This document shows, piece by piece, positions 1 through 56,760 of a DNA stretch of 56,760 nt (its first letter is position 1; every line of letters starts with the position of its first letter). The translations under genes were made by a program, and so were the position numbers. The DNA lies in the NCBI GenBank assembly GCA_902518835.1, contig CABYHH010000001.1, positions 108,052-164,811 on the forward strand, in the 5' to 3' direction. The notes under the pieces were generated by a model. That model saw only the letters and a program-made list of their open reading frames with translations, was not told where the DNA came from and searched no databases. The DNA comes from an uncultured Pelagibacteraceae bacterium (GTDB taxonomy: Bacteria; Pseudomonadota; Alphaproteobacteria; Pelagibacterales; Pelagibacteraceae).

Positions 1-815
1 TCGTCAGTCCCACCATTGTCTCCCGTTACATATAGTTTTGTAAAATTAGATGAAAATTTAAATCCACGCATCTCACCTGTTTGTGAGCTAATAGAAAAAG
101 TAGTTTCATGTGTAATTGTACTTATATCCCATGCAATAGGTAGTTTATATCTATTAATATCGTCTCCCTCATTTCCACCTAAATACATAAAGGTTCCATC
201 TGAACTAAATTGTATATTTCTTAAATTATCTTCTTCACCTAAAAAAGAATTTGACTGCACTTCATTTGTTGCACTCGATAAATCCCATGGTGTTGCTAAA
301 TCTAATTGTTTGACTTTTCCATGATCTCTTTGCGCGATATACACTCGAGTACCATCAGATTTAAAAGCTAGAGCTCTTATCTGAACATCATCAGAAATAC
401 TCAAGCTAGTATCATATGATATAGTTTGAGTATCCCAGGCAGTAGTAAGATTAAACTGTTCTACGCCAACCGATCCTGAGTTGCTATGAATTACATACAT
501 AACTTTTCCGTCAGGTTTAAATTCTATTGCATGAGGCTTATCCATTGCATCACCTCCGGATACCAAAAGGTTAGTTTGAGAGGTTTTAGTTGCTGTACTA
601 ATATCAAATGGAACGTTTAATGAATATTCAATAACTGTAGGAGTTGCATCATCAGAGGTAACGTATACCCTTGTTCCATCTGGTTTTATAAAAATTCCTC
701 TTAAATCATCAGTATCATCAGAAATATCTTTTGATTGTTTAAATTGTAAATCAGCAAATGATTTGGAGCTAAAAAAGATAAAGATAAATAATATAAGTAA
801 AAATATTTTTTTCAT
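1..815 (-). CDS. Secreted beta-propeller-like repeat protein, 5' part (runs off the window)
   Basis: The reading frame opens at an ATG at 815-813 and stays open to the window edge, so about 271 residues are present and the C-terminus is missing. It begins with a clear signal peptide: a Lys-rich start, a run of Leu/Ile/Phe, then SKSFAD. At least five repeats of roughly 45-60 residues follow. Each has a core like KPDGTRVYV (also FKPDGKVMYV, FKSDGTRVYI, FSSDGTFMYL) and a linker like AWDISTIT or PWDLSSAT. This is the pattern of YVTN/WD40-like beta-propeller blades, so an exported or surface-exposed protein is inferred. The substrate or partner is unknown. It lies beside a broken tRNA, so it may belong to a variable region. 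Confidence 0.75.
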   Translation of the reverse strand, partial: MKKIFLLILFIFIFFSSKSFADLQFKQSKDISDDTDDLRGIFIKPDGTRVYVTSDDATPTVIEYSLNVPFDISTATKTSQTNLLVSGGDAMDKPHAIEFKPDGKVMYVIHSNSGSVGVEQFNLTTAWDTQTISYDTSLSISDDVQIRALAFKSDGTRVYIAQRDHGKVKQLDLATPWDLSSATNEVQSNSFLGEEDNLRNIQFSSDGTFMYLGGNEGDDINRYKLPIAWDISTITHETTFSISSQTGEMRGFKFSSNFTKLYVTGDNGGTD

Positions 816-943
816 TTAAAAAGTTTTAATTTTTAAAAATTTATTCAAAATTTAAATGATTTCTACTTTAAAAGTGCCCGGAGTGCTATCAAACTGAAAG
901 TAAATTTCTATAAATATTAAAAAATAATGCTTATTTAAACTTT

Positions 944-993
944 GGTAATTAATTTGTAATCAATAGGTCCGTGGTTCGAATCCATGCGGAGAC
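944..993 (+). pseudogene. Orphan 3' half of a tRNA-Thr (UGU)
   Basis: The stretch reads as an anticodon arm with loop TTTGTAA (anticodon TGT, Thr), a short variable loop (AGGTC) and a perfect-looking T arm (CGTGG, loop TTCGAAT, CCATG). The 3' acceptor strand CGGAGAC follows. No matching 5' acceptor strand (GTCTCCG) or D arm lies in the preceding 80 bases, and the anticodon stem has one A-C mismatch. It is therefore a fragment rather than a working tRNA. tRNA 3' halves are the usual attachment sites of integrating elements, so this could be an att site or recombination scar; that part is inference. Confidence 0.55.
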
Positions 994-997
994 ATTA

Positions 998-2290
998 TTA
1001 ATCAAACAAATAAAAATTTACTCCAATCATCACTCTATCTTTTTTTCCACCATAAACTGCAAAATGTTTACGACTTGCTGGTATTATCATAATCATACCA
1101 TTTGATGGCAAAACTTCTGCATCTGGATCTTGCATTTTAAAATATCCTGGCTCATTACAATTTTGATCACCAACATCAAGGTAATATGTAAGACTATATT
1201 TTTGCTTATCTAATTTAAAGCTTATGTCTATACTATTAAGATGATGATGAGGCACTGATCCACCTCCAGCACCAAGTATATTAAAAAAAGAGTCAATTAT
1301 AAAAACGTTAGCATTGACTTCATTTTTGATAATTTTAATTATATCATTTTTAACTTCATCTAAAATAGGATTATTATTTTCGAATATTTGATAATTAGAA
1401 GTTTTTCCATTTCCATACAATGGCCCAGATTTAGTTTTATTTAACTCTGTTGAATTAATTTTGTATAATAAATTGATTAAGTCTTTAGTTGGTTTTCTAT
1501 TAGAAATGAAAGGAATATTAATAAATTTTTTGTTAAACCTTGAATCATTTAATTTGTTTGCGTTTAATTCTAATCCAACTTTATTTAACAGTTCTATTTG
1601 TTTTAATAATATATCTAAATTGTATTTAGCTAAAAATAAATTTGGATCTATATTTAAAGACTCTTGAAGTGCCTCTTTAGCTTTCTTAAGATCACCAAGT
1701 TCTTGTAAAATCAATCCATAATTAAGTAAAGCTATCGCGGAATTAGGATTTAAATCAATTGCTTTTTCTGAAATTTTTTTACCTTCACTTAATTTTTCTA
1801 AGTTTTTATTTTGCAAATCATCACTTAATCGACCCCTATCAAATAAAATTAAACTTAATTGGTTATTTGCCTCTGCAAAATTTGGATTTAATTTGAGAGC
1901 ATTTCTTGCATTTTCTTCTGCTTCACTTAGTTTTCCAAGTTCTCGTTGTGCTCTACTTAAGTTGATATAGGCCTCAATAAATTTAGAATTTAAAAAAAGT
2001 GCTTTTTTGTAACTTTGTTCACTCTCGTCGAATTTATTTAATTTATATTTTGTATTACCCATTTGGTAATGAGCATCAGTAAAATCTTCTTTTAAAGAAA
2101 TTGCCTTGTTAAAACTTTTCTCAGCCTCTGTTAGTTTATCAGATGCTTTAAGAACAATACCCAGGTTGTAGTGAATTTCCACTAGCTCTGGTTTATCTTT
2201 CAAAATTTCCTCATAAATTTTTCTAGCTTGATCGTAATCTCCTTTTTGAAATAGATTTATTGCTTTTTTTATATCGTTTTGTATTTCCAT
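998..2290 (-). CDS. TPR-repeat protein with C-terminal putative 2OG-Fe(II) oxygenase domain
   Basis: The 430-residue protein starts with about six tetratricopeptide repeats (roughly residues 3-230), seen as recurring patterns such as AxYNLGIVLK and EAYINLSRAQ. The C-terminal 130 residues resemble the 2OG-FeII_Oxy_5 type of putative 2-oxoglutarate/iron oxygenase. A PHHHLNS metal-site region lies near residue 345 and a distal KHFAVYGG...RVMIGVNF segment near the end. TPRs bind partner proteins, so hydroxylation of a bound protein or peptide is plausible, but the substrate is unknown. It stands alone, divergent from a small membrane-protein gene, with the tRNA fragment immediately downstream. 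Confidence 0.75.
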   Translation of the reverse strand: MEIQNDIKKAINLFQKGDYDQARKIYEEILKDKPELVEIHYNLGIVLKASDKLTEAEKSFNKAISLKEDFTDAHYQMGNTKYKLNKFDESEQSYKKALFLNSKFIEAYINLSRAQRELGKLSEAEENARNALKLNPNFAEANNQLSLILFDRGRLSDDLQNKNLEKLSEGKKISEKAIDLNPNSAIALLNYGLILQELGDLKKAKEALQESLNIDPNLFLAKYNLDILLKQIELLNKVGLELNANKLNDSRFNKKFINIPFISNRKPTKDLINLLYKINSTELNKTKSGPLYGNGKTSNYQIFENNNPILDEVKNDIIKIIKNEVNANVFIIDSFFNILGAGGGSVPHHHLNSIDISFKLDKQKYSLTYYLDVGDQNCNEPGYFKMQDPDAEVLPSNGMIMIIPASRKHFAVYGGKKDRVMIGVNFYLFD

Positions 2291-2393
2291 TTTGATAGTG
2301 TTAATAAGACTACGATAATTATCAAATTTTTTAAAGATTTTAAAATTTCTTAGTAAAACTAGACTTAACTAAATTTTCGTAATAAAATTAAAT

Positions 2394-2519
2394 ATGCAAA
2401 CATTAATTCTGCTCTGTTTGGTAATCGTAATTGGATGGGTGCTTTTCAGACCCATTACTAAGAAAGAACTCGATAGATATAATAATAAAAATAACTGGCC
2501 TAATATGGATTTACATTAA
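2394..2519 (+). CDS. Small membrane protein (41 aa), unknown
   Basis: ATG at 2394, stop at 2517-2519. The protein starts with one hydrophobic helix (LILLCLVIVIGWVLF) and has a polar tail rich in Asn and Lys. Its stop codon overlaps the stop codon of the convergent xsc gene by four bases, which is the spacing typical of real gene ends in this genome. The region between it and the divergent TPR gene (2291-2393) is A+T-rich and must hold both promoters. No Shine-Dalgarno site is visible. No family is recognised. Confidence 0.45.
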   Translation: MQTLILLCLVIVIGWVLFRPITKKELDRYNNKNNWPNMDLH

Positions 2520-4300
2520 GTGTTTAAAGAAGGTTGTTTTTTCATATCTTCTTTATTAATTCCAGCAACTCTTACTGGTTTTTTCATTGCATCTCTTCTA
2601 AAAGGTTCTCCTAATTCTTGATTTAAAATTACCTCAATAAAGGTTGTAATACCTTTCTTTTGATCCTCACAAGATTGTTTTATAGCGGCAGTAGTCTCTT
2701 CCATTGTTTTAACAGTTACTCCTTTTAGACCACAAGCATCTGCTACTTTTGCAAAACTCAATTCTGGATCGAGTTCTGTTCCGACAAAATTATTATCAAA
2801 CCAAAGTGTTGTATTTCTTTTTTCTGCACCCCATTGATAATTTCTAAAAATTACCATTGTAATTGCTGGCCATTCCTCTCTTGCACATGAACTCATCTCA
2901 TTCATGCTAATTCCGAAAGCTCCATCTCCCGCAAAACCAATTACAGGAGTATCTGGACACCCAATTTTTGCACCTAAGATTGATGGGAAACCATAACCAC
3001 ACGGACCAAATAATCCAGGAGCTAAATACTTTCTTGGTTTTTCAAATGTAGGATATGCATTTCCAATTGCACAATTGTTTCCAATATCACTAGATATAAT
3101 TACATCCTCTGGCATACCAGCTTGAATTGCTCTCCATGCTTGTCGAGGGGACATTCTGTCTTTGTCTCTTTCTCTTGCTTCTTTATTCCAGACAGTACCT
3201 TCATCATCATCCTCATGATCTAAACTTGATAATTTTTGCAACCATGCTGATTTGGTTTGATGAATTAAATCTTTTCTTTTTTGTCTTTCTGTATCTCCTG
3301 CATTTGAAGATAGTTTATCTAAAATTTGTTTTGCTACTAGTTTTGCATCACCACTAATTCCAACTGTTACTTTTTTAGTTAATCCAATTCTATCTGGATT
3401 CATATCCACTTGAATAATATTTGCTTTTTTTGGCCAATAATCTATTCCATATCCTGGAAGGGTTGAAAAAGGATTTAACCTTGTTCCCAAAGCTAAAACA
3501 ACATCTGCTTTAGAAATTAATTCCATTGCTGCTTTTGATCCATTATATCCTAATGGTCCAACAGCTAAAGGATGACTACCTGGAAAGCTATCATTGTGTT
3601 GATAACCAGAACAAACTGGTGCATCTAGCTTTTCTGCAAGCTTTTTAGTTTCCTCAATAGCTCCACCAATGACAACACCTGCTCCAGACAGAATGACAGG
3701 AAACTTTGCATTTGATAACAAATCTGCAGCTTTAGAGATTGCATCTGCACCTCCACCTTGTCTCTCCAATCTTACAATTGGAGGAAGGTCAATGTCGATT
3801 ACCTGGCACCAATAATCCCTAGGAACATTAATTTGTGCTGGCGCCGAACCTCTAATTGCTTTTTCTATTACTCTATTAAGAACCTCTGCCATTCTTGATG
3901 GATCTCTGACTTCCTCTTGATAGCAAACCATATCTTTAAATAAATTCATTTGTTCAACTTCTTGAAAACCACCCTGCCCCATAGTCTTATTTGCAGCTTG
4001 TGGAGTAACTAATAATAAAGGTGTATGGTTCCAGTATGCAGTTTTAATCGGCGTTACCAGTCCAGTAATTCCTGGGCCGTTTTGTGCAATGACCATAGAC
4101 ATTTTACCTGTTGCCCTTGTATAACCATCAGCTATTAATCCACCATTAGTTTCATGAGCAACATCCCAAAAAGTAATTCCAGCTTCAGGAAAAATATCAG
4201 AGATTGGCATAAAAGCTGAACCGATAATTCCAAAAGAGTGTTCAATACCATGCATTTGTAAAACTTTTACAAAAGCTTCTTCAGTTGTCATTTTAGTCAT
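2516..4300 (-). CDS. xsc: Sulfoacetaldehyde acetyltransferase
   Basis: This thiamine-diphosphate enzyme converts sulfoacetaldehyde and phosphate into acetyl phosphate and sulfite, the desulfonation step of taurine and other C2 sulfonate degradation in the cytoplasm. The 594 residues have the full three-domain layout of the TPP enzyme family: an N-terminal pyrimidine-binding domain (FGIIGSAFMP, HETNGG with the conserved Glu), a middle domain, and a C-terminal TPP/Mg site (GDGAFGISMNEMSS, near residue 455). The length matches Xsc, and the N-terminus is closer to Xsc than to acetolactate synthase. Start MTKMTTEEA; a second Met three codons later is possible. The divergent partner is suyAB, so both sulfite-releasing routes sit together. 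No phosphotransacetylase is in the window. Confidence 0.9.
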   Translation of the reverse strand: MTKMTTEEAFVKVLQMHGIEHSFGIIGSAFMPISDIFPEAGITFWDVAHETNGGLIADGYTRATGKMSMVIAQNGPGITGLVTPIKTAYWNHTPLLLVTPQAANKTMGQGGFQEVEQMNLFKDMVCYQEEVRDPSRMAEVLNRVIEKAIRGSAPAQINVPRDYWCQVIDIDLPPIVRLERQGGGADAISKAADLLSNAKFPVILSGAGVVIGGAIEETKKLAEKLDAPVCSGYQHNDSFPGSHPLAVGPLGYNGSKAAMELISKADVVLALGTRLNPFSTLPGYGIDYWPKKANIIQVDMNPDRIGLTKKVTVGISGDAKLVAKQILDKLSSNAGDTERQKRKDLIHQTKSAWLQKLSSLDHEDDDEGTVWNKEARERDKDRMSPRQAWRAIQAGMPEDVIISSDIGNNCAIGNAYPTFEKPRKYLAPGLFGPCGYGFPSILGAKIGCPDTPVIGFAGDGAFGISMNEMSSCAREEWPAITMVIFRNYQWGAEKRNTTLWFDNNFVGTELDPELSFAKVADACGLKGVTVKTMEETTAAIKQSCEDQKKGITTFIEVILNQELGEPFRRDAMKKPVRVAGINKEDMKKQPSLNT

Positions 4301-4403
4301 TAATAAAACCTTTTAAATTTATAAATATTTAATAAAATAATTGTTAATTTTGGCGATTAATATATAAGTTTTCTAAAATTTCAAACAAACAAATCGACAC
4401 GAT

Positions 4404-4688
4404 ATGGCAACGGATATCATTATTCACGACAAAAAAGACAATGTTGGAGTGGTAGTTGTTGAAAAAATAACACCAAAACAAGATTGTAAGTGCTGGATTA
4501 TGGAAAACGACAGTTCTACAGATATTCAATCAAAAGACGAAATACCCTTGGGGCATAAAATTGCTATGAATGATTTAAATGAGGGTGATACAATTCTCAA
4601 ATATGGTCATGATATTGGAAAAGTGGTAAAATCGATAAAAAAAGGTGAACATGTTCATGTTCACAATGTTAAAACTAAGAAGTGGTAA
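4404..4688 (+). CDS. suyA: (2R)-sulfolactate sulfo-lyase, small subunit
   Basis: The 94-residue protein matches the SAF-fold, altronate-dehydratase-like N-terminal domain that forms the small subunit of sulfolactate sulfo-lyase. Recognisable segments are the IPLGHKIAM motif and the [23 protein letters not shown] end, both typical of UxaA/SuyA small domains. With SuyB it splits (R)-sulfolactate into pyruvate and sulfite in the cytoplasm. It is followed one base later by suyB, so the two are co-translated. The divergent space to xsc (4301-4403) is 103 bases of A+T-rich DNA that must contain both promoters; no operator is obvious. Confidence 0.85.
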
Positions 4689-4689
4689 T

Positions 4690-5856
4690 ATGGAAATCCC
4701 AAAAAGTTTTTTAGGTTACAAAAGAGAAAATGGAAGAGCAGGAACAAGAAATCACGTTATAATTCTTCCAGTTGATGATATTTCAAATGCGTGTGCTGAA
4801 GCAGTAGCTAATAATATTAAAGGTACAATCGCGTTACCTCATTCATACGGAAGACTTCAATTTGGTGCAGACTTAGAATTACACTTTAGAACTATGATAG
4901 GAACAGGAAGTAATCCCAACGTTGCTGCTGTAATCGTTATTGGCATCGAACCTAAATGGACGAAAAAAATTGTAGATGGAATTGCAAAAACTGGAAAACC
5001 AGTTGAGGGTTTCCACATTGAACGAACAGGGGATATTGGAACAGTAATGAAAGCTTCCAAAAAAGCTCAAGAATTTGTTATGTGGGCATCTGAAAAACAA
5101 AGAGAGGAATGTCCTGTCAGTGATTTATGGATCTCTGTTAAATGTGGAGAATCTGATACTACCTCAGGTCTTGCATCTAACCCAACAGTTGGAAATTTGA
5201 TGGATAAACTAGAGCCCTTAGGAGTTCATCTATGTTTTGGAGAAACATCTGAGCTCACTGGAGCTGAAAAAGTTTGTGCAAAAAGAGGTGCAACAGAAGA
5301 GGCTTCAGAAAAATTTATGAAAACTTGGAACGCTTATAATGATTTTATATTAAAAGAGGCAACGAATGATCTATCAGAGAGCCAACCTACAGCTGGTAAT
5401 ATTGCTGGAGGACTAACAACAATAGAGGAAAAAGCGTTTGGAAACTTTCAGAAAATTGGTAATTGCAAATTTATAGATGTCTTAGAACCTGCAGAGGAGC
5501 CTAAAAAAGGAAAAGGATTATATTTTATGGATACTTCATCAGCAGCCGCAGAATGTGTAACACTTCAAGCTGCTGCAGGATTTAATATTCATTTATTTCC
5601 AACTGGTCAAGGAAACATTGTCGGTAACCCTATTGAACCTGTTGTGAAGTTAACTGCTAACCCATTGACTGTTAAGGGAATGGGTGAACATATAGACTGT
5701 GATGTTTCTAAAATACTATCAAGAGAGATGAATTTATCGGAGGCAGGTGATAAGCTTATTGAAACAACTCTGAGAGTTGCAAACGGTAGACTAACTTGTG
5801 CAGAAGCTTTAGGTCATAAAGAATTTGTAATGACCAAACTTTATAGAAGCGCTTAA
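4690..5856 (+). CDS. suyB: (2R)-sulfolactate sulfo-lyase, large subunit
   Basis: The catalytic large subunit, 388 residues from the ATG at 4690, one base after the suyA stop. The same frame opens 15 codons earlier inside suyA, but that stretch is suyA shadow, and [21 protein letters not shown] is the family's normal N-terminus (compare the GRxGTRN motif of the altronate/galactarate dehydratase family). Cysteine-containing segments ([23 protein letters not shown]) are consistent with the iron-dependent lyase core of UxaA-type enzymes. Together with Xsc it supplies sulfite from C2/C3 sulfonates, and the exporter gene starts ten bases downstream. Confidence 0.88.
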
Positions 5857-5866
5857 AATTTATCAT

Positions 5867-6940
5867 ATGCTATTAAAAAACTATTTGGTATTCATACCAG
5901 GTATAATTCTTGCATTTGTACTTTATACACTTTCTCAAGGCTTTAATAACATCATTGGTATTGAGCTCTTAGGATATGAAAAAAGTCCTATATCTACAGC
6001 AATGATTGCAATTATTTTAGGAATTATTTTAGGAAATATTTTTAATGTTGGAGACACCTTTCAAAAAGGTTTGGATTTAACAAGAGAATATATATTAAAA
6101 TTAGGAATTATTTGTTTAGGAATTCAATTAAAGCCATTTGAATTTTTAAACTTTGGTAAAATTGCAATTCCATTAATAATCATATGTATAATAAGCGTTC
6201 TAATTGTAATTAAACTATTAATAAAAAAACTTAAAATACCAACTAGAATGGCTTATTTAATATCAATCGGAAGTACAGTGTGTGGAACCACTGCAATTAT
6301 TGCAACAGCTCCTGTGATTAAAGCTAGCAAAACTGAAGTTTCATATGCTGTTGCTAACATCACTTTATTTGGAATATTATCAATGTTGATATACCCATAT
6401 TTTGCAAATTTTTACTTTAACAATGAGCCTCTTTTTGTTGGGTTATTTCTTGGAACATCTATACACGAAACATCCCAAGTTTTAGCGGCTGGCCTAATTT
6501 ATGAACAACAGTTTAATAGTCCAGAAACTCTTAATATAGCAACAGTTACAAAGTTGATAAGAAACACATTTTTAATAATCATGATCCCTCTGTTCGCTTT
6601 TCTTTACAACAGGGGCCAAGTAAAGGAGAGAAAATATTCTATTCAAAAAATCTTCCCTTATTTTGTTTTAGGATTTGCTGCAATGATCATTTTAAGAAAT
6701 ATAGGAGATTTTATTTTTGTTCAAGATTTCAATAATATTTGGGGTCAAACCGTAGGTGTAATAAGATATTCATCTAAAATTTTTTTAACTATGGCAATGG
6801 CAGCGATTGGTTTATCAACAAATCTTAAAGATATGAAAAGTATGGGCTACAAACCATTCATTGTGGGATTTATAGCAATGTTAACTGTGGGAATAGTTTG
6901 TATATTTACAATTGAAACTTACTTAAGACTTTCTTTTTAA
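5867..6940 (+). CDS. YeiH-family (Cons_hypoth698) putative sulfur-oxyanion exporter
   Basis: A 357-residue integral membrane protein with about ten hydrophobic helices. It has the hallmarks of the UPF0324/YeiH 'putative sulfate exporter' family: AIILGIILGN near the N-terminus, GIICLGIQLKP, the central GSTVCGTTAIIATAPVIKA, LFLGTSIHETSQV, and AMAAIGLSTNLKDM at the end. It follows suyB closely, so it is probably co-transcribed. In this context export of sulfate or sulfite formed from sulfonates is a reasonable inference, but the substrate is not proven for this family. Its last 18 bases overlap the convergent TauE gene. Confidence 0.8.
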   Translation: MLLKNYLVFIPGIILAFVLYTLSQGFNNIIGIELLGYEKSPISTAMIAIILGIILGNIFNVGDTFQKGLDLTREYILKLGIICLGIQLKPFEFLNFGKIAIPLIIICIISVLIVIKLLIKKLKIPTRMAYLISIGSTVCGTTAIIATAPVIKASKTEVSYAVANITLFGILSMLIYPYFANFYFNNEPLFVGLFLGTSIHETSQVLAAGLIYEQQFNSPETLNIATVTKLIRNTFLIIMIPLFAFLYNRGQVKERKYSIQKIFPYFVLGFAAMIILRNIGDFIFVQDFNNIWGQTVGVIRYSSKIFLTMAMAAIGLSTNLKDMKSMGYKPFIVGFIAMLTVGIVCIFTIETYLRLSF

Positions 6941-8017
6941 CAAATTTGGATAATATTTTTCTAAAAAATTGGATACAAATCTTCTGATAAATGCTGCAGC
7001 AACTCCCAAAGTAACAGCAAACATAATAGAAAATAAGCCATAAAAGAAAGGCATATCTTTAGAAAATTCTTCAATAAATTTTGAGAAAAAATTTAGATCA
7101 GTACTTGCAACTTTAGAAACTCCATTTTGAATTTGATCAGCAAAGAAAGTGTCATAAGCAATTGCTATTCCAACAATTAATAATAAAATTGCCAATAATG
7201 CTTTTAGTCCAGAACTATCTATACTTTCACCAAGTTTTTGACCAATCTGAACTCCAATTATTGAACCAATAACCAACATCACTACTAACATTAAGTCAAT
7301 TGATCCATAATTAAATGAATGTAAAAAAGTTACAATAACACTCACAAAAATAGTTACAAATAACGAAGTACCAGGTACTAATTTTGTTGGCATTTTGATT
7401 ATGTAAATCATTGCAGGGACTAAAATAAAAGCTCCCCCAATACCCATGATTGCAGCAATAAATCCAACTGCTAGTCCGATAATAATCGGAGTAAAAATAC
7501 TTTCATAAAGTTTTGACTTTGGAAATCTCATTCTAAATGGAAGACCATGTATCCAATAATGAACATGTAATTTTTTTTTCTCTACAATTTTTTTCTTTTG
7601 CTTGTCTATCTCACCTAAACTCTCTACCAACATTAAAGTTCCTATTATTGCAAGTATGTACATGTAAGCCAATGAAATAACGGTATCAATTTTTCCAATG
7701 TCTTTAAAATAAGTAAAAGTATAAATTCCAATAGCAGTTCCTATAGATCCACCTATAACAATTATAAAACCCATTTTATAATCTAGAGTATTTTTTAAAT
7801 AATGAGTTGTTGATCCTGATACAGATGTAGCTAAAATATTATTTGCTTCGTTAGCAACAGCATAAGCGGGAGGAACGCCTAAGAAAATTAAAAAAGGTGT
7901 CATCAAAAAACCACCTCCAACACCAAATAAGCCTGAGAGAACACCGACTAAAGCGCTTAGTAAAAGTATTTCAATAGGATTTACAAAAACTTCTGCTATC
8001 GGTAAAAAAACTTCCAT
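6923..8017 (-). CDS. tauE: TauE/SafE-family sulfite exporter
   Basis: A 364-residue membrane protein of the TauE/SafE (former DUF81) family. Two homologous halves each carry the family's glycine motif: SGLFGVGGGFLMTPFL near residue 30 and AAIMGIGGAFILVPAM near residue 190. A long hydrophilic loop (about residues 125-165) separates the halves. Relatives export sulfite or sulfoacetate. The gene is the last of the run aprM-aprB-aprA-orf116-orf44-tauE on this strand, 26 bases after orf44. Removal of excess sulfite produced by Xsc/SuyAB is therefore a fitting role, though the exact substrate is inferred. Confidence 0.82.
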   Translation of the reverse strand: MEVFLPIAEVFVNPIEILLLSALVGVLSGLFGVGGGFLMTPFLIFLGVPPAYAVANEANNILATSVSGSTTHYLKNTLDYKMGFIIVIGGSIGTAIGIYTFTYFKDIGKIDTVISLAYMYILAIIGTLMLVESLGEIDKQKKKIVEKKKLHVHYWIHGLPFRMRFPKSKLYESIFTPIIIGLAVGFIAAIMGIGGAFILVPAMIYIIKMPTKLVPGTSLFVTIFVSVIVTFLHSFNYGSIDLMLVVMLVIGSIIGVQIGQKLGESIDSSGLKALLAILLLIVGIAIAYDTFFADQIQNGVSKVASTDLNFFSKFIEEFSKDMPFFYGLFSIMFAVTLGVAAAFIRRFVSNFLEKYYPNLLKRKS

Positions 8018-8043
8018 TTAAAAATAAAACTTATAATTTTAAT

Positions 8044-8178
8044 TTATTTAAAAGTTATAAAAGTTCCAAATAAGATTACACCCCAGCAAGCAACAATTGC
8101 TGAAAAGATTCCAGTTTTAATAAAAGTTGTTTTTTTATTAGTTAATTTGTGAAAAATTTTTATATTTGAAAGGTGCAT
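8044..8178 (-). CDS. Small membrane protein (44 aa) in the apr-tauE operon
   Basis: Start ATG at 8178, stop 8046-8044. The N-terminal half is basic (KIFHKLTNKK) and the C-terminal half is a single hydrophobic helix (IFSAIVACWGVILFGTFITF). It fills the otherwise empty gap between orf116 and tauE in the same orientation, with a weak AGAAAG ribosome site. This placement supports a real gene. A helper peptide of the neighbouring exporter or of AprM is possible but untested, and no family is recognised. Confidence 0.5.
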   Translation of the reverse strand: MHLSNIKIFHKLTNKKTTFIKTGIFSAIVACWGVILFGTFITFK

Positions 8179-8246
8179 CTATCTTTCTAATTACACCCGG
8201 TATCAAAATTGTCAAACTATTATTGATTAAAATTTAATTTTTCAAT

Positions 8247-8597
8247 CTAATATATTGTGGCTCCAAATACCTTAATCTCACCATCTTCAACACCCAAAAC
8301 TAATCTACCTAAGAATTCTCCTGCAACTTCTTTATTAGTTTGTTTTATGAGCACTGTAACATGATCTCCCCGTCTTAGAGTACCAAATGGATCATAAGTT
8401 TCATGTAGGTTTGTAATAATTTTGTTATTGGCCCATTGTTTACCTAATTCAACCTCGTTTGCTCCAAAAAGCATTTGAGTTGAAAAATCTCTTGTAAATC
8501 CCCCATAATCTTTAAGGTTAGAAGACCTAACTAAGTTTTCCCAAAAAGGCTTTCCAAGCTCAAAAATTTCTTCATCAGACTTCGATAATAAATCCAT
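8247..8597 (-). CDS. Conserved-looking protein of unknown function downstream of aprA (116 aa)
   Basis: A soluble 116-residue protein with no signal peptide or membrane helix. It starts 18 bases after the aprA stop and so belongs to the apr operon. The N-terminal half is helical and charged; the C-terminal half is beta-rich (RRGDHVTVLI, GRLVLGVEDGEIKVFGATIY). The layout resembles small SnoaL-like or other alpha+beta proteins, but I do not recognise the family. The position argues for a role in adenylylsulfate reductase maturation, assembly or sulfite handling; this is inference from context only. Confidence 0.65.
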   Translation of the reverse strand: MDLLSKSDEEIFELGKPFWENLVRSSNLKDYGGFTRDFSTQMLFGANEVELGKQWANNKIITNLHETYDPFGTLRRGDHVTVLIKQTNKEVAGEFLGRLVLGVEDGEIKVFGATIY

Positions 8598-8615
8598 AGA
8601 AACTAATTTTGAAAA

Positions 8616-10475
8616 TTAAGAAGCTTTTTTCTTCTCTCTCTCATCTACGATATGATAAACAGGTACTTTCTCCAAACTAAATTTACCAGTATTGGGATCG
8701 CGTCTAGAAACTGTCAAACAATGCCAATTTTCATCATCTAATTTCATGTGATCACCTCTGTAGTAGTATCCAGGCCATCTAGTCTCTTCCCTAAATAAAG
8801 TATGTTCTGTAACGCATTGGGACGTTAACGCTCTATGTTTTAATTCCCAAGATCTCATTAATTGATGATAATCCTCTGCTCCAACATTTTCTAAATCTTC
8901 CTGAAGCCACTGAAGCAGTTCTAAGCCCTTTTTTAATAAGTTGCCATTAGTCATGTAGTTAGATGTGATCCCCCCAACGTACTCATCCATAATTTTTTGA
9001 AGCCTCTGTAAGCCTTGAATTGGAGAAATATAACTTGGAGAAACAGTACCGCCGGTAATTTCATTTTGTGCTATAGTGTATGTATCTAATGGTTTATATA
9101 CAGCCTTTTTAAAATCATCACATTGTTTATCGGAAACTTTAATTCCTTTAGCTTTTTGATCCTCAATATATTTTACCGCTGCTTTCGCAGCTAACCTTCC
9201 TTCTGTAAAAGAACCAGAAGAAAATTTGTGCGCACTTCCACCCACTGTGTCTCCTGCACCAAATAATCCATCAATTGTTAACATTCTATTATAACCCCAA
9301 AAATATTCTGGGGGAGATAAATCCTCTGGACCACTTACCCAAGCACCTGAGCATGTTGCATGTGAACCCATGACGTAAGGCTCAGAAGTTGTTAATTCTG
9401 GATTTGTGTATTTTGGATCAATATTTTGAGATGCCCAAACAACAGCTTGACCTACAGTCATACCTAAAAAATTTTCCCATCCTACAGTTTCTAAATGAGG
9501 ATCCTGAAAAGCTTCAGTTGTAACCATATGAATTGGTCCATTTCCTGCGGCAACCTCTTGAATAAATGCATGATTTCTTAAACAAGTAGGTGTTGGATGA
9601 TGATCGATATATTCTCCTACCAATTCTTTAGTTTGATCATACCACTTCTTTTCATAATTCTCTCCATTGGCATTTTGGGTATAGGTTTTTAAATGAAGAA
9701 AGTATGCGCCAACAGGACCATAACCATCTTTAAATCTGCATAGCACTATTCTATTTTCCATTTGAGTCATTTTTGCACCTGCCGCTATTGGTAAAGCGTA
9801 TGCTGAACCATTGCTCCAAGGTGCATACCAAGTTCTTCCCATTCCCTCTCCAACAGATCTCGGTTTAAAGATATGTGAAGCACCACCAGCTGCAACTATT
9901 ACAGTCTTTGATCTAAAAACATGAAAATCTCCAGTTCTCATATTAAAACCTACTGCTCCACCAATTCTATTTTCTTGAGACTCGTCCATTAACAAATGAG
10001 TGACCATAATTCTGTTATAGATTTTATCCGCTGATTTTTTTGCAGCTTCCGCAACGATTGGTTTATAACTTTCGCCATGAATCATTATTTGCCATTTACC
10101 TTCTCTTAAATATCTTCCTGTTTTTTCATTTTTCATCATTGGCAAACCCCACTCATCAAACATGTGCACTGTAGAGTCTACATGTCTTGCCATATCGTAT
10201 CCTAAATCCTCTCGTACCATTCCCATCAAATCATTTCGAGCATACCTTACATGATCCTCGGGTTGATTTTCGTCCCATTGCATTCCCATATAACAGTTTA
10301 TTGCGTAAAGTCCTTGGGCAACTGCACCACTTCTGTCAATATTTGCTTTTTCAACACAAACAATTTTTAAATCTCTACCCCAATGTCTAGCTTCAAATGT
10401 TGCACCTGTGCCAGCCATACCTCCTCCAACAACTAGTACATCACATTCTTCGTAATGAGTTTTATGTTTTGCCAT
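8616..10475 (-). CDS. aprA: Adenylylsulfate reductase, alpha subunit
   Basis: The FAD-binding catalytic subunit of APS reductase, 619 residues. In SAR11 and sulfur oxidisers it is thought to work in the oxidative direction, joining sulfite and AMP into adenylylsulfate in the cytoplasm. The N-terminus has the dinucleotide-binding motif VLVVGGGMAGTGA, followed by KANIDRSGAVAQGLYAIN, a signature stretch of AprA. The C-terminal helical domain includes RWPGYYYRGDH. Length and motifs fit the family. It starts on the last base of the aprB stop codon (TAATG), so it is translationally coupled. Sat (ATP sulfurylase), needed to finish sulfate formation, is not in the window. Confidence 0.95.
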   Translation of the reverse strand: MAKHKTHYEECDVLVVGGGMAGTGATFEARHWGRDLKIVCVEKANIDRSGAVAQGLYAINCYMGMQWDENQPEDHVRYARNDLMGMVREDLGYDMARHVDSTVHMFDEWGLPMMKNEKTGRYLREGKWQIMIHGESYKPIVAEAAKKSADKIYNRIMVTHLLMDESQENRIGGAVGFNMRTGDFHVFRSKTVIVAAGGASHIFKPRSVGEGMGRTWYAPWSNGSAYALPIAAGAKMTQMENRIVLCRFKDGYGPVGAYFLHLKTYTQNANGENYEKKWYDQTKELVGEYIDHHPTPTCLRNHAFIQEVAAGNGPIHMVTTEAFQDPHLETVGWENFLGMTVGQAVVWASQNIDPKYTNPELTTSEPYVMGSHATCSGAWVSGPEDLSPPEYFWGYNRMLTIDGLFGAGDTVGGSAHKFSSGSFTEGRLAAKAAVKYIEDQKAKGIKVSDKQCDDFKKAVYKPLDTYTIAQNEITGGTVSPSYISPIQGLQRLQKIMDEYVGGITSNYMTNGNLLKKGLELLQWLQEDLENVGAEDYHQLMRSWELKHRALTSQCVTEHTLFREETRWPGYYYRGDHMKLDDENWHCLTVSRRDPNTGKFSLEKVPVYHIVDEREKKKAS

Positions 10476-10945
10476 TAATAATAAACACCCTTTTTAAATG
10501 ACTCTTTCGGGACTGATGGTAACTCTTGATTTGTGTTTAAACCTTCAGGTTCTGTATAAAGTCTTTGTGAATTAATTTCTCCCTGATTAGGTTTATCTCC
10601 TTCAGCAAGTTTTGGAATAAATTTTCCCCAAGGTTTTGTTGTTATTGGAGATACAAAGTTTTTTTCTGTACCATTTCTAAATTTTATTTTCCAAGAAATT
10701 GTTCCCTTCTCTTCTTCTCTTCTCACTCTCACGCTATGTCCCATTGGTGCAAAGTCTGCGTAACCTCTAACATCAATCGCATGATTAGGACAGGCCTTAA
10801 CGCAAGAATAACACTCCCAACAGAAATTTGGCTCTATATTTTTTGCTCTTCTTATATTTTCATCTATGTGCATTATGTCTGACGGACAAATATCAACACA
10901 ATGTCCGCAGCCATCACATCTAGTCATATAAACAAATGTTGACAT
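10475..10945 (-). CDS. aprB: Adenylylsulfate reductase, beta subunit (iron-sulfur)
   Basis: The 156-residue electron-transfer subunit carries two [4Fe-4S] sites: Cys10-x2-Cys13-x2-Cys16-x3-Cys20-Pro and Cys42-x2-Cys45-x2-Cys48-x3-Cys52-Pro. A C-terminal tail (from about residue 75) is of the kind that wraps around AprA in known structures. It passes electrons between the FAD of AprA and the membrane partner, likely AprM. It is 31 bases downstream of aprM and overlaps aprA by one base. Confidence 0.95.
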   Translation of the reverse strand: MSTFVYMTRCDGCGHCVDICPSDIMHIDENIRRAKNIEPNFCWECYSCVKACPNHAIDVRGYADFAPMGHSVRVRREEEKGTISWKIKFRNGTEKNFVSPITTKPWGKFIPKLAEGDKPNQGEINSQRLYTEPEGLNTNQELPSVPKESFKKGVYY

Positions 10946-10976
10946 AATTTAATTTTTATCTCCTTTTAATAACATA

Positions 10977-11771
10977 TTAATAGTGTTTTGGCTCTTCTCT
11001 TTTTATGCCTAGGCCAAATTGCTCAGGCGCATCAGCAGGTGGAGGTAAATTATCTCTCGAACCATCAGCTTCTGCTAAATTTTTTTGTATTGCAGCACCT
11101 GGTTTGTAGAACATATGGGCAAACTTAGACCAGTAAACACCACCAAATAAAATCAGATTTGAAATAACAAACAGAACTAAGAACAAATAGGACAGAGAGG
11201 TTATTCCACTATATTGTGTATAAGACCAAGCCAAACCAAAAGTTGAACAAGCTAATAACGCTAGAACAAATAAATCAGCTTTAATAATTCTATACCATGG
11301 ATGAGCCTCAGCTGATACATCCACTCTAAGAAAAAACCAAAACCAGTAACCACCTAAACAAGTTAAAATCGCTCCTATATGCCAAAGCAATGACCAAAAT
11401 TCTGAATTTGATTTACCAGCACCAGTGTAACTAAAAACAAGAACAGTTGAAGAAATCCAGAATAAAATTGTTCCATACATCCCTAGTACATGAGCTAATC
11501 TCCTTTTACCAAAACCTAACTCGGATGTTGTACCAATGTCTACAACTGCTGTTTTTGCAATGACTGATGTTCTTTCACCAAACCCTAATTCTTTTGTTGC
11601 TCTAAGTTTTGCTTTTTTTGCATTGTTAAAAAAATAAGTTAAATTTTTACCATGAATAAGTTGAATAATTGTTCCTGCTGCAACCAAAACAATCATTGCA
11701 AATATAAATCCTTGCATCAAAAAAGTTGGAACGACTTCTGATAATATAGAAAATGGATTAGTTTGTAACAT
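10977..11771 (-). CDS. aprM: AprM, membrane partner of adenylylsulfate reductase
   Basis: A 264-residue membrane protein with five to six hydrophobic helices. It is the first gene of an aprM-aprB-aprA operon, the arrangement described for SAR11 and some sulfur oxidisers. The loops are basic near the N-terminus (KNLTYFFNNAKKAKLRATKE) and the C-terminus is polar. AprM is proposed to anchor the reductase and hand its electrons to the quinone pool. A GGGGA ribosome-binding site lies just upstream of the start, and the 100 bases before it (11772-11874) hold the likely promoter. Identification rests mainly on position, length and hydrophobicity. Confidence 0.85.
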   Translation of the reverse strand: MLQTNPFSILSEVVPTFLMQGFIFAMIVLVAAGTIIQLIHGKNLTYFFNNAKKAKLRATKELGFGERTSVIAKTAVVDIGTTSELGFGKRRLAHVLGMYGTILFWISSTVLVFSYTGAGKSNSEFWSLLWHIGAILTCLGGYWFWFFLRVDVSAEAHPWYRIIKADLFVLALLACSTFGLAWSYTQYSGITSLSYLFLVLFVISNLILFGGVYWSKFAHMFYKPGAAIQKNLAEADGSRDNLPPPADAPEQFGLGIKREEPKHY

Positions 11772-11874
11772 ATTCCCCTTATGTTATTTTATTTTTAAAG
11801 AATTTAAAAGTTTCTAATCTACTTAAAAATATAGATCAACTAGTAACTCTGACCAATTTATACTCAATAATAGC

Positions 11875-12273
11875 TTATTTATTGCGTATGTAGTGTTGCT
11901 TATTAGGAATTACAGATCTTATTCCTCCCTGGGGATTATCCACATCTTTTTTTCTACGAGGAATCAGATGAAAATGACAATGGAAGATAGATTGCCCTGA
12001 AACTTTTCCAATATTTGTTCCTAAATTAAATCCTTTAACAGTCTTGTCTTTTTTCAGAATTTCATTTTTAGTTAAACTAATAATAGAGTTACATGCAATT
12101 AATTCAGCCTCTGTTAAATCAAAAAAATCTTTGATATGTCTTTTTGGTATTATCAAACAATGGTGTTTTGAAACTGGATAGCTGTCATAACTTGCAAAAG
12201 CTAAAACATTTTCGAAAATAAATTCTTTTTTACTTATATTACAAAATAAACACGGGTTATTAGGATCTTTCAT
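11875..12273 (-). CDS. HIT-family nucleotide-binding protein
   Basis: 132 residues with the histidine-triad motif His98-x-His100-x-His102 (HCHFHLIPR) near the C-terminus and a Cys8-x2-Cys11 pair at the start, as in zinc-containing HIT hydrolases. Such enzymes hydrolyse AMP-linked or dinucleoside polyphosphate compounds; the substrate here cannot be read from sequence. It starts two bases after the upstream pabC-like gene ends, so it is part of that operon. The overlap with folate-type genes does not by itself indicate a shared pathway. Confidence 0.88.
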   Translation of the reverse strand: MKDPNNPCLFCNISKKEFIFENVLAFASYDSYPVSKHHCLIIPKRHIKDFFDLTEAELIACNSIISLTKNEILKKDKTVKGFNLGTNIGKVSGQSIFHCHFHLIPRRKKDVDNPQGGIRSVIPNKQHYIRNK

Positions 12274-12274
12274 A

Positions 12275-13048
12275 TTAGTACCTATGAATATTACAATTAT
12301 TAATGGCTGAACGATAGTATTTAGAGAAAATCCTGTATTGATTTAAGCTTTTTCTTTTCCATCCAATTTGTTGAATTGTTTTTACTGATGCCACACCTTT
12401 ACCCGATCCAATTAATAATATTTCCTCATAATCTTTTAATGAATTAACTAAAATTTCTTTTTTGATAATTTTTTTTATTTTTGTTTTAAAAAATTTCAAT
12501 GTAATGCCCTTATAATAACCTTTCGTTTGGGTATGTATCTTATTATTCTTAATAAATAAAAGATTGGATGTACCAGTTTCTAAAACTTTATTATTATTAA
12601 TTAAACCAATATCTGACTTTGAATTATCTATTTTTGATAAATATTTAAGAATTTTTTTGTATTTCAAATTTTTAAATTGAGGTTTTTCTCGGTTTATATA
12701 TTTCAGTTTTAAATCAAAATTTGATTTTGGATTTAATCTTTTTCTCAACGAAACAGAAATCAAATTTTTATTTACTGCAACTCTTAATAAATGGTTATAA
12801 TTTTTATTTTTCGATAAATTCAAATTAATCAATTTTATAATATCTTTTTTAAGAAATTTTTTTTTTATTCCATATTTATTTAATGATAAAATTAAATTAT
12901 TAATATGTTTTTCAAAAAATAAAATTTTTTGTGGTTTACCAAAAATCCACATAGTAGTAAAAATGCCGTGATCACCCCATAAATCTTTAAAATTTACTTC
13001 TTTTAAGTTTTTAATAAGATAGGATTTTTTTAATAAGTAACTTACCAT
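12275..13048 (-). CDS. pabC: Class IV aminotransferase / 4-amino-4-deoxychorismate lyase-like
   Basis: A 257-residue PLP fold-type IV protein. The segment VLETGTSNLLFIKNN matches the conserved E-T-x-x-SN-x-F core of BCAT/PabC enzymes, and a lysine in the FKNLKYKK region is placed like the PLP lysine. With the two upstream genes it suggests p-aminobenzoate formation for folate. It shares 38 bases with the end of the upstream amidotransferase gene; the next in-frame Met is too far inside the domain, so the long overlap is probably real unless a non-ATG start is used. It is unusually Lys/Asn/Ile-rich, as are both neighbours. Confidence 0.75.
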   Translation of the reverse strand: MVSYLLKKSYLIKNLKEVNFKDLWGDHGIFTTMWIFGKPQKILFFEKHINNLILSLNKYGIKKKFLKKDIIKLINLNLSKNKNYNHLLRVAVNKNLISVSLRKRLNPKSNFDLKLKYINREKPQFKNLKYKKILKYLSKIDNSKSDIGLINNNKVLETGTSNLLFIKNNKIHTQTKGYYKGITLKFFKTKIKKIIKKEILVNSLKDYEEILLIGSGKGVASVKTIQQIGWKRKSLNQYRIFSKYYRSAINNCNIHRY

Positions 13049-13568
13049 TGTTTGTCAAAAAGGATTCAGGGTGAAACTGAAATCCATATATATTATCTTT
13101 TTTATTTTCAAAAGACATTGCTGTATTTGTCTCCGTACACCTCATAGTTATTTCAAAATTTCTAGCTTTAAAGGGTTCTTTTAATTTTAATGAATGATAA
13201 CGACCTACTTTAAATTTTTTTCCCTTACCAAATATAGAATTATCACTTACGACCCTCACACTGGATTGATAACCATGATAAATTTTTTTTTGCTCTATTA
13301 TTTTTGCTCCTTCACAAAATAATATTTGTTGGAAACCAAGACATATTCCAATAATTTTTTTTTTACCCTTAAAGCTTCTGTAAATTTTTGAAGTTAACGG
13401 ATAATTAGCTGGATTGCCTGGCCCTGGAGAAAATATAATTGTTGAGGCTTTTTTCAATTTATTCAAATTTAATTTTTCATAATCATCACATTCAACATTA
13501 TCAAATAAAGAAAATTGATGTACAACATTGTAAGTAAAAGAGTCTTTATGGTCGATAACGTAAATCAT
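13011..13568 (-). CDS. pabA: Glutamine amidotransferase subunit, PabA/TrpG type
   Basis: A 185-residue class I glutamine amidotransferase. The catalytic Cys76 sits in GICLGFQQ, the oxyanion region is FSPGPGNP (about residues 46-53) and the His/Glu pair is in FQFHPESF near residue 165. It releases ammonia from glutamine and passes it to the synthase encoded by the upstream gene. Its start follows the stop of that gene directly (one-base contact), indicating a stoichiometric complex. Whether it serves aminodeoxychorismate or anthranilate formation depends on the partner (see PabB). Confidence 0.85.
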   Translation of the reverse strand: MIYVIDHKDSFTYNVVHQFSLFDNVECDDYEKLNLNKLKKASTIIFSPGPGNPANYPLTSKIYRSFKGKKKIIGICLGFQQILFCEGAKIIEQKKIYHGYQSSVRVVSDNSIFGKGKKFKVGRYHSLKLKEPFKARNFEITMRCTETNTAMSFENKKDNIYGFQFHPESFLTNNGKLLIKKILSY

Positions 13569-14725
13569 TAATATAAATCTATTAAAGCTTTGGCTTTTAT
13601 ATAATTTTCCTCAAATTCATGTTTCGCACTACTATCGACAACAACACCTGAGGCTACTGAAATTTCTGAGACGTTCCTATAATTTAAAATTGATCTAATA
13701 ATAATATTAAATCTCATATCACCATTAAATTTTATAAAGCCAAAACTTCCAGTGTAAATATTTCTATTTTCTTTTTCTTGATTGTTTAAAAGGTTTAGGG
13801 TATTTATTTTTGGGCAACCAATAACTGATCCTCCTGGCATCATGGCTTTAATAATATCAATACTTGCCACTTTGCTATTAAGTTTGCCTTTAATTAAACT
13901 CACATAATGAAATAAATCTTTGTACTCCTCAACAACTTTAGTTCTTACTAATTTAACAGATCCTTTCTTACAAATTCTTGATAAGTCATTTCTTTCCATA
14001 TCGACAATCATATTATGTTCTTTGTTTTCTTTAATATTTTTTTTGAAATAATTTAATGCCCTTAATTTATTCATTTTTTTTGTTTTTTTTACAGTCCCAG
14101 CTATAGGTTTAGTCGTTATCAATGATCCTTTTTTTGTTATTAAATTTTCAGGAGAACAGCTTACAATAGAGTAATTCTTATCTTTTATCATAAAAGCCTC
14201 TGGAGCTAAATTTGCCTTTGATAATCTACAAAAAAAATCTAGGGGTTCAATTTTAGAAATTTTTTTATATTTGGTGCAAATCTTTATTTGATAAGTTTCT
14301 CCACTTTTAATCTTTTTTTTGAATCTTTTAAAAATTTTTGAATATATCTCTCGATTAATATTAATTTTGAAGTCATTCTTTTTATTAAATGGTTTGCTCA
14401 AATTACATAAAAAATCTTTGCGCAAATTAATTTTTTTTTCTGGTTTATAAAAAATTCCTTTTGGAAATTTATTCGTCCTTTGTTTGGGGACTTTCACTCC
14501 TATTAAATTATTTAATAATTCATAACCGAAAAACCCTATATATAAGTCTGTATTCTTTAATTTATTTTTTCTATTTTTTTTTTTTAAAAATCTAATGATG
14601 TTGTTATTATTCAAAATTATTTTTTTTGAAAAATTCGTATAGAGGTCAAATCCATTTTTAGATTTGTAAATTATATAAGACTTTCCAGAATTATTTAAAT
14701 TTTGAAGTTTTTTTAATGTGTTCAA
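13568..14725 (-). CDS. pabB: Aminodeoxychorismate/anthranilate synthase component I-like
   Basis: A 385-residue chorismate-binding enzyme, shorter than TrpE because the N-terminal region is reduced. Conserved elements are KSGETYQIKIC, KPIAGT (residues 206-211), MIVDMERNDL, PGGSVIGCPK and the C-terminal GVVVDSS. The genes beside it (pabA, pabC-like) point to p-aminobenzoate. However, classic PabB has PIKGT with a catalytic lysine, while this protein has Ala209, as in TrpE or isochorismate-type enzymes. The product is therefore uncertain between 4-amino-4-deoxychorismate and a 2-amino product. It is followed by pabA, pabC and the HIT gene; the MFS gene ends two bases upstream. Confidence 0.75.
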   Translation of the reverse strand: MNTLKKLQNLNNSGKSYIIYKSKNGFDLYTNFSKKIILNNNNIIRFLKKKNRKNKLKNTDLYIGFFGYELLNNLIGVKVPKQRTNKFPKGIFYKPEKKINLRKDFLCNLSKPFNKKNDFKININREIYSKIFKRFKKKIKSGETYQIKICTKYKKISKIEPLDFFCRLSKANLAPEAFMIKDKNYSIVSCSPENLITKKGSLITTKPIAGTVKKTKKMNKLRALNYFKKNIKENKEHNMIVDMERNDLSRICKKGSVKLVRTKVVEEYKDLFHYVSLIKGKLNSKVASIDIIKAMMPGGSVIGCPKINTLNLLNNQEKENRNIYTGSFGFIKFNGDMRFNIIIRSILNYRNVSEISVASGVVVDSSAKHEFEENYIKAKALIDLY

Positions 14726-14726
14726 T

Positions 14727-15947
14727 TTACTGTGTTTTTAATCTGGGCACTGGTTGTTCCCTTATTGGTAAATGAATTATTGCTGCAAAAACCGATAATG
14801 CAATTGCTAAATACCACGCATAATCATATGACCCATATAAATCGTGAAATAAACCGCCCAAATATGCACCGAAGAATGAACCTACTTGATGACTTAAAAA
14901 AACAATTCCATACAAAAGTCCTAAGTATTTGGTTCCAAACATGTGCGCCACAATTCCGCTAGTTGCAGGCACTGTTGAGAGCCATAGAAAACCAAAAGTA
15001 GCCCCAAAAATAAAAGAGTTAATATTGCTTGCTGGTAAAAAGATAAAAAACATTATTGAAACTCCTCTTAATGCATAGATGGTGCTTAAGATTATTTTTT
15101 TACTCATTTTAGTTGATAAGTATCCACTAGTAAGAGAACCGAAAATATTAAACAATCCAATTAATGATAAGATTGCTGCTGCAGTCCAACTTTCTAAGCC
15201 TCTATCAATCACATATGTGGGCACATGGGTACCTACTAAAGTAATATGAAAACCACACACAAAAAATCCAGAGACTAAAAGCATATAACTTTTAGTACCG
15301 AAAGCTTCTTTCAACGCATCAAACGTTCCTTGATTATTAGGTTGTTCAATACTTTCTTTTAGCGAGGGCGATCTTACAAAAAATGAAATAATTAAACCTA
15401 TAAATAGAGCGATTAAAAAAGCTACTAGAGTATTCTTCCATCCATTCTCGGTTAATGAGTATTCAGTTAATAATGGAGATAAAAAATAACCAAAAGAACC
15501 AACAGCAGTTACAATACTCATTGCAATAGTTCTGTTAGATAGTGGAAAATGTTTTCCAACAACTGACATTGGTATACTTATAGCTGTTCCACCTAAACCA
15601 ATCCCAATTAAAATACCCATATCGATTTGAAAAAATATTCCAGTATTTGGACCTGCATACAAAAAATAAACCCCGGCTAAAAAAAAGACAAAAGCCAGTG
15701 ATATTGCTTTATGACCACCATATTTATCAGCTATTGCTCCAAATATAGGACCGGTTAAACCCCACATCAACATTTGCAACCCAACAGATAAGCCTGATTG
15801 AGTCAGAGATATTCCAAGGTCATCTTTAAAATCCATGAAAAACATTCCAAAAGTTTGTCTCACACCTAAAGAAATCAAGACAACTAAACTCGCTGCAATT
15901 AAAGTAAATAATGCAGTTTTATTTTTTATAAATTTTTCTTGAACCAT
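14727..15947 (-). CDS. MFS transporter
   Basis: 406 residues with twelve hydrophobic helices and the usual major facilitator loops. These include GAIADKYGGHKA (the loop 2-3 motif) near residue 70 and GSLTSGYLSTKMSKK in the second half. It most resembles the oxalate/formate or monocarboxylate-type branch (FGMFFMDFKDDLGIS near the N-terminus), but the substrate cannot be deduced. It lies between metC and pabB on the same strand, with four bases and one base of spacing, so it is probably transcribed with them. Confidence 0.82.
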   Translation of the reverse strand: MVQEKFIKNKTALFTLIAASLVVLISLGVRQTFGMFFMDFKDDLGISLTQSGLSVGLQMLMWGLTGPIFGAIADKYGGHKAISLAFVFFLAGVYFLYAGPNTGIFFQIDMGILIGIGLGGTAISIPMSVVGKHFPLSNRTIAMSIVTAVGSFGYFLSPLLTEYSLTENGWKNTLVAFLIALFIGLIISFFVRSPSLKESIEQPNNQGTFDALKEAFGTKSYMLLVSGFFVCGFHITLVGTHVPTYVIDRGLESWTAAAILSLIGLFNIFGSLTSGYLSTKMSKKIILSTIYALRGVSIMFFIFLPASNINSFIFGATFGFLWLSTVPATSGIVAHMFGTKYLGLLYGIVFLSHQVGSFFGAYLGGLFHDLYGSYDYAWYLAIALSVFAAIIHLPIREQPVPRLKTQ

Positions 15948-15951
15948 TTAA

Positions 15952-17127
15952 TTATTTTAAATGTTTTATGGCTTGCTTTATATCAGCGATAAGGTCGCTA
16001 GGATCCTCTAAACCTATATGAAGTCTTACAAGATGCTCATCGTTGTTTAGACTCATATATTTTCTATTTCCAGTCTCTCTATGCTCTTGATGTAAAACTA
16101 AACTTTCAAAACCACCCCAGCTATATCCATAGCCAAATAATTTAAGTGAATTTACAAATTTTCTAACAGAGCTTATATTTTTACTTCTAATTTTTAAACC
16201 CATTAAACCTGATGCTCCAGAATAATATTTTTTCCACATTCTAAAATTATTTGAATTTCTGATATAAGGGTAAAGAAGCTTTATTTTTTTATTTTTTGAG
16301 AGATATGCTGCAACTTTTTTAGCATTCTCACTATGTCTATCTAATCTGACATCAAGTGTTCTTAATCCTCTAGTAATTAAATACGCATCGTCTGGTCCTA
16401 ATCTTAATCCAGTAATTTTTTCAGCTATTTTTACTCTATTGAAAACTTTCTTATTGACCGCGAGGCTTCCTCCCATAACATCTGAGTGTCCAGAGTAATA
16501 TTTAGTTGCAGAAACAATACTCATATCAAAACCTAGTTTCATTGGCTTTAAATAATATGGTGTTGCCCATGTATTATCAATTGCTGTTAAGATTTTATGT
16601 TTTTTTGCAATTTTAATAATTTTACCAAGATCTTGGAATTCGAATGAATTGCTACCTGGATTTTCAACAAAAATAAGTTTTGTTTTTTTTGAAATATTAT
16701 TTTCTAACGTTTTTAAATCTTTAGGATTATAAAAAATAGTTTTAATATTAAATTCTTTTAAATAATTTTCAGTAAGAATTCTTGTTGGACTATAAACTGG
16801 ATCTGATACTAATATTTCATCGTTCGGTCTAACTACACTAAAGATAGCTAAAAAAACTGAACCAAAACCTGTTGGTGTTGTAAAAACATGATAACTTTCT
16901 TCAAGTTTAGTTAAAATTTTTTGTAAAATATATGTTGTTGAAGTTCCCTGCCTACCATAATCAAAATGACCTCCAGCAGGATTTTTTTGAGCTTTAATTT
17001 GAGTTCTTCTAATATGCTGCATTGATTTAAAAATTATAGTTGAAGCTCTAACAACGGCTGGATTTACTGACTGATTATGAAAATCTTTCGCTGTATGCTT
17101 TAAAAAAGTTTTAAATGATTTTGACAT
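15952..17127 (-). CDS. metC: Cystathionine beta-lyase-like PLP enzyme
   Basis: A Cys/Met-metabolism PLP enzyme (fold type I). The PLP lysine lies in SATKYYSGHSDVMGG, the aspartate that contacts the pyridine ring in TAIDNTWATP, and the phosphate-binding region near TTPTGFGSV. I place the start at Met 17127 (MSKSFKTFLKHTAKDF); an in-frame Met 13 codons earlier would add a hydrophobic, non-conserved leader. The result is 391 residues, normal for MetC. It would split cystathionine into homocysteine, pyruvate and ammonia, though related enzymes degrade cysteine. It is the first gene of the run that includes the MFS and pab genes. Confidence 0.83.
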   Translation of the reverse strand: MSKSFKTFLKHTAKDFHNQSVNPAVVRASTIIFKSMQHIRRTQIKAQKNPAGGHFDYGRQGTSTTYILQKILTKLEESYHVFTTPTGFGSVFLAIFSVVRPNDEILVSDPVYSPTRILTENYLKEFNIKTIFYNPKDLKTLENNISKKTKLIFVENPGSNSFEFQDLGKIIKIAKKHKILTAIDNTWATPYYLKPMKLGFDMSIVSATKYYSGHSDVMGGSLAVNKKVFNRVKIAEKITGLRLGPDDAYLITRGLRTLDVRLDRHSENAKKVAAYLSKNKKIKLLYPYIRNSNNFRMWKKYYSGASGLMGLKIRSKNISSVRKFVNSLKLFGYGYSWGGFESLVLHQEHRETGNRKYMSLNNDEHLVRLHIGLEDPSDLIADIKQAIKHLK

Positions 17128-17202
17128 AAAAAAATTGATAACTGACCACGACAATGCTATATCCAAACAATAATTTCAATTAAATTATAAACAAAGGAAA
17201 TA

Positions 17203-17286
17203 ATGGGTTATCCAAAGAAACATAGAGGCCGAAGAAAAATGGGCTCCAAAAAAAGAAGAGCACGAAAAAAAAATAAAAAGAAATAA
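17203..17286 (+). CDS. Tiny, extremely basic protein (27 aa)
   Basis: ATG at 17203, stop 17284-17286, preceded by a good AAAGGAAA ribosome site at about 17194-17201, which is rare in this window. More than half of the 27 residues are Lys or Arg (GYPKKHRGRRKMGSKKRRAR and a Lys tail). The composition resembles very small ribosomal or RNA-binding proteins such as bTHX, bS22 or mS38/COX24-type peptides. The order of residues does not match any of them well enough to name it. It lies eight bases before the next gene on the same strand. Confidence 0.6.
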   Translation: MGYPKKHRGRRKMGSKKRRARKKNKKK

Positions 17287-17294
17287 TCATAATT

Positions 17295-17984
17295 ATGAAC
17301 AGTATTGATAAAGTTAAATCAATTTCTGTATGGATTTTTATAATTCCATTTTTATCAGTAAATACTTGCTTGTTAATTGTAACAAGCTTTCATCAAATAT
17401 TAGAGCCAGGTGTTCCTATATTTCCGACATTTCCTTATCTTGATGGTGGAGTTTCAATCAGCAGAACTGTTAGAGATTTTCCTTTATATTTAATATTTAA
17501 ACCAGCAATGTTTATAACCTCATATTTATTAATTCGTTACTGGCTTAATACTAAAAATATTATTAACCACTTTAATCAAGACTATATACACACAAAAAAA
17601 ATCATATTTTTTGGTGTTGGTTCTGCAATATTATTAACAATTCACTCAATTTTTTTAGGAATAAAGTTTGATAATGACTTGTATAAACTATTTAGAAGAG
17701 TTGTAATGCTGTCATTCATTATATTTGAATTAATTGCACAAGCTTATTTGATAAAATTTTTTTATGAAATAAGAGAAAAATTAGTAAATTACATTAATAT
17801 TATTTATTTAAAAATAAAAAGGATCTTAATAACAGTTTTAATTACTATCTCAGTTATAACATTGCCTTTTTTACCTTTCGACAATTTTAAATTTTTAAAA
17901 CATGCTATCGAATGGAATGTTTTCTTAGGAGTAATAATTTTCTATTTGTTGACATTTTTAATGTGGAAAAAAAAGATTACTTAG
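17295..17984 (+). CDS. Six-helix membrane protein, possibly Frag1/DRAM/Sfk1-like
   Basis: A 229-residue integral membrane protein with about six hydrophobic helices and a short luminal/periplasmic loop after helix 1 ([18 protein letters not shown]). A proline- and arginine-containing loop at this place is seen in Frag1/DRAM/Sfk1 family proteins, so I suggest that family tentatively. The end is a basic WKKKIT. It overlaps the convergent mnmA gene by eight bases. No function can be given. Confidence 0.6.
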
Positions 17985-19095
17985 TAATCCATCCACCACC
18001 AAGAACTTTGTAACCCAATTTATCTTTATTATAAAATACGCACGCTTGGCCTGGTGATATTCCATCTTCTGATAATTCTAAATTTACCTCAGCCTTATTT
18101 TCTTGGATAAAATTAACTTTCGCTTCGAGAAGTTTTCCAGTTGATCTAACTTTGACAAGTATTTTATTTTGAAATTCTTTTTTACCTCCTAATAGATTTA
18201 TTCTATCCAAAGATATCTTTTTTTTACCCAATCTATCCCTTGGTCCAACTATAATTTCATTTTTATCCGAGTTTATCTCCACTACATATAAGGGTTCTTT
18301 ATCTGAAACTTTAATCCCTTTTCTTTGACCTATAGTAAAATTAATTATCCCGTCATGTACTCCAATAACTTTTCCACTTGTATCTTTAATATTTCCTTTA
18401 TTTAATGACTCAGGTCTAAACTTTTGAATTACTGACGCATAATCACCATTTGGAACAAAGCAGATATCTTGACTATCAGGTTTATCAGCAACATTTAAAT
18501 TTAATTCTTTTGCTATTTCTCTTGTTTCATTTTTCATCATACCACCTAAAGGGAATCTCAAATAATTTAATTGGTCTCTAGAAGTATTAAATAAAAAATA
18601 GCTTTGATCTCTATTTTCATCTAGGGCCTTATACATGTTTGTTTCACCGTTAGTTGTTATACTTTTAACGTAATGACCCGTTATCATCGCATCAGCCTTT
18701 AGTTCTTTCGAAACTTCAAATAAATCCTTAAATTTTACTGTTTGATTACATTGTACACACGGAATAGGTGTTTCTCCTTTAAGATAACTTTCAACAAAAT
18801 TATCTATTACCCCTTGTTTAAATTTATCCTGATAATAAAGAATCTTATGATCAATATTTAACTTATTTGCTACTCTTTTTGCGTCCATTATATCTTGACC
18901 AGAACAACATTGTTTCGATACCGCGACCTGTTTGCTATCATCATAAAGTTTTAAAGTTATCCCAATAACTTTGAAACCTTCTTTTTTCATTATTCCTGCA
19001 ACTGTAGATGAGTCAACACCACCTGACATCGCCACAACAACAGTCGTTTCAGAAGGTTTTTTATTAAGCCCTATTAAATTTAATTCTTTATTCAT
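17977..19095 (-). CDS. mnmA: tRNA-specific 2-thiouridylase
   Basis: MnmA activates U34 of Lys/Glu/Gln tRNAs with ATP and inserts sulfur to give 2-thiouridine, using a persulfide relayed from IscS. The PP-loop SGGVDSS lies near residue 25. The catalytic cysteines are in TPIPCVQCN (about residue 110) and [12 protein letters not shown] (about residue 205), and the C-terminal beta-barrel ends with SPGQACVFY. At 372 residues it has the normal length. The gene stands alone on the minus strand, divergent from the DUF3553 gene, with only 41 bases between start codons. Confidence 0.95.
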
Positions 19096-19136
19096 TTGAT
19101 GGTATTTATACTTATTTCTATTATAAATTAAATTAA

Positions 19137-19307
19137 ATGATTTTTGATTATGAGCCAGGTGACAAAGTTTTCAACCCAAATAATAAAAACTGGGGTATTG
19201 GACAAGTTCAATCAATTATAAAAGAAAAAGTAACAGTTAATTTTGAAAATGCTGGTAAAAAAGTAATTAATGCAAAAAATATACAGCTTGAAAAGATAAA
19301 TGAATAA
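19137..19307 (+). CDS. DUF3553-family small protein (56 aa)
   Basis: ATG at 19137, stop 19305-19307. The sequence [20 protein letters not shown], then [13 protein letters not shown], matches the alphaproteobacterial DUF3553 pattern (PGD-hP-WGxGQVQS, VNFExAGK). This is a small CarD/SH3-like beta-barrel resembling the UvrD/PcrA C-terminal Tudor-like domain. Family members may bind RNA polymerase or nucleic acid, but the role is unproven. It overlaps the start of cysQ by eight bases (ATGAATAA), so the two are co-translated. Confidence 0.75.
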
Positions 19308-20073
19308 AATTGATATAAAGATAGTTGTCGAAAATTTAATCGATACATTCCTTCAGGCAGGAAAAATTTCATTAGATCTTAGAAGAAAAGGTCTTACAAA
19401 AAAGATAAAATCTGACAACACACCAGTAAGTAATGGTGACTTAGAGGTTAATGAAATACTAACAAATAAAATCAATCAATTAACACCTGATATTCCAATA
19501 ATCTCGGAAGAAACATCAGATAATAAATCTACAAAAAATTTAGAAAATTTTTGGTTAGTCGATCCAATAGATGGAACTTACGACTACATAAACAATAAAG
19601 AAGAGTTTACTATCAATGCAGGATTAATAATAAAAAGAAAACCAGTTGCAGGACTTATTAATGCGCCAGCAAAAAATAGAATGTTTTATTCTTATGGTGG
19701 AGGATTTTCATTTGAAATAAAGGATGGAAAATCTATAAAATTGGAGTGCTCAAAAAATCGAAATAATAAAGAAATTAAATTTGTATCTTACTCCAAAAAT
19801 ATTAAAAGTGAAATTGCGGATATACACAATAAACTAAATGTAAAAGATTTTGTACGAATGAAAAGTTCTTTAAAATTTTGTGTTATTGCTGCTGGGGAAT
19901 TTGATGGATATGTTGCTGAACCACGAGCTTGCGAATGGGATATAGCTGCTGGTCATGCTATCTTAGAAAATGCTGGTGGAAAAATTTCAGATTTTGAAGG
20001 GAATGAAATTTTATATGGTAAAAAGGACTTCAAAAATCCAAGTTTAATTTTAAAAAGTAAAAAAATTCTATAA
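19300..20073 (+). CDS. cysQ: 3'(2'),5'-bisphosphate nucleotidase / inositol monophosphatase family
   Basis: A 257-residue Mg-dependent phosphatase of the inositol monophosphatase superfamily. The metal-binding motifs are ISEET (Glu), LVDPIDGTYDY (Asp-x-Ile-Asp-Gly-Thr), and the second site CEWDIAAGHAIL with a following AGG. CysQ removes the 3'-phosphate from PAP formed in sulfate activation, but related enzymes hydrolyse inositol or histidinol phosphate. The assignment to CysQ is by overall similarity. It follows the DUF3553 gene and shares its stop (TAATG) with the next small membrane protein. Confidence 0.82.
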   Translation: MNKIDIKIVVENLIDTFLQAGKISLDLRRKGLTKKIKSDNTPVSNGDLEVNEILTNKINQLTPDIPIISEETSDNKSTKNLENFWLVDPIDGTYDYINNKEEFTINAGLIIKRKPVAGLINAPAKNRMFYSYGGGFSFEIKDGKSIKLECSKNRNNKEIKFVSYSKNIKSEIADIHNKLNVKDFVRMKSSLKFCVIAAGEFDGYVAEPRACEWDIAAGHAILENAGGKISDFEGNEILYGKKDFKNPSLILKSKKIL

Positions 20074-20216
20074 TGAATGATCAATTAAGAACTATTTTGA
20101 TTATCATTGTTTTAGTTTCAATTTTTGGCTTATTAGTCTTTATTTTTGTTAAAAACTATATCAAATCAAAAATTAACACCTTAGTGAAAGAAGAAAAAGA
20201 AAAAAAATTAAAGTAA
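20073..20216 (+). CDS. Small membrane protein (47 aa) after cysQ
   Basis: ATG at 20073 overlaps the cysQ stop (TAATG) and the frame ends at 20214-20216, overlapping the convergent recX by nine bases. One strong hydrophobic helix (LRTILIIIVLVSIFGLLVFIF) is followed by a charged Lys/Glu-rich tail (KEEKEKKLK). The coupled start and the fit between two gene ends support it as real. The function is unknown; the tail suggests a membrane-anchored coiled coil. Confidence 0.5.
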   Translation: MNDQLRTILIIIVLVSIFGLLVFIFVKNYIKSKINTLVKEEKEKKLK

Positions 20217-20771
20217 CTTTATTATTTTATCAAAATCATCTTTTGTAATATTCATTACTTTTTTTGAAGTTTCAAAATCAAAACCATTTCTTGCTAATAA
20301 GGAAATATCTTTTTTATAGAATAATAGTCTATTATCCTCAGTTCTAGCTGGTCCTATTCTCTTTTTTTTACAAATTTTTATTGCAGAGAAAAAATCTTGG
20401 TCAGAGTTGTCATCGTGAATTTTATTTACTGTTTCTTTTATAAACTCATCTTTAATTCCCTTGCCAACTAAATAATTTCTTATTTTGTTGATTGATTTCC
20501 CCCTTTGAATCATACTTTTTGCCTTACTGTCTGAATAAAATTTATCATTAATAAATTTATTTTTTTCTAAATCAGACAAAACCACATCAATTAAATCGCC
20601 TACATCTCTCTTTTTAATATTGTCTACAGATATTTTGAGATATTTCTTAAGTAAATAAGTCTTAAGTTGTTGTTTAGAGGGTGCATATTTTTCAACATAT
20701 CTGAATGCAAAATTTCTCATCTCTTCAACAGTAACCTCTAAAGTTTTTTTTTTATTTCTTATAGGAATCAT
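20208..20771 (-). CDS. recX: Regulatory protein RecX
   Basis: A 187-residue all-helical protein. The patterns KNKFINDKFYSDSKAKSMI and GKSINKIRNYLVGKGIKDE are typical of the three repeated helical modules of RecX, which binds RecA filaments and dampens recombination and SOS induction. The N-terminal segment (MIPIRNKKKTLEVTVEEM) is a common short extension. RecA is not in this window. Its start codon abuts the start of the divergent ABA4-like gene. Confidence 0.85.
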   Translation of the reverse strand: MIPIRNKKKTLEVTVEEMRNFAFRYVEKYAPSKQQLKTYLLKKYLKISVDNIKKRDVGDLIDVVLSDLEKNKFINDKFYSDSKAKSMIQRGKSINKIRNYLVGKGIKDEFIKETVNKIHDDNSDQDFFSAIKICKKKRIGPARTEDNRLLFYKKDISLLARNGFDFETSKKVMNITKDDFDKIIKLL

Positions 20772-20799
20772 GAATAGATTTAATATAATATATTTTCAA

Positions 20800-21273
20800 A
20801 TGATCGAACAAATTTATAATTATTTTACTATAGAAACTCTCTATTATTGGGTAAATTTTGGAGTACTGCCTTTTTGGTTAGTATTAATTTTTTTTCCTCA
20901 ATCATCATTTTGTAATTATTTTGTGACCTCAATCTTCCCTATTCTAATCTTAAGCGGGACGTATATATTTTTAATTTACAAATCTTATTTAGCTCAATAC
21001 GATTTTATCGGAAATTTTAATCTTTATTTAGGTATCCATGAGATATCAGATTTATTTTCGAATAAATTATTTCTTATTATGTTTTGGGTACATTTTGTGT
21101 CAATTAACCTTTTCACTGGCGGCTGGATTGTAAGAGACTCACAAAAACTTATGATTAATAAAATAGTTTTAATAATACCTCTCATCATTACTTATTTAAT
21201 AGGTCCTTTTGGAATTTTAATATATTGGTTAATAAGAATTTTTTACGCTAAGAGTATGAAGTTGTATGACTAA
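20800..21273 (+). CDS. ABA4-like (DUF4281) membrane protein
   Basis: About 157 residues and four hydrophobic helices. The N-terminus (FGVLPFWLVLIFFP), the middle (GWIVRDSQKLMI) and the end (LIGPFGILIYWLIRIF) match the ABA4-like family, named after a plant chloroplast protein needed for neoxanthin synthesis; the bacterial role is unknown. The frame is open from an ATG at 20770, which overlaps the recX start codon. The Met at 20800 (MIEQIYNYF) is the more likely start, as it leaves room for a leader. It overlaps the next gene by eight bases. Confidence 0.65.
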   Translation: MIEQIYNYFTIETLYYWVNFGVLPFWLVLIFFPQSSFCNYFVTSIFPILILSGTYIFLIYKSYLAQYDFIGNFNLYLGIHEISDLFSNKLFLIMFWVHFVSINLFTGGWIVRDSQKLMINKIVLIIPLIITYLIGPFGILIYWLIRIFYAKSMKLYD

Positions 21274-21850
21274 ATCAATTGATTTTTATTTTGATTTCAT
21301 TAGTCCCTATTCATATCTATCATTAGAAAGACTTAAATTATTAAAAAAAAATAATGACATTGTTATTAATTATAAGCCAATTTTATTAGGAGGCTTACAC
21401 AAACTAGGCGGAATAACACCTCCAGCTTTTAACGACCGTAAATTAAAGAATATGAAGAATGATTGTGAGTTAATTGCAAAAAAAAATAATATTAAATTTT
21501 ATTGGAATTCCAAGTTTCCAATAAATTCCTTATACATTATGAGGGGTTATTTAGTAATCAAAGATAAGGTTAAAGAAAATTATTTTGATAATTGTTTTAA
21601 TGCATACTGGAGAGATAACATAGATATTTCTAATGAAAATAATCTTGAAATGATTTTAGAAAAAACTGGAATAATCAAAAATGAATTTTTTGAAAAAATA
21701 AATCAAATAGAAATTAAGAACAAATTAAAAGAATTTACTGATAAAGCTTTTGAAAAAGATGTCTTTGGCGCCCCTACCTTTATTGTTAATAATAAAATTT
21801 TTTGGGGTCAAGATCGTTTAGAATACGCTATTGATGAATTAAACTCTTAA
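21266..21850 (+). CDS. DsbA-like/2-hydroxychromene-2-carboxylate isomerase family protein
   Basis: 194 residues of the thioredoxin-fold kappa-GST/HCCA-isomerase family: FYFDFISPYSYLSLERL at the N-terminus, the helical insert, and the C-terminal FGAPTFIVNNKIFWGQDRL. The active-site serine of the family fits the S in FISPYSY. These enzymes use glutathione to isomerise aromatic intermediates, or act as DsbA-like oxidoreductases; there are no aromatic catabolism genes nearby, so the substrate is open. It overlaps the upstream gene by eight bases and the convergent rhodanese gene by four. Confidence 0.85.
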   Translation: MTKSIDFYFDFISPYSYLSLERLKLLKKNNDIVINYKPILLGGLHKLGGITPPAFNDRKLKNMKNDCELIAKKNNIKFYWNSKFPINSLYIMRGYLVIKDKVKENYFDNCFNAYWRDNIDISNENNLEMILEKTGIIKNEFFEKINQIEIKNKLKEFTDKAFEKDVFGAPTFIVNNKIFWGQDRLEYAIDELNS

Positions 21851-22230
21851 GTTACTTTGAATTTACTTTGTCTTAATGCTCCAAAACCACCATCAACATG
21901 TGAAACTTTTTTAAAACCCATATCTTTTAATGTTTTTGCTGCTAAAGCAGATCTTAAACCACCTGCACAAAACAACACCATCTCTTTTTCTAATTCAAGC
22001 TTGCCTTGTTTAAAGTAAGGACTTTCCGGATCAAGCCAAAACTCTAGCATGCCCCTTGGAATATGGTTTGAATTCTCTATTCTACCTTCCTTTTCTAATT
22101 CTCTGATATCTCTAATATCTATTAAATTACACTGATTATCACTAGATAAAGTATATGCTTCATCTGCAGAAATAGTTTTTATTTCTTTTAAAGCATTATC
22201 AACTAAGGTTTTAGATGATAGAATTGACAT
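21847..22230 (-). CDS. Rhodanese-like domain protein
   Basis: A single 127-residue rhodanese domain with active-site Cys in LFCAGGLRSALAA (about residue 90) and LIDIRDIRELEKEGRI at the start of the fold. The active-site loop CAGGLR fits a sulfurtransferase. Rhodaneses carry persulfide sulfur between enzymes; no obvious partner gene overlaps it. It is convergent with the isomerase-like gene and divergent from the glycosyltransferase-like gene with 18 bases between starts. Confidence 0.88.
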   Translation of the reverse strand: MSILSSKTLVDNALKEIKTISADEAYTLSSDNQCNLIDIRDIRELEKEGRIENSNHIPRGMLEFWLDPESPYFKQGKLELEKEMVLFCAGGLRSALAAKTLKDMGFKKVSHVDGGFGALRQSKFKVT

Positions 22231-22248
22231 GATAATTAATTATATCTT

Positions 22249-23274
22249 ATGAAAATCAAAAATAAAACTAATAAATCAAAATTTTTAAAAAAAATATTCA
22301 TAAAACTGTCAAGGATTTTTGGTTTTGAAATAATTGATCAATCTAATTTTTATATTCCCACTTCTAATAAAGATGGTTTAAAAAACCCATCTCAAATAGG
22401 AAAAGAGTCTTTAATAATTCCTATGGGAAAAACTGAGATTACAAGGCCAGTTAAATCTTTAGATATTATTTTAAGAACTTGTACTTCCGTGAATATGTTA
22501 ACTCAATCAAAAAAAAGAATTTTTGAAAAAGATAAAAGTGAATATAGTTTAAAAACACTAAACTCAATCACAAACTCCATTAACAATAATAAAGAATTAT
22601 TTAATAAAATACATCTCAAAGTTACAATTATTGATCACAATTCAAATCAAGAAATTTTATCAAAATTTAATGAAATACTTAAAAATCAATTTTTTCAAAG
22701 TGAGGTTTTAAAACTAGATCTAGATTTATATGCAAAACAAATCGATAAAATAAATGAAGAGGGAAAAGAAGTATCAAAAAATCAAATTTCAAACATGTCA
22801 AATATTCATCAATCATTTGAAATCGCGAAAAATTGTGGAGATTTAATTTACTTTGTTGAGGATGACTATATTCATAAATTAGATGCTATTGAAGAAATGA
22901 TATTTGCTTATGAAAGAATTTCATCACAATTAAGTCGAGAATTAATTTTGTGCCCTTCAGACTACCCATATCTATATAATAGTCTTGAAAAGTCATATGT
23001 TTTTTTAGGTAATAAATATCATTGGAGATCAATTGAAGAAACTTTATGTACATTTTTAACGAGTAAAACTTTAATCAATAAATATTTTGATGAATTTACT
23101 AGTACATCCAAAAAAGAACATTACCCTTTTGAAAAACCTTTTCATAATATTTATAAAAAAGAACTGTGTATTAGTCCCATGCCCGCATTAGCAACTCATT
23201 TCACAAATATCAATTCTGTTTATGGACTTTCACCTTTTGTAGACTACAAAAAATTGTGGGATAAAAACGAGTAA
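22249..23274 (+). CDS. Putative glycosyltransferase, GT-A-like
   Basis: 341 residues without membrane helices. The acidic motif YFVEDDYIH near residue 203 resembles the DxD/EDD metal-binding motif of GT-A glycosyltransferases. The preceding SLDIILRTCTSVNML is like the first strand of that fold, and the N-terminal 25 residues are strongly basic (possible membrane association). The donor and acceptor are unknown. The gene stands alone, and a strong bidirectional terminator starts right after its stop codon. Confidence 0.6.
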   Translation: MKIKNKTNKSKFLKKIFIKLSRIFGFEIIDQSNFYIPTSNKDGLKNPSQIGKESLIIPMGKTEITRPVKSLDIILRTCTSVNMLTQSKKRIFEKDKSEYSLKTLNSITNSINNNKELFNKIHLKVTIIDHNSNQEILSKFNEILKNQFFQSEVLKLDLDLYAKQIDKINEEGKEVSKNQISNMSNIHQSFEIAKNCGDLIYFVEDDYIHKLDAIEEMIFAYERISSQLSRELILCPSDYPYLYNSLEKSYVFLGNKYHWRSIEETLCTFLTSKTLINKYFDEFTSTSKKEHYPFEKPFHNIYKKELCISPMPALATHFTNINSVYGLSPFVDYKKLWDKNE

Positions 23275-23301
23275 AAAAAAGCCCCCTGAGGGAGGGGGCT
23301 T
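23274..23301 (-). terminator. Strong rho-independent terminator (amtB/3'-UTR RNA side)
   Basis: The arms AGCCCCC and GGGGGCT flank the loop TGAGGGA at 23280-23300. On the minus strand the hairpin is followed by eight U residues, giving a textbook terminator for the transcript that contains amtB and its 3' UTR. On the plus strand the tail is only TTTAGTT, so it may also stop the glycosyltransferase transcript less efficiently. Confidence 0.9.
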
Positions 23302-23390
23302 TAGTTAACTAACTTAGAGAGAATTTTTAGGGACTCTTCGATGAGTAATCGCGGAATACAGAGAGCGAAGAGCCCCTATATTGTCGACAA
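23302..23390 (-). ncRNA. Structured 3' UTR of amtB, candidate small RNA
   Basis: Between the amtB stop and the terminator, the minus strand folds into a long hairpin. CTCTTCG at 23334-23340 pairs fully with CGAAGAG at 23366-23372, and the pairing extends to 12 positions with one A-C mismatch (23329-23340 with 23366-23377), around a 25-base loop. A perfect ten-base palindrome TTGTCGACAA (23381-23390) lies against the amtB stop. The stretch is richer in G+C than its surroundings. Together with the strong terminator this could be a small RNA or an RNA-stability element; no known family is recognised. Confidence 0.45.
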
Positions 23391-24689
23391 TTAATCACGG
23401 ATTGAGTAAGCAATAACTCCAGTTTCAGAAACATCTGTCCCTTTCGTTTCAGCTTCTTTGCTCAATCTAATACCCATTGTTGCTTTCATTAACGACCAAA
23501 CAATTAGAGCAACTACAAACACAAACACGTTAACTGATAATACGCCAAGTAATTGTGTTCCAAAGTTTGCACCTGAGTTTGTTGCAGGAACAATTAATGT
23601 TCCCCAAATTCCAGCAAACATGTGAGCTGGTATTGCTCCGACTACGTCGTCAATTTTTAATGAGAACAAGAATTTTGTTCCGTATACAACAATAGCACCT
23701 CCAACAGCACCAATTAAAATTGAAGCTAAAGGAGAAGGCATTAAAGGTTCTGCGGTAATAGCAACTAGACCACCGATACATCCGTTTAACATTTGAATAA
23801 CATCAGTTTTTCCAGATAATCTTGTTAAGGCACCCGCCGCTAATACACCACCAGCACCTGCTAAGAATGTATTGATAAAAATTTTCGATACTGCAATAGC
23901 GTCTGGCGCTGTTCCGATTGCTAATTGAGAACCACCATTAAATCCAAACCAACCTAACCAAAGAATAAATACTCCTAAGGTTACTAATGGAATTGATGAT
24001 GCTGCAAAAGGCTTCAAAGGAGCTGCTTCACCTTTTTTAGTGAAACGACCTAATCTTGGACCTAATATCATTGCTCCAGCAAGTGCAGCTGCACCTCCTG
24101 TAGAGTGAACTAAAGTTGAACCAGCAAAATCTGAGAAACCAGCAGCTGCCAACCAACCACCGCCCCATTGCCATCCCATTACTATTGGGTAAATAATTCC
24201 TGATAAAATAGCAGCGAACAAAAAGAATGGCCATAATTTGATTCTTTCCGCTAGAGTACCTGATACTATAGATACTGTAGTTGCACAGAATACCATTTGG
24301 AAATACCAATCTGAACCATCAGCATAACCAGTGCCAATTTTACTTGCATCTGACCATGGAACAAATTTACCTATATATCCACCTTCTGGGATACCATAAG
24401 CAAGATTGTAACCAACCATCCAGAACATTATTCCAGCAATTGATACTAATCCTATATTTTTTGCACAGATAACGGATACACTCTTTGATGTAACCATTCC
24501 TGATTCTAACATTGCAAATCCACAAGCCATAAAAAAAACTAAGAATCCACAAATTAAAAAGAGCAAGGTATTAAATATAAAACCCACTTCAGCAGAAACT
24601 GTTGTCTCTGCCATACCTGCACTACTCATGTTCAATAAAAAAATCAAACTTAGGAGTGGTGCACTCATTATTTTTATTAATTTAGTCAT
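23391..24689 (-). CDS. amtB: Ammonium transporter
   Basis: 432 residues: a signal-like first segment (MSSAGMAETT) and eleven transmembrane helices of the Amt/MEP/Rh family. The twin-His channel histidines are in STLVHSTGGAAAL (about residue 190) and AIPAHMFAGIWGT (about residue 352). The family motif DFAGS precedes the first. Its ribosome site is unusually strong for this window (AGGGAGGTC just before the ATG). No glnK lies next to it. The upstream 134 bases contain a palindrome and the terminator of the HU gene, so amtB has its own promoter. It ends in a structured 3' UTR. Confidence 0.95.
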   Translation of the reverse strand: MTKLIKIMSAPLLSLIFLLNMSSAGMAETTVSAEVGFIFNTLLFLICGFLVFFMACGFAMLESGMVTSKSVSVICAKNIGLVSIAGIMFWMVGYNLAYGIPEGGYIGKFVPWSDASKIGTGYADGSDWYFQMVFCATTVSIVSGTLAERIKLWPFFLFAAILSGIIYPIVMGWQWGGGWLAAAGFSDFAGSTLVHSTGGAAALAGAMILGPRLGRFTKKGEAAPLKPFAASSIPLVTLGVFILWLGWFGFNGGSQLAIGTAPDAIAVSKIFINTFLAGAGGVLAAGALTRLSGKTDVIQMLNGCIGGLVAITAEPLMPSPLASILIGAVGGAIVVYGTKFLFSLKIDDVVGAIPAHMFAGIWGTLIVPATNSGANFGTQLLGVLSVNVFVFVVALIVWSLMKATMGIRLSKEAETKGTDVSETGVIAYSIRD

Positions 24690-24760
24690 AAGACCTCCCT
24701 GTTAAAGGGTACTTATAAATTTAGGATAAAAAAAAAGTAACGTTTATTGAGAAAATTGGC

Positions 24761-24777
24761 TATGCACTATTTGCATA
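24761..24777. promoter_or_regulatory. Palindrome upstream of amtB (possible operator)
   Basis: TATGCA, five bases (ctatt), TGCATA: a perfect inverted repeat 72-88 bases before the amtB start codon. It resembles NtrC half-sites (TGCA at both ends) but with shorter spacing than the classic 17-bp site, so the regulator is not identified. Nitrogen control of amtB would be expected. Confidence 0.35.
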
Positions 24778-24780
24778 TAC

Positions 24781-24816
24781 AAACAGCCTTAACGTGAATC
24801 CACATTAAGGCTGTTT
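24781..24816 (-). terminator. Terminator of the HU gene
   Basis: The twelve-base arms AAACAGCCTTAA and TTAAGGCTGTTT pair perfectly around a short loop; the U residues sit inside the arm and in the following GTTTGTAT. It starts eight bases after the HU gene's stop codon, separating HU from amtB. The hairpin is symmetrical, but no convergent gene lies on the other side. Confidence 0.8.
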
Positions 24817-24823
24817 AAAAAGA

Positions 24824-25099
24824 TTATTTATTAAATACTTCTTTTAACGCTTTAGCAGGTAAGAATTTAACCTTTTGTGATGCAGCTATTTGAATTTGCT
24901 CACCAGTTCTTGGGTTTCTGCCAACTCTAGCTTTTCTTTTAGCCACTTTATAGGTTCCAAAACCTGCAATTTTTACAGAGTCATCACCTTTTAAAGCATC
25001 TAAAATCGTGTTGGTTATAGTGTCAAAAGTTCTTTCAGCATCAGCTTTACTTAAATTTAAAGCACCTGAAAGCTTGACTATTAGTTGTTTTTTGTTCAT
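24824..25099 (-). CDS. hup: HU-family DNA-binding protein
   Basis: 91 residues from Met 25099 (MNKKQLIVKLSGALNLSKAD), preceded by a CCGGAGCT ribosome site; the frame is open another 30 codons upstream but that part is Leu/Ile/Lys-rich and outside the family. The DNA-bending arm KARVGRNPRTGEQIQI is complete. HU coats and bends DNA as a homodimer and is a main nucleoid protein in SAR11. The 150 bases upstream carry a 14-base direct repeat, GTATTTATTAAAAA, at 25167 and 25198. It has its own terminator, so it is monocistronic. Confidence 0.93.
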   Translation of the reverse strand: MNKKQLIVKLSGALNLSKADAERTFDTITNTILDALKGDDSVKIAGFGTYKVAKRKARVGRNPRTGEQIQIAASQKVKFLPAKALKEVFNK

Positions 25100-25253
25100 T
25101 TTAGCTCCGGTTTTAGTGGTTATTACTATCTTTATTAAAAGTGTTGATAAATCAAGACTTTTTTTAGTATTTATTAAAAAGTAATACACAATATATGGTA
25201 TTTATTAAAAAAAGGTTGATTTTATTGGCTTTTTTTAAATTTTAAATATTTGT

Positions 25254-26366
25254 TTATTTAAACAAACCAAGGTCCTTAAGATCATTAAAAGTTGTAAAAA
25301 ACATCAAAGTTATCAGTAAAAACATACCGATTCGAAAAAAACTTTCTTGGGTTTTTTGCGATAATGGGCGACCTAAAACTTTTTCAAACGCATAAAACAT
25401 TAAATGTCCACCATCCAATAAAGGAATAGGAAAAAGGTTTACTAATCCAAGACTAATTGAAATATAAGCCATCATACTAATAAATGCTATCAATCCGAAT
25501 TCAGCTACTTGGCCTGAAATTTTTGCAATTCTGATAGGTCCACCAAGCTGCGAGGTATCAGCTTTTCCAAATATCATTGCTCCAATGTATTTTAATGATG
25601 AAACACTTACAAAATATACCTCTTTTGCTGAATGATAGATTGCTTGTCCAGGGCCAAGTTTAACATGATTTATTTCGTTGTTATAAGGACTTAATTTAAT
25701 TCCAACAATTCTTCTATTCACTTTATTACCAAGATTGTCCTCACTTAATATCAAATTAGGCTTAATTTTAAGGATTAATTCGTCATAAGATCTTTTTACT
25801 TTAAAATCTATAATTTCTGCTGTTGACATTGTTATAAACTTTGAAACATCCATAATACTTTTAACTTCATTTCCATCTATCTCTAAAATTATATCCTCCT
25901 GTTTTAAACCACCAATCATTGCTGGACTATCTTTTTGAACTTCATTTATTACAGCAGGTGTAAAATCTTTACCGTAAAAAGAATATATTGAAAAGAATAT
26001 CACTAAAGCTAATAAAAAATTTGCCAAAGGGCCCCCAAAGACAATCAAAGCTCTTTGGTATAAAGGCTTCAACGTAAATAATTTTTTACGGTCTTCATCG
26101 TTATATTTTTTTAATAATTTTTCTTGATCAGCTTGAGAAAATACATTTCTATCTCCAAAAAATTTAACATATCCACCTAGTGGAATTAAGCAGACTTTCC
26201 AACGAGTTCCGTGTTTATCGTTCCATCCAAATAATTCTTTACCAAAACCAATTGAAAAATCGGTTACGCCTACACCGTATCTTTTAGCAAAGTAATAATG
26301 TCCATATTCGTGGACAAATACTACAACTATAATTAAAACAATAAAAGGAACTATAAAACTAAACAT
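25254..26366 (-). CDS. rseP: RIP metalloprotease, site-2 protease RseP
   Basis: A membrane metalloprotease that cuts anti-sigma factors or other regulators inside the inner membrane. The zinc site HEYGH lies at residues 19-23 in the first helix. One PDZ domain follows (VQKDSPAMIGGLKQEDIILEIDG) and the second metal motif is NLFPIPLLDGGH near the end. I place the start at Met 26366 (MFSFIVPFI), seven codons after the first possible Met, which gives 370 residues and an eight-base overlap with the upstream amidotransferase gene. In many bacteria rseP lies with dxr, cdsA and bamA; here it does not. Confidence 0.9.
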   Translation of the reverse strand: MFSFIVPFIVLIIVVVFVHEYGHYYFAKRYGVGVTDFSIGFGKELFGWNDKHGTRWKVCLIPLGGYVKFFGDRNVFSQADQEKLLKKYNDEDRKKLFTLKPLYQRALIVFGGPLANFLLALVIFFSIYSFYGKDFTPAVINEVQKDSPAMIGGLKQEDIILEIDGNEVKSIMDVSKFITMSTAEIIDFKVKRSYDELILKIKPNLILSEDNLGNKVNRRIVGIKLSPYNNEINHVKLGPGQAIYHSAKEVYFVSVSSLKYIGAMIFGKADTSQLGGPIRIAKISGQVAEFGLIAFISMMAYISISLGLVNLFPIPLLDGGHLMFYAFEKVLGRPLSQKTQESFFRIGMFLLITLMFFTTFNDLKDLGLFK

Positions 26367-27165
26367 GATTTTGTACAGAGTAAACATTATTAATCCAATT
26401 ACTTAATTCTAGCATTCTTTGATTTTTACTTGAATTAGAAATTTCAGATTTTATTAATGATATGTGGTTTTGAACTTCCATTTCATTCTTAAATACTTTT
26501 CTTACCTTAATTAGTCTATCTTTTCTAAACTCAATAAGGCTAATCATTTTTTCATAAGTAATTTCCGGATGATATTGTAAGCCCCATATTTTACAATCAT
26601 TAATTTGAAAGTACAAACTTTGAATTTTATTAGTTTTATTGGAAGCTAAACAAACTGCATTTTTTGGCAAAGATACGACTTCATCAATATTAAAAGCTGG
26701 TGAATTAAACTTTTTATCTTTACCCTTATAAATTGGATTTAATAAACCATTATTGTTTATACTAATTTCTTCAGCAATCCCAATATGTGGTGCATTTGCT
26801 TTTTTTACTTCTCCACCAGCAGCGGTTACAGCAACTTGAAGTCCCCAGCATATCGCTAAAATATTTTTCACAGTTTTCTGACATTCTTTCATAAATTCGA
26901 TTTGGTTATTTATTTCTGGAGTATTATTATAAATATTTAAACTACTTCCGCCCCATATTAAACCATCGTAACTAGATAATTTGGCTTTAATATTATTTAT
27001 ATTATTATTAGAAGAGGGGTTAACGACATCAAAATGTAAGTTAGAAGATAAAAAATTTAAACTTTCTTTGAGACTTTCAGTATGCGTTTGTATACCAGCA
27101 TCTGAGAAATTTTTATTTTCTTCTTCAAGATTACCTTCAACAATTAAGATATTCAAATTATTCAT
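26359..27165 (-). CDS. Class I glutamine amidotransferase-like protein
   Basis: A 268-residue GATase1 domain protein of the GMP-synthase-like type with nucleophile Cys106 in ILAICWGLQVA and the His-x-Glu pair in GLQYHPEIT. It has no synthase domain of its own, so it may be a stand-alone glutaminase partner or a gamma-glutamyl hydrolase-type enzyme. It starts nine bases after the end of the upstream acetyltransferase-like gene and overlaps rseP, so it belongs to that operon. Confidence 0.82.
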   Translation of the reverse strand: MNNLNILIVEGNLEEENKNFSDAGIQTHTESLKESLNFLSSNLHFDVVNPSSNNNINNIKAKLSSYDGLIWGGSSLNIYNNTPEINNQIEFMKECQKTVKNILAICWGLQVAVTAAGGEVKKANAPHIGIAEEISINNNGLLNPIYKGKDKKFNSPAFNIDEVVSLPKNAVCLASNKTNKIQSLYFQINDCKIWGLQYHPEITYEKMISLIEFRKDRLIKVRKVFKNEMEVQNHISLIKSEISNSSKNQRMLELSNWINNVYSVQNHV

Positions 27166-27173
27166 TTAAATGA

Positions 27174-27803
27174 TCACTGATTTTTTGAAACTTCATACTC
27201 GAAATTTTGAGTAGACTCATTGACTTGTAAAAGTTTTGCTCCGTTTTTAGTATGAAATTTTGTTGCCATTTCTGTAAGAGGAGACAAAGTAACCAATCTA
27301 TTTAGATGGTTTGATTTTTTAATTTTTTTAAACACTTCTTTTACAATTAATTTACCACCTCCTCGTTTTTTTGACCAGACTGTATATGCGATCGCAATTT
27401 TCCCCACATTTTGTCCCCTTTGAGTACTTTGTAAAAAAGCATCATGACTAAATTTATCTAATTCATCAATATTTTTAGGGATTTTATTGGTGTAGGCGAA
27501 ACACATTACCGCGTGAATTTCTCCTTTGAATTTTACACCAAAAATTTTTCGCCCATAACTTAGTCTAAAGTCATTATCAAGTTCGGGTCTTACCGGATCC
27601 TCACTAATATTACACTTTTTTAATTCAACCAGTTCAGCACCTTTGATCCAATCAAAAAAATTACCAATATTTTTTCCTATTATTTGTTTATTTTTTCTTA
27701 TCCTAGCTTTAATTCTAGGTTTAAATTTTTTTGGATTTTTAAAATTACTTTCTAAGTACTTAGAAACTAATTTTTTCTTAACTATTTTAAATATCTCTCT
27801 CAT
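27174..27803 (-). CDS. Protein of unknown function, possibly GNAT-related (209 aa)
   Basis: Very basic N-terminus (Lys/Arg-rich to residue 45), then a mixed alpha/beta body. FRLSYGRKIFGVKFKGEIHAVMCFAY, seen in two pieces, looks like the beta-hairpin of a GNAT acetyltransferase, and LSPLTEMATKFHTKNGAKLL resembles the last part of such a fold. The usual acetyl-CoA loop (Q/RxxGxG/A) is at best weak (STQRGQNVGKIA). The assignment is therefore tentative. It sits between a small membrane-protein gene (seven bases) and the amidotransferase gene. Confidence 0.5.
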   Translation of the reverse strand: MREIFKIVKKKLVSKYLESNFKNPKKFKPRIKARIRKNKQIIGKNIGNFFDWIKGAELVELKKCNISEDPVRPELDNDFRLSYGRKIFGVKFKGEIHAVMCFAYTNKIPKNIDELDKFSHDAFLQSTQRGQNVGKIAIAYTVWSKKRGGGKLIVKEVFKKIKKSNHLNRLVTLSPLTEMATKFHTKNGAKLLQVNESTQNFEYEVSKNQ

Positions 27804-27809
27804 AAAATA

Positions 27810-27974
27810 TTAAAAGTACAATAAAGCGAGTATAGCGACAATAACTATAACAAAGATAAGTATTGCGATATAATTAATCTTTATTTCAAATTTTTTATAT
27901 ATTTTTTCGCTTATTTTTTCCCAAAATAAAACAATTAAAAAAATTAAAATCGCAGGTATTATAAACTTAAGCAT
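27810..27974 (-). CDS. Small two-helix membrane protein (54 aa)
   Basis: ATG at 27974, stop 27812-27810. Two hydrophobic helices (FIIPAILIFLIVLFW and IAILIFVIVIVAILALLYF) are joined by a Lys/Glu-rich linker. It starts 12 bases after the regulator gene's stop and ends six bases before the next gene, with the same orientation as both. This operon placement is the main support. No family is recognised. Confidence 0.5.
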   Translation of the reverse strand: MLKFIIPAILIFLIVLFWEKISEKIYKKFEIKINYIAILIFVIVIVAILALLYF

Positions 27975-27985
27975 AATTTTATTTG

Positions 27986-29416
27986 TTAATTTTTATCACC
28001 GACGTAAACAGAAACGCCTCTAGAATTAATATCTACATCAAATTTTTTATGTAGAGGAGGAAAAGCTCTTTGGGAACAGTCTAATCTATCGCATGTTCTG
28101 CAAGAGACACCAATTGGAATTTCTGTTGATTTATCATTAATATTCAAATTTTCAGTATAAATAAAATCTTTGGCATACTTTGCTTCACAACCCAATCCAA
28201 TTGATAAAATACTTTTTGATTGACCAAATCTACCAATTCCCTTTTCAACAGTTCTTGCAATACATACATATTTTTCACCATTGGTCATTTTGCTTACAGC
28301 CGCTTGAATTACACCTGGTCTTGTTAAAGCAGAGTATACATTCCATCTTGGACATGCTCCTCCATATCTAGGAATTTCTATACCAGATAATGAAAATCTC
28401 TTTGAAATATTTCCAGCCATGTCAACTCTTAAAAAATGAAAAGGAATGCCTGGTAGTTTTGGATCCTGTAGGCATGTTACTCTATGAGCAACTTGTTCAA
28501 ATGAGGTTGCAAAAGTGTTTTGTAATAATTCCAAATCATACTTTAATTTTTTACATTCTGAGTGAAAAGGTTTGTAAGGCATCAAAATCGCGGCACCACA
28601 ATAATTTAATAAAGCAACCTTTGTAAGTTTTTTTGACTCATCTGAGGGGAACGTAAAACCCGATAAATATTCATCAATTTCTTGAATAGCACCTTCTTGG
28701 GCTATTTGGGCAGCGGCATGAAGTTTTTTAGTTTCTAGTGAGCTATAGTCGCTTAACAGAAGTTCTTTAGAACCTTTATTATAAATTTTTGAAAAAGGCT
28801 TATCAGCATCTGGTATCACATCTTTAACCACTATCTTATATTCAGATTTAAGATATTCACAAAGAGCTATATATCTTGTGCGATTATTTTTCTGAACTTT
28901 TTCAAAAACTTTATTTGCGAACTCTTCTAATTTTGGAAAATAGTTTTTATTTTCTTGTAGAAAATCTGAGATTACTTCGCCTGGAAAAGAATTTTTCCTG
29001 TTATCTACAATTTTTCCTGAAATTTTTTCAATTTTGTTAATTAACTCATGATCTTTTTTTTTTAAAATATCTCCAAGTCTCACAATTGCTCTTCCAATTT
29101 TTGGATTAGTTCCAACAAGATCCTTTACCTCTGGACCCAAGATATCAAGATCTTCAAATAACTTATCATCTAAAATTTCTGATAATGTATTCTCGAGGTT
29201 GACATCATCTTTTGAGGTTAATTGTGAAAGTTGAATATTTAATTTTTCACAAATCTTTAAAAGAAGATCTCCATCAATTTTTCTTTTTCCACCCTCAATT
29301 AAATTTAAATAACTAGGCGAAATATTAAGTTCTTGTGCTAGTCTATTCGCCTGAAGACCTAATTGGCGTCTAAAAGCCTTGATTTTTGGCCCTATTTTTA
29401 AATCAATTTGACTCAT
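27986..29416 (-). CDS. ScfR/PccR/RamB-type XRE regulator
   Basis: A 476-residue transcription regulator: an N-terminal XRE helix-turn-helix (IKAFRRQLGLQANRLAQELN, then ISPSYLNLIEGGKRKI), a central ImmA/IrrE-like (DUF955) domain, and a C-terminal DUF2083-type domain with a cysteine cluster (GVSCRTCDRLDCSQR). This is the layout of the short-chain fatty acyl-CoA regulators (PccR, RamB, PrpR). They control acetate, propionate and glyoxylate-cycle genes and bind TTTGCAAA-like sites. I start at Met 29416; the open frame upstream covers the operator region. It is divergent from aceA, its probable target, and TTTGTAAA-type sites lie between the two. Confidence 0.88.
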   Translation of the reverse strand: MSQIDLKIGPKIKAFRRQLGLQANRLAQELNISPSYLNLIEGGKRKIDGDLLLKICEKLNIQLSQLTSKDDVNLENTLSEILDDKLFEDLDILGPEVKDLVGTNPKIGRAIVRLGDILKKKDHELINKIEKISGKIVDNRKNSFPGEVISDFLQENKNYFPKLEEFANKVFEKVQKNNRTRYIALCEYLKSEYKIVVKDVIPDADKPFSKIYNKGSKELLLSDYSSLETKKLHAAAQIAQEGAIQEIDEYLSGFTFPSDESKKLTKVALLNYCGAAILMPYKPFHSECKKLKYDLELLQNTFATSFEQVAHRVTCLQDPKLPGIPFHFLRVDMAGNISKRFSLSGIEIPRYGGACPRWNVYSALTRPGVIQAAVSKMTNGEKYVCIARTVEKGIGRFGQSKSILSIGLGCEAKYAKDFIYTENLNINDKSTEIPIGVSCRTCDRLDCSQRAFPPLHKKFDVDINSRGVSVYVGDKN

Positions 29417-29433
29417 ATTTTCTATTAGTAAAT

Positions 29434-29514
29434 TTTGTAAATTTATATTTACAAAATTTTTCCACAATTTACAAGCTTTATTTACTTTTTTGTAGATTTT
29501 GTAAATCTTGTAAA
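29434..29514. promoter_or_regulatory. Array of TTTGTAAA-type half-sites between scfR-type regulator and aceA
   Basis: Inverted pair TTTGTAAA (29434-29441) and TTTACAAA (29448-29455), a single TTTACAAG (29468-29475), and three direct repeats at nine-base steps: TTTGTAGA (29489), TTTGTAAA (29498) and CTTGTAAA (29507). The PccR-type family is known to use TTTGCAAA half-sites; here C is replaced by T. The array sits just upstream of the regulator's start and of the small gene before aceA, as expected for autoregulation plus control of aceA. Confidence 0.75.
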
Positions 29515-29527
29515 TTATAAAGTTTAC

Positions 29528-29689
29528 ATGACTGATAAACAAAAAAACACTGAAAATGAGGCTCAAATCATAAGAAGTGAAGACTTAGCTAGACATAATA
29601 GCAGAGGTATTTACATGAGAGATGATCATTGTGATTGGGGTTCAAGTGGAATGAATGATTTAGCTGAGACGACCAACGAGTCTAACTAA
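29528..29689 (+). CDS. Small acidic/polar protein (53 aa) upstream of aceA
   Basis: ATG at 29528, stop 29687-29689. It is soluble, with many Asn, Asp, Glu and Ser; notable parts are LARHNSRGIYMRDDHCDWGS and the tail SGMNDLAETTNESN. The ATG lies 14 bases after the last TTTGTAAA half-site and 55 bases before the aceA start codon, in the same orientation, so it is probably co-transcribed with aceA. It is not a family I know. It could be a regulator-linked microprotein, or the frame could be a chance one. Confidence 0.45.
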   Translation: MTDKQKNTENEAQIIRSEDLARHNSRGIYMRDDHCDWGSSGMNDLAETTNESN

Positions 29690-29743
29690 ATCAACTTTCA
29701 ATTTCACACTTTCATTAAAAATTTAAAAGGGTAATTACCTATC

Positions 29744-31018
29744 ATGAGTGCAGAAAATATCTCATACGAACTAAAAAGATTTGCAGGTATTAAAAGAGAC
29801 TACACTCCAGAAGATGTTGAGAGATTAAGAGGGTCAATAAAAATAGAATATTCTCTCTGTAAACAACAATCAGTAAAGCTTTGGAAACTTCTAAATACTG
29901 AAAACTATATCAGTACCTTAGGATCCTTGTCGGGTAATCAAGCTGTTCAACATGCTAAGGCAGGCCTAAAATCAATTTACCTTAGTGGATGGCAGGTAGC
30001 TGCTGATGCTAACAGTGCTGGAGAGATGTATCCAGACCAATCTTTATATCCATACGATAGCGCACCAAAATTAGTAGAATCAATGAATAATGCTCTTTTA
30101 AGAGCAGATCAAATTCAGCATATGGAACTCAAAGATGGAGATATGAAAAAACAAAAAAGAATAGATTATATGTTACCAATAATAGCTGATGGTGAGGCAG
30201 GATTTGGTGGTCCACTTAACGTCTTTGAACTTTCAAAGAAATTTATTAAAGCTGGAGCAGCTGGAGTTCACTTTGAAGATCAATTAGCTAGTGAAAAAAA
30301 ATGTGGACATATGGGCGGTAAAGTTCTAGTTCCAACAGGGACTATGATAAAAAATTTAAAAGCCGCAAGATTGGCTGCTGATATTGCTGACGTTCCATTA
30401 ATCATATTAGCAAGAACAGATGCTAATGCGGCAAAACTAATTACAAATGATTTTGATGAAAATGATAAACCATTTTTAACTGGTAAGAGATCACCAGAGG
30501 GATTTTATTATGTCAAGTCAGGTATCGATCAAGCAATTTCAAGAGGGCTTGCCTATGCTCCTTATTCAGATTTAATATGGTGTGAAACAGCTACACCTAA
30601 TCTTGAAGAAGCAAAAAAGTTTGCCGATTCAATTCATGAAAAATTTCCAGGAAAACTTTTAGCATATAACTGTTCTCCATCGTTTAATTGGAAAAAACAT
30701 TTATCAGATAGTGAGATTGCTTCATTTCAAAAAGAAATCAGTAAACTGGGTTATAAATTTCAATTTATTACTCTTGCCGGATTTCATACTCAGAATATTG
30801 CAATTTTTGAATTAGCAGAAAAATATAAAAAAGAAGGTATGACAGCTTATTCAAAAATTCAACAGCAAGAATTTGCTAGAGAAAAAGATGGTTACACAAG
30901 TGTAAAACATCAAAGAGAAGTTGGTACTTCTTATTTCGATGCTGTTTCTAATACAATAAGTAGCGGGAAAAGCTCTACAACGGCAATGGATGGCTCTACA
31001 GAGTCAGAACAGTTCTAA
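29744..31018 (+). CDS. aceA: Isocitrate lyase
   Basis: A 424-residue enzyme that splits isocitrate into glyoxylate and succinate, the entry of the glyoxylate bypass. The family signature [14 protein letters not shown] with catalytic Cys is at about residues 185-198; [11 protein letters not shown] and [15 protein letters not shown] are also typical. A GGG-containing ribosome site lies about 14 bases upstream. Malate synthase is not in the window. The divergent ScfR/PccR-type regulator and its operator array suggest induction by acetyl- or propionyl-CoA. In SAR11, glyoxylate also links to glycine metabolism. Confidence 0.95.
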
Positions 31019-31070
31019 TAAAACAATTCCTCTTGTATATTAGTTTTTTACTGGCTCAGAGATGGGCCAG

Positions 31071-31838
31071 TTATGATTTAATATTGTATCCTTTTTTTAG
31101 GATGACACTTACAAAAGTTATACAAATCAGTAGAAAAAGAACCATGGTTCCAATACTTAGCCAAATATTAAAATCTGATATTCCATAAAATGAAAATCTC
31201 AATCCGTTTATTAAATAAACTACTGGATTAAAATAAGTCACTATTTGCCAAAACTTTGGCAACATATCTAAAGAATAGAGGCTCCCTCCTAAAAAAACCA
31301 TTGGTGTAATAACCAATGATGGGACAATCGACATTTGTTCGAAATTTTTACTTAATAGACCAATTAAAAAACCAAATAAAGCAAATGTAAAAGATACTAA
31401 AATTAATAAAAAAATCATCAATAGCGGAAATTGAACTTGAACATCAACAAAAAACATTGATGTTAAAAATATGACTATTCCAACAATCAATGTTTTAGTT
31501 GCACCGGCACTCACAAATGCCAAGACAATTTCAAAAGTTGATATTGGAGCAGCTAATATTTCGTAAATTGTACCATTAAACTTTGGAAAAAAAATTCCAA
31601 ATGATGTGTTGCTTATTGACTGAGTTAATAATGTTAACATTAATAACCCTGGCACAATATAAGAACCATAGCTAATACCGTCAATATTCTGAACATAACT
31701 TCCAATTACAGAACCAAAAACAATAAAATACAATGAAGTGGATATTACAGGAGATAAAAGAGATTGACCCAGTGTTCTTAGAAACCTATCCATTTCATGA
31801 AGATAAATCGACTTTAATCCATAATAGTTAATTCTCAT
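31071..31838 (-). CDS. ABC-2 type exporter permease
   Basis: 255 residues, six hydrophobic helices of the ABC-2 family, with the family's conserved segment GGSLYSLDMLPKFWQIVTYF and the NPVVYLINGLRF motif near the C-terminus. It works with the ATP-binding protein encoded just upstream (11-base overlap). ABC-2 exporters of this group (YadH-like) are annotated for drug or polysaccharide export; the cargo is unknown. If the frameshift in the ATPase is real, the transporter may not work. Confidence 0.85.
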   Translation of the reverse strand: MRINYYGLKSIYLHEMDRFLRTLGQSLLSPVISTSLYFIVFGSVIGSYVQNIDGISYGSYIVPGLLMLTLLTQSISNTSFGIFFPKFNGTIYEILAAPISTFEIVLAFVSAGATKTLIVGIVIFLTSMFFVDVQVQFPLLMIFLLILVSFTFALFGFLIGLLSKNFEQMSIVPSLVITPMVFLGGSLYSLDMLPKFWQIVTYFNPVVYLINGLRFSFYGISDFNIWLSIGTMVLFLLICITFVSVILKKGYNIKS

Positions 31839-32764
31839 TATTTTCCTTTACCAAACTTACAAATATATTTTCAAGATTACTTTGTTCTGTCTTTAAATCT
31901 TTAAGTCTTAATCCTGCATCTTTTAAATCTTGTAAAAGATTAGTTATTCCTGTTTGTTTTTCTTTAAGATGATAAGTGTAATCTAAACTTGTATTATTTT
32001 GACCAATTTTGAGATTATATTTTTTTAAATTTTCTGGTACTACATTAATTTCTTCTTGTAATTCTACAGTCAATGTTTTATTTCCCATCTTCTTTAAAAG
32101 TTCTTTTTTTTCCTCAACAACGATAATTTCACCTTGATTAATAACCCCTACTCTATCTGCTATTGCCTCGGCCTCTTCAATATAGTGTGTTGTTAGAATA
32201 ATGGTGACACCAGTTTCTCTTAAAGTTTCTACTACATTCCACATTTCTTTTCTTAATTCAACATCAACTCCAGCTGTTGGTTCATCTAAAAATAATATTT
32301 TCGGCTCATGTGATAAAGCTTTAGCTATTAAAACTCTTCTCTTCATACCTCCAGACAATTGTCGAAGTATTAAATCTTTTTTATCCCACAAGCTTAATTG
32401 TTTCAGAATTTTTTCAATATGTGATGGGTCTGGTTTTTTTTCCATAAAGTCCTCTTGAATAAGAAACATTACTAAAAACTGTTTCAAATTGTTCTAAAGT
32501 AAGTTCTTGTGGAACTAATCCAATTCTTGATCGAGTTTCTCTATAATCATCTATAATATCAAAATTCTCAACCGATACTTTGCCTGAGGATGGTCTTACT
32601 ATTCCACAAATGATGCTAATAAGTGTAGTTTTTCCTGCACCATTTGGACCAAGCATTGCAAAAATCTCACCTTTTTTAATATTTAAATTAATATTTTTTA
32701 AAGCTTGAAAGCCATTATCATAAACTTTAGATAAGCCACTAATTTTTATTTGGTTATCGATCAT
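31828..32764 (-). CDS. ABC-2 transporter ATP-binding protein, frameshifted in an A8 run
   Basis: The protein is split. The first frame, from Met 32764 ([18 protein letters not shown]), has the Walker [10 protein letters not shown] and Q-loop and runs into a stop after [12 protein letters not shown]. The other frame has the signature LSGGMKRR, Walker [13 protein letters not shown] and the H-loop, and its 5' part should read GLYGKKPDPSH. The break is at 32434-32441: eight T on this strand (eight A in the sense strand) where seven would join the frames into 311 residues, the normal length. It may be a sequencing error, a recent mutation, or slippage repaired during expression. The downstream partner is the ABC-2 permease. 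Confidence 0.85.
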
Positions 32765-32804
32765 TTGAAGGTTTATATATGTGATATAGACTATAAATAC
32801 AATC

Positions 32805-33461
32805 GTGAAAAAAAGACTAATATTTTTCTCTCTCTTAATTTTTGTCATTCTTTTCAATAAAATTATATTGTCCAAATTAATAATAATAAGTTTTGAAAAA
32901 TGGATCAATAAAGAAATAAATATAAATAATTTTGATATCTCTTATAAAAAAAAAGAGTTGTCTCTCAGTGATGTTGTTATTAATGATAAGGATAATTCGA
33001 ATAATGATATTTTTAAAGCAGAAAAAATCACAATAAATTTAAATCTAAAATCTCTTTTTACAAAATTAATTATTATAGAAAATATAGAGGTTCAAAAACC
33101 TATTCTTTATATAAAATTTGATATTTCCAAAAAAAAAGACCAATTTATTAAAGATAATTTAGGTATAACAAAAAATTATAAAAATAAATCAAATCCAAAG
33201 ATTTATCCAAAAAAAATTGTTGATATAAACTTTCTTGTAATGACTTCATCTATTGAGAATCTTAAAATTAATATTGAGAGATCAGATAGTAATGATATTG
33301 AAAGTTTAACTCTGTCAAATTTATATTTTAAGAAATTTGGCAATGAAAAGGGGTATAGACACTATAAAGATATTTTTAAACTAATTCTTTTTGAAATAAC
33401 AATGAAAATTACCGATCAAGAATTAAAGAAAATAATTAAAAAAAATTATTATGCAAAATAG
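32805..33461 (+). CDS. Putative AsmA-like/DUF748-related membrane-anchored protein
   Basis: 218 residues: one N-terminal hydrophobic helix ([19 protein letters not shown]) and then a beta-rich, Lys/Asn/Ile-rich exterior domain. The pattern [20 protein letters not shown] and [14 protein letters not shown] is typical of AsmA/TamB-like proteins, where the protein lists what a lipid-transporting bridge protein spans; this one is short, so it may be a reduced member. It is divergent from the ABC ATPase and convergent with thiV. Assignment is tentative. Confidence 0.5.
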
Positions 33462-33476
33462 AATATAATTAACGTT

Positions 33477-34919
33477 TTAATATTTTTTAAGCTTTAAAAC
33501 TATTAATGGTATAAATGTTGCAACAAAAAATGATAAAAAAAGTAATGATTGCGACACAAATGGTATGAATGTCTCTAATGGGATCAATAAACCAACTAGT
33601 ATGCTTTTTGTAAAATCTGGTGATGGAAATAATAAGAAACCAGCTAAAAGTCCGGCTATGATTGAAATATACGCAGTTTTTTCATTAATATCTTTGTTAT
33701 AAAAACTATAAAAAACCGTTAACACAAAAGCACAACAAAATAAATCAGCCAATAAAAAAAGATAAAGTATATCAAATCCTCTAGATGCAACAATAAAACA
33801 AATTAAAGATAAAACTAAAATAATTTTTTTTGATAAATTTAGAAAATTAGTTTTTTTGTTAATATTAAAAGTTGCTTTACCGTCTACAACAATTAAGCTA
33901 GATATTGCATTGACTAAAGTATCTACAGTTGAGATAGTCAAAGTCAATCCAAGAATTATTATAATTAGAGACAATATTTCTGTTTGATCATTAAGTAATA
34001 AAGTGAAAAATCCAAGATCCGGTCTTGTATCCGGACTGATTGAAAAAGCGACCATTCCAGTAAAACCCATAAAAAATATAATTGGTATAATTAGAAAAAA
34101 AGACATAATTAAACTTTTTTTCAAAGTAATGAAATTTTTTGCTGAATAAACACGTTGCCAATTGCCTTGATGAAATAAATTTGTTGCAGCGACAGCAATA
34201 AAAAATGTTAAACCAGCAGTATAACCAGGAATGTAAGATAAGCTTAAAAGTTGAGGATTCTTTTCTTTAATGAATTGAATTGAAAATTCAGATCCTGTGA
34301 ACAATGTTATAAATACGAGAGAAGTTATTAAAAGAATAATCATAACAACCATTTGAATATTATCTGTAAATATTGAAGCTCTAAGACCTCCATACAAAGT
34401 ATATACTAGAGTAGATATCAAAATGATTAAAGCGGTCAGCCATAATTCTACTCCAGAGATATAATTTATTAGGACAGAAATTGCAGTTACTTCGGCACAT
34501 AAAAAAATAAACATATAAAAAATAGTCATTAATAGAATTAATTTAAATAAACTTTTTCCAAATTTTTTTCTCGTAAACTCAATCAATGATGATCCTTTAG
34601 GAAATTCTTTTCTAATTTTTTTTCCTAAGAAAATTAAGAAAAGCATAGGGAAAGCTGTACCGAGTGAGTAACCTATTACTGCTCCCATCCCTCCCCAAGT
34701 AGATGCTGAAACAGGACCAAATAAAATCCAGGCACCTAAGGCTGAGGCGGTCAGACTTGTTGTTAAAGAAAAAAATCCTACATTTCTATTAGCTGTTAAG
34801 TAATTATTTATTCCTTGATATTTTCTCGAATGATATAAACCTAAAAATACAAATATAAGACTAATTACAACAACTGCAATAATCGAGGTAGATTGATTTA
34901 AAAAATATGTTTTATCCAT
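33477..34919 (-). CDS. thiV: Sodium:solute symporter, thiamine-precursor (HMP) transporter ThiV
   Basis: 480 residues and thirteen to fourteen helices of the SSS family (FAISPDTRPDLGFF, GLTLTISTVDTLVNAISSLI are family-like stretches). The assignment to ThiV rests on the TPP riboswitch directly upstream: in SAR11 an SSS transporter under a TPP riboswitch has been proposed to import the thiamine precursor HMP (4-amino-5-hydroxymethyl-2-methylpyrimidine), which these cells cannot make. Start ATG at 34919 with AAAGGGAT as ribosome site, within reach of the aptamer, so control is probably at translation. Confidence 0.85.
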   Translation of the reverse strand: MDKTYFLNQSTSIIAVVVISLIFVFLGLYHSRKYQGINNYLTANRNVGFFSLTTSLTASALGAWILFGPVSASTWGGMGAVIGYSLGTAFPMLFLIFLGKKIRKEFPKGSSLIEFTRKKFGKSLFKLILLMTIFYMFIFLCAEVTAISVLINYISGVELWLTALIILISTLVYTLYGGLRASIFTDNIQMVVMIILLITSLVFITLFTGSEFSIQFIKEKNPQLLSLSYIPGYTAGLTFFIAVAATNLFHQGNWQRVYSAKNFITLKKSLIMSFFLIIPIIFFMGFTGMVAFSISPDTRPDLGFFTLLLNDQTEILSLIIIILGLTLTISTVDTLVNAISSLIVVDGKATFNINKKTNFLNLSKKIILVLSLICFIVASRGFDILYLFLLADLFCCAFVLTVFYSFYNKDINEKTAYISIIAGLLAGFLLFPSPDFTKSILVGLLIPLETFIPFVSQSLLFLSFFVATFIPLIVLKLKKY

Positions 34920-34924
34920 TTTTA

Positions 34925-34988
34925 TCCCTTTCTGAATTACCGGACAGGTTCTTAGGGTTTATTCTCAGTCTGTAAAGACACCCCTTTA
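34925..34988 (-). promoter_or_regulatory. TPP riboswitch of thiV
   Basis: Read on the minus strand, the leader contains the THI-box core in order: AGGGGTGTC, ACTGAGA, AAACCCTAAGAACCTG, and TCCGGTAATTC, followed by AGAAAGGGAT. The sensor-helix (CTGAGA) and pyrophosphate-side (GAACCTG) motifs match the TPP aptamer consensus, and the P4/P5 arm is short. The aptamer ends only a few bases from the ribosome site of thiV, so TPP binding would hide it. Confidence 0.88.
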
Positions 34989-34990
34989 AT

Positions 34991-35170
34991 TTATCTTTTT
35001 ATACAATTATTTACCAAAATTGCCATTAAAATCCACATAATGAATGTTTCACCGTGACTAAAAGAATAATCAGCACCTGCGAAACCCGCAGCAATATTAA
35101 CAGCGTAAATGATTATTGTTGAAATAAATAAACTAACAAATAAATTTATAAGTGCGCTCAGATATTTCAT
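34991..35170 (-). CDS. Small membrane protein (59 aa) upstream of the thiV riboswitch
   Basis: ATG at 35170, stop 34993-34991. Two hydrophobic segments (NLFVSLFISTIIIYAVNIAA and FIMWILMAILVNN) are separated by GADYSFSHGETF. It ends three bases before the riboswitch and is on the same strand, so either it precedes thiV in one transcript or the riboswitch has its own promoter inside it. No family is recognised. Confidence 0.5.
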   Translation of the reverse strand: MKYLSALINLFVSLFISTIIIYAVNIAAGFAGADYSFSHGETFIMWILMAILVNNCIKR

Positions 35171-35217
35171 GTCATAAATTTATACTTAATTAAATTAATT
35201 ACAATTTTAAATTTAAA

Positions 35218-35679
35218 TTAATGTGGAGCTCTAAATTTGCTATGACAAGCTTTGCAATTACTCCACATTAACTGAGTTAAAGTTCTTCTTATATCATCAG
35301 AATCTTCAATAACCTTTGTAAGTTTAATCATATCTGTAGAAGATTTTGTCATTAAATTATTAAATTTGTCTTTTTGCTCCCAAATAATTGGTAATGCCTC
35401 AGTTTTAAATCCTTCTTTTGTATTTTCTGGAAAATACTCTAGTAAAATCTTATAATTTTTGCTCATTTCAATCATTAGAGTTTTAGCTTTCTCAAAATCA
35501 CCTTTAGAAGCTAACGCTTGAACTTTTTTTGCTGTACTATAATTCTTACTAAAGAGTGCTTTTCTTCCTTTAATTATTTCCTCAACAGACATGTCTGAAT
35601 TAACAGGCAAAGCAAAGGTAATCAGTGTCAAAATAAACAAAGTATATTTAAAAATATATATGGTATATTTTTTGATCAT
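35218..35679 (-). CDS. Cytochrome c'-like class II c-type cytochrome
   Basis: 153 residues: a signal peptide (YTLFILTLITFALPVNS), a four-helix-bundle body and a C-terminal heme motif CKACHSKF close to the end, the placement that defines cytochrome c' and c556. It is a periplasmic monoheme protein; functions of relatives include nitric-oxide binding or electron transfer. Its start codon touches that of the divergent cytochrome b561 gene (35679/35680), implying a joint role and tightly overlapping promoters. Confidence 0.88.
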   Translation of the reverse strand: MIKKYTIYIFKYTLFILTLITFALPVNSDMSVEEIIKGRKALFSKNYSTAKKVQALASKGDFEKAKTLMIEMSKNYKILLEYFPENTKEGFKTEALPIIWEQKDKFNNLMTKSSTDMIKLTKVIEDSDDIRRTLTQLMWSNCKACHSKFRAPH

Positions 35680-36207
35680 ATGAGGTTGACTAATAATTTA
35701 ACAGAGTATGGACTAATTTCCAAAATATTTCATTGGTTAAGTGCCGCAGTTTTGGTAATACAAATTCCATTAGGTTTTTATTTAGTTGGTCTAGAATTTG
35801 ATGAGAAAAAATTATCTATTGAAAACATACATATAATTTTAGGTTTAAGTATATTTTATATAACTATTGGAAGATTAATATATAAACTTTTTAATCCTAC
35901 ACCAAGATTAAATAATAGTCTTTTTATAGGTCAAAGAATGATAGCAAAAATGAATCATGTTTTTTTATACCTATCAATTTTAATTATTACAACTTCAGGT
36001 GCTCTAAAGAAACTTTTTAGTGGAGAGATACTGAATATATTTTTTTTTACTATAGAAATAAAAGATAATTTTGAATTAGCTGAATTATTTTATGATATTC
36101 ATATTGTTGGAAACTATACACTGATTGCTCTCGTTTTGTTGCATATCTTTGCAGTAATTATTCATAAAATTATATTTAAAGAAAATTTATTAAAAAGAAT
36201 TTTATAA
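35680..36207 (+). CDS. Cytochrome b561 family protein
   Basis: 175 residues and four hydrophobic helices. Histidines suited to bis-heme b ligation occur in FHWLS, NIHIILG, DIHIVGN and LLHIFAVIIH. It is an inner-membrane diheme or monoheme quinol-linked electron carrier. The gene for a periplasmic cytochrome c' starts at the adjacent base on the other strand, so b561 may pass electrons to it. The 3' end overlaps the convergent methyltransferase gene by six bases. Confidence 0.88.
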   Translation: MRLTNNLTEYGLISKIFHWLSAAVLVIQIPLGFYLVGLEFDEKKLSIENIHIILGLSIFYITIGRLIYKLFNPTPRLNNSLFIGQRMIAKMNHVFLYLSILIITTSGALKKLFSGEILNIFFFTIEIKDNFELAELFYDIHIVGNYTLIALVLLHIFAVIIHKIIFKENLLKRIL

Positions 36208-36912
36208 GATAAGACAAATTAACTTATCATTAAATTTTATTATATTTTTGTAATTAACTTTAATTTCTTCAATACCCTCTGAAAGCTCATTTTTGCTAAA
36301 AGTTAACAAGCTTGAAATAAATCTTTTCTCTAACATTCTGATATAATTATTTTTTCTTATTTTTACTTTATAAATAAACTTTTTTTTGGTCATATATGGA
36401 TAAAATTTATTAATAATTTTAAGTATTTTTTTATCTCGTTTTAGGGATTGATCTAGTTTTAATTTCATCTTCTTGAAAGTTGGTATCTCATTTTTTTTTG
36501 TATCTAAAGTGAATATTAAAATTTTACCATTTGGTCTCAAAATTTTCTGAATTGATTTAAACAAAATAACTATGTCATTAATATTTAGTAGATGAATTGT
36601 TTGTTTGATCATAATTAAGTCAAACTTATCATTATTTTTTATAAAAAAATCCTTTACACAAATTTTTTTGAAATTAATTCTTTTATCCTTATCTTTATGA
36701 TTTACAATATCAATTCCTAATGGTTTAAAACTAAATTTTAATTTTGAATTTAAATCACCTATGATTTTACCCCTGCCACATCCAATATCTAAAACTTTAG
36801 ACTCTGAATTTAATTTGGTATTTTTAACTAAAAATTTATTAAATTGATTGATGTAATTTTGTGAAGATAACCAAGTCTTATTATCCCAATTTTTAATGAC
36901 AGTTGATGCCAT
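36202..36912 (-). CDS. SAM-dependent methyltransferase
   Basis: 236 residues with the class I Rossmann motif VLDIGCGRGKI (about residues 42-52) and further motifs GIDIV and FDLIMIKQTIHLL. No substrate-binding family is recognised. It is very Lys/Ile-rich, like the neighbouring frames. It starts 20 bases inside the end of the DUF4396 gene, so the two are co-expressed. Confidence 0.8.
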   Translation of the reverse strand: MASTVIKNWDNKTWLSSQNYINQFNKFLVKNTKLNSESKVLDIGCGRGKIIGDLNSKLKFSFKPLGIDIVNHKDKDKRINFKKICVKDFFIKNNDKFDLIMIKQTIHLLNINDIVILFKSIQKILRPNGKILIFTLDTKKNEIPTFKKMKLKLDQSLKRDKKILKIINKFYPYMTKKKFIYKVKIRKNNYIRMLEKRFISSLLTFSKNELSEGIEEIKVNYKNIIKFNDKLICLIL

Positions 36913-37330
36913 ATTTTTTTAATCTCCAATAATTGTAAGGCCATGGTGTTAAAAAACCTACGGTTAACATTAATGGTATTACCCACCAAGTTAATATAGC
37001 ACCACCAGTTAAAAAATAATCTGTAAGGTTCATTGCTAATTCCATACTTATCATTGAAATAAAACTCATTCCTAAAGCTGTTTTGAAGGCCTCGTTTAAA
37101 GTAAGATTTTGCTTAATTAAAACTATAGTTTCAAGAATGATACTTGTAATTAAGCCATTAATTATTGCTAAAATCATTATAAATATGACTGGAAGAGGAA
37201 TTTTTGTTAATTGAAAAAAAAGTATAGTTCCAAAATCCCCGATTGAACATCCAAGTAAACACCATGCAGTATTTTTTGCGCTTATTTTCCAAGTACCAGA
37301 ACAGAACCAATCAAATTTTGTAATTTCCAT
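36893..37330 (-). CDS. DUF4396-family membrane protein
   Basis: 145 residues with four hydrophobic helices. The C-terminal TPWPYNYWRLKKYG followed by NCH, and the acidic ISMELAMNLTD in helix 3, fit the DUF4396 family, in which the terminal Trp/Tyr-rich segment ends with a Cys-His pair. The function is unknown; the conserved Cys/His suggest metal binding. It overlaps the methyltransferase gene by 20 bases. The gap before it (37331-37410) has no gene. Confidence 0.75.
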   Translation of the reverse strand: MEITKFDWFCSGTWKISAKNTAWCLLGCSIGDFGTILFFQLTKIPLPVIFIMILAIINGLITSIILETIVLIKQNLTLNEAFKTALGMSFISMISMELAMNLTDYFLTGGAILTWWVIPLMLTVGFLTPWPYNYWRLKKYGINCH

Positions 37331-37410
37331 AACACAATAATGATATCAATATACTATTTTTTAAAAATCTATTGAACAAAATTTTCTTTGTTTGAAAATG
37401 ATTTTAATTC

Positions 37411-37800
37411 TTAAATTGAGGATTTAATGGCTTCGTAAATTAAATCTTTGGTTGTTTCACCAACACTTCTATAAACCTCTTTATTATCTCTAAAAATTAA
37501 AAGTGTAGTTTGATATTGTACATTTAATAGATTGGCTATTTCTTTATTTGTAACTTCAAAAGAAAAATATTCAATATCATCAAATTTAATATCAGCTAAT
37601 TGACCGTCATTTTTAGCTTTATTTAAAATTTTCATTTGACCAGCACAAGATGAACAATATTTTATCCAAGAGCTTACAACTACAACCTTACCTTCTGATT
37701 GGGCTTTATCAAACAACTCTTTATTAAAAGTTGTTTTTTTCTCCATAGCATTAGCATTAAAAGCAAGTATACAAAAAATAGTTATAAAAATTTTTTTCAT
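37411..37800 (-). CDS. Periplasmic thioredoxin-like protein
   Basis: 129 residues: signal peptide (FITIFCILAFNANAMEK) and a thioredoxin-like fold with the redox motif YCSSCAGQM (about residue 48) and the cis-Pro-region replaced by TTLLIFRDNKEVYRS. It is likely exported and acts on thiols or cytochrome assembly. It lies seven bases downstream of azlD on the same strand, but a functional link to it is not obvious. Confidence 0.75.
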   Translation of the reverse strand: MKKIFITIFCILAFNANAMEKKTTFNKELFDKAQSEGKVVVVSSWIKYCSSCAGQMKILNKAKNDGQLADIKFDDIEYFSFEVTNKEIANLLNVQYQTTLLIFRDNKEVYRSVGETTKDLIYEAIKSSI

Positions 37801-37806
37801 AGATTT

Positions 37807-38121
37807 TTATACAACAAAAATAAGAAACCAATAAGAGGCTAATCCAGAAAAAATTGTCGCAATAATATTTTTGGTCATTATTCCAATAATCATAGCAATC
37901 AACGCTGCTAAAATTTTTGGATTATCTTCAATCTGTATTAATCCAGTATCATCAAGAAAGATAGCAGGAAATATGATTGCAGGAAAGATTGCTGTTGGCA
38001 CATAAGATAAGACTTGCCTAGCTCTATCGTTAAACATCTCCTTCTTAAGTAATGCAATCATTGAGAACCTCGTAAGAAATGTTATAATTCCACAACTAAC
38101 AATTAAAACCCATTCACTCAT
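37807..38121 (-). CDS. azlD: AzlD family membrane protein
   Basis: 104 residues and about four helices. The small partner of AzlC: TRFSMIALLKKE, followed by SYVPTAIFPAIIFPAIF, is the usual conserved stretch. AzlCD is involved in branched-chain amino acid export (azaleucine resistance). It overlaps azlC by four bases (ATGA-type junction), consistent with a two-subunit exporter. Confidence 0.85.
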   Translation of the reverse strand: MSEWVLIVSCGIITFLTRFSMIALLKKEMFNDRARQVLSYVPTAIFPAIIFPAIFLDDTGLIQIEDNPKILAALIAMIIGIMTKNIIATIFSGLASYWFLIFVV

Positions 38122-38810
38122 ATTTTTTTTATTTTATTTGTTAAAATCCAAGCTACAAACAATCCTGTAAGCCCTGCAACTATAACATAAGCTTTGTAAG
38201 GTATAAAATTATAACCTAAAGTAGCGACAAGACCTGAGATTATAATAACAATTACGTTAATAACTTTTCTAAAATCATTCACTAACAAAGCTAAAAAAGT
38301 TAATGGGACTGCAAAATTTAGTCCAAGTTTTTCAGGTATGGCCTCACCTAAGATTATACCTAGAAATGTTGATGATTGCCAAATTACCCAACAAGTAACT
38401 CCACCACCAATTAAATGAAAATATTTATTTCTGTCTTGATTTTTCTTAAAGTACTCATTTGAAAGAGCAAACGCCTGATCAATCAAAAAATAGGAAATTA
38501 TTATTTTCCAGATTAATCTTAAATCAGAAACGTGCTCAGAAATTACCGCACCATAAAGAAGATGCCTTGAATTGACGGCTCCAACTGAACTAACTATTAT
38601 TAAAGATGAGGCTCCTCCAGAAAATAATTGTAGAAGAACTATTTGGGAAGCACCACCAAAAATTATAAGGGACATTCCCATTGTAGCCAAAGGACTAAAA
38701 CCGATATCAATAGCTAAAATTCCAAATATAAGTCCAAATGGAACAACCGGAATCATAAATGGACTTACGTCAATAATTCCTTTGATAAAGACTTGTAAAT
38801 TTGATTTCAT
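38118..38810 (-). CDS. azlC: AzlC family permease
   Basis: 230 residues with about seven helices. Typical AzlC sequences: VPFGLIFGILAIDIGFSP near the N-terminus, IIFGGASQIVLLQLF and VNSRHLLYGA. With AzlD it likely exports branched-chain or related amino acids. The ATG at 38810 has no strong ribosome site. The fbpC gene ends 18 bases upstream; whether they share a transcript is open. Confidence 0.88.
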   Translation of the reverse strand: MKSNLQVFIKGIIDVSPFMIPVVPFGLIFGILAIDIGFSPLATMGMSLIIFGGASQIVLLQLFSGGASSLIIVSSVGAVNSRHLLYGAVISEHVSDLRLIWKIIISYFLIDQAFALSNEYFKKNQDRNKYFHLIGGGVTCWVIWQSSTFLGIILGEAIPEKLGLNFAVPLTFLALLVNDFRKVINVIVIIISGLVATLGYNFIPYKAYVIVAGLTGLFVAWILTNKIKKI

Positions 38811-38828
38811 TTTATGAGAGGCTTTTTA

Positions 38829-39887
38829 TTAGAAGCAAACTATATGATCAATATGAATTGGTCTCTTAATTCCAAATTTTTCATCAAGTTCATGTTGATG
38901 AATATGATGAGAGTGTACAAAAACAGGAATTAATGTGTTATTGGGTGTCTTGAGAGTATAAATAAAATTAGTTCCTCGAAATTTCCTGTCCACTACTTCA
39001 AATTTAAGACTACTTTTATCATCGTGATGTAAATCCTCAGGTTGTACCAAAAGGCTCACTTTTGATCCTATTGGGAAAGGTTTTATAAAGTTTCCTGTAA
39101 TTGTTCCAAGATCTTTATTTTCCAAGCTTTTAGGACTCGTCACTTCAGCAGGAATAAGGGTGCCTCTATTTAAAAAATTAACTACTTCAATAGAGTTTGG
39201 TAAATGGTAAACATTATAAGGATCATCAAATTGTTTAAGCTCTTGATTTAAAATTATTCCACACTTGGATCCTAAATAAAAAGCCTCATAAGAGTCATGA
39301 GTAACAATTATTGTAGTGATCTTAGAATTTTTTAATATCTTTTTTAATTTTTCTTGAATTTCTTCCTTAAAACTTTGATCTACATTTGACAATGGTTCAT
39401 CTAATAATAGTAAATCTGGCTGAGTTACAAGAGATCTAGTTAAGGAAGCTCTTTGTGCTTCACCTGCGCTTATTTCATGAGGAAATTTATTTAAAATATT
39501 GGAAATATTTAATAAATCTATGAGTTCTTCAAAACTTACTTTGTGATCTTTTTTATTTTTATTTCTTTCAGCTCCTAAAAATATGTTTTCTTTTACTGTA
39601 TAATGTGGAAACAAACTGTTTTCTTGAAATGCGAGAGAAATATTTCTGTTTTCAGGTTCAATATTTATTTTTTCTGAAGATAAAATTTTACCCTTTAATT
39701 CTATCATGCCTTTATCCAGTTTTTCTAATCCTGCAATAGTTCTCAATATTGTAGTTTTTCCAATACCAGATGGGCCCAAAAGGCATATCACATCGCCCTC
39801 ATTTTCAATTGAAAATGATACATTTCTCACTTTAGTTTTACCTCCGACACTAAAGTCAACATCTTTAACTTCAAAAAAGTTATTCAT
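38829..39887 (-). CDS. fbpC: Iron(III) ABC transporter ATP-binding protein
   Basis: 352 residues: the ABC ATPase with Walker A GPSGIGKTT (about residue 36), signature SAGEAQRASL, Walker B LLLLDEPLSNVD, and a C-terminal TOBE/OB domain (from about residue 240). FbpC/FutC-type proteins energise ferric iron uptake. It overlaps the permease gene by eight bases, last of an operon fbpA, small Cys protein, fbpB, fbpC. Confidence 0.85.
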   Translation of the reverse strand: MNNFFEVKDVDFSVGGKTKVRNVSFSIENEGDVICLLGPSGIGKTTILRTIAGLEKLDKGMIELKGKILSSEKINIEPENRNISLAFQENSLFPHYTVKENIFLGAERNKNKKDHKVSFEELIDLLNISNILNKFPHEISAGEAQRASLTRSLVTQPDLLLLDEPLSNVDQSFKEEIQEKLKKILKNSKITTIIVTHDSYEAFYLGSKCGIILNQELKQFDDPYNVYHLPNSIEVVNFLNRGTLIPAEVTSPKSLENKDLGTITGNFIKPFPIGSKVSLLVQPEDLHHDDKSSLKFEVVDRKFRGTNFIYTLKTPNNTLIPVFVHSHHIHQHELDEKFGIKRPIHIDHIVCF

Positions 39888-41499
39888 TCTTTTCTCTCAA
39901 AATATATTTTGATGTCATTATAATAAATATACTTGCAATTAAAATTAAAAATAAAGAAGGTACTGCTGCAGCCTCTAACAAATCTTCAGAAGCTGATATA
40001 TAAGCAGTGGTTGCAAATGTTTCAAAATTAAAAGGTCTTAAGATTAAGGTAATTGGCAATTCTCTTATAATCTCTAAAGAAATCAGAATTATAATGAAAA
40101 TTAGTGAGTTTCTTAAAAAAGGAATATGAATATTTGTGAATGTTTTTCTTTTTGAGTAACCAAGTAAGTAAGCGCTCTCATCTACTGAAATATTTATCTT
40201 TTCATACCCTGATTTGATTCCATTAAAAGCCAAAGAGTAAAATCGAATGAAATAAACTAAAACTAAACCAAAAATTGAACCTATAAATATCTTTTTTATT
40301 GAAGTAAGACCTAATGCTTTAATGATACTATTATCAAACCATGCGATAAAAGTTATAAAAGCAATGGCTAAAATTACTCCTGGTATCGCATAACCTGAGA
40401 TAGATAAAGTTGATAAAAAGTTTAAGATTTTATTTTTTGAAACTCTATTGCCATAATTTGATATCAATGAAAATAGTAATAGTACAAAACTAGATATTGT
40501 TACTAAGTAAACGGTATTTAATAAAAGATTAACTATATCTAAATCAAGTAAATTTTCTGGAAATTTTATTGTCCAATATAACATTTGACTTAGTGGAAAT
40601 AAAAAACTTATAAAAAAAATAATAAAACAAAACATAAACGCTAAAAAAGCTTGAACACCAAAAAGTTTAATTTTTTCTTTTTGCTTAAAGCCTCCTTTAG
40701 AATTTAAATGATATTTAGCCTTTCTTCTGGATAAGTTTTCTAAAATAAATAAAGAAAATATAAACAATAATAGAAGGAAAGAAATTCGATTAGCAAAAGC
40801 CAAATCATCAAAATAAATCCAAGAATTATAAATACCTGTAGTTAATGTATTTATTGAAAAAAAATCAACTGCCCCAAATTCTGCTAAAGTTTCCATTGCT
40901 ACCAAAGATAACCCAGCAACTATTGCTGGTCGTGCAGCAGGTAAAATTATTTTATAAAAAGATTTAATTTTAGAAAATCCAAGATTTTTTCCTAGATCAA
41001 TTAAATTTTGCGACTGATATAAAAATGATGCTCTAGCTAAAATGTAAACATAAGCGAAAAGTGAAAAAGAAATAGACAATATAGCTCCTAACATACCATC
41101 AAATTTTGGAATATCTTTATTGTAATTTGCATCACCAAATAGGTTTTTTAAAATTGTAAAAGCAGTTCCATAATTTTCAAAAAAAGCAGTTAAAGAATAT
41201 GCGTAGATGTAAGGTGGAACTGCAAAAGATAATATTAGTGCCCATTTAAAAAAATTACTTCCAGGAAATTTATAAAAAGATACTAAGTAAGCAGTCCCTA
41301 TGCCAAATATAAAGGTAAGTATTAGTACTGAAACCAACAAAGTAATGGAGTTTAAAATATACTCTATCAAAAAAGTGTTTTTTAAAATTTCGTAATAGTT
41401 AGATGTATTTTCAAAAAAACTAGTAAATACAGTAATGATTGGAATTAGTACTACAAAGGAAATTAAGAAAGAAGATAAGTACCAACTGTTTAATTTCAT
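39880..41499 (-). CDS. fbpB: Iron(III) ABC transporter permease
   Basis: A fused double permease with twelve helices: two BPD_transp_1 domains, each with the EAA-type loop (NLGFSKIKSFYKIILPAARP in the first half, LLGYSKRKTFTNIHIPFLRN in the second). The start is placed at Met 41499 (MKLNSWYLSSF); an upstream Met 23 codons earlier would add a non-conserved leader. The length is then 539 residues, typical of FbpB. It follows the small Cys protein. Confidence 0.88.
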   Translation of the reverse strand: MKLNSWYLSSFLISFVVLIPIITVFTSFFENTSNYYEILKNTFLIEYILNSITLLVSVLILTFIFGIGTAYLVSFYKFPGSNFFKWALILSFAVPPYIYAYSLTAFFENYGTAFTILKNLFGDANYNKDIPKFDGMLGAILSISFSLFAYVYILARASFLYQSQNLIDLGKNLGFSKIKSFYKIILPAARPAIVAGLSLVAMETLAEFGAVDFFSINTLTTGIYNSWIYFDDLAFANRISFLLLLFIFSLFILENLSRRKAKYHLNSKGGFKQKEKIKLFGVQAFLAFMFCFIIFFISFLFPLSQMLYWTIKFPENLLDLDIVNLLLNTVYLVTISSFVLLLFSLISNYGNRVSKNKILNFLSTLSISGYAIPGVILAIAFITFIAWFDNSIIKALGLTSIKKIFIGSIFGLVLVYFIRFYSLAFNGIKSGYEKINISVDESAYLLGYSKRKTFTNIHIPFLRNSLIFIIILISLEIIRELPITLILRPFNFETFATTAYISASEDLLEAAAVPSLFLILIASIFIIMTSKYILREKNE

Positions 41500-41580
41500 A
41501 TTATAATCCGCCTTATAAACATGAAAAAGTAAAGTGCCCAGTTTTACATTTGTGTAAATACCAGGCACTATTTAAGAAAA

Positions 41581-41751
41581 TCAAAAATTAAATACTTTTA
41601 GGATATGCGGAACCTCCTGAGACTTAATTTCTGTATTTTTTCTTTTATTTAATCTTTTATTAATCTTTTCACACTCCAATTTACATGGGGAACATGCAGT
41701 GGAAGACTTATTTAAATTAATATCAGAATTAAATTTTTTTTCTTTTAGCAT
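41581..41751 (-). CDS. Small cysteine-containing protein (56 aa) within the iron transporter operon
   Basis: ATG at 41751, three bases after the fbpA stop; stop 41583-41581. It is hydrophilic with a Cys-x2-Cys-x3-Cys group (STACSPCKLECEKINKR) in the first half and a Lys/Arg-rich second half. It sits between the substrate-binding protein and permease genes, in the same orientation, so co-expression is likely. The cysteine spacing fits metal binding or a redox role, such as an iron-responsive or Fe-S peptide, but there is no known family. Confidence 0.5.
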   Translation of the reverse strand: MLKEKKFNSDINLNKSSTACSPCKLECEKINKRLNKRKNTEIKSQEVPHILKVFNF

Positions 41752-41754
41752 ATG

Positions 41755-42783
41755 TTATTTCCAACCTGCAGCTGTCATAACTTCTACTGCGGCAGCTTGA
41801 TTTTTTCCATAAGAAGCAAGCTTAGTTTTCATATCTTGTTTGAAATCTAATCCTAAGTTATTTACCACTAATGGGCTTGGTGAAACACCATCGATCATTG
41901 GAAACTCAAAAGTATTATTTGTAAAGTGCTCTTGAGAACTCGGAGTTAATAAAAACTCTACAAGTTTTACAGCGTTAGCTTTGTTAGGCGCACCTTTTAC
42001 TAAAGCTGCACAGCTAACATTCATATGTGTTCCTCTATCATTTTGATTAGGAAAGAATGCTTTTACTTTTTTTGCAGCCTCTTGTTGTTCTGCACCTTTT
42101 TTACCAGATAACATTAGTGCTAAATAATAAGTGTTAGCCACTGCAATATCAGCTTCACCAGCTGCTACTGCCATTATTTGAGCTCTGTCATTACCTGTTG
42201 GTGTTCTTGCCATATTAGCAACAACTCCTTCAGCCCATGTTGCAGTTGCTTTTTTTCCATTATTTTTAATCAACGATGCTACAAGAGATTTATTGTAGAT
42301 ATTGCTAGATTTTCTAATTACTAATCTACCTTTCCATTTAGGATCAGCTAAACCTTCATAAGTCATTCCAGATAATTCAGCACCAGTTACTCTTTCAGGT
42401 GAATAATAAATTATCCTTGCTCTTTTTGCGATTCCTACCCATTTGCTTGTTCTAAAACTTGCAGGAACAGCTGCTTTAATAGCTGCAGATGTTAAACCAC
42501 CTTGAAGAGTGCCTTTTGCATCCATTGCTCCACATCTTCCAGCATCTGCTGTGATATAAAGATCAGCTGAAGAATCCACACCTTCACTAATGATTCTTTT
42601 TTCTAAAGCACCTGATTTTCCATTAATTAAATTTACTTTAATTCCAGTTTTATTTGTAAACTTAGAGTAAAGCTCAGCATCAGCTTTATAATGTCTTGCA
42701 TTAAACACATTAACCTCATTTGCGATTGCGAAAGTTGAAGCAAACAACAATGCAATCAATGCTGAAATAGTTATTTTTTTCAT
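41755..42783 (-). CDS. fbpA: Iron(III) ABC transporter substrate-binding protein
   Basis: 342 residues: signal peptide (ISALIALLFASTFAIA, cleavage after ANE-type site), then a type II periplasmic binding fold of the FbpA/FutA family. The N-terminal EVNVFNARHYKADAELYSKF and the conserved VAVANTYYLALMLSGKK with its two tyrosines (iron ligands) are recognisable. It captures ferric iron in the periplasm. The ribosome site CGGAGA is good. Two Fur-type sites lie 46-76 bases upstream, so the operon is probably iron-repressed. Confidence 0.9.
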   Translation of the reverse strand: MKKITISALIALLFASTFAIANEVNVFNARHYKADAELYSKFTNKTGIKVNLINGKSGALEKRIISEGVDSSADLYITADAGRCGAMDAKGTLQGGLTSAAIKAAVPASFRTSKWVGIAKRARIIYYSPERVTGAELSGMTYEGLADPKWKGRLVIRKSSNIYNKSLVASLIKNNGKKATATWAEGVVANMARTPTGNDRAQIMAVAAGEADIAVANTYYLALMLSGKKGAEQQEAAKKVKAFFPNQNDRGTHMNVSCAALVKGAPNKANAVKLVEFLLTPSSQEHFTNNTFEFPMIDGVSPSPLVVNNLGLDFKQDMKTKLASYGKNQAAAVEVMTAAGWK

Positions 42784-42828
42784 TTTTCTCCGTTTCTCCG
42801 TTTAATTATTCCGCATAATTACTGAGAA

Positions 42829-42859
42829 TGAGAACTATTATCAATGAGATTGATAATCA
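42829..42859. promoter_or_regulatory. Tandem Fur-type boxes upstream of fbpA
   Basis: TGAGAACTATTATCA (42829-42843) and TGAGATTGATAATCA (42845-42859). Each is a 7-1-7 pattern close to TGATAAT-N-ATTATCA, with the first matching 12 of 14 arm positions, and the two follow each other directly. Their place before an iron transporter gene supports iron-dependent repression; the Fur-family protein that binds is inferred. They could also be RirA/Irr-like sites. Confidence 0.7.
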
Positions 42860-42903
42860 ATTGCAACAATGTCGCATTAAATAAATCAGCTATTTATGAG
42901 AAA

Positions 42904-43794
42904 TTAAGCTTTCCAGTCGCCAATTTTGCTAAATAGAAAGTTTCTAAAAGCTTGAACTCTAGCTGTACTTTTTAAAGATTGCGGATAAACAAAATGAGTT
43001 TCAGTAATTGGACCTTCAGATTTTGGGAGAACTCTAATAACATTGTTGGAATTACTTACTAAATAATCTGGTAAAGCGGCAAGGCCAACTCCGGACTCTA
43101 CAGCTAAAAGTAAACCCATTACACTATTAACCTTCATTGTTGATTTCCTTTTTTTTCCATCATGCATTCCAAGTTTTAGTGCCCAATCTGGATTATAAAC
43201 TGGTGAGGGTGCTCCTTTTCCAAAAGATATGAATTTATGTTTATTTAAATCATTTATATTTTTTGGCATTCCATTTTTTTCAAGGTATTTGTTTGATCCA
43301 TAAATATGATACTTAATATCTACAAGTTTTTTTTGTATGTAGTTGAGTTGTTTTGGTCTTCTCATGAAGATACCGATGTCTGCCTGCCTTGTGCTTAAAT
43401 CTAATTCTTTGTCATCAAAAACTAACTCAATATCGATTTCTGGATTTAGCGTCATAAATTCTTGGATTCTAGGTGTTAACCAATGTGTTCCGAAACTTCT
43501 TACTGTTGTGATCGTCAATTTACCTGTAGGTTTATTCTTTTGATCTCCAAGCGAGGTTTCTACCTCTTTTAGTTTTGTTATAACTTCATGTGCAGTTTTA
43601 AATACATATTCTCCATTCTCAGTTAAAGTAAGACCTCTAGCGTGTCTTTCAAAAAGTTGAACTTTAAGATCTTGTTCTAATGATTGTATTTGTCTACTAA
43701 TAGCTGATTGACTCAGATTTAGATTAATTGTTGCATTAGTAAAGCTTCCAGCTTCGGCAACTGCGTGAAAAATTTTTAATTTATCCCAATCCAT
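42904..43794 (-). CDS. LysR-family transcriptional regulator
   Basis: 296 residues with the N-terminal LysR helix-turn-helix (FHAVAEAGSFTNATINLNLS and SAISRQIQSLEQDLKVQLFERHARGL) and a substrate-binding effector domain (TVRSFGTHWLTPRI, GVGLAALPDYLV). Its start overlaps the stop of acuI by one base (TAATG), so it is co-transcribed with acuI and folE rather than divergent, which is unusual for LysR regulators. The effector is unknown; acrylyl-CoA-related compounds would be a guess. Confidence 0.9.
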   Translation of the reverse strand: MDWDKLKIFHAVAEAGSFTNATINLNLSQSAISRQIQSLEQDLKVQLFERHARGLTLTENGEYVFKTAHEVITKLKEVETSLGDQKNKPTGKLTITTVRSFGTHWLTPRIQEFMTLNPEIDIELVFDDKELDLSTRQADIGIFMRRPKQLNYIQKKLVDIKYHIYGSNKYLEKNGMPKNINDLNKHKFISFGKGAPSPVYNPDWALKLGMHDGKKRKSTMKVNSVMGLLLAVESGVGLAALPDYLVSNSNNVIRVLPKSEGPITETHFVYPQSLKSTARVQAFRNFLFSKIGDWKA

Positions 43795-44795
43795 TATTTA
43801 TTTAAATCAACCAAAACTCTTCCAGAAATTTCACCTTTTAAAATTTTAGGATAAGTTTCAATTAATTCTTCTAAGCTTACTGTTTGAATAGATTTCTCTA
43901 ATAAATCAAAATCAATTAAATTCGCAGCTTCTCCCCAAATAAATTCTCTCCTTTTAATACTACAATTGGCTGAGTCCATGCCCCAAAGCTTTATACCTCG
44001 TAGCATAAAAGGTATCACATTAGTGTTTAATTCGTTAGTGCTTGCGTTTCCACAAATTGCAATAATTCCATTTGAATTAGTTTGAACTATTGCGTTAGCT
44101 AAAATTTTACCACCAACCGTGTCTACAACACCATCCCATAGACCTTTGTCTATAAGTCTAGGTTCTTTGTCAAATTCAGCTCTATTTACAACACTTTTAG
44201 CTCCCAATGATTTTAAGTAATCAGCTTTAGAGTCTTTTCCAGTTACTGCAGTTACATTAAATCCCATTTTATTTAATGCTATTACTGCAACACTTCCAAC
44301 ACCACCTGACGCTCCAGTGACCAAAACATTATTTACTTTTTCACCAAGTGAGATTTCTTCTCTTGATTTAATTGCAAAAGCACTCATTAATGAAGTAAAA
44401 CCAGCTGTTCCAAGTATCATTGATTGTTTACTAGTCAAATTTTTTGGTTTTTTAACTAAAAAATCACCATTAACTTTTGCAACTTGAGAATATCCACCGT
44501 AAAAAATTTCTCCAACTCTAAAACCAGTTAAAATTACTTCATCACCCTCTTTAAAATTTGAATTTTGGCTTTCTAAAACTGTTCCTGAGAAATCTATACC
44601 TGGAATATGAGGGAACTCTTTTACTAATCTCCCACCATTTTTTAAGATCATGCCGTCTTTAAAATTAAGATCTGAATAATCTACCTTAATAGTAACATCA
44701 CCGTGCTTTAAAAAACTTTTATCAATGGATTTTACCTCACGTGTAAACTCTTCGCCTTTTTGATTTAAAATTAATGCTTTAAATTGATTAGACAC
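43794..44795 (-). CDS. acuI: Acryloyl-CoA reductase-type MDR oxidoreductase
   Basis: 333 residues, medium-chain dehydrogenase/reductase of the YhdH/AcuI group: KDGMILKNGG, PGIDFSGTV and VLVTGASGGVGSVAVIAL (NADPH-binding) are group-specific, and there is no zinc-binding pattern. AcuI reduces acryloyl-CoA to propionyl-CoA and protects cells from acrylate made from DMSP. It starts one base after folE's stop and shares TAATG with the LysR gene. It could in principle act on other enoyl substrates. Confidence 0.85.
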   Translation of the reverse strand: MSNQFKALILNQKGEEFTREVKSIDKSFLKHGDVTIKVDYSDLNFKDGMILKNGGRLVKEFPHIPGIDFSGTVLESQNSNFKEGDEVILTGFRVGEIFYGGYSQVAKVNGDFLVKKPKNLTSKQSMILGTAGFTSLMSAFAIKSREEISLGEKVNNVLVTGASGGVGSVAVIALNKMGFNVTAVTGKDSKADYLKSLGAKSVVNRAEFDKEPRLIDKGLWDGVVDTVGGKILANAIVQTNSNGIIAICGNASTNELNTNVIPFMLRGIKLWGMDSANCSIKRREFIWGEAANLIDFDLLEKSIQTVSLEELIETYPKILKGEISGRVLVDLNK

Positions 44796-44796
44796 T

Positions 44797-45411
44797 TTAA
44801 TCTTTTGTTATACTGATAAATCTCAAATATCTATTTTGATAACTTAGATCTTCCTTAAATTGACCTAAATAATAATTTGTTACTGTTGTTGCTTGTTCTT
44901 TTTTTATACCTCTCATTGTCATACACTGATGAGTTGAGTCTATAGTTACTGCAACCCCTTTTGCATCTAAAGATTTCATAAGGGTATTCGCAATTTGCAT
45001 AGTTAATCTCTCTTGTGTTTGCAATCTTTTTGAAAATACTTCTACAACTCTTGCTAATTTACTTAAACCAACAACTCTATCATTTGGGATGTAAGCTACA
45101 TGAGCTTTTCCAATTATTGGAGCCATATGATGTTCACAATGACTTTGTACTGAAATATTTTTCTGGATAACCATATCATCATAACCATCAACATCGCCAA
45201 AAGTTTTATCTAAAATTTGATTAGGGTCCTCTTTATAACCTTTAAAATATTCTTTGAATGCTTTAACAACTCTTTTAGGTGTTTCTAATAATCCTTCTCT
45301 GTTGGGATCTTCACCCATCCAGGATAATATTGTTTTAAATGCTTCTTCGGCCTCTTCATCCGAAATCTTTTTTAAATTTTCGTTGTTATCTGTATCTTTA
45401 ACTAATTTCAT
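44797..45411 (-). CDS. folE: GTP cyclohydrolase I
   Basis: 204 residues, with zinc-binding CEHHMAPIIGKAHVAYIP and C-terminal CMTMRGIKK (Cys ligand). It converts GTP to 7,8-dihydroneopterin triphosphate, the first step of folate (and possibly queuosine) synthesis. The C-terminus, YLGQFKEDLSYQNRYLRFI, has the usual ending. The operon order is folE, acuI, lysR. The start is divergent from hisI with a 76-base gap of A+T-rich DNA. Confidence 0.95.
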   Translation of the reverse strand: MKLVKDTDNNENLKKISDEEAEEAFKTILSWMGEDPNREGLLETPKRVVKAFKEYFKGYKEDPNQILDKTFGDVDGYDDMVIQKNISVQSHCEHHMAPIIGKAHVAYIPNDRVVGLSKLARVVEVFSKRLQTQERLTMQIANTLMKSLDAKGVAVTIDSTHQCMTMRGIKKEQATTVTNYYLGQFKEDLSYQNRYLRFISITKD

Positions 45412-45487
45412 GGAGAGTTTTATACCTATAAATATACGTTTTTAAAATATTTAATATATCTGTATATATGCTACATAATCACCATTT

Positions 45488-45955
45488 ATGTTCAAAAAAA
45501 GAGAAAATATACTTGAAATTGAAGAAGGAAATCTTCTTTCACCAAAATTTGATAATGATGGTCTGATCCCAGTTATCACTATGTGTGTAAATACAAAGGA
45601 AATTTTAATGCATGGATATATGAATGTCGAAGCCTTAAAAAAAACGATTGAGACAAAGGAAGCTCATTATTTTAGTAGATCAAGAAAAGCTTTATGGCAT
45701 AAAGGTAAAACAAGTGGCTTTGTGCAAAAAGTTATTGAGATTAGAGTTGATGATGATCAAGATTCTATTTGGTTGACTGTGGATATTGGTGAAGGTGCTA
45801 GTTGCCATGTAGGCTATCGATCTTGTTTTTATAGATCTATTCCTTTAGGACCAATAGAAAATGGAAGAAAAGTCGAAATGAAATTTACTGAAAAAGAAAA
45901 AAAATTTGATCCTGAAAAAGTTTATAAAGGTCAACCTAATCCAACAAAAATATAA
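45488..45955 (+). CDS. hisI: Phosphoribosyl-AMP cyclohydrolase
   Basis: 155 residues. The HisI core is complete: SRSRKALWHKGKTSG and the metal-binding DIGEGASCHVGYRSCF with its cysteines. It opens the purine ring of PR-AMP in histidine synthesis. No fused HisE domain is present (about 100 residues shorter than HisIE). It ends in ATAATGA, overlapping the start of the DUF2237 gene by one base. Confidence 0.95.
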   Translation: MFKKRENILEIEEGNLLSPKFDNDGLIPVITMCVNTKEILMHGYMNVEALKKTIETKEAHYFSRSRKALWHKGKTSGFVQKVIEIRVDDDQDSIWLTVDIGEGASCHVGYRSCFYRSIPLGPIENGRKVEMKFTEKEKKFDPEKVYKGQPNPTKI

Positions 45956-46329
45956 TGAAAGAAAGTCAAAAAAACGTTTTAGGTGAAAATCTAGAAGAGT
46001 GTTCTTTAGATCCTTTAACAGGATGGTATAGAGACGGTTGTTGTAATACTGATGAAAACGACCAGGGCTTACATACAGTGTGTGCAAAAGTTACAACTGA
46101 ATTTTTAGAATGGTGCAAAGAAGCTGGCAACGATTTGATAACACCTCACCCAGAATTTGGATTTCCAGGACTTAAAGATGGTGATGGTTGGTGTGTATGT
46201 GCATCCTGGTATGCAAGGGCAGTAGAAGCTGGTAAAGGATGTCCAATTTATTTAAAAAGAACACACCAAAATACATTAAAAATACTACCTATTGAAACTC
46301 TTAAAAAATTTGCAATCGACCTCTCTTGA
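45955..46329 (+). CDS. DUF2237-family protein
   Basis: 124 residues: NVLGENLEECSLDPLTGWYR at the start, DGCCNTDENDQGLHTVCAKV, and DGWCVCASWYARA match the DUF2237 pattern with several conserved cysteines. The function is unknown; the cysteine pattern could bind metal. It follows hisI with a one-base overlap and is convergent with the ETF-QO gene, whose stop lies one base away. Confidence 0.85.
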   Translation: MKESQKNVLGENLEECSLDPLTGWYRDGCCNTDENDQGLHTVCAKVTTEFLEWCKEAGNDLITPHPEFGFPGLKDGDGWCVCASWYARAVEAGKGCPIYLKRTHQNTLKILPIETLKKFAIDLS

Positions 46330-47950
46330 TTACATATTTCCATATTTAGGACCACCTCCGCCTTCTGGCGTAATCCAATTAATATTTTGAGAAGGCTCCT
46401 TAATATCACAAGTTTTACAATGAATACAATTTTGTGAATTAATAACAAACTTATAAATATCACTTTCTTTCTGAACTTCGTACACTCCCGCTGGACAATA
46501 TCTTTGAGCTGGTTCATCAAATTTTTCTAAAGTATAATTAATCGGTAAATTTGGATTTTTTAATTGCAAATGTACTGGCTGATTATCTGAATGATTTGTT
46601 CCAGTTAAATAAACAGAACTAGTTTTATCAAATGTAATCACATTGTCAGGTTTAGGATAATCAATTTTAGGCATTTCTTTCACAGATTTTAAAGTTTCAT
46701 GATCTGCATGTTTGTGTTTAAGAGTAAATGGTAATTTGCCCCTAAACAAAATTTGATCTATCCCAGTGAAAATAATTCCTAATATTAATCCCCAACTAAA
46801 ACTCGGTTTAACATTTCTTGCTTTAAAAAGCTCTTCATATAACCAGCTATTTTTAAATTTATCTTCATAAATTGATAAATCTTTTTTTTCTTTTATGTGA
46901 TCGTTAATTACTTCTGCAGCTATCATTCCACTTTTCATAGCAGTGTGAGAACCTTTGATTTTTGGCATATTTAAAGTTCCTGCGTCACATCCGATTAATA
47001 ATGCTCCTGGCATAAACATTTTTGGTAAACTTTGTAAGCCACCTTCAATTAACGCTCTAGCTCCGTATGAAATTCTTTTTCCACCTTCTATAATTTTTCT
47101 TATAGCAGGATGTGTTTTAAATCTTTGAAATTCTTCAAAAGGAGATAAATATGGATTTTTATAGTCCAAACCGATTACATATCCTAAAAAAAACCTGTTT
47201 ATTTTCAGCATGATAGATAAAGCTTCCACCGTATGTATTATTATCCAATGGCCATCCAGCTGTGTGCATAACCATTCCTTCTTGATGATTTTTCTCATCT
47301 ATTTCCCAGATCTCTTTTAAGCCTATTCCATATTGTTGAGGGCTTTTACCTTTATCTAATTCAAACTTTTTAATTAATTGTTTGCCTAAATGACCTCTGC
47401 AACCTTCTGCAAATACTGTTACTTTACCTAAAAGTTCTATACCTGGTTCATAATTATCTTTTTTATTTCCCTCTTTATCAATACCCATATCTTGAGTAGC
47501 AACACCTTTTACGGAACCATCTTCATTATATAGAATTTCACTTGCAGGAAACCCAGGAAATATCTCAACACCTAATGTTTCAGCTTGCTCAGCAAGCCAT
47601 CTGCATAGATTGGCTAGACTGATAATGTAATTGTTATGATTTTTCTGAACAGAAGGTAACAACCAAGTTGGCCAGCTTAGTGACTTATTTTTACTCAAAA
47701 ATAAAAATTTTTCTTTTGTGACTTTTGTTTTAATAGGTGAATTAAGTTCTTTCCAATTAGGAATTAATTCATCTAACGCTCTAGTTTCAAAAACATTACC
47801 ACTTAAAATGTGTGCCCCTATTTCTGAAGCTTTTTCCAACACACAAACGTTTAGATTAGCATCTAATTGTTTTAACTTAATTGCTGTAGATAGACCTGAC
47901 GGACCACCACCAACAATTACAACATCATATTCCATTGTCTCTCTAGACAT
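46330..47950 (-). CDS. etfD: Electron-transfer flavoprotein:ubiquinone oxidoreductase, frameshifted
   Basis: ETF-QO moves electrons from reduced ETF to ubiquinone at the inner membrane. The first frame carries VVIVGGGPSGLS (FAD) and runs to residue 263; the second frame carries KTHPAIRKIIEGGKRISYG and the C-terminal 4Fe-4S site CIHCKTCDIKEP. The break is an A8 run at 47186-47193 (T8 in the sense strand); removing one base joins ENKQVF to LGYVIGLDYKN and gives 539 residues, the normal length. It may be a sequencing error, a true mutation or slippage. It is the last gene after etfA, etfB and the dimethylglycine dehydrogenase. Confidence 0.88.
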
Positions 47951-47973
47951 AACTTAATTTTCTACAGATTATA

Positions 47974-48927
47974 TTATTTTTGTATAGTGTTTAATTTGTT
48001 CAATTCTTCTAAAAATTTAGGAAGAGCATCAAATAAATCTGCCTCTAGACCATAATCAGCAACACTAAAAATTGGTGCTTCACCATCTTTATTAATAGCT
48101 ACAATAACTTTACTCTCTTTCATTCCAGCTAAATGTTGAATTGCTCCTGAAATACCAACAGCAATGTATAAATCGGGCACAACTACTTTACCAGTTTGTC
48201 CAACTTGGTGATCATTAGTTATATAACCTGCATCAACAGCTGCTCTAGATGCGCCTATCGCTGCATTTAGTTTATCTGCTACCGCCGTTATTAATTTAAA
48301 ATTTTCACCACTTTGCATTCCCCTACCCCCAGAAATTACAACTCTTGCTGTTCCAAGTTCTGGTCTATCAGATTTAATCTCTTCCTTTTTTATAAATTTT
48401 GATAAATCTGAAGAATCGCCAACTTCTCCATTTAAAATTTCAGCAGCTCCCCCAGAAGTTGGTGCTGGATCAAAAGAAGTTGGTCTTATAGTAACACACT
48501 TAATTTTGTCAGAACTTTTTACCGTAGCAAATGCATTACCTGCATAAATTGGTCTTAAAAAAGTATCCTCTGAAATAACTTTTGTTATATCGCTCACTTG
48601 AGAAATATCTAGCAAAGCAGCAACTCGTGGCATTAAATTTTTACCAAATGTATTAGCTGAACACATTATATGTGAGTAATCTTTTGATAGTCTAATTATA
48701 ACGGAAGTATAATTTTCAGCTAAATAATTTTCATATAGGGGATTATTTATGTGGATTACTTTTTTAACATTTGGAATTTCCGAAACAGCTTTTGCTACAC
48801 TATCAGAGTTTGAGCCTAGAACTAAAACATGTACTTCCTCATTAACTTTTGATGCAGCTGATATAGCGTTCAAAGTGAAAGGTTTAAGTTCTTTGTTGTT
48901 ATGTTCTGCAATTAATAATACTGACAT
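47974..48927 (-). CDS. etfA: Electron transfer flavoprotein, alpha subunit
   Basis: 317 residues. The C-terminal FAD-binding domain has the family signature with LYIAVGISGAIQHLAGMKES near residue 255, preceded by VISGGRGMQSGENFKL and GASRAAVDAGY. The N-terminal domain is an adenine-nucleotide alpha hydrolase-like fold. With EtfB it forms the soluble carrier between dimethylglycine dehydrogenase and ETF-QO. It starts one base after the etfB stop. Confidence 0.95.
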   Translation of the reverse strand: MSVLLIAEHNNKELKPFTLNAISAASKVNEEVHVLVLGSNSDSVAKAVSEIPNVKKVIHINNPLYENYLAENYTSVIIRLSKDYSHIMCSANTFGKNLMPRVAALLDISQVSDITKVISEDTFLRPIYAGNAFATVKSSDKIKCVTIRPTSFDPAPTSGGAAEILNGEVGDSSDLSKFIKKEEIKSDRPELGTARVVISGGRGMQSGENFKLITAVADKLNAAIGASRAAVDAGYITNDHQVGQTGKVVVPDLYIAVGISGAIQHLAGMKESKVIVAINKDGEAPIFSVADYGLEADLFDALPKFLEELNKLNTIQK

Positions 48928-49677
48928 TTAAATAACTTTAGCCTCATTTTTTAATTTTTGCACCAATTCTTCAACACTTGCGACTTTAATCCCAGCTTTT
49001 CTTTTTGGAGGCTCTTCTACCTTAATTTGTTCTATTCTAGGTTTTGTATCAACTCCTAAATCAGATGCACTTAACTGTTCTATGGGTTTTTTTTTTGCTT
49101 TCATTATATTTGGCAAAGATGCATAACGAGGTTCATTTAATCTTAAATCACATGTTACTATTGCAGGAACATTAACTTCTATTGTCTCAAGACCTTCATC
49201 AACTTCTCTTGTGACTTCTAATGATTTGTCTTTTACATTTATTTTTGATGCAAATGTTGCTTGTGGCCAATTAAGTAACGCAGCTAACATTTGGCCTGTT
49301 TGGTTACAGTCATCATCAATCGCTTGTTTTCCCATAAAAACTAAATCTGGTTTTTCTTTTTCAACTATTTTTTGTAAAATTTTTGAAACTGCTAACGGTT
49401 CTACAATTCCATCGACTTTAACCAGTATTCCCCTATCCGCACCAACTGCTAATGCTTTTCTAACTGTGTCTTGGGCTTTTTCTTCTCCAACTGAAACTGC
49501 AATTACTTCTTTGGCTTTACCTGACTCTTTTATTTTTACTGCTTCTTCAATTGCATTGTCGTCAGGGGGATTTGTGGACATTTTAACATTATCTGTAACA
49601 ACACCTGATCCATCTTCTTTAACTCTAATTTGAACATTATAATCAATAACTCTTTTTACTGCGACTAGAATTTTCAT
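48928..49677 (-). CDS. etfB: Electron transfer flavoprotein, beta subunit
   Basis: 249 residues with the EtfB signature [20 protein letters not shown] (about residue 165) and the conserved [20 protein letters not shown]-binding region. The N-terminus [20 protein letters not shown] is typical. The start touches the stop of the dimethylglycine dehydrogenase gene (49677). The order DMGDH, etfB, etfA, etfD is a complete electron route. Confidence 0.95.
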
Positions 49678-52109
49678 TAAGCTCTTAATAATTTATTTTC
49701 ATTATCATATGGACTTTCTTCAAGAATTGTAGCCTCATACATTTTTCCAAGTATATCAACTTTAAGTTTTTCACCTACATTTGCAAGATCAGGTTTTACC
49801 ATCGCTAGAGCTATTGATTTATCTAACCTAAAACCATACTCACCCCCTGTCGCTCTCCCAACTACTTTATCATCCTTATAAATAGGATTGTTACCTAAAA
49901 CATCTGAGTCTGTTGTATTATGAACTTCAAGAGTTACTAATTTGTTGTCAAAACCTTTTTCTCTCCATTTATTTAAAGCTTCAAGACCTATAAAATTTCC
50001 TTTGTTTGGGTGAACAAATCTATCCAAACCAGACTCATAAGGAGAGTACTCAATTGATAATTCTGTACCCACTAATTTATAAGATTTTTCAATTCTTAGA
50101 CTATTCATTGCTCTTATTCCAAAAGGCTTGATACCTAAATCTTTTCCTGCTTCCATAAGTTTATCAAAAATATGGTTTTGATATTCAATTGGATGATGTA
50201 ATTCCCACCCTAGTTCACCTACAAAATTAACTCTCATCGCATTTACAGGAGCATATCCAACATTTACTTTTTTAGCTGTAAGCCACTTAAAATTTTCGTT
50301 TGAAAAATCATCTGTTGAAACTTTTTGCATTAATTCTCTTGCTTTAGGCCCTGCAACTACGAGAACTCCATTGCTGTTGGTTAGATCTTCAAATATAACA
50401 GAACCATCAGTTGGCATCCATTTTTGAATCCAATCATGATCTAATCTTAGATTGGCTCCAGCAGATACAAGGTAGTAACTATTTTCTGCCTCTTTCATGA
50501 TTGTAAATTCTGAGTGTACTCCTCCTTTAGTATTTAGGGCATGACATAAGTTTATTCTTCCAATTTTTTTTGGAAGTTTATTTGCAACAAGATAATCTAA
50601 AAATTCTTCAGCTTTAGGACCTTTAATTCTACATTTTGCAAATGCAGTCATATCTAATAGACCAACATTTTTTTTAACATTTTCACATTCTTTTTTAATA
50701 GCATCAAACCACTTTGATCTTCTAAAAGACCAATCATCTTTTTGATCCATGCCATCAGTTGCAAAAAAATTTGGCCGTTCCCATCCAAACTTTTGGCCAA
50801 AAACAGCTCCAAGGTTTTTCATTCTTTCATAACAAGGAGAGGTTCTAAGAGGTCTTGCAGCTGGTCTTTCTTCATCAGGATAATGAACTATAAAAACATG
50901 GCTATAAGCTTCTTCATTTTTTGCTTTTAAGTATGACTTGGTTGCATAATTACCATAACGTCTTGGCTCTACACCAAGCATATCAATAGTTGGCTCCCCA
51001 TCTACAATCCATTCAGCTAATTGCCAACCTGCACCACCTGCAGCAGTGATACCAAAACTATGACCTTCATTGATCCAAAAATTTTTAAGTCCCCATGCTG
51101 GACCAACTATTGGATTTCCATCTGGGGTATAACAGATTGCTCCGTTATAAACTTTTTTTACCCCAACTTCTCCAAAAGCTGGAACACGATGTATAGCTCC
51201 TTCAATATGTGGAGCTAGTCTATCTAAGTCTTCTTGAAATAATTCATACTCTGAATTTTTAGACGGTCCTTCTACATAACAAGCTGGCGCGCCATCCTCA
51301 TAAGGACCTAAGATTAAACCTCCTGCCTCTTCTCTCATGTACCATCTACTATCACTATCTCTTAATACACCCATTTCAGGAAGGCCTTCTTTTTTTCTTT
51401 TTTGTATTTCAGGATGCGGTTCTGTAACGATGTATTGATGTTCAACAGGTATAACTGGAATATCTAATCCTACCATTTCTCCTGTTTGTCTTGCAAAATT
51501 ACCTGAACAAGAAATTACATGTTCACATTCAATAGAACCTTTATCGGTTTCAACAATCCATTCATCTTTATTTTGTTTTATTGATAAAACTGTTGTGTTC
51601 CTATAAATTTCAGCTCCTTTATTCCTCGCTCCTGTTGCTAGAGCTTGCGTTAAGTCTGCTGGTTGAATATATCCATCTTCTGGATGCTGAATAGCACCAA
51701 TTAAATCGTCTGTATGACATAAAGGCCAAATTTCCTTTACTTGTTTAGGAGTTAAAAATTTTACGTCAACTCCAATCGTTCTAGCTACACCAGCATATTG
51801 ATGATACTCATCCATCCTATCTTTAGTACTAGCTAAACGAATATTTGAAACCACACTAAAACCAACATTTTTTCCTGTCTCTTCCTCTAATGTTTTATAA
51901 AGATTAACAGCATACTTATGAAGTTGACCCACAGAGTAGCTCATATTGAATAGTGGCAACAGGCCAGCTGCGTGCCAAGTAGATCCTGATGTGAGTTCTT
52001 TTCTCTCAACTAAAACAACATCTGACCATCCTTTTTTTGCTAAATGATAAAGTGCACTTACACCAACAACTCCACCACCGACTACCACTACTTTTGTTTT
52101 AGATTTCAT
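49677..52109 (-). CDS. Dimethylglycine/sarcosine dehydrogenase-type FAD and GcvT protein
   Basis: 810 residues: an N-terminal DAO-type FAD domain ([29 protein letters not shown] contains the His that carries covalent FAD in mammalian DMGDH), then a FAO-type insert, then a GcvT/aminomethyltransferase domain and a C-terminal barrel (about 430-800) that bind folate. It demethylates dimethylglycine (or sarcosine), giving methylene-tetrahydrofolate, with electrons going to ETF. In SAR11 this serves glycine betaine catabolism, supplying C1 units and glycine. The exact methylated amine is not decided by sequence. Confidence 0.85.
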
Positions 52110-52165
52110 AATCTGATTCCTACTAAATTTTTATTCATTTCGAAACAAAATTGTATTAATGCTAT

Positions 52166-52639
52166 TCAAATTGAACTTCCTAAGGGCTCAGGGCTTGATA
52201 CCATAGTAGTTAACCAACAATCCTTTAAAGGTCCATCCTCTGTATATTTTTCGACTTGCCAATTAAATTTATGATAAATTTTTTCTTTATCTAATATGAT
52301 TACCTCAAATTGTGCCCAACTGTCTCCACCTCTCACTTGAGTAATAGTATGACTTAAATGATTTATCATCATTTGATAGTTATTCCCTTTTATCATTCTT
52401 TTAAACCTATCTAATGGACCAGTGGCTTTTTTGTTATTTGGATGTGCAAAGTTCCATGTTTGCTCTATGCCACTATCTACAAATCCATCATCATTTTTTT
52501 GTAAACCCAGTAATTGTATTTTAACAACTTCGGAAGGATTTATTTTACTGTTTGGCTCAAGTAATTCTGCTTTTGAAATTGAAAGAGGAATAAAGAAAAT
52601 TATTAGTAAATTAAATATTACTTGCAGTTTTTTGAACAT
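52166..52639 (-). CDS. DUF4864-like secreted protein
   Basis: 157 residues with a signal peptide (VIFNLLIIFFIPLSISKA). The body has the pattern QLLGLQKNDDGFVDSGIEQT and WNFAHPNNKKATGP, and a C-terminal KDCWLTTMV, which fits the DUF4864 family of proteins with an NTF2-like fold. No activity is known. It overlaps the end of the upstream flavodoxin-fold gene by 29 bases. Confidence 0.7.
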   Translation of the reverse strand: MFKKLQVIFNLLIIFFIPLSISKAELLEPNSKINPSEVVKIQLLGLQKNDDGFVDSGIEQTWNFAHPNNKKATGPLDRFKRMIKGNNYQMMINHLSHTITQVRGGDSWAQFEVIILDKEKIYHKFNWQVEKYTEDGPLKDCWLTTMVSSPEPLGSSI

Positions 52640-53180
52640 CTTTTAAGAATTTTTCTCTTTTTTTGTCTCCTACGAATGGTACAGCAAAGTATCTTCTGTA
52701 TATAACATCCGTTATGCCGCATATATTGAATACACCCCTTCTTAATCTTTTAGTTGGCATATTTAAGAAAAAAGTTCTTACCGCAAATTGAGGAGAACCA
52801 TAAGTACAAAATACAACTGCTTTTTTTCCCTTCAAGTTGCCTAGAGGGTATCCATAATTCCCAAATAATCTTTTAAATTTAAATGCCCATGGTGGTGCAA
52901 GAACTTTATCTATCCATCCCTCAACTATCGCTGGCATCCTAAAATTCCATATAGGTGCAATTAGAACTATAGCATCAGATTTTTCTATTCTATTTCTATG
53001 ATCTAATACAGTTTCATCTGGTTCTTCACCTGAAAAAACTGGATCAAATTTTTCTTTATACAAGTCTACAATATCAACTGCGTGACCATCTTTTGTAACT
53101 GTTTCAATAAATGTGTCTCTGATTGCAGCATTGAAAGATTTTTCATTATAATGGCCATAAACAATAAAAATTTTTTTCAT
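52611..53180 (-). CDS. Flavodoxin-fold NAD(P)H:quinone oxidoreductase family protein
   Basis: 189 residues: IFIVYGHYNEKSFNAAI at the FMN-phosphate-binding start and APIWNFRMPAIVEGWIDKV in the middle are typical of the NQO1/KefF/MdaB type. FCTYGSPQFAVRTFF is the FMN-contact loop. Such enzymes reduce quinones with NAD(P)H by two electrons and may protect against oxidative stress. The 70 bases upstream hold no other gene. Confidence 0.85.
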   Translation of the reverse strand: MKKIFIVYGHYNEKSFNAAIRDTFIETVTKDGHAVDIVDLYKEKFDPVFSGEEPDETVLDHRNRIEKSDAIVLIAPIWNFRMPAIVEGWIDKVLAPPWAFKFKRLFGNYGYPLGNLKGKKAVVFCTYGSPQFAVRTFFLNMPTKRLRRGVFNICGITDVIYRRYFAVPFVGDKKREKFLKDVQKTASNI

Positions 53181-53250
53181 TTAAACAAGTTATAATATAA
53201 AATAAACACTTTTTTTATCATTTATTTATAATTGAATTGCGTTAACCAAA

Positions 53251-53700
53251 TTATATTTTTTGATCTAGCCTAGGTTTCCAAAAAGGACGAAAGAGTTCAA
53301 TTTTTGGACATCTATTCATCACAACTTTAAGTCCTGCTTCCTCAGCAAGACGGGCTGCATCATGATTTATTACACCTATTTGTCCCCATAAAACTTTGGC
53401 GCCAATTGCAATAGCTTCCTCTGCAACTCCATAAAGATCTTCTGATTTTCTAAAAACTTCAACCATATCTACAGGTCGATCAATTGCTGCAAGATTTGGG
53501 TATACTTTTAAATTTCGAATTTCAGTTATTTCTGGTTTTGGATTAACGGGTATCATATCATATCCAGTTTCATGCAATACTCTTAAAACACCATAACTAA
53601 ATTTTGTTTTATCTGGGCTAGCTCCTACCATGGCAATTGTTTTGACTGAGCTTAAAATACTTTTTAAGTACTCATCTTTATAAGGTTGATTATGATTCAT
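53251..53700 (-). CDS. CoA-binding domain protein
   Basis: 149 residues, single CoA-binding Rossmann domain (IAMVGASPDKTKFSYGVLRVL near the N-terminus, then MIPVNPKPEITEIRNLKVYP, then GAKVLWGQIGV and the cysteine at NRCPKIEL). Such YccU-like proteins bind CoA or its thioesters; their role is unclear, perhaps as redox sensors through the Cys. It overlaps the ferredoxin gene by 11 bases and ends the mtoX operon. Confidence 0.88.
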   Translation of the reverse strand: MNHNQPYKDEYLKSILSSVKTIAMVGASPDKTKFSYGVLRVLHETGYDMIPVNPKPEITEIRNLKVYPNLAAIDRPVDMVEVFRKSEDLYGVAEEAIAIGAKVLWGQIGVINHDAARLAEEAGLKVVMNRCPKIELFRPFWKPRLDQKI

Positions 53701-54061
53701 CTTTTTTTTTTGTAGCTATATCTGCTTTTAACTCATGGGGCGCAAGTGGGTCAAGAAAAGGATTTCGGTAGAGCTTATCATGACTCTCAACTCCAATTTC
53801 AATCTTACAATTTGTTTTTGGACGAGCTACACATAAAATGATATAACCATTATTAATTTGTCGATTATTTAGTGCTACTTGAGATCGCTGATCTACTTCA
53901 CCTTCAATAAGTTTTGCAGCACATGTTATACATCCTCCATATTCACATCCATAAGGAAGATCAACTCCTTGAGCTCTTAGCTCTTGAAGTAATGGTTTAC
54001 GGTCTGAAACTTTAAATGTTTTATTTTCAAGGTTATTAATAGTTATTAATTTTACAGCCAT
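53690..54061 (-). CDS. 2Fe-2S ferredoxin-like protein
   Basis: 123 residues with the plant-type ferredoxin motif CEYGGCITC (Cys-x4-Cys-x2-Cys) near residue 38 and the fourth cysteine in IILCVARPKTNCKI. It is extended at the C-terminus (HELKADIATKKKDES). It may accept or donate electrons for the enzyme encoded upstream. It overlaps mtoX by ten bases and the CoA-binding protein gene by 11, so translation is coupled to both. Confidence 0.88.
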   Translation of the reverse strand: MAVKLITINNLENKTFKVSDRKPLLQELRAQGVDLPYGCEYGGCITCAAKLIEGEVDQRSQVALNNRQINNGYIILCVARPKTNCKIEIGVESHDKLYRNPFLDPLAPHELKADIATKKKDES

Positions 54062-55419
54062 ATATCACTTGTGCAGTCACCTCCAGGATATCTGCTTTCA
54101 TGACATCGACTTGGGCCATTGGGTTCTTTACCAAAATCAACAATAAAATTTTTGTTAATTTTCATACCCCCGTTTTCTACGTCACAGTCAATCATAATCA
54201 TAGCTCCACCTTGAGTTTTTATTTCAGGATAAAACTGATTATCCCAAGTAGAAAATAGTGATGTGGTTACATATAATCGCTTACCATCTAAAGATAATTG
54301 GTACATTTGAGGACCACCTGAAATTTTAACCCCATTAACGATTGGTGCTTTACCTAAAAGACCACCCATCCAAATTTGACCTGTTAGTTTTGGGTTGTGT
54401 GGATCAGTTATATCGTATTGTCTCATATCACCATGAAGCCAATTGTTTAAGTAAAGATATTTGTCATCCATTGAGACAAGTATTGCTGACATTACACCCG
54501 GTATAGGTATGGGCCAATCTGGATGGGGTTCATTATCAACATCAATTATTTTTTCCCATTCCCAATTTCCATTTTCAGCTTTCCAAAAATGAATAACATT
54601 TGAACTCAGGGCTGCTCCACAAAATCCATGCGTACTATTTGGGTCGTGTTTAAATTTTACCTCCAATGGTATTAAACCATCCTCACCGAGATACATAGTT
54701 TTAATCGGTCTTTTTTTCTCAAAATCCCATATATGTAATCTACGGCCGTATTTTAGGTGTCCAACTTCTTCTAAATCAAATCCTGGCATAAAAGTATTTG
54801 GTGCTGCCCACTCCGAACTAACCATTACATTATGACGTGGCTGGTACCAAAAATCATAACTAAATGGAATATTGCCCATCGAATTTTCCCATCTGCCAAT
54901 AATTTCAAACTCTTTATTTAAATGTAAATAGCCTCCAGGTGCTTCTCCTTTTGCATTACCAAGAAAAGAAATAATTATTTCTGATCCTAGACAATGAACT
55001 GTATGGGGTCCTGACAAATTAGTTTTAGATTTTATTTCTGAACCTTTTATAACCTTATATATTCTAGGGGCTAAAGGATCTGTTGCCGTATCAATAACAT
55101 AAATATTGTTTGATCTAACACCAGGAACAAGAAGATATTTTCGGCTCATACCAGAGTCTCCATGACATGATGAGCATGCATTCCATCCCATATGATGTAG
55201 CTCATCACCAATCCCAGGCATCTCAAGTCTATGTATAACTTTTGAATAATTAGGACTATCCGGGTCAACATCAATAGTTGCTAAATAATCTGGTTTTTGA
55301 ATTCCAGTTCCAGTGTAAATAGCTATTGTGTATAAAATTTTTTCGTTGGGTGCTTTGATGGCTTCTGTTGGACTCTCATAGCCTGGGCCGCAACAAGATT
55401 TGTCTAACTTTACATTCAT
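54052..55419 (-). CDS. mtoX: Selenium-binding protein/methanethiol oxidase
   Basis: 455 residues of the SELENBP1/SBP56 family, a seven-bladed beta-propeller copper enzyme. The N-terminal SCCGPGYESPTEAIKAPNEK, the metal/Se-linked CSSCHGDSG at about residue 82, and the C-terminal RYPGGDCTSDIW match human SELENBP1 and bacterial MTO. Bacterial MTO oxidises methanethiol to formaldehyde, H2S and H2O2, connecting DMSP demethylation to sulfur oxidation. Known mtoX operons include SCO1 and mauG; here the neighbours are an enoyl-CoA hydratase and a ferredoxin. The gene starts inside the last four bases of the hydratase. Confidence 0.85.
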   Translation of the reverse strand: MNVKLDKSCCGPGYESPTEAIKAPNEKILYTIAIYTGTGIQKPDYLATIDVDPDSPNYSKVIHRLEMPGIGDELHHMGWNACSSCHGDSGMSRKYLLVPGVRSNNIYVIDTATDPLAPRIYKVIKGSEIKSKTNLSGPHTVHCLGSEIIISFLGNAKGEAPGGYLHLNKEFEIIGRWENSMGNIPFSYDFWYQPRHNVMVSSEWAAPNTFMPGFDLEEVGHLKYGRRLHIWDFEKKRPIKTMYLGEDGLIPLEVKFKHDPNSTHGFCGAALSSNVIHFWKAENGNWEWEKIIDVDNEPHPDWPIPIPGVMSAILVSMDDKYLYLNNWLHGDMRQYDITDPHNPKLTGQIWMGGLLGKAPIVNGVKISGGPQMYQLSLDGKRLYVTTSLFSTWDNQFYPEIKTQGGAMIMIDCDVENGGMKINKNFIVDFGKEPNGPSRCHESRYPGGDCTSDIWL

Positions 55420-56186
55420 TTATTTTTCCAAACAGGTTTTCTTTTCTCTAAAAATGCAGAAATTCCCTCTTTGGCATCCATAGCCATCATATTTAAAGTC
55501 ATCATTCTACTTGTATAAGCGTAAGCTTTTCTTAGTGGCATCTCTAATTGTTTGTAAAAAGTTTGTTTACCAATTTTAATTGTCAAATTTGATTTGGATG
55601 CTATTTTTTTTGCAATTTTTAAAACTTCATTATTTAATTTAGACTTTGGAAAAAAGTCATTAATCAATCCTATTTCTTTTGCATATTTCGCAGTTATTGG
55701 TTCTCCAGTTAACAACATTTTCATCATTGATTTTCTTTTAATTTTTCGACTTACCGCAACCATAGGTGTACTACAGAACAGACCAATATTTACTCCAGGA
55801 GTTGAAAATAAAGCGTCCCTTGTACTGTAAGCTAAATCACAACTTGCAACTAGCTGGCACCCAGCAGCATAGGCTGCACCATGAACTTTAGCAATAACAG
55901 GTTTCCTACCCTCAACGATAAGTAACATAAGTTTTGAACATAAATTAAATAACTTTTGATATTTCTCTTTTTTTTTTAAACTTTTTACCTCTTTCAGATT
56001 ATGTCCGGCACTAAAGCCTTTTCCTGCACCCTCAATTATAATAACCTTAGTCTTATTATTATGATCAAGCTTTTTGATTGCTTTTATTAAATCAGTTAAA
56101 TTTTTAAAAGATAAAGAATTGTAAGTCTTAGGTTCATTAATTATAACTCTTGAAATATCTTTTTGATTAATAATTTTTACGCTCAT
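55416..56186 (-). CDS. Enoyl-CoA hydratase/isomerase family, ECHDC3-like
   Basis: 256 residues of the crotonase fold: oxyanion loops FSAGHNLKEV and GAAYAAGCQLVASCDLA, followed by PGVNIGLFCSTPMVAVSR and LTGEPITAKYAKEIGL. The CQLVASCDLAY and GVNIGLFCSTP stretches resemble the ECHDC3 subgroup rather than classic enoyl-CoA hydratase, and the two catalytic glutamates expected after the first oxyanion loop are not apparent. The activity is thus uncertain. It lies eight bases after a nucleotidyltransferase-like gene and overlaps mtoX by four bases. Confidence 0.8.
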   Translation of the reverse strand: MSVKIINQKDISRVIINEPKTYNSLSFKNLTDLIKAIKKLDHNNKTKVIIIEGAGKGFSAGHNLKEVKSLKKKEKYQKLFNLCSKLMLLIVEGRKPVIAKVHGAAYAAGCQLVASCDLAYSTRDALFSTPGVNIGLFCSTPMVAVSRKIKRKSMMKMLLTGEPITAKYAKEIGLINDFFPKSKLNNEVLKIAKKIASKSNLTIKIGKQTFYKQLEMPLRKAYAYTSRMMTLNMMAMDAKEGISAFLEKRKPVWKNK

Positions 56187-56193
56187 TTAATTT

Positions 56194-56568
56194 TTATTTA
56201 ATTTTACCGTCTTTTCTCATTTGAGCTCTTATTTTTGTTGCTGAAATTTCTTGAATTTCTTTTGAGAGCTCAATTTCTTCAATTTTATATCCTACACCTC
56301 GACCATAACAAATATTTGTTATATTAGGTACCAACATAACTTTAAAACGTCCTTGAAACTCTGGATTTAATCTTTCCTCAATACTTTTTTTAACTGTCTC
56401 AAAATCAAAGGGATTATCATCTACTCCTTGCACATCTCTTATTTGAATACAAACTTGACCTGTTTTTTTTATAATTTCCTTAAATAATGTATAATGACCA
56501 TCATGAAATGGTTGCCATCTTCCTAGCATTTGAGCAGTGGGTTTTTTGTTATCCCATTGGTAACTCAT
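56194..56568 (-). CDS. Cytidylyltransferase-like nucleotidyltransferase
   Basis: 124 residues with the nucleotidyltransferase motifs GRWQPFHDGH (HxGH, about residues 18-27) and ISATKIRAQMRKDG (the ISSTxIR-like second motif). This small single-domain type activates a phosphate group with ATP or CTP; the acceptor (for example nicotinamide mononucleotide or pantetheine phosphate) is not clear. It starts the run of genes that ends at the CoA-binding protein. The 41 bases between it and the partial gene upstream contain no terminator. Confidence 0.75.
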   Translation of the reverse strand: MSYQWDNKKPTAQMLGRWQPFHDGHYTLFKEIIKKTGQVCIQIRDVQGVDDNPFDFETVKKSIEERLNPEFQGRFKVMLVPNITNICYGRGVGYKIEEIELSKEIQEISATKIRAQMRKDGKIK

Positions 56569-56609
56569 AGGTAATCCGTTTTTATTAAGTTTAATCTTTC
56601 TAATTAAAA

Positions 56610-56760
56610 TTAAAAGACTTTATTTAAATTAAAGATAGCCTCTCTATTAGTGTTTAATTTAGATAAATCTTCACTAAATTCTAATTCAAAATTGTAATCA
56701 TCCATATTTTTCTTTATCTCAAATTTTGACATTAAATTTTCAGATCCCACAACTTTAAAA
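56610..56760 (-). CDS. 3' end of an unidentified gene (runs off the window)
   Basis: The minus-strand frame is open from the window edge to the stop at 56612-56610, giving about 49 C-terminal residues (KVVGSENLMSKFEIKKNMDD, then YNFELEFSEDLSKLNTNREA). It is acidic and hydrophilic with no motif that I recognise. It is on the same strand as the mtoX operon and could be its first gene or the end of the preceding one. Confidence 0.6.
   Translation of the reverse strand, partial: FKVVGSENLMSKFEIKKNMDDYNFELEFSEDLSKLNTNREAIFNLNKVF

Follow-up and report, generated by a model that had tools for sequence, protein, structure and literature searches.

Introduction

Which protein reads the cluster of short repeats lying between a transcription regulator gene and the isocitrate lyase gene aceA of an uncultured Pelagibacteraceae bacterium, and with what effect on these two genes? 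The repeats belong to a 56,760-nucleotide stretch of the genome, which is the whole of the DNA analysed and is referred to below as the window. Among marine heterotrophs, SAR11 cells are described as the most abundant, with reduced genomes and few transcriptional regulators, and an operator with seemingly one target would here govern the choice between full respiration and the glyoxylate shunt, which saves carbon, thereby offering a testable control point. The literature, searched mostly below full-text depth, yielded no publication naming the regulator of this locus RamB; SAR11_1242 is mentioned there and SAR11_1241 was not found.

Genes flanking the gap

The following genes border the repeats:

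27986–29416, minus strand: ScfR/RamB-like regulator, 476 aa, with HTH, IrrE-like (Peptidase_M78) and ScfRs C-terminal domains, the last containing CX2CX4C
29528–29689, plus strand: conserved small gene, 53 aa, with the core GxYxRDDHCDWGSSG, with a match in all 30 loci first collected
29744–31018, plus strand: aceA, isocitrate lyase, 424 aa (NCBIfam PRK15063, 723 bits, over the cut-off)

The regulator matches Pfam PF09856 (1.5e-58; 197.6 bits against a cut-off of 24), HTH_3 (42.1 bits against a cut-off of 23) and Peptidase_M78, combining the ScfR-family HTH with the ScfRs domain, and it aligns with the PDB entry for PrpR, 6cz6, over residues 68–466 (6.3e-63). Its CRTCDRLDC and GGACPRW segments align with the Fe–S cysteines of PrpR (CX2CX4C and the fourth, GAF-like-domain cysteine), and the retention of these residues predicts a [4Fe-4S] cluster in the window's regulator. 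NCBIfam, Pfam and the PrpR alignment agree with the initial annotation on the family of this neighbour. Against the NCBIfam RamB model NF038139 the protein scores 362 bits, under the 700-bit equivalog cut-off, so that it is RamB-like by its position and boxes and is not filed under that model. In a quick FastTree tree, built without support values and with one wrong entry (L099, for which a neighbouring frame was taken), the loci of the family stand beside the aceA-adjacent regulator L054.

A longer regulator chain of about 563 aa with two HTHs was seen in eight of the 45 genomes of the genus that have a regulator match, some of these matches being partial (L017, L026, L028, L029 and L115–L118). 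Its bearers are scattered on a tree drawn without L099, L103 and L106, where the neighbouring frame had been picked: there are seven changes, at least four of them forced by starred branches, and 126 of 500 shuffles gave a number as low. This would fit repeated loss of an ancient tandem form, or more than one gain of it.

The region had initially been described as the gap between the regulator and aceA. This is right on the regulator side, but the other edge is formed by the small gene at 29528–29689 and not by aceA at 29744. Since the core of the small protein is retained in 55 of 55 loci while many codons vary synonymously, this frame is a protein gene, presumably the first gene of the aceA operon. 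The protein has no Pfam or NCBIfam match at 0.001, its structure prediction is uninformative and of low confidence (mean pLDDT 61.5, pTM 0.19), and when an alignment of 29 proteins was searched against 289 genomes of the class, it turned up in two, both from the genus of the window. At the equivalent position, other genera of the family have related small frames whose cores resemble DWGSSG or DWGSAG. In one other genus (L120, L121 and L123–L125) a different small frame, of the HNIESNCVSxxDDCYNETNSY type, was seen at this place, and in another (L053 and L127) both types stand in a row.

Paired half-sites in the gap

The gap (29417–29527; 111 bases, 16% GC) extends from the regulator start at 29416 (minus strand) to the small-gene start at 29528 (plus strand). 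It holds seven TTTGTAAA-like half-sites at no more than one mismatch, on the plus strand at 29425, 29434, 29489, 29498 and 29507 and on the minus strand at 29448 and 29468. The six half-sites in 81 bases that had been noticed initially (29434 plus, 29448 minus, 29468 minus, and 29489, 29498 and 29507 plus at nine-base steps) are all present, whereas the seventh, at 29425, had been missed. The TTTGTAAA word is exact at 29434, 29448 and 29498 and has one mismatch at 29468, 29489 and 29507. The elements of the gap are as follows:

29425–29432, plus strand: box A, half-site 1 (TTAGTAAA), a nine-base-step pair with 29434 (15/16)
29434–29441, plus strand: box A, half-site 2 (TTTGTAAA), exact, conserved
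29448–29455, minus strand: inverted half-site C1 (TTTACAAA on the plus strand), TTTACA conserved and the last two bases less so (55 loci)
29468–29475, minus strand: inverted half-site C2 (TTTACAAG on the plus strand), conserved in the 55-locus set
29489–29496, plus strand: degenerate half-site B0 (TTTGTAGA), its TAGAT part mostly better conserved than TTTG
29498–29505, plus strand: box B, half-site 1 (TTTGTAAA), exact, conserved
29507–29514, plus strand: box B, half-site 2 (CTTGTAAA), conserved; start of box B 73 bp from that of box A
29516–29521, plus strand: −10-like TATAAA of the putative small-gene/aceA promoter, conserved as GTAAATTATAaa

That these sites cluster by chance in very A+T-rich DNA and have no function is hardly credible, even if TTTGTAAA alone shows no clear enrichment across the window (20 occurrences against 14.6 expected, with 12 of 100 shuffles as high). 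In dinucleotide-keeping shuffles of the gap, the seven half-sites compare with a mean of 1.5 (p 0.0002, 1 in 5000), the three exact copies of TTTGTAAA with a mean of 0.12 (equalled in 0 of 5000) and the three nine-step pairs of at least 15/16 matches with a mean of 0.00 (0 of 5000). These three are the only pairs of this quality in the whole window, and only two of 5665 segments of 111 bases, taken at steps of 10 bases, contain at least seven half-sites, both at the gap. Given the lack of clear window-wide enrichment of the single word, the signal is the clustering of the half-sites and their nine-base step. The conservation of the boxes over the spacer in 55 related loci, given below, also argues against chance.

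The last four bases of B0, TAGA, may open a −35 element, TAGATT (29493–29498). The space from there to the −10-like TATAAA at 29516–29521 is 17 bp, box B almost fills it, and the small-gene ATG follows six bases later. A strict sigma-70 scan found no promoter at the gap.

Conservation and spacing of the boxes

The gap set comprised 55 loci of the window's genus, including L090, whose genome bears another genus code; L098, with its regulator cut at a contig end, was left out of the gap comparisons. The order in these loci is pair A on the plus strand, C1 and C2 on the minus strand, pair B again on the plus strand and then GTAAATTATAaa, with pair A adjoining the regulator start and pair B adjoining the −10-like TATAAA. 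The half-site at 29425, one mismatch away from TTTGTAAA in the window, reads TTTGTAAA in 44 of the 55. The mean consensus frequency is 0.96 in the boxes (48 columns) against 0.73 in the other gap columns (51 columns, B0 included), and the rank test on 54 unique sequences gives p 4e-12, a value that serves as a guide only because the sequences are related.

Boxes A and B lie 73 bp apart in 47 of the 55 loci and 74 bp apart in eight; eight loci, in which the best automatic pair was B0–B1 and not B1–B2, were re-registered by nine bases. Both pairs are exact in 21 genomes, and the distance is 73 in 16 of these and 74 in five. Box B stands 30 from the small-gene ATG in 51 of 55 loci, so that, together with the A-to-B distance, the whole stretch is constrained in length, unlike the linker between the small gene and aceA, which varies from 26 to 82 bp.

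The pattern of conservation also bears on the 13-base inverted repeat 29430–29442/29447–29459, whose arms are perfect in the window and which might act in the transcript as an RNA hairpin or attenuator. We give this explanation next to no weight: at columns 29454–29458 of the second arm no more than about 0.5 to 0.8 of the sequences have the consensus base while TTTACA stays, the region 27500–31500 has no Rfam match at gathering score, and the presumed start sites would leave the repeat untranscribed.

In other genera of the family, 21 of 23 loci carry box A, reversed, close to where the regulator begins, and a box B oriented as in the window; the other two (L128 and L129) have no plus-strand pair. 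The A-to-B distance in the 21 is 72 (one locus), 81 (seven), 89 (three) or 90 (ten). A spacing of seven helical turns is therefore not universal, and DNA looping between the boxes is a suggestion only. The C2 half-site is present in loci from these genera as well, and in several of them a half-site on the minus strand follows box A at 31 bp, a distance close to the 32 bp seen in Paracoccus, which may represent the older layout.

Specificity of the paired site

An even spread of the motif over non-regulated regions, which the initial annotation had named as evidence against an operator, is not seen for the paired form. In 39 genomes of the genus there are 77 exact pairs, 59 of them in the regulator gap and spread over 38 genomes, the gap of G033 being without one. 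The 39 were drawn from 45 genomes, G013, G015, G017, G020, G032 and G050 having been left out for partial or weak regulator matches. Elsewhere there are 18 exact pairs (15 inside frames, one inside the regulator gene and two outside frames), and a reversed control pattern occurs seven times in the same genomes.

In the window's own genome (1.0 Mb, 86% complete) TTGTAAANNTTGTAAA occurs 20 times at no more than one mismatch, three of them in the gap. Fifteen of the other 17 places fall within frames of 100 codons or more. Of the two that do not, one is in a ribosomal RNA operon and one lies ahead of a RecG-like helicase gene, so neither of these two is a pair before acetate or propionyl-CoA genes, for which the initial annotation had proposed to search. 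The data look like those of a regulator with one main operator, although other targets may be missed because most genomes are incomplete and the relatives were scanned for exact pairs only. The exact pair was also seen to recur inside frames of one small protein family (CxCGxVxYxI...FTQACHC; L210, L213, L215, L217 and L219), which is probably a coincidence of codons.

Proposed mode of action

We consider it highly probable that the repeats are the operator to which the adjacent regulator binds, and its functional unit would be the pair of half-sites at a nine-base step (TGTAANNNNTGTAA). The fuller statement, that a divergent RamB-like regulator uses this operator to repress its own gene at A and aceA at B, seems to us probable when it is kept loose on the sign of control. 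That the protein acts mainly by repression is a view towards which we lean only slightly. Discrete conserved boxes over both presumed promoters fit the combination of aceA control and autoregulation that had been proposed at the outset.

Box A spans the region where the regulator gene starts, and protein bound there would cover the presumed −10 and cause autorepression. Box B lies between the presumed −35 and −10 of the small-gene/aceA operon, where a bound protein would exclude RNA polymerase and so repress aceA; from these two positions the regulator, once bound, would shut off both promoters. On the model of PrpR and Paracoccus RamB, it may be a tetramer with a pocket for CoA or acyl-CoA, able to hold the two boxes at once, and its predicted cluster would correspond to the [4Fe-4S] cluster known in PrpR (PMC6765138). 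A CoA thioester or the loss of the cluster might then change binding and open aceA.

The same regulator and boxes could also serve activation of aceA, with box-bound dimers contacting RNA polymerase and tetramers repressing until a CoA ester splits them; we take this to be a genuine possibility, though we incline against it. Paracoccus RamB is reported to activate the glyoxylate genes from two such boxes, methylmalyl-CoA shifting the tetramer, which is thought to be repressive, to a dimer (PMC10370305), and in the window, in keeping with many activated promoters, the putative −35 is a poor one and the scan accepts no sigma-70 site. However, box B sits across the presumed core promoter, directly against the −10-like hexamer, which is a usual location for a repressor, whereas the Paracoccus motif is described as lying 82 bp upstream of the gene (PMC10370305).

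Possible relation to the iron response

Repression of both genes by the adjacent regulator has a possible counterpart in expression data. In an array study of Ca. Pelagibacter ubique, the values reported for iron limitation are 1.58 for aceA (SAR11_1240; p 0.091) and 1.60 for the transcription regulator SAR11_1242 (p 0.054) (PMC2864753), and gene order suggests that SAR11_1242, two loci from SAR11_1240, is the window's regulator. Joint repression would predict that the two genes rise together; the changes on the array are small. A joint rise fits an Fe–S repressor, and it also fits control by Fur or an influence of the iron-uptake genes that lie next to these genes within one contiguous block. 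Cell-specific isocitrate lyase expression of SAR11 is likewise reported to be higher in iron-poor water than in water fertilised with iron (PMC6618146, citing Beier et al. 2015).

It may be supposed that the SAR11 Fe–S RamB-like regulator acts from two boxes separated by seven helical turns to keep the aceA operon and its own gene closed, and that in iron shortage the cluster is lost and both open. We hold this to be distinctly doubtful, and against it the PrpR cluster is reported to resist EDTA and to be required for activation (PMC6765138). If true, such a switch would be the missing molecular basis of the rise of the SAR11 glyoxylate shunt under iron limitation, and an Fe–S regulator on this operator is a concrete candidate behind the iron response of SAR11 isocitrate lyase.

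The same response might be attributed to another regulator, such as Fur or Irr, to which the repeats would then belong. In a 2011 study, relaxed searches gave motifs resembling Fur boxes upstream of two genes, SAR11_1242 and a putative Fur gene (PMC3090418), and both SAR11_1242 and aceA are higher in iron limitation (PMC2864753). Yet three Fur-box models are reported in the former study to have no match in the HTCC1062 genome (PMC3090418), the exact pair is almost confined to the regulator–aceA gap, and the nine-base step recurs at ramB-linked gaps of other alphaproteobacteria. Sites of Fur, Irr or a similar protein are thus very improbable, and the adjacent regulator remains our preferred reader of the boxes.

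The boxes in other alphaproteobacteria

The pattern T[TG]ACA-N4-T[TG]ACA, on either strand, had been fixed before the loci of other alphaproteobacterial families were inspected. It matches six of their 15 glyoxylate-linked gaps (neighbours: aceA by match in 13, malate synthase in two) against a shuffle mean of 0.045, and nine are without it; in the same gaps, a step of 8 gives two matches, a step of 6 gives one and the remaining steps from 5 to 14 give none. Twelve gaps of further relatives gave one match to the preset pattern, four at step 8 and one at step 5. A post hoc consensus reached shuffle p < 0.05 in 10 of the 15 gaps, and we prefer the preset pattern because that consensus was tuned after the matches were known. 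Among 75 gaps, mostly of Rhodospirillales/Acetobacteraceae, the preset pattern was found in 20 against a shuffle mean of 0.04, a set that is biased, since its members are related and its query (L058) was chosen for carrying a box. When the 57 of these 75 gaps left after removal of near-copies were searched for motifs de novo, the best one was GTGAATAATTCACATTGC, which is not the RamB box. An GTSAATAATTSACATTGC-like element, different from the RamB box, was seen strongly conserved in many ramB-linked gaps of Acetobacteraceae (L138–L203), mostly about 110 bp from the regulator start.

These gaps bear on the idea that the C-to-T variant of the half-site is a lineage-specific form in an A+T-rich genome. 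Matches with TGTAA/TTACA at nine-base steps, found in the six gaps of other families, occur at 38–53% GC, and half-sites of the T form are also found in the tested RamB boxes of Paracoccus, so that this view of the origin of the T form is most likely wrong. In one gap (L056), TTACAAGATTTACA equals the B box of the window at 29500–29513, TGTAAATCTTGTAA, exactly on the other strand. Four class-level gaps (L060, L066, L067 and L076) contain TTTGCAAA, and thus both the T form and the TTTGCAAA form exist in the regulator family.

Comparison with known systems

Among the closest known parallels is the class 2 RamB arrangement of alphaproteobacteria, in which, as in Paracoccus denitrificans and in the window, the regulator is divergent from the glyoxylate genes and the boxes consist of two half-sites at nine-base steps, here TGTAA/TTACA. 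The binding oligonucleotide of P. denitrificans is reported to hold two near-identical boxes, TGACAAACCTTACA and TGACAATACTGACT, with an 18-bp spacer, and mutation of the boxes to abolish both expression and binding (PMC10370305). We read these boxes as TTACA/TGACA half-sites nine bases apart; in P. versutus and P. aminovorans the words are largely retained, and the P. versutus relative is 31% identical to the window's regulator (149 of 479 aligned positions). In Paracoccus, the two boxes run in the same direction beside the regulator start, whereas the two-box 18-bp spacer (32 bp start to start) is absent from the window's genus, where the pairs start 73–74 bp apart. In the window itself the distance is 73 bp, the second pair falls on the presumed core promoter, and there are additional inverted half-sites as well as a small gene ahead of aceA.

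Among ScfR-family proteins, Mycobacterium PrpR is reported to recognise a 17-bp site, TTTGCAAA-n-TTTGCgAA, which also has a nine-base step (PMC6765138, PMC3420887). PrpR thus shares with the window's regulator two half-sites at this step, related sequence and conserved Fe–S cysteines, but its words are palindromic TTTGCAAA whereas those of the window are directional TTTGTAAA, and its described targets are prpDC, icl1 and ramB. PccR of Rhodobacter, mentioned in PMC10370305, belongs to the same ScfR family. Set beside these systems, the operator is of a known kind, and its layout departs from the one described for Paracoccus in the promoter-proximal second box 73–74 bp away, in the extra inverted half-sites and in the small conserved gene of the operon.
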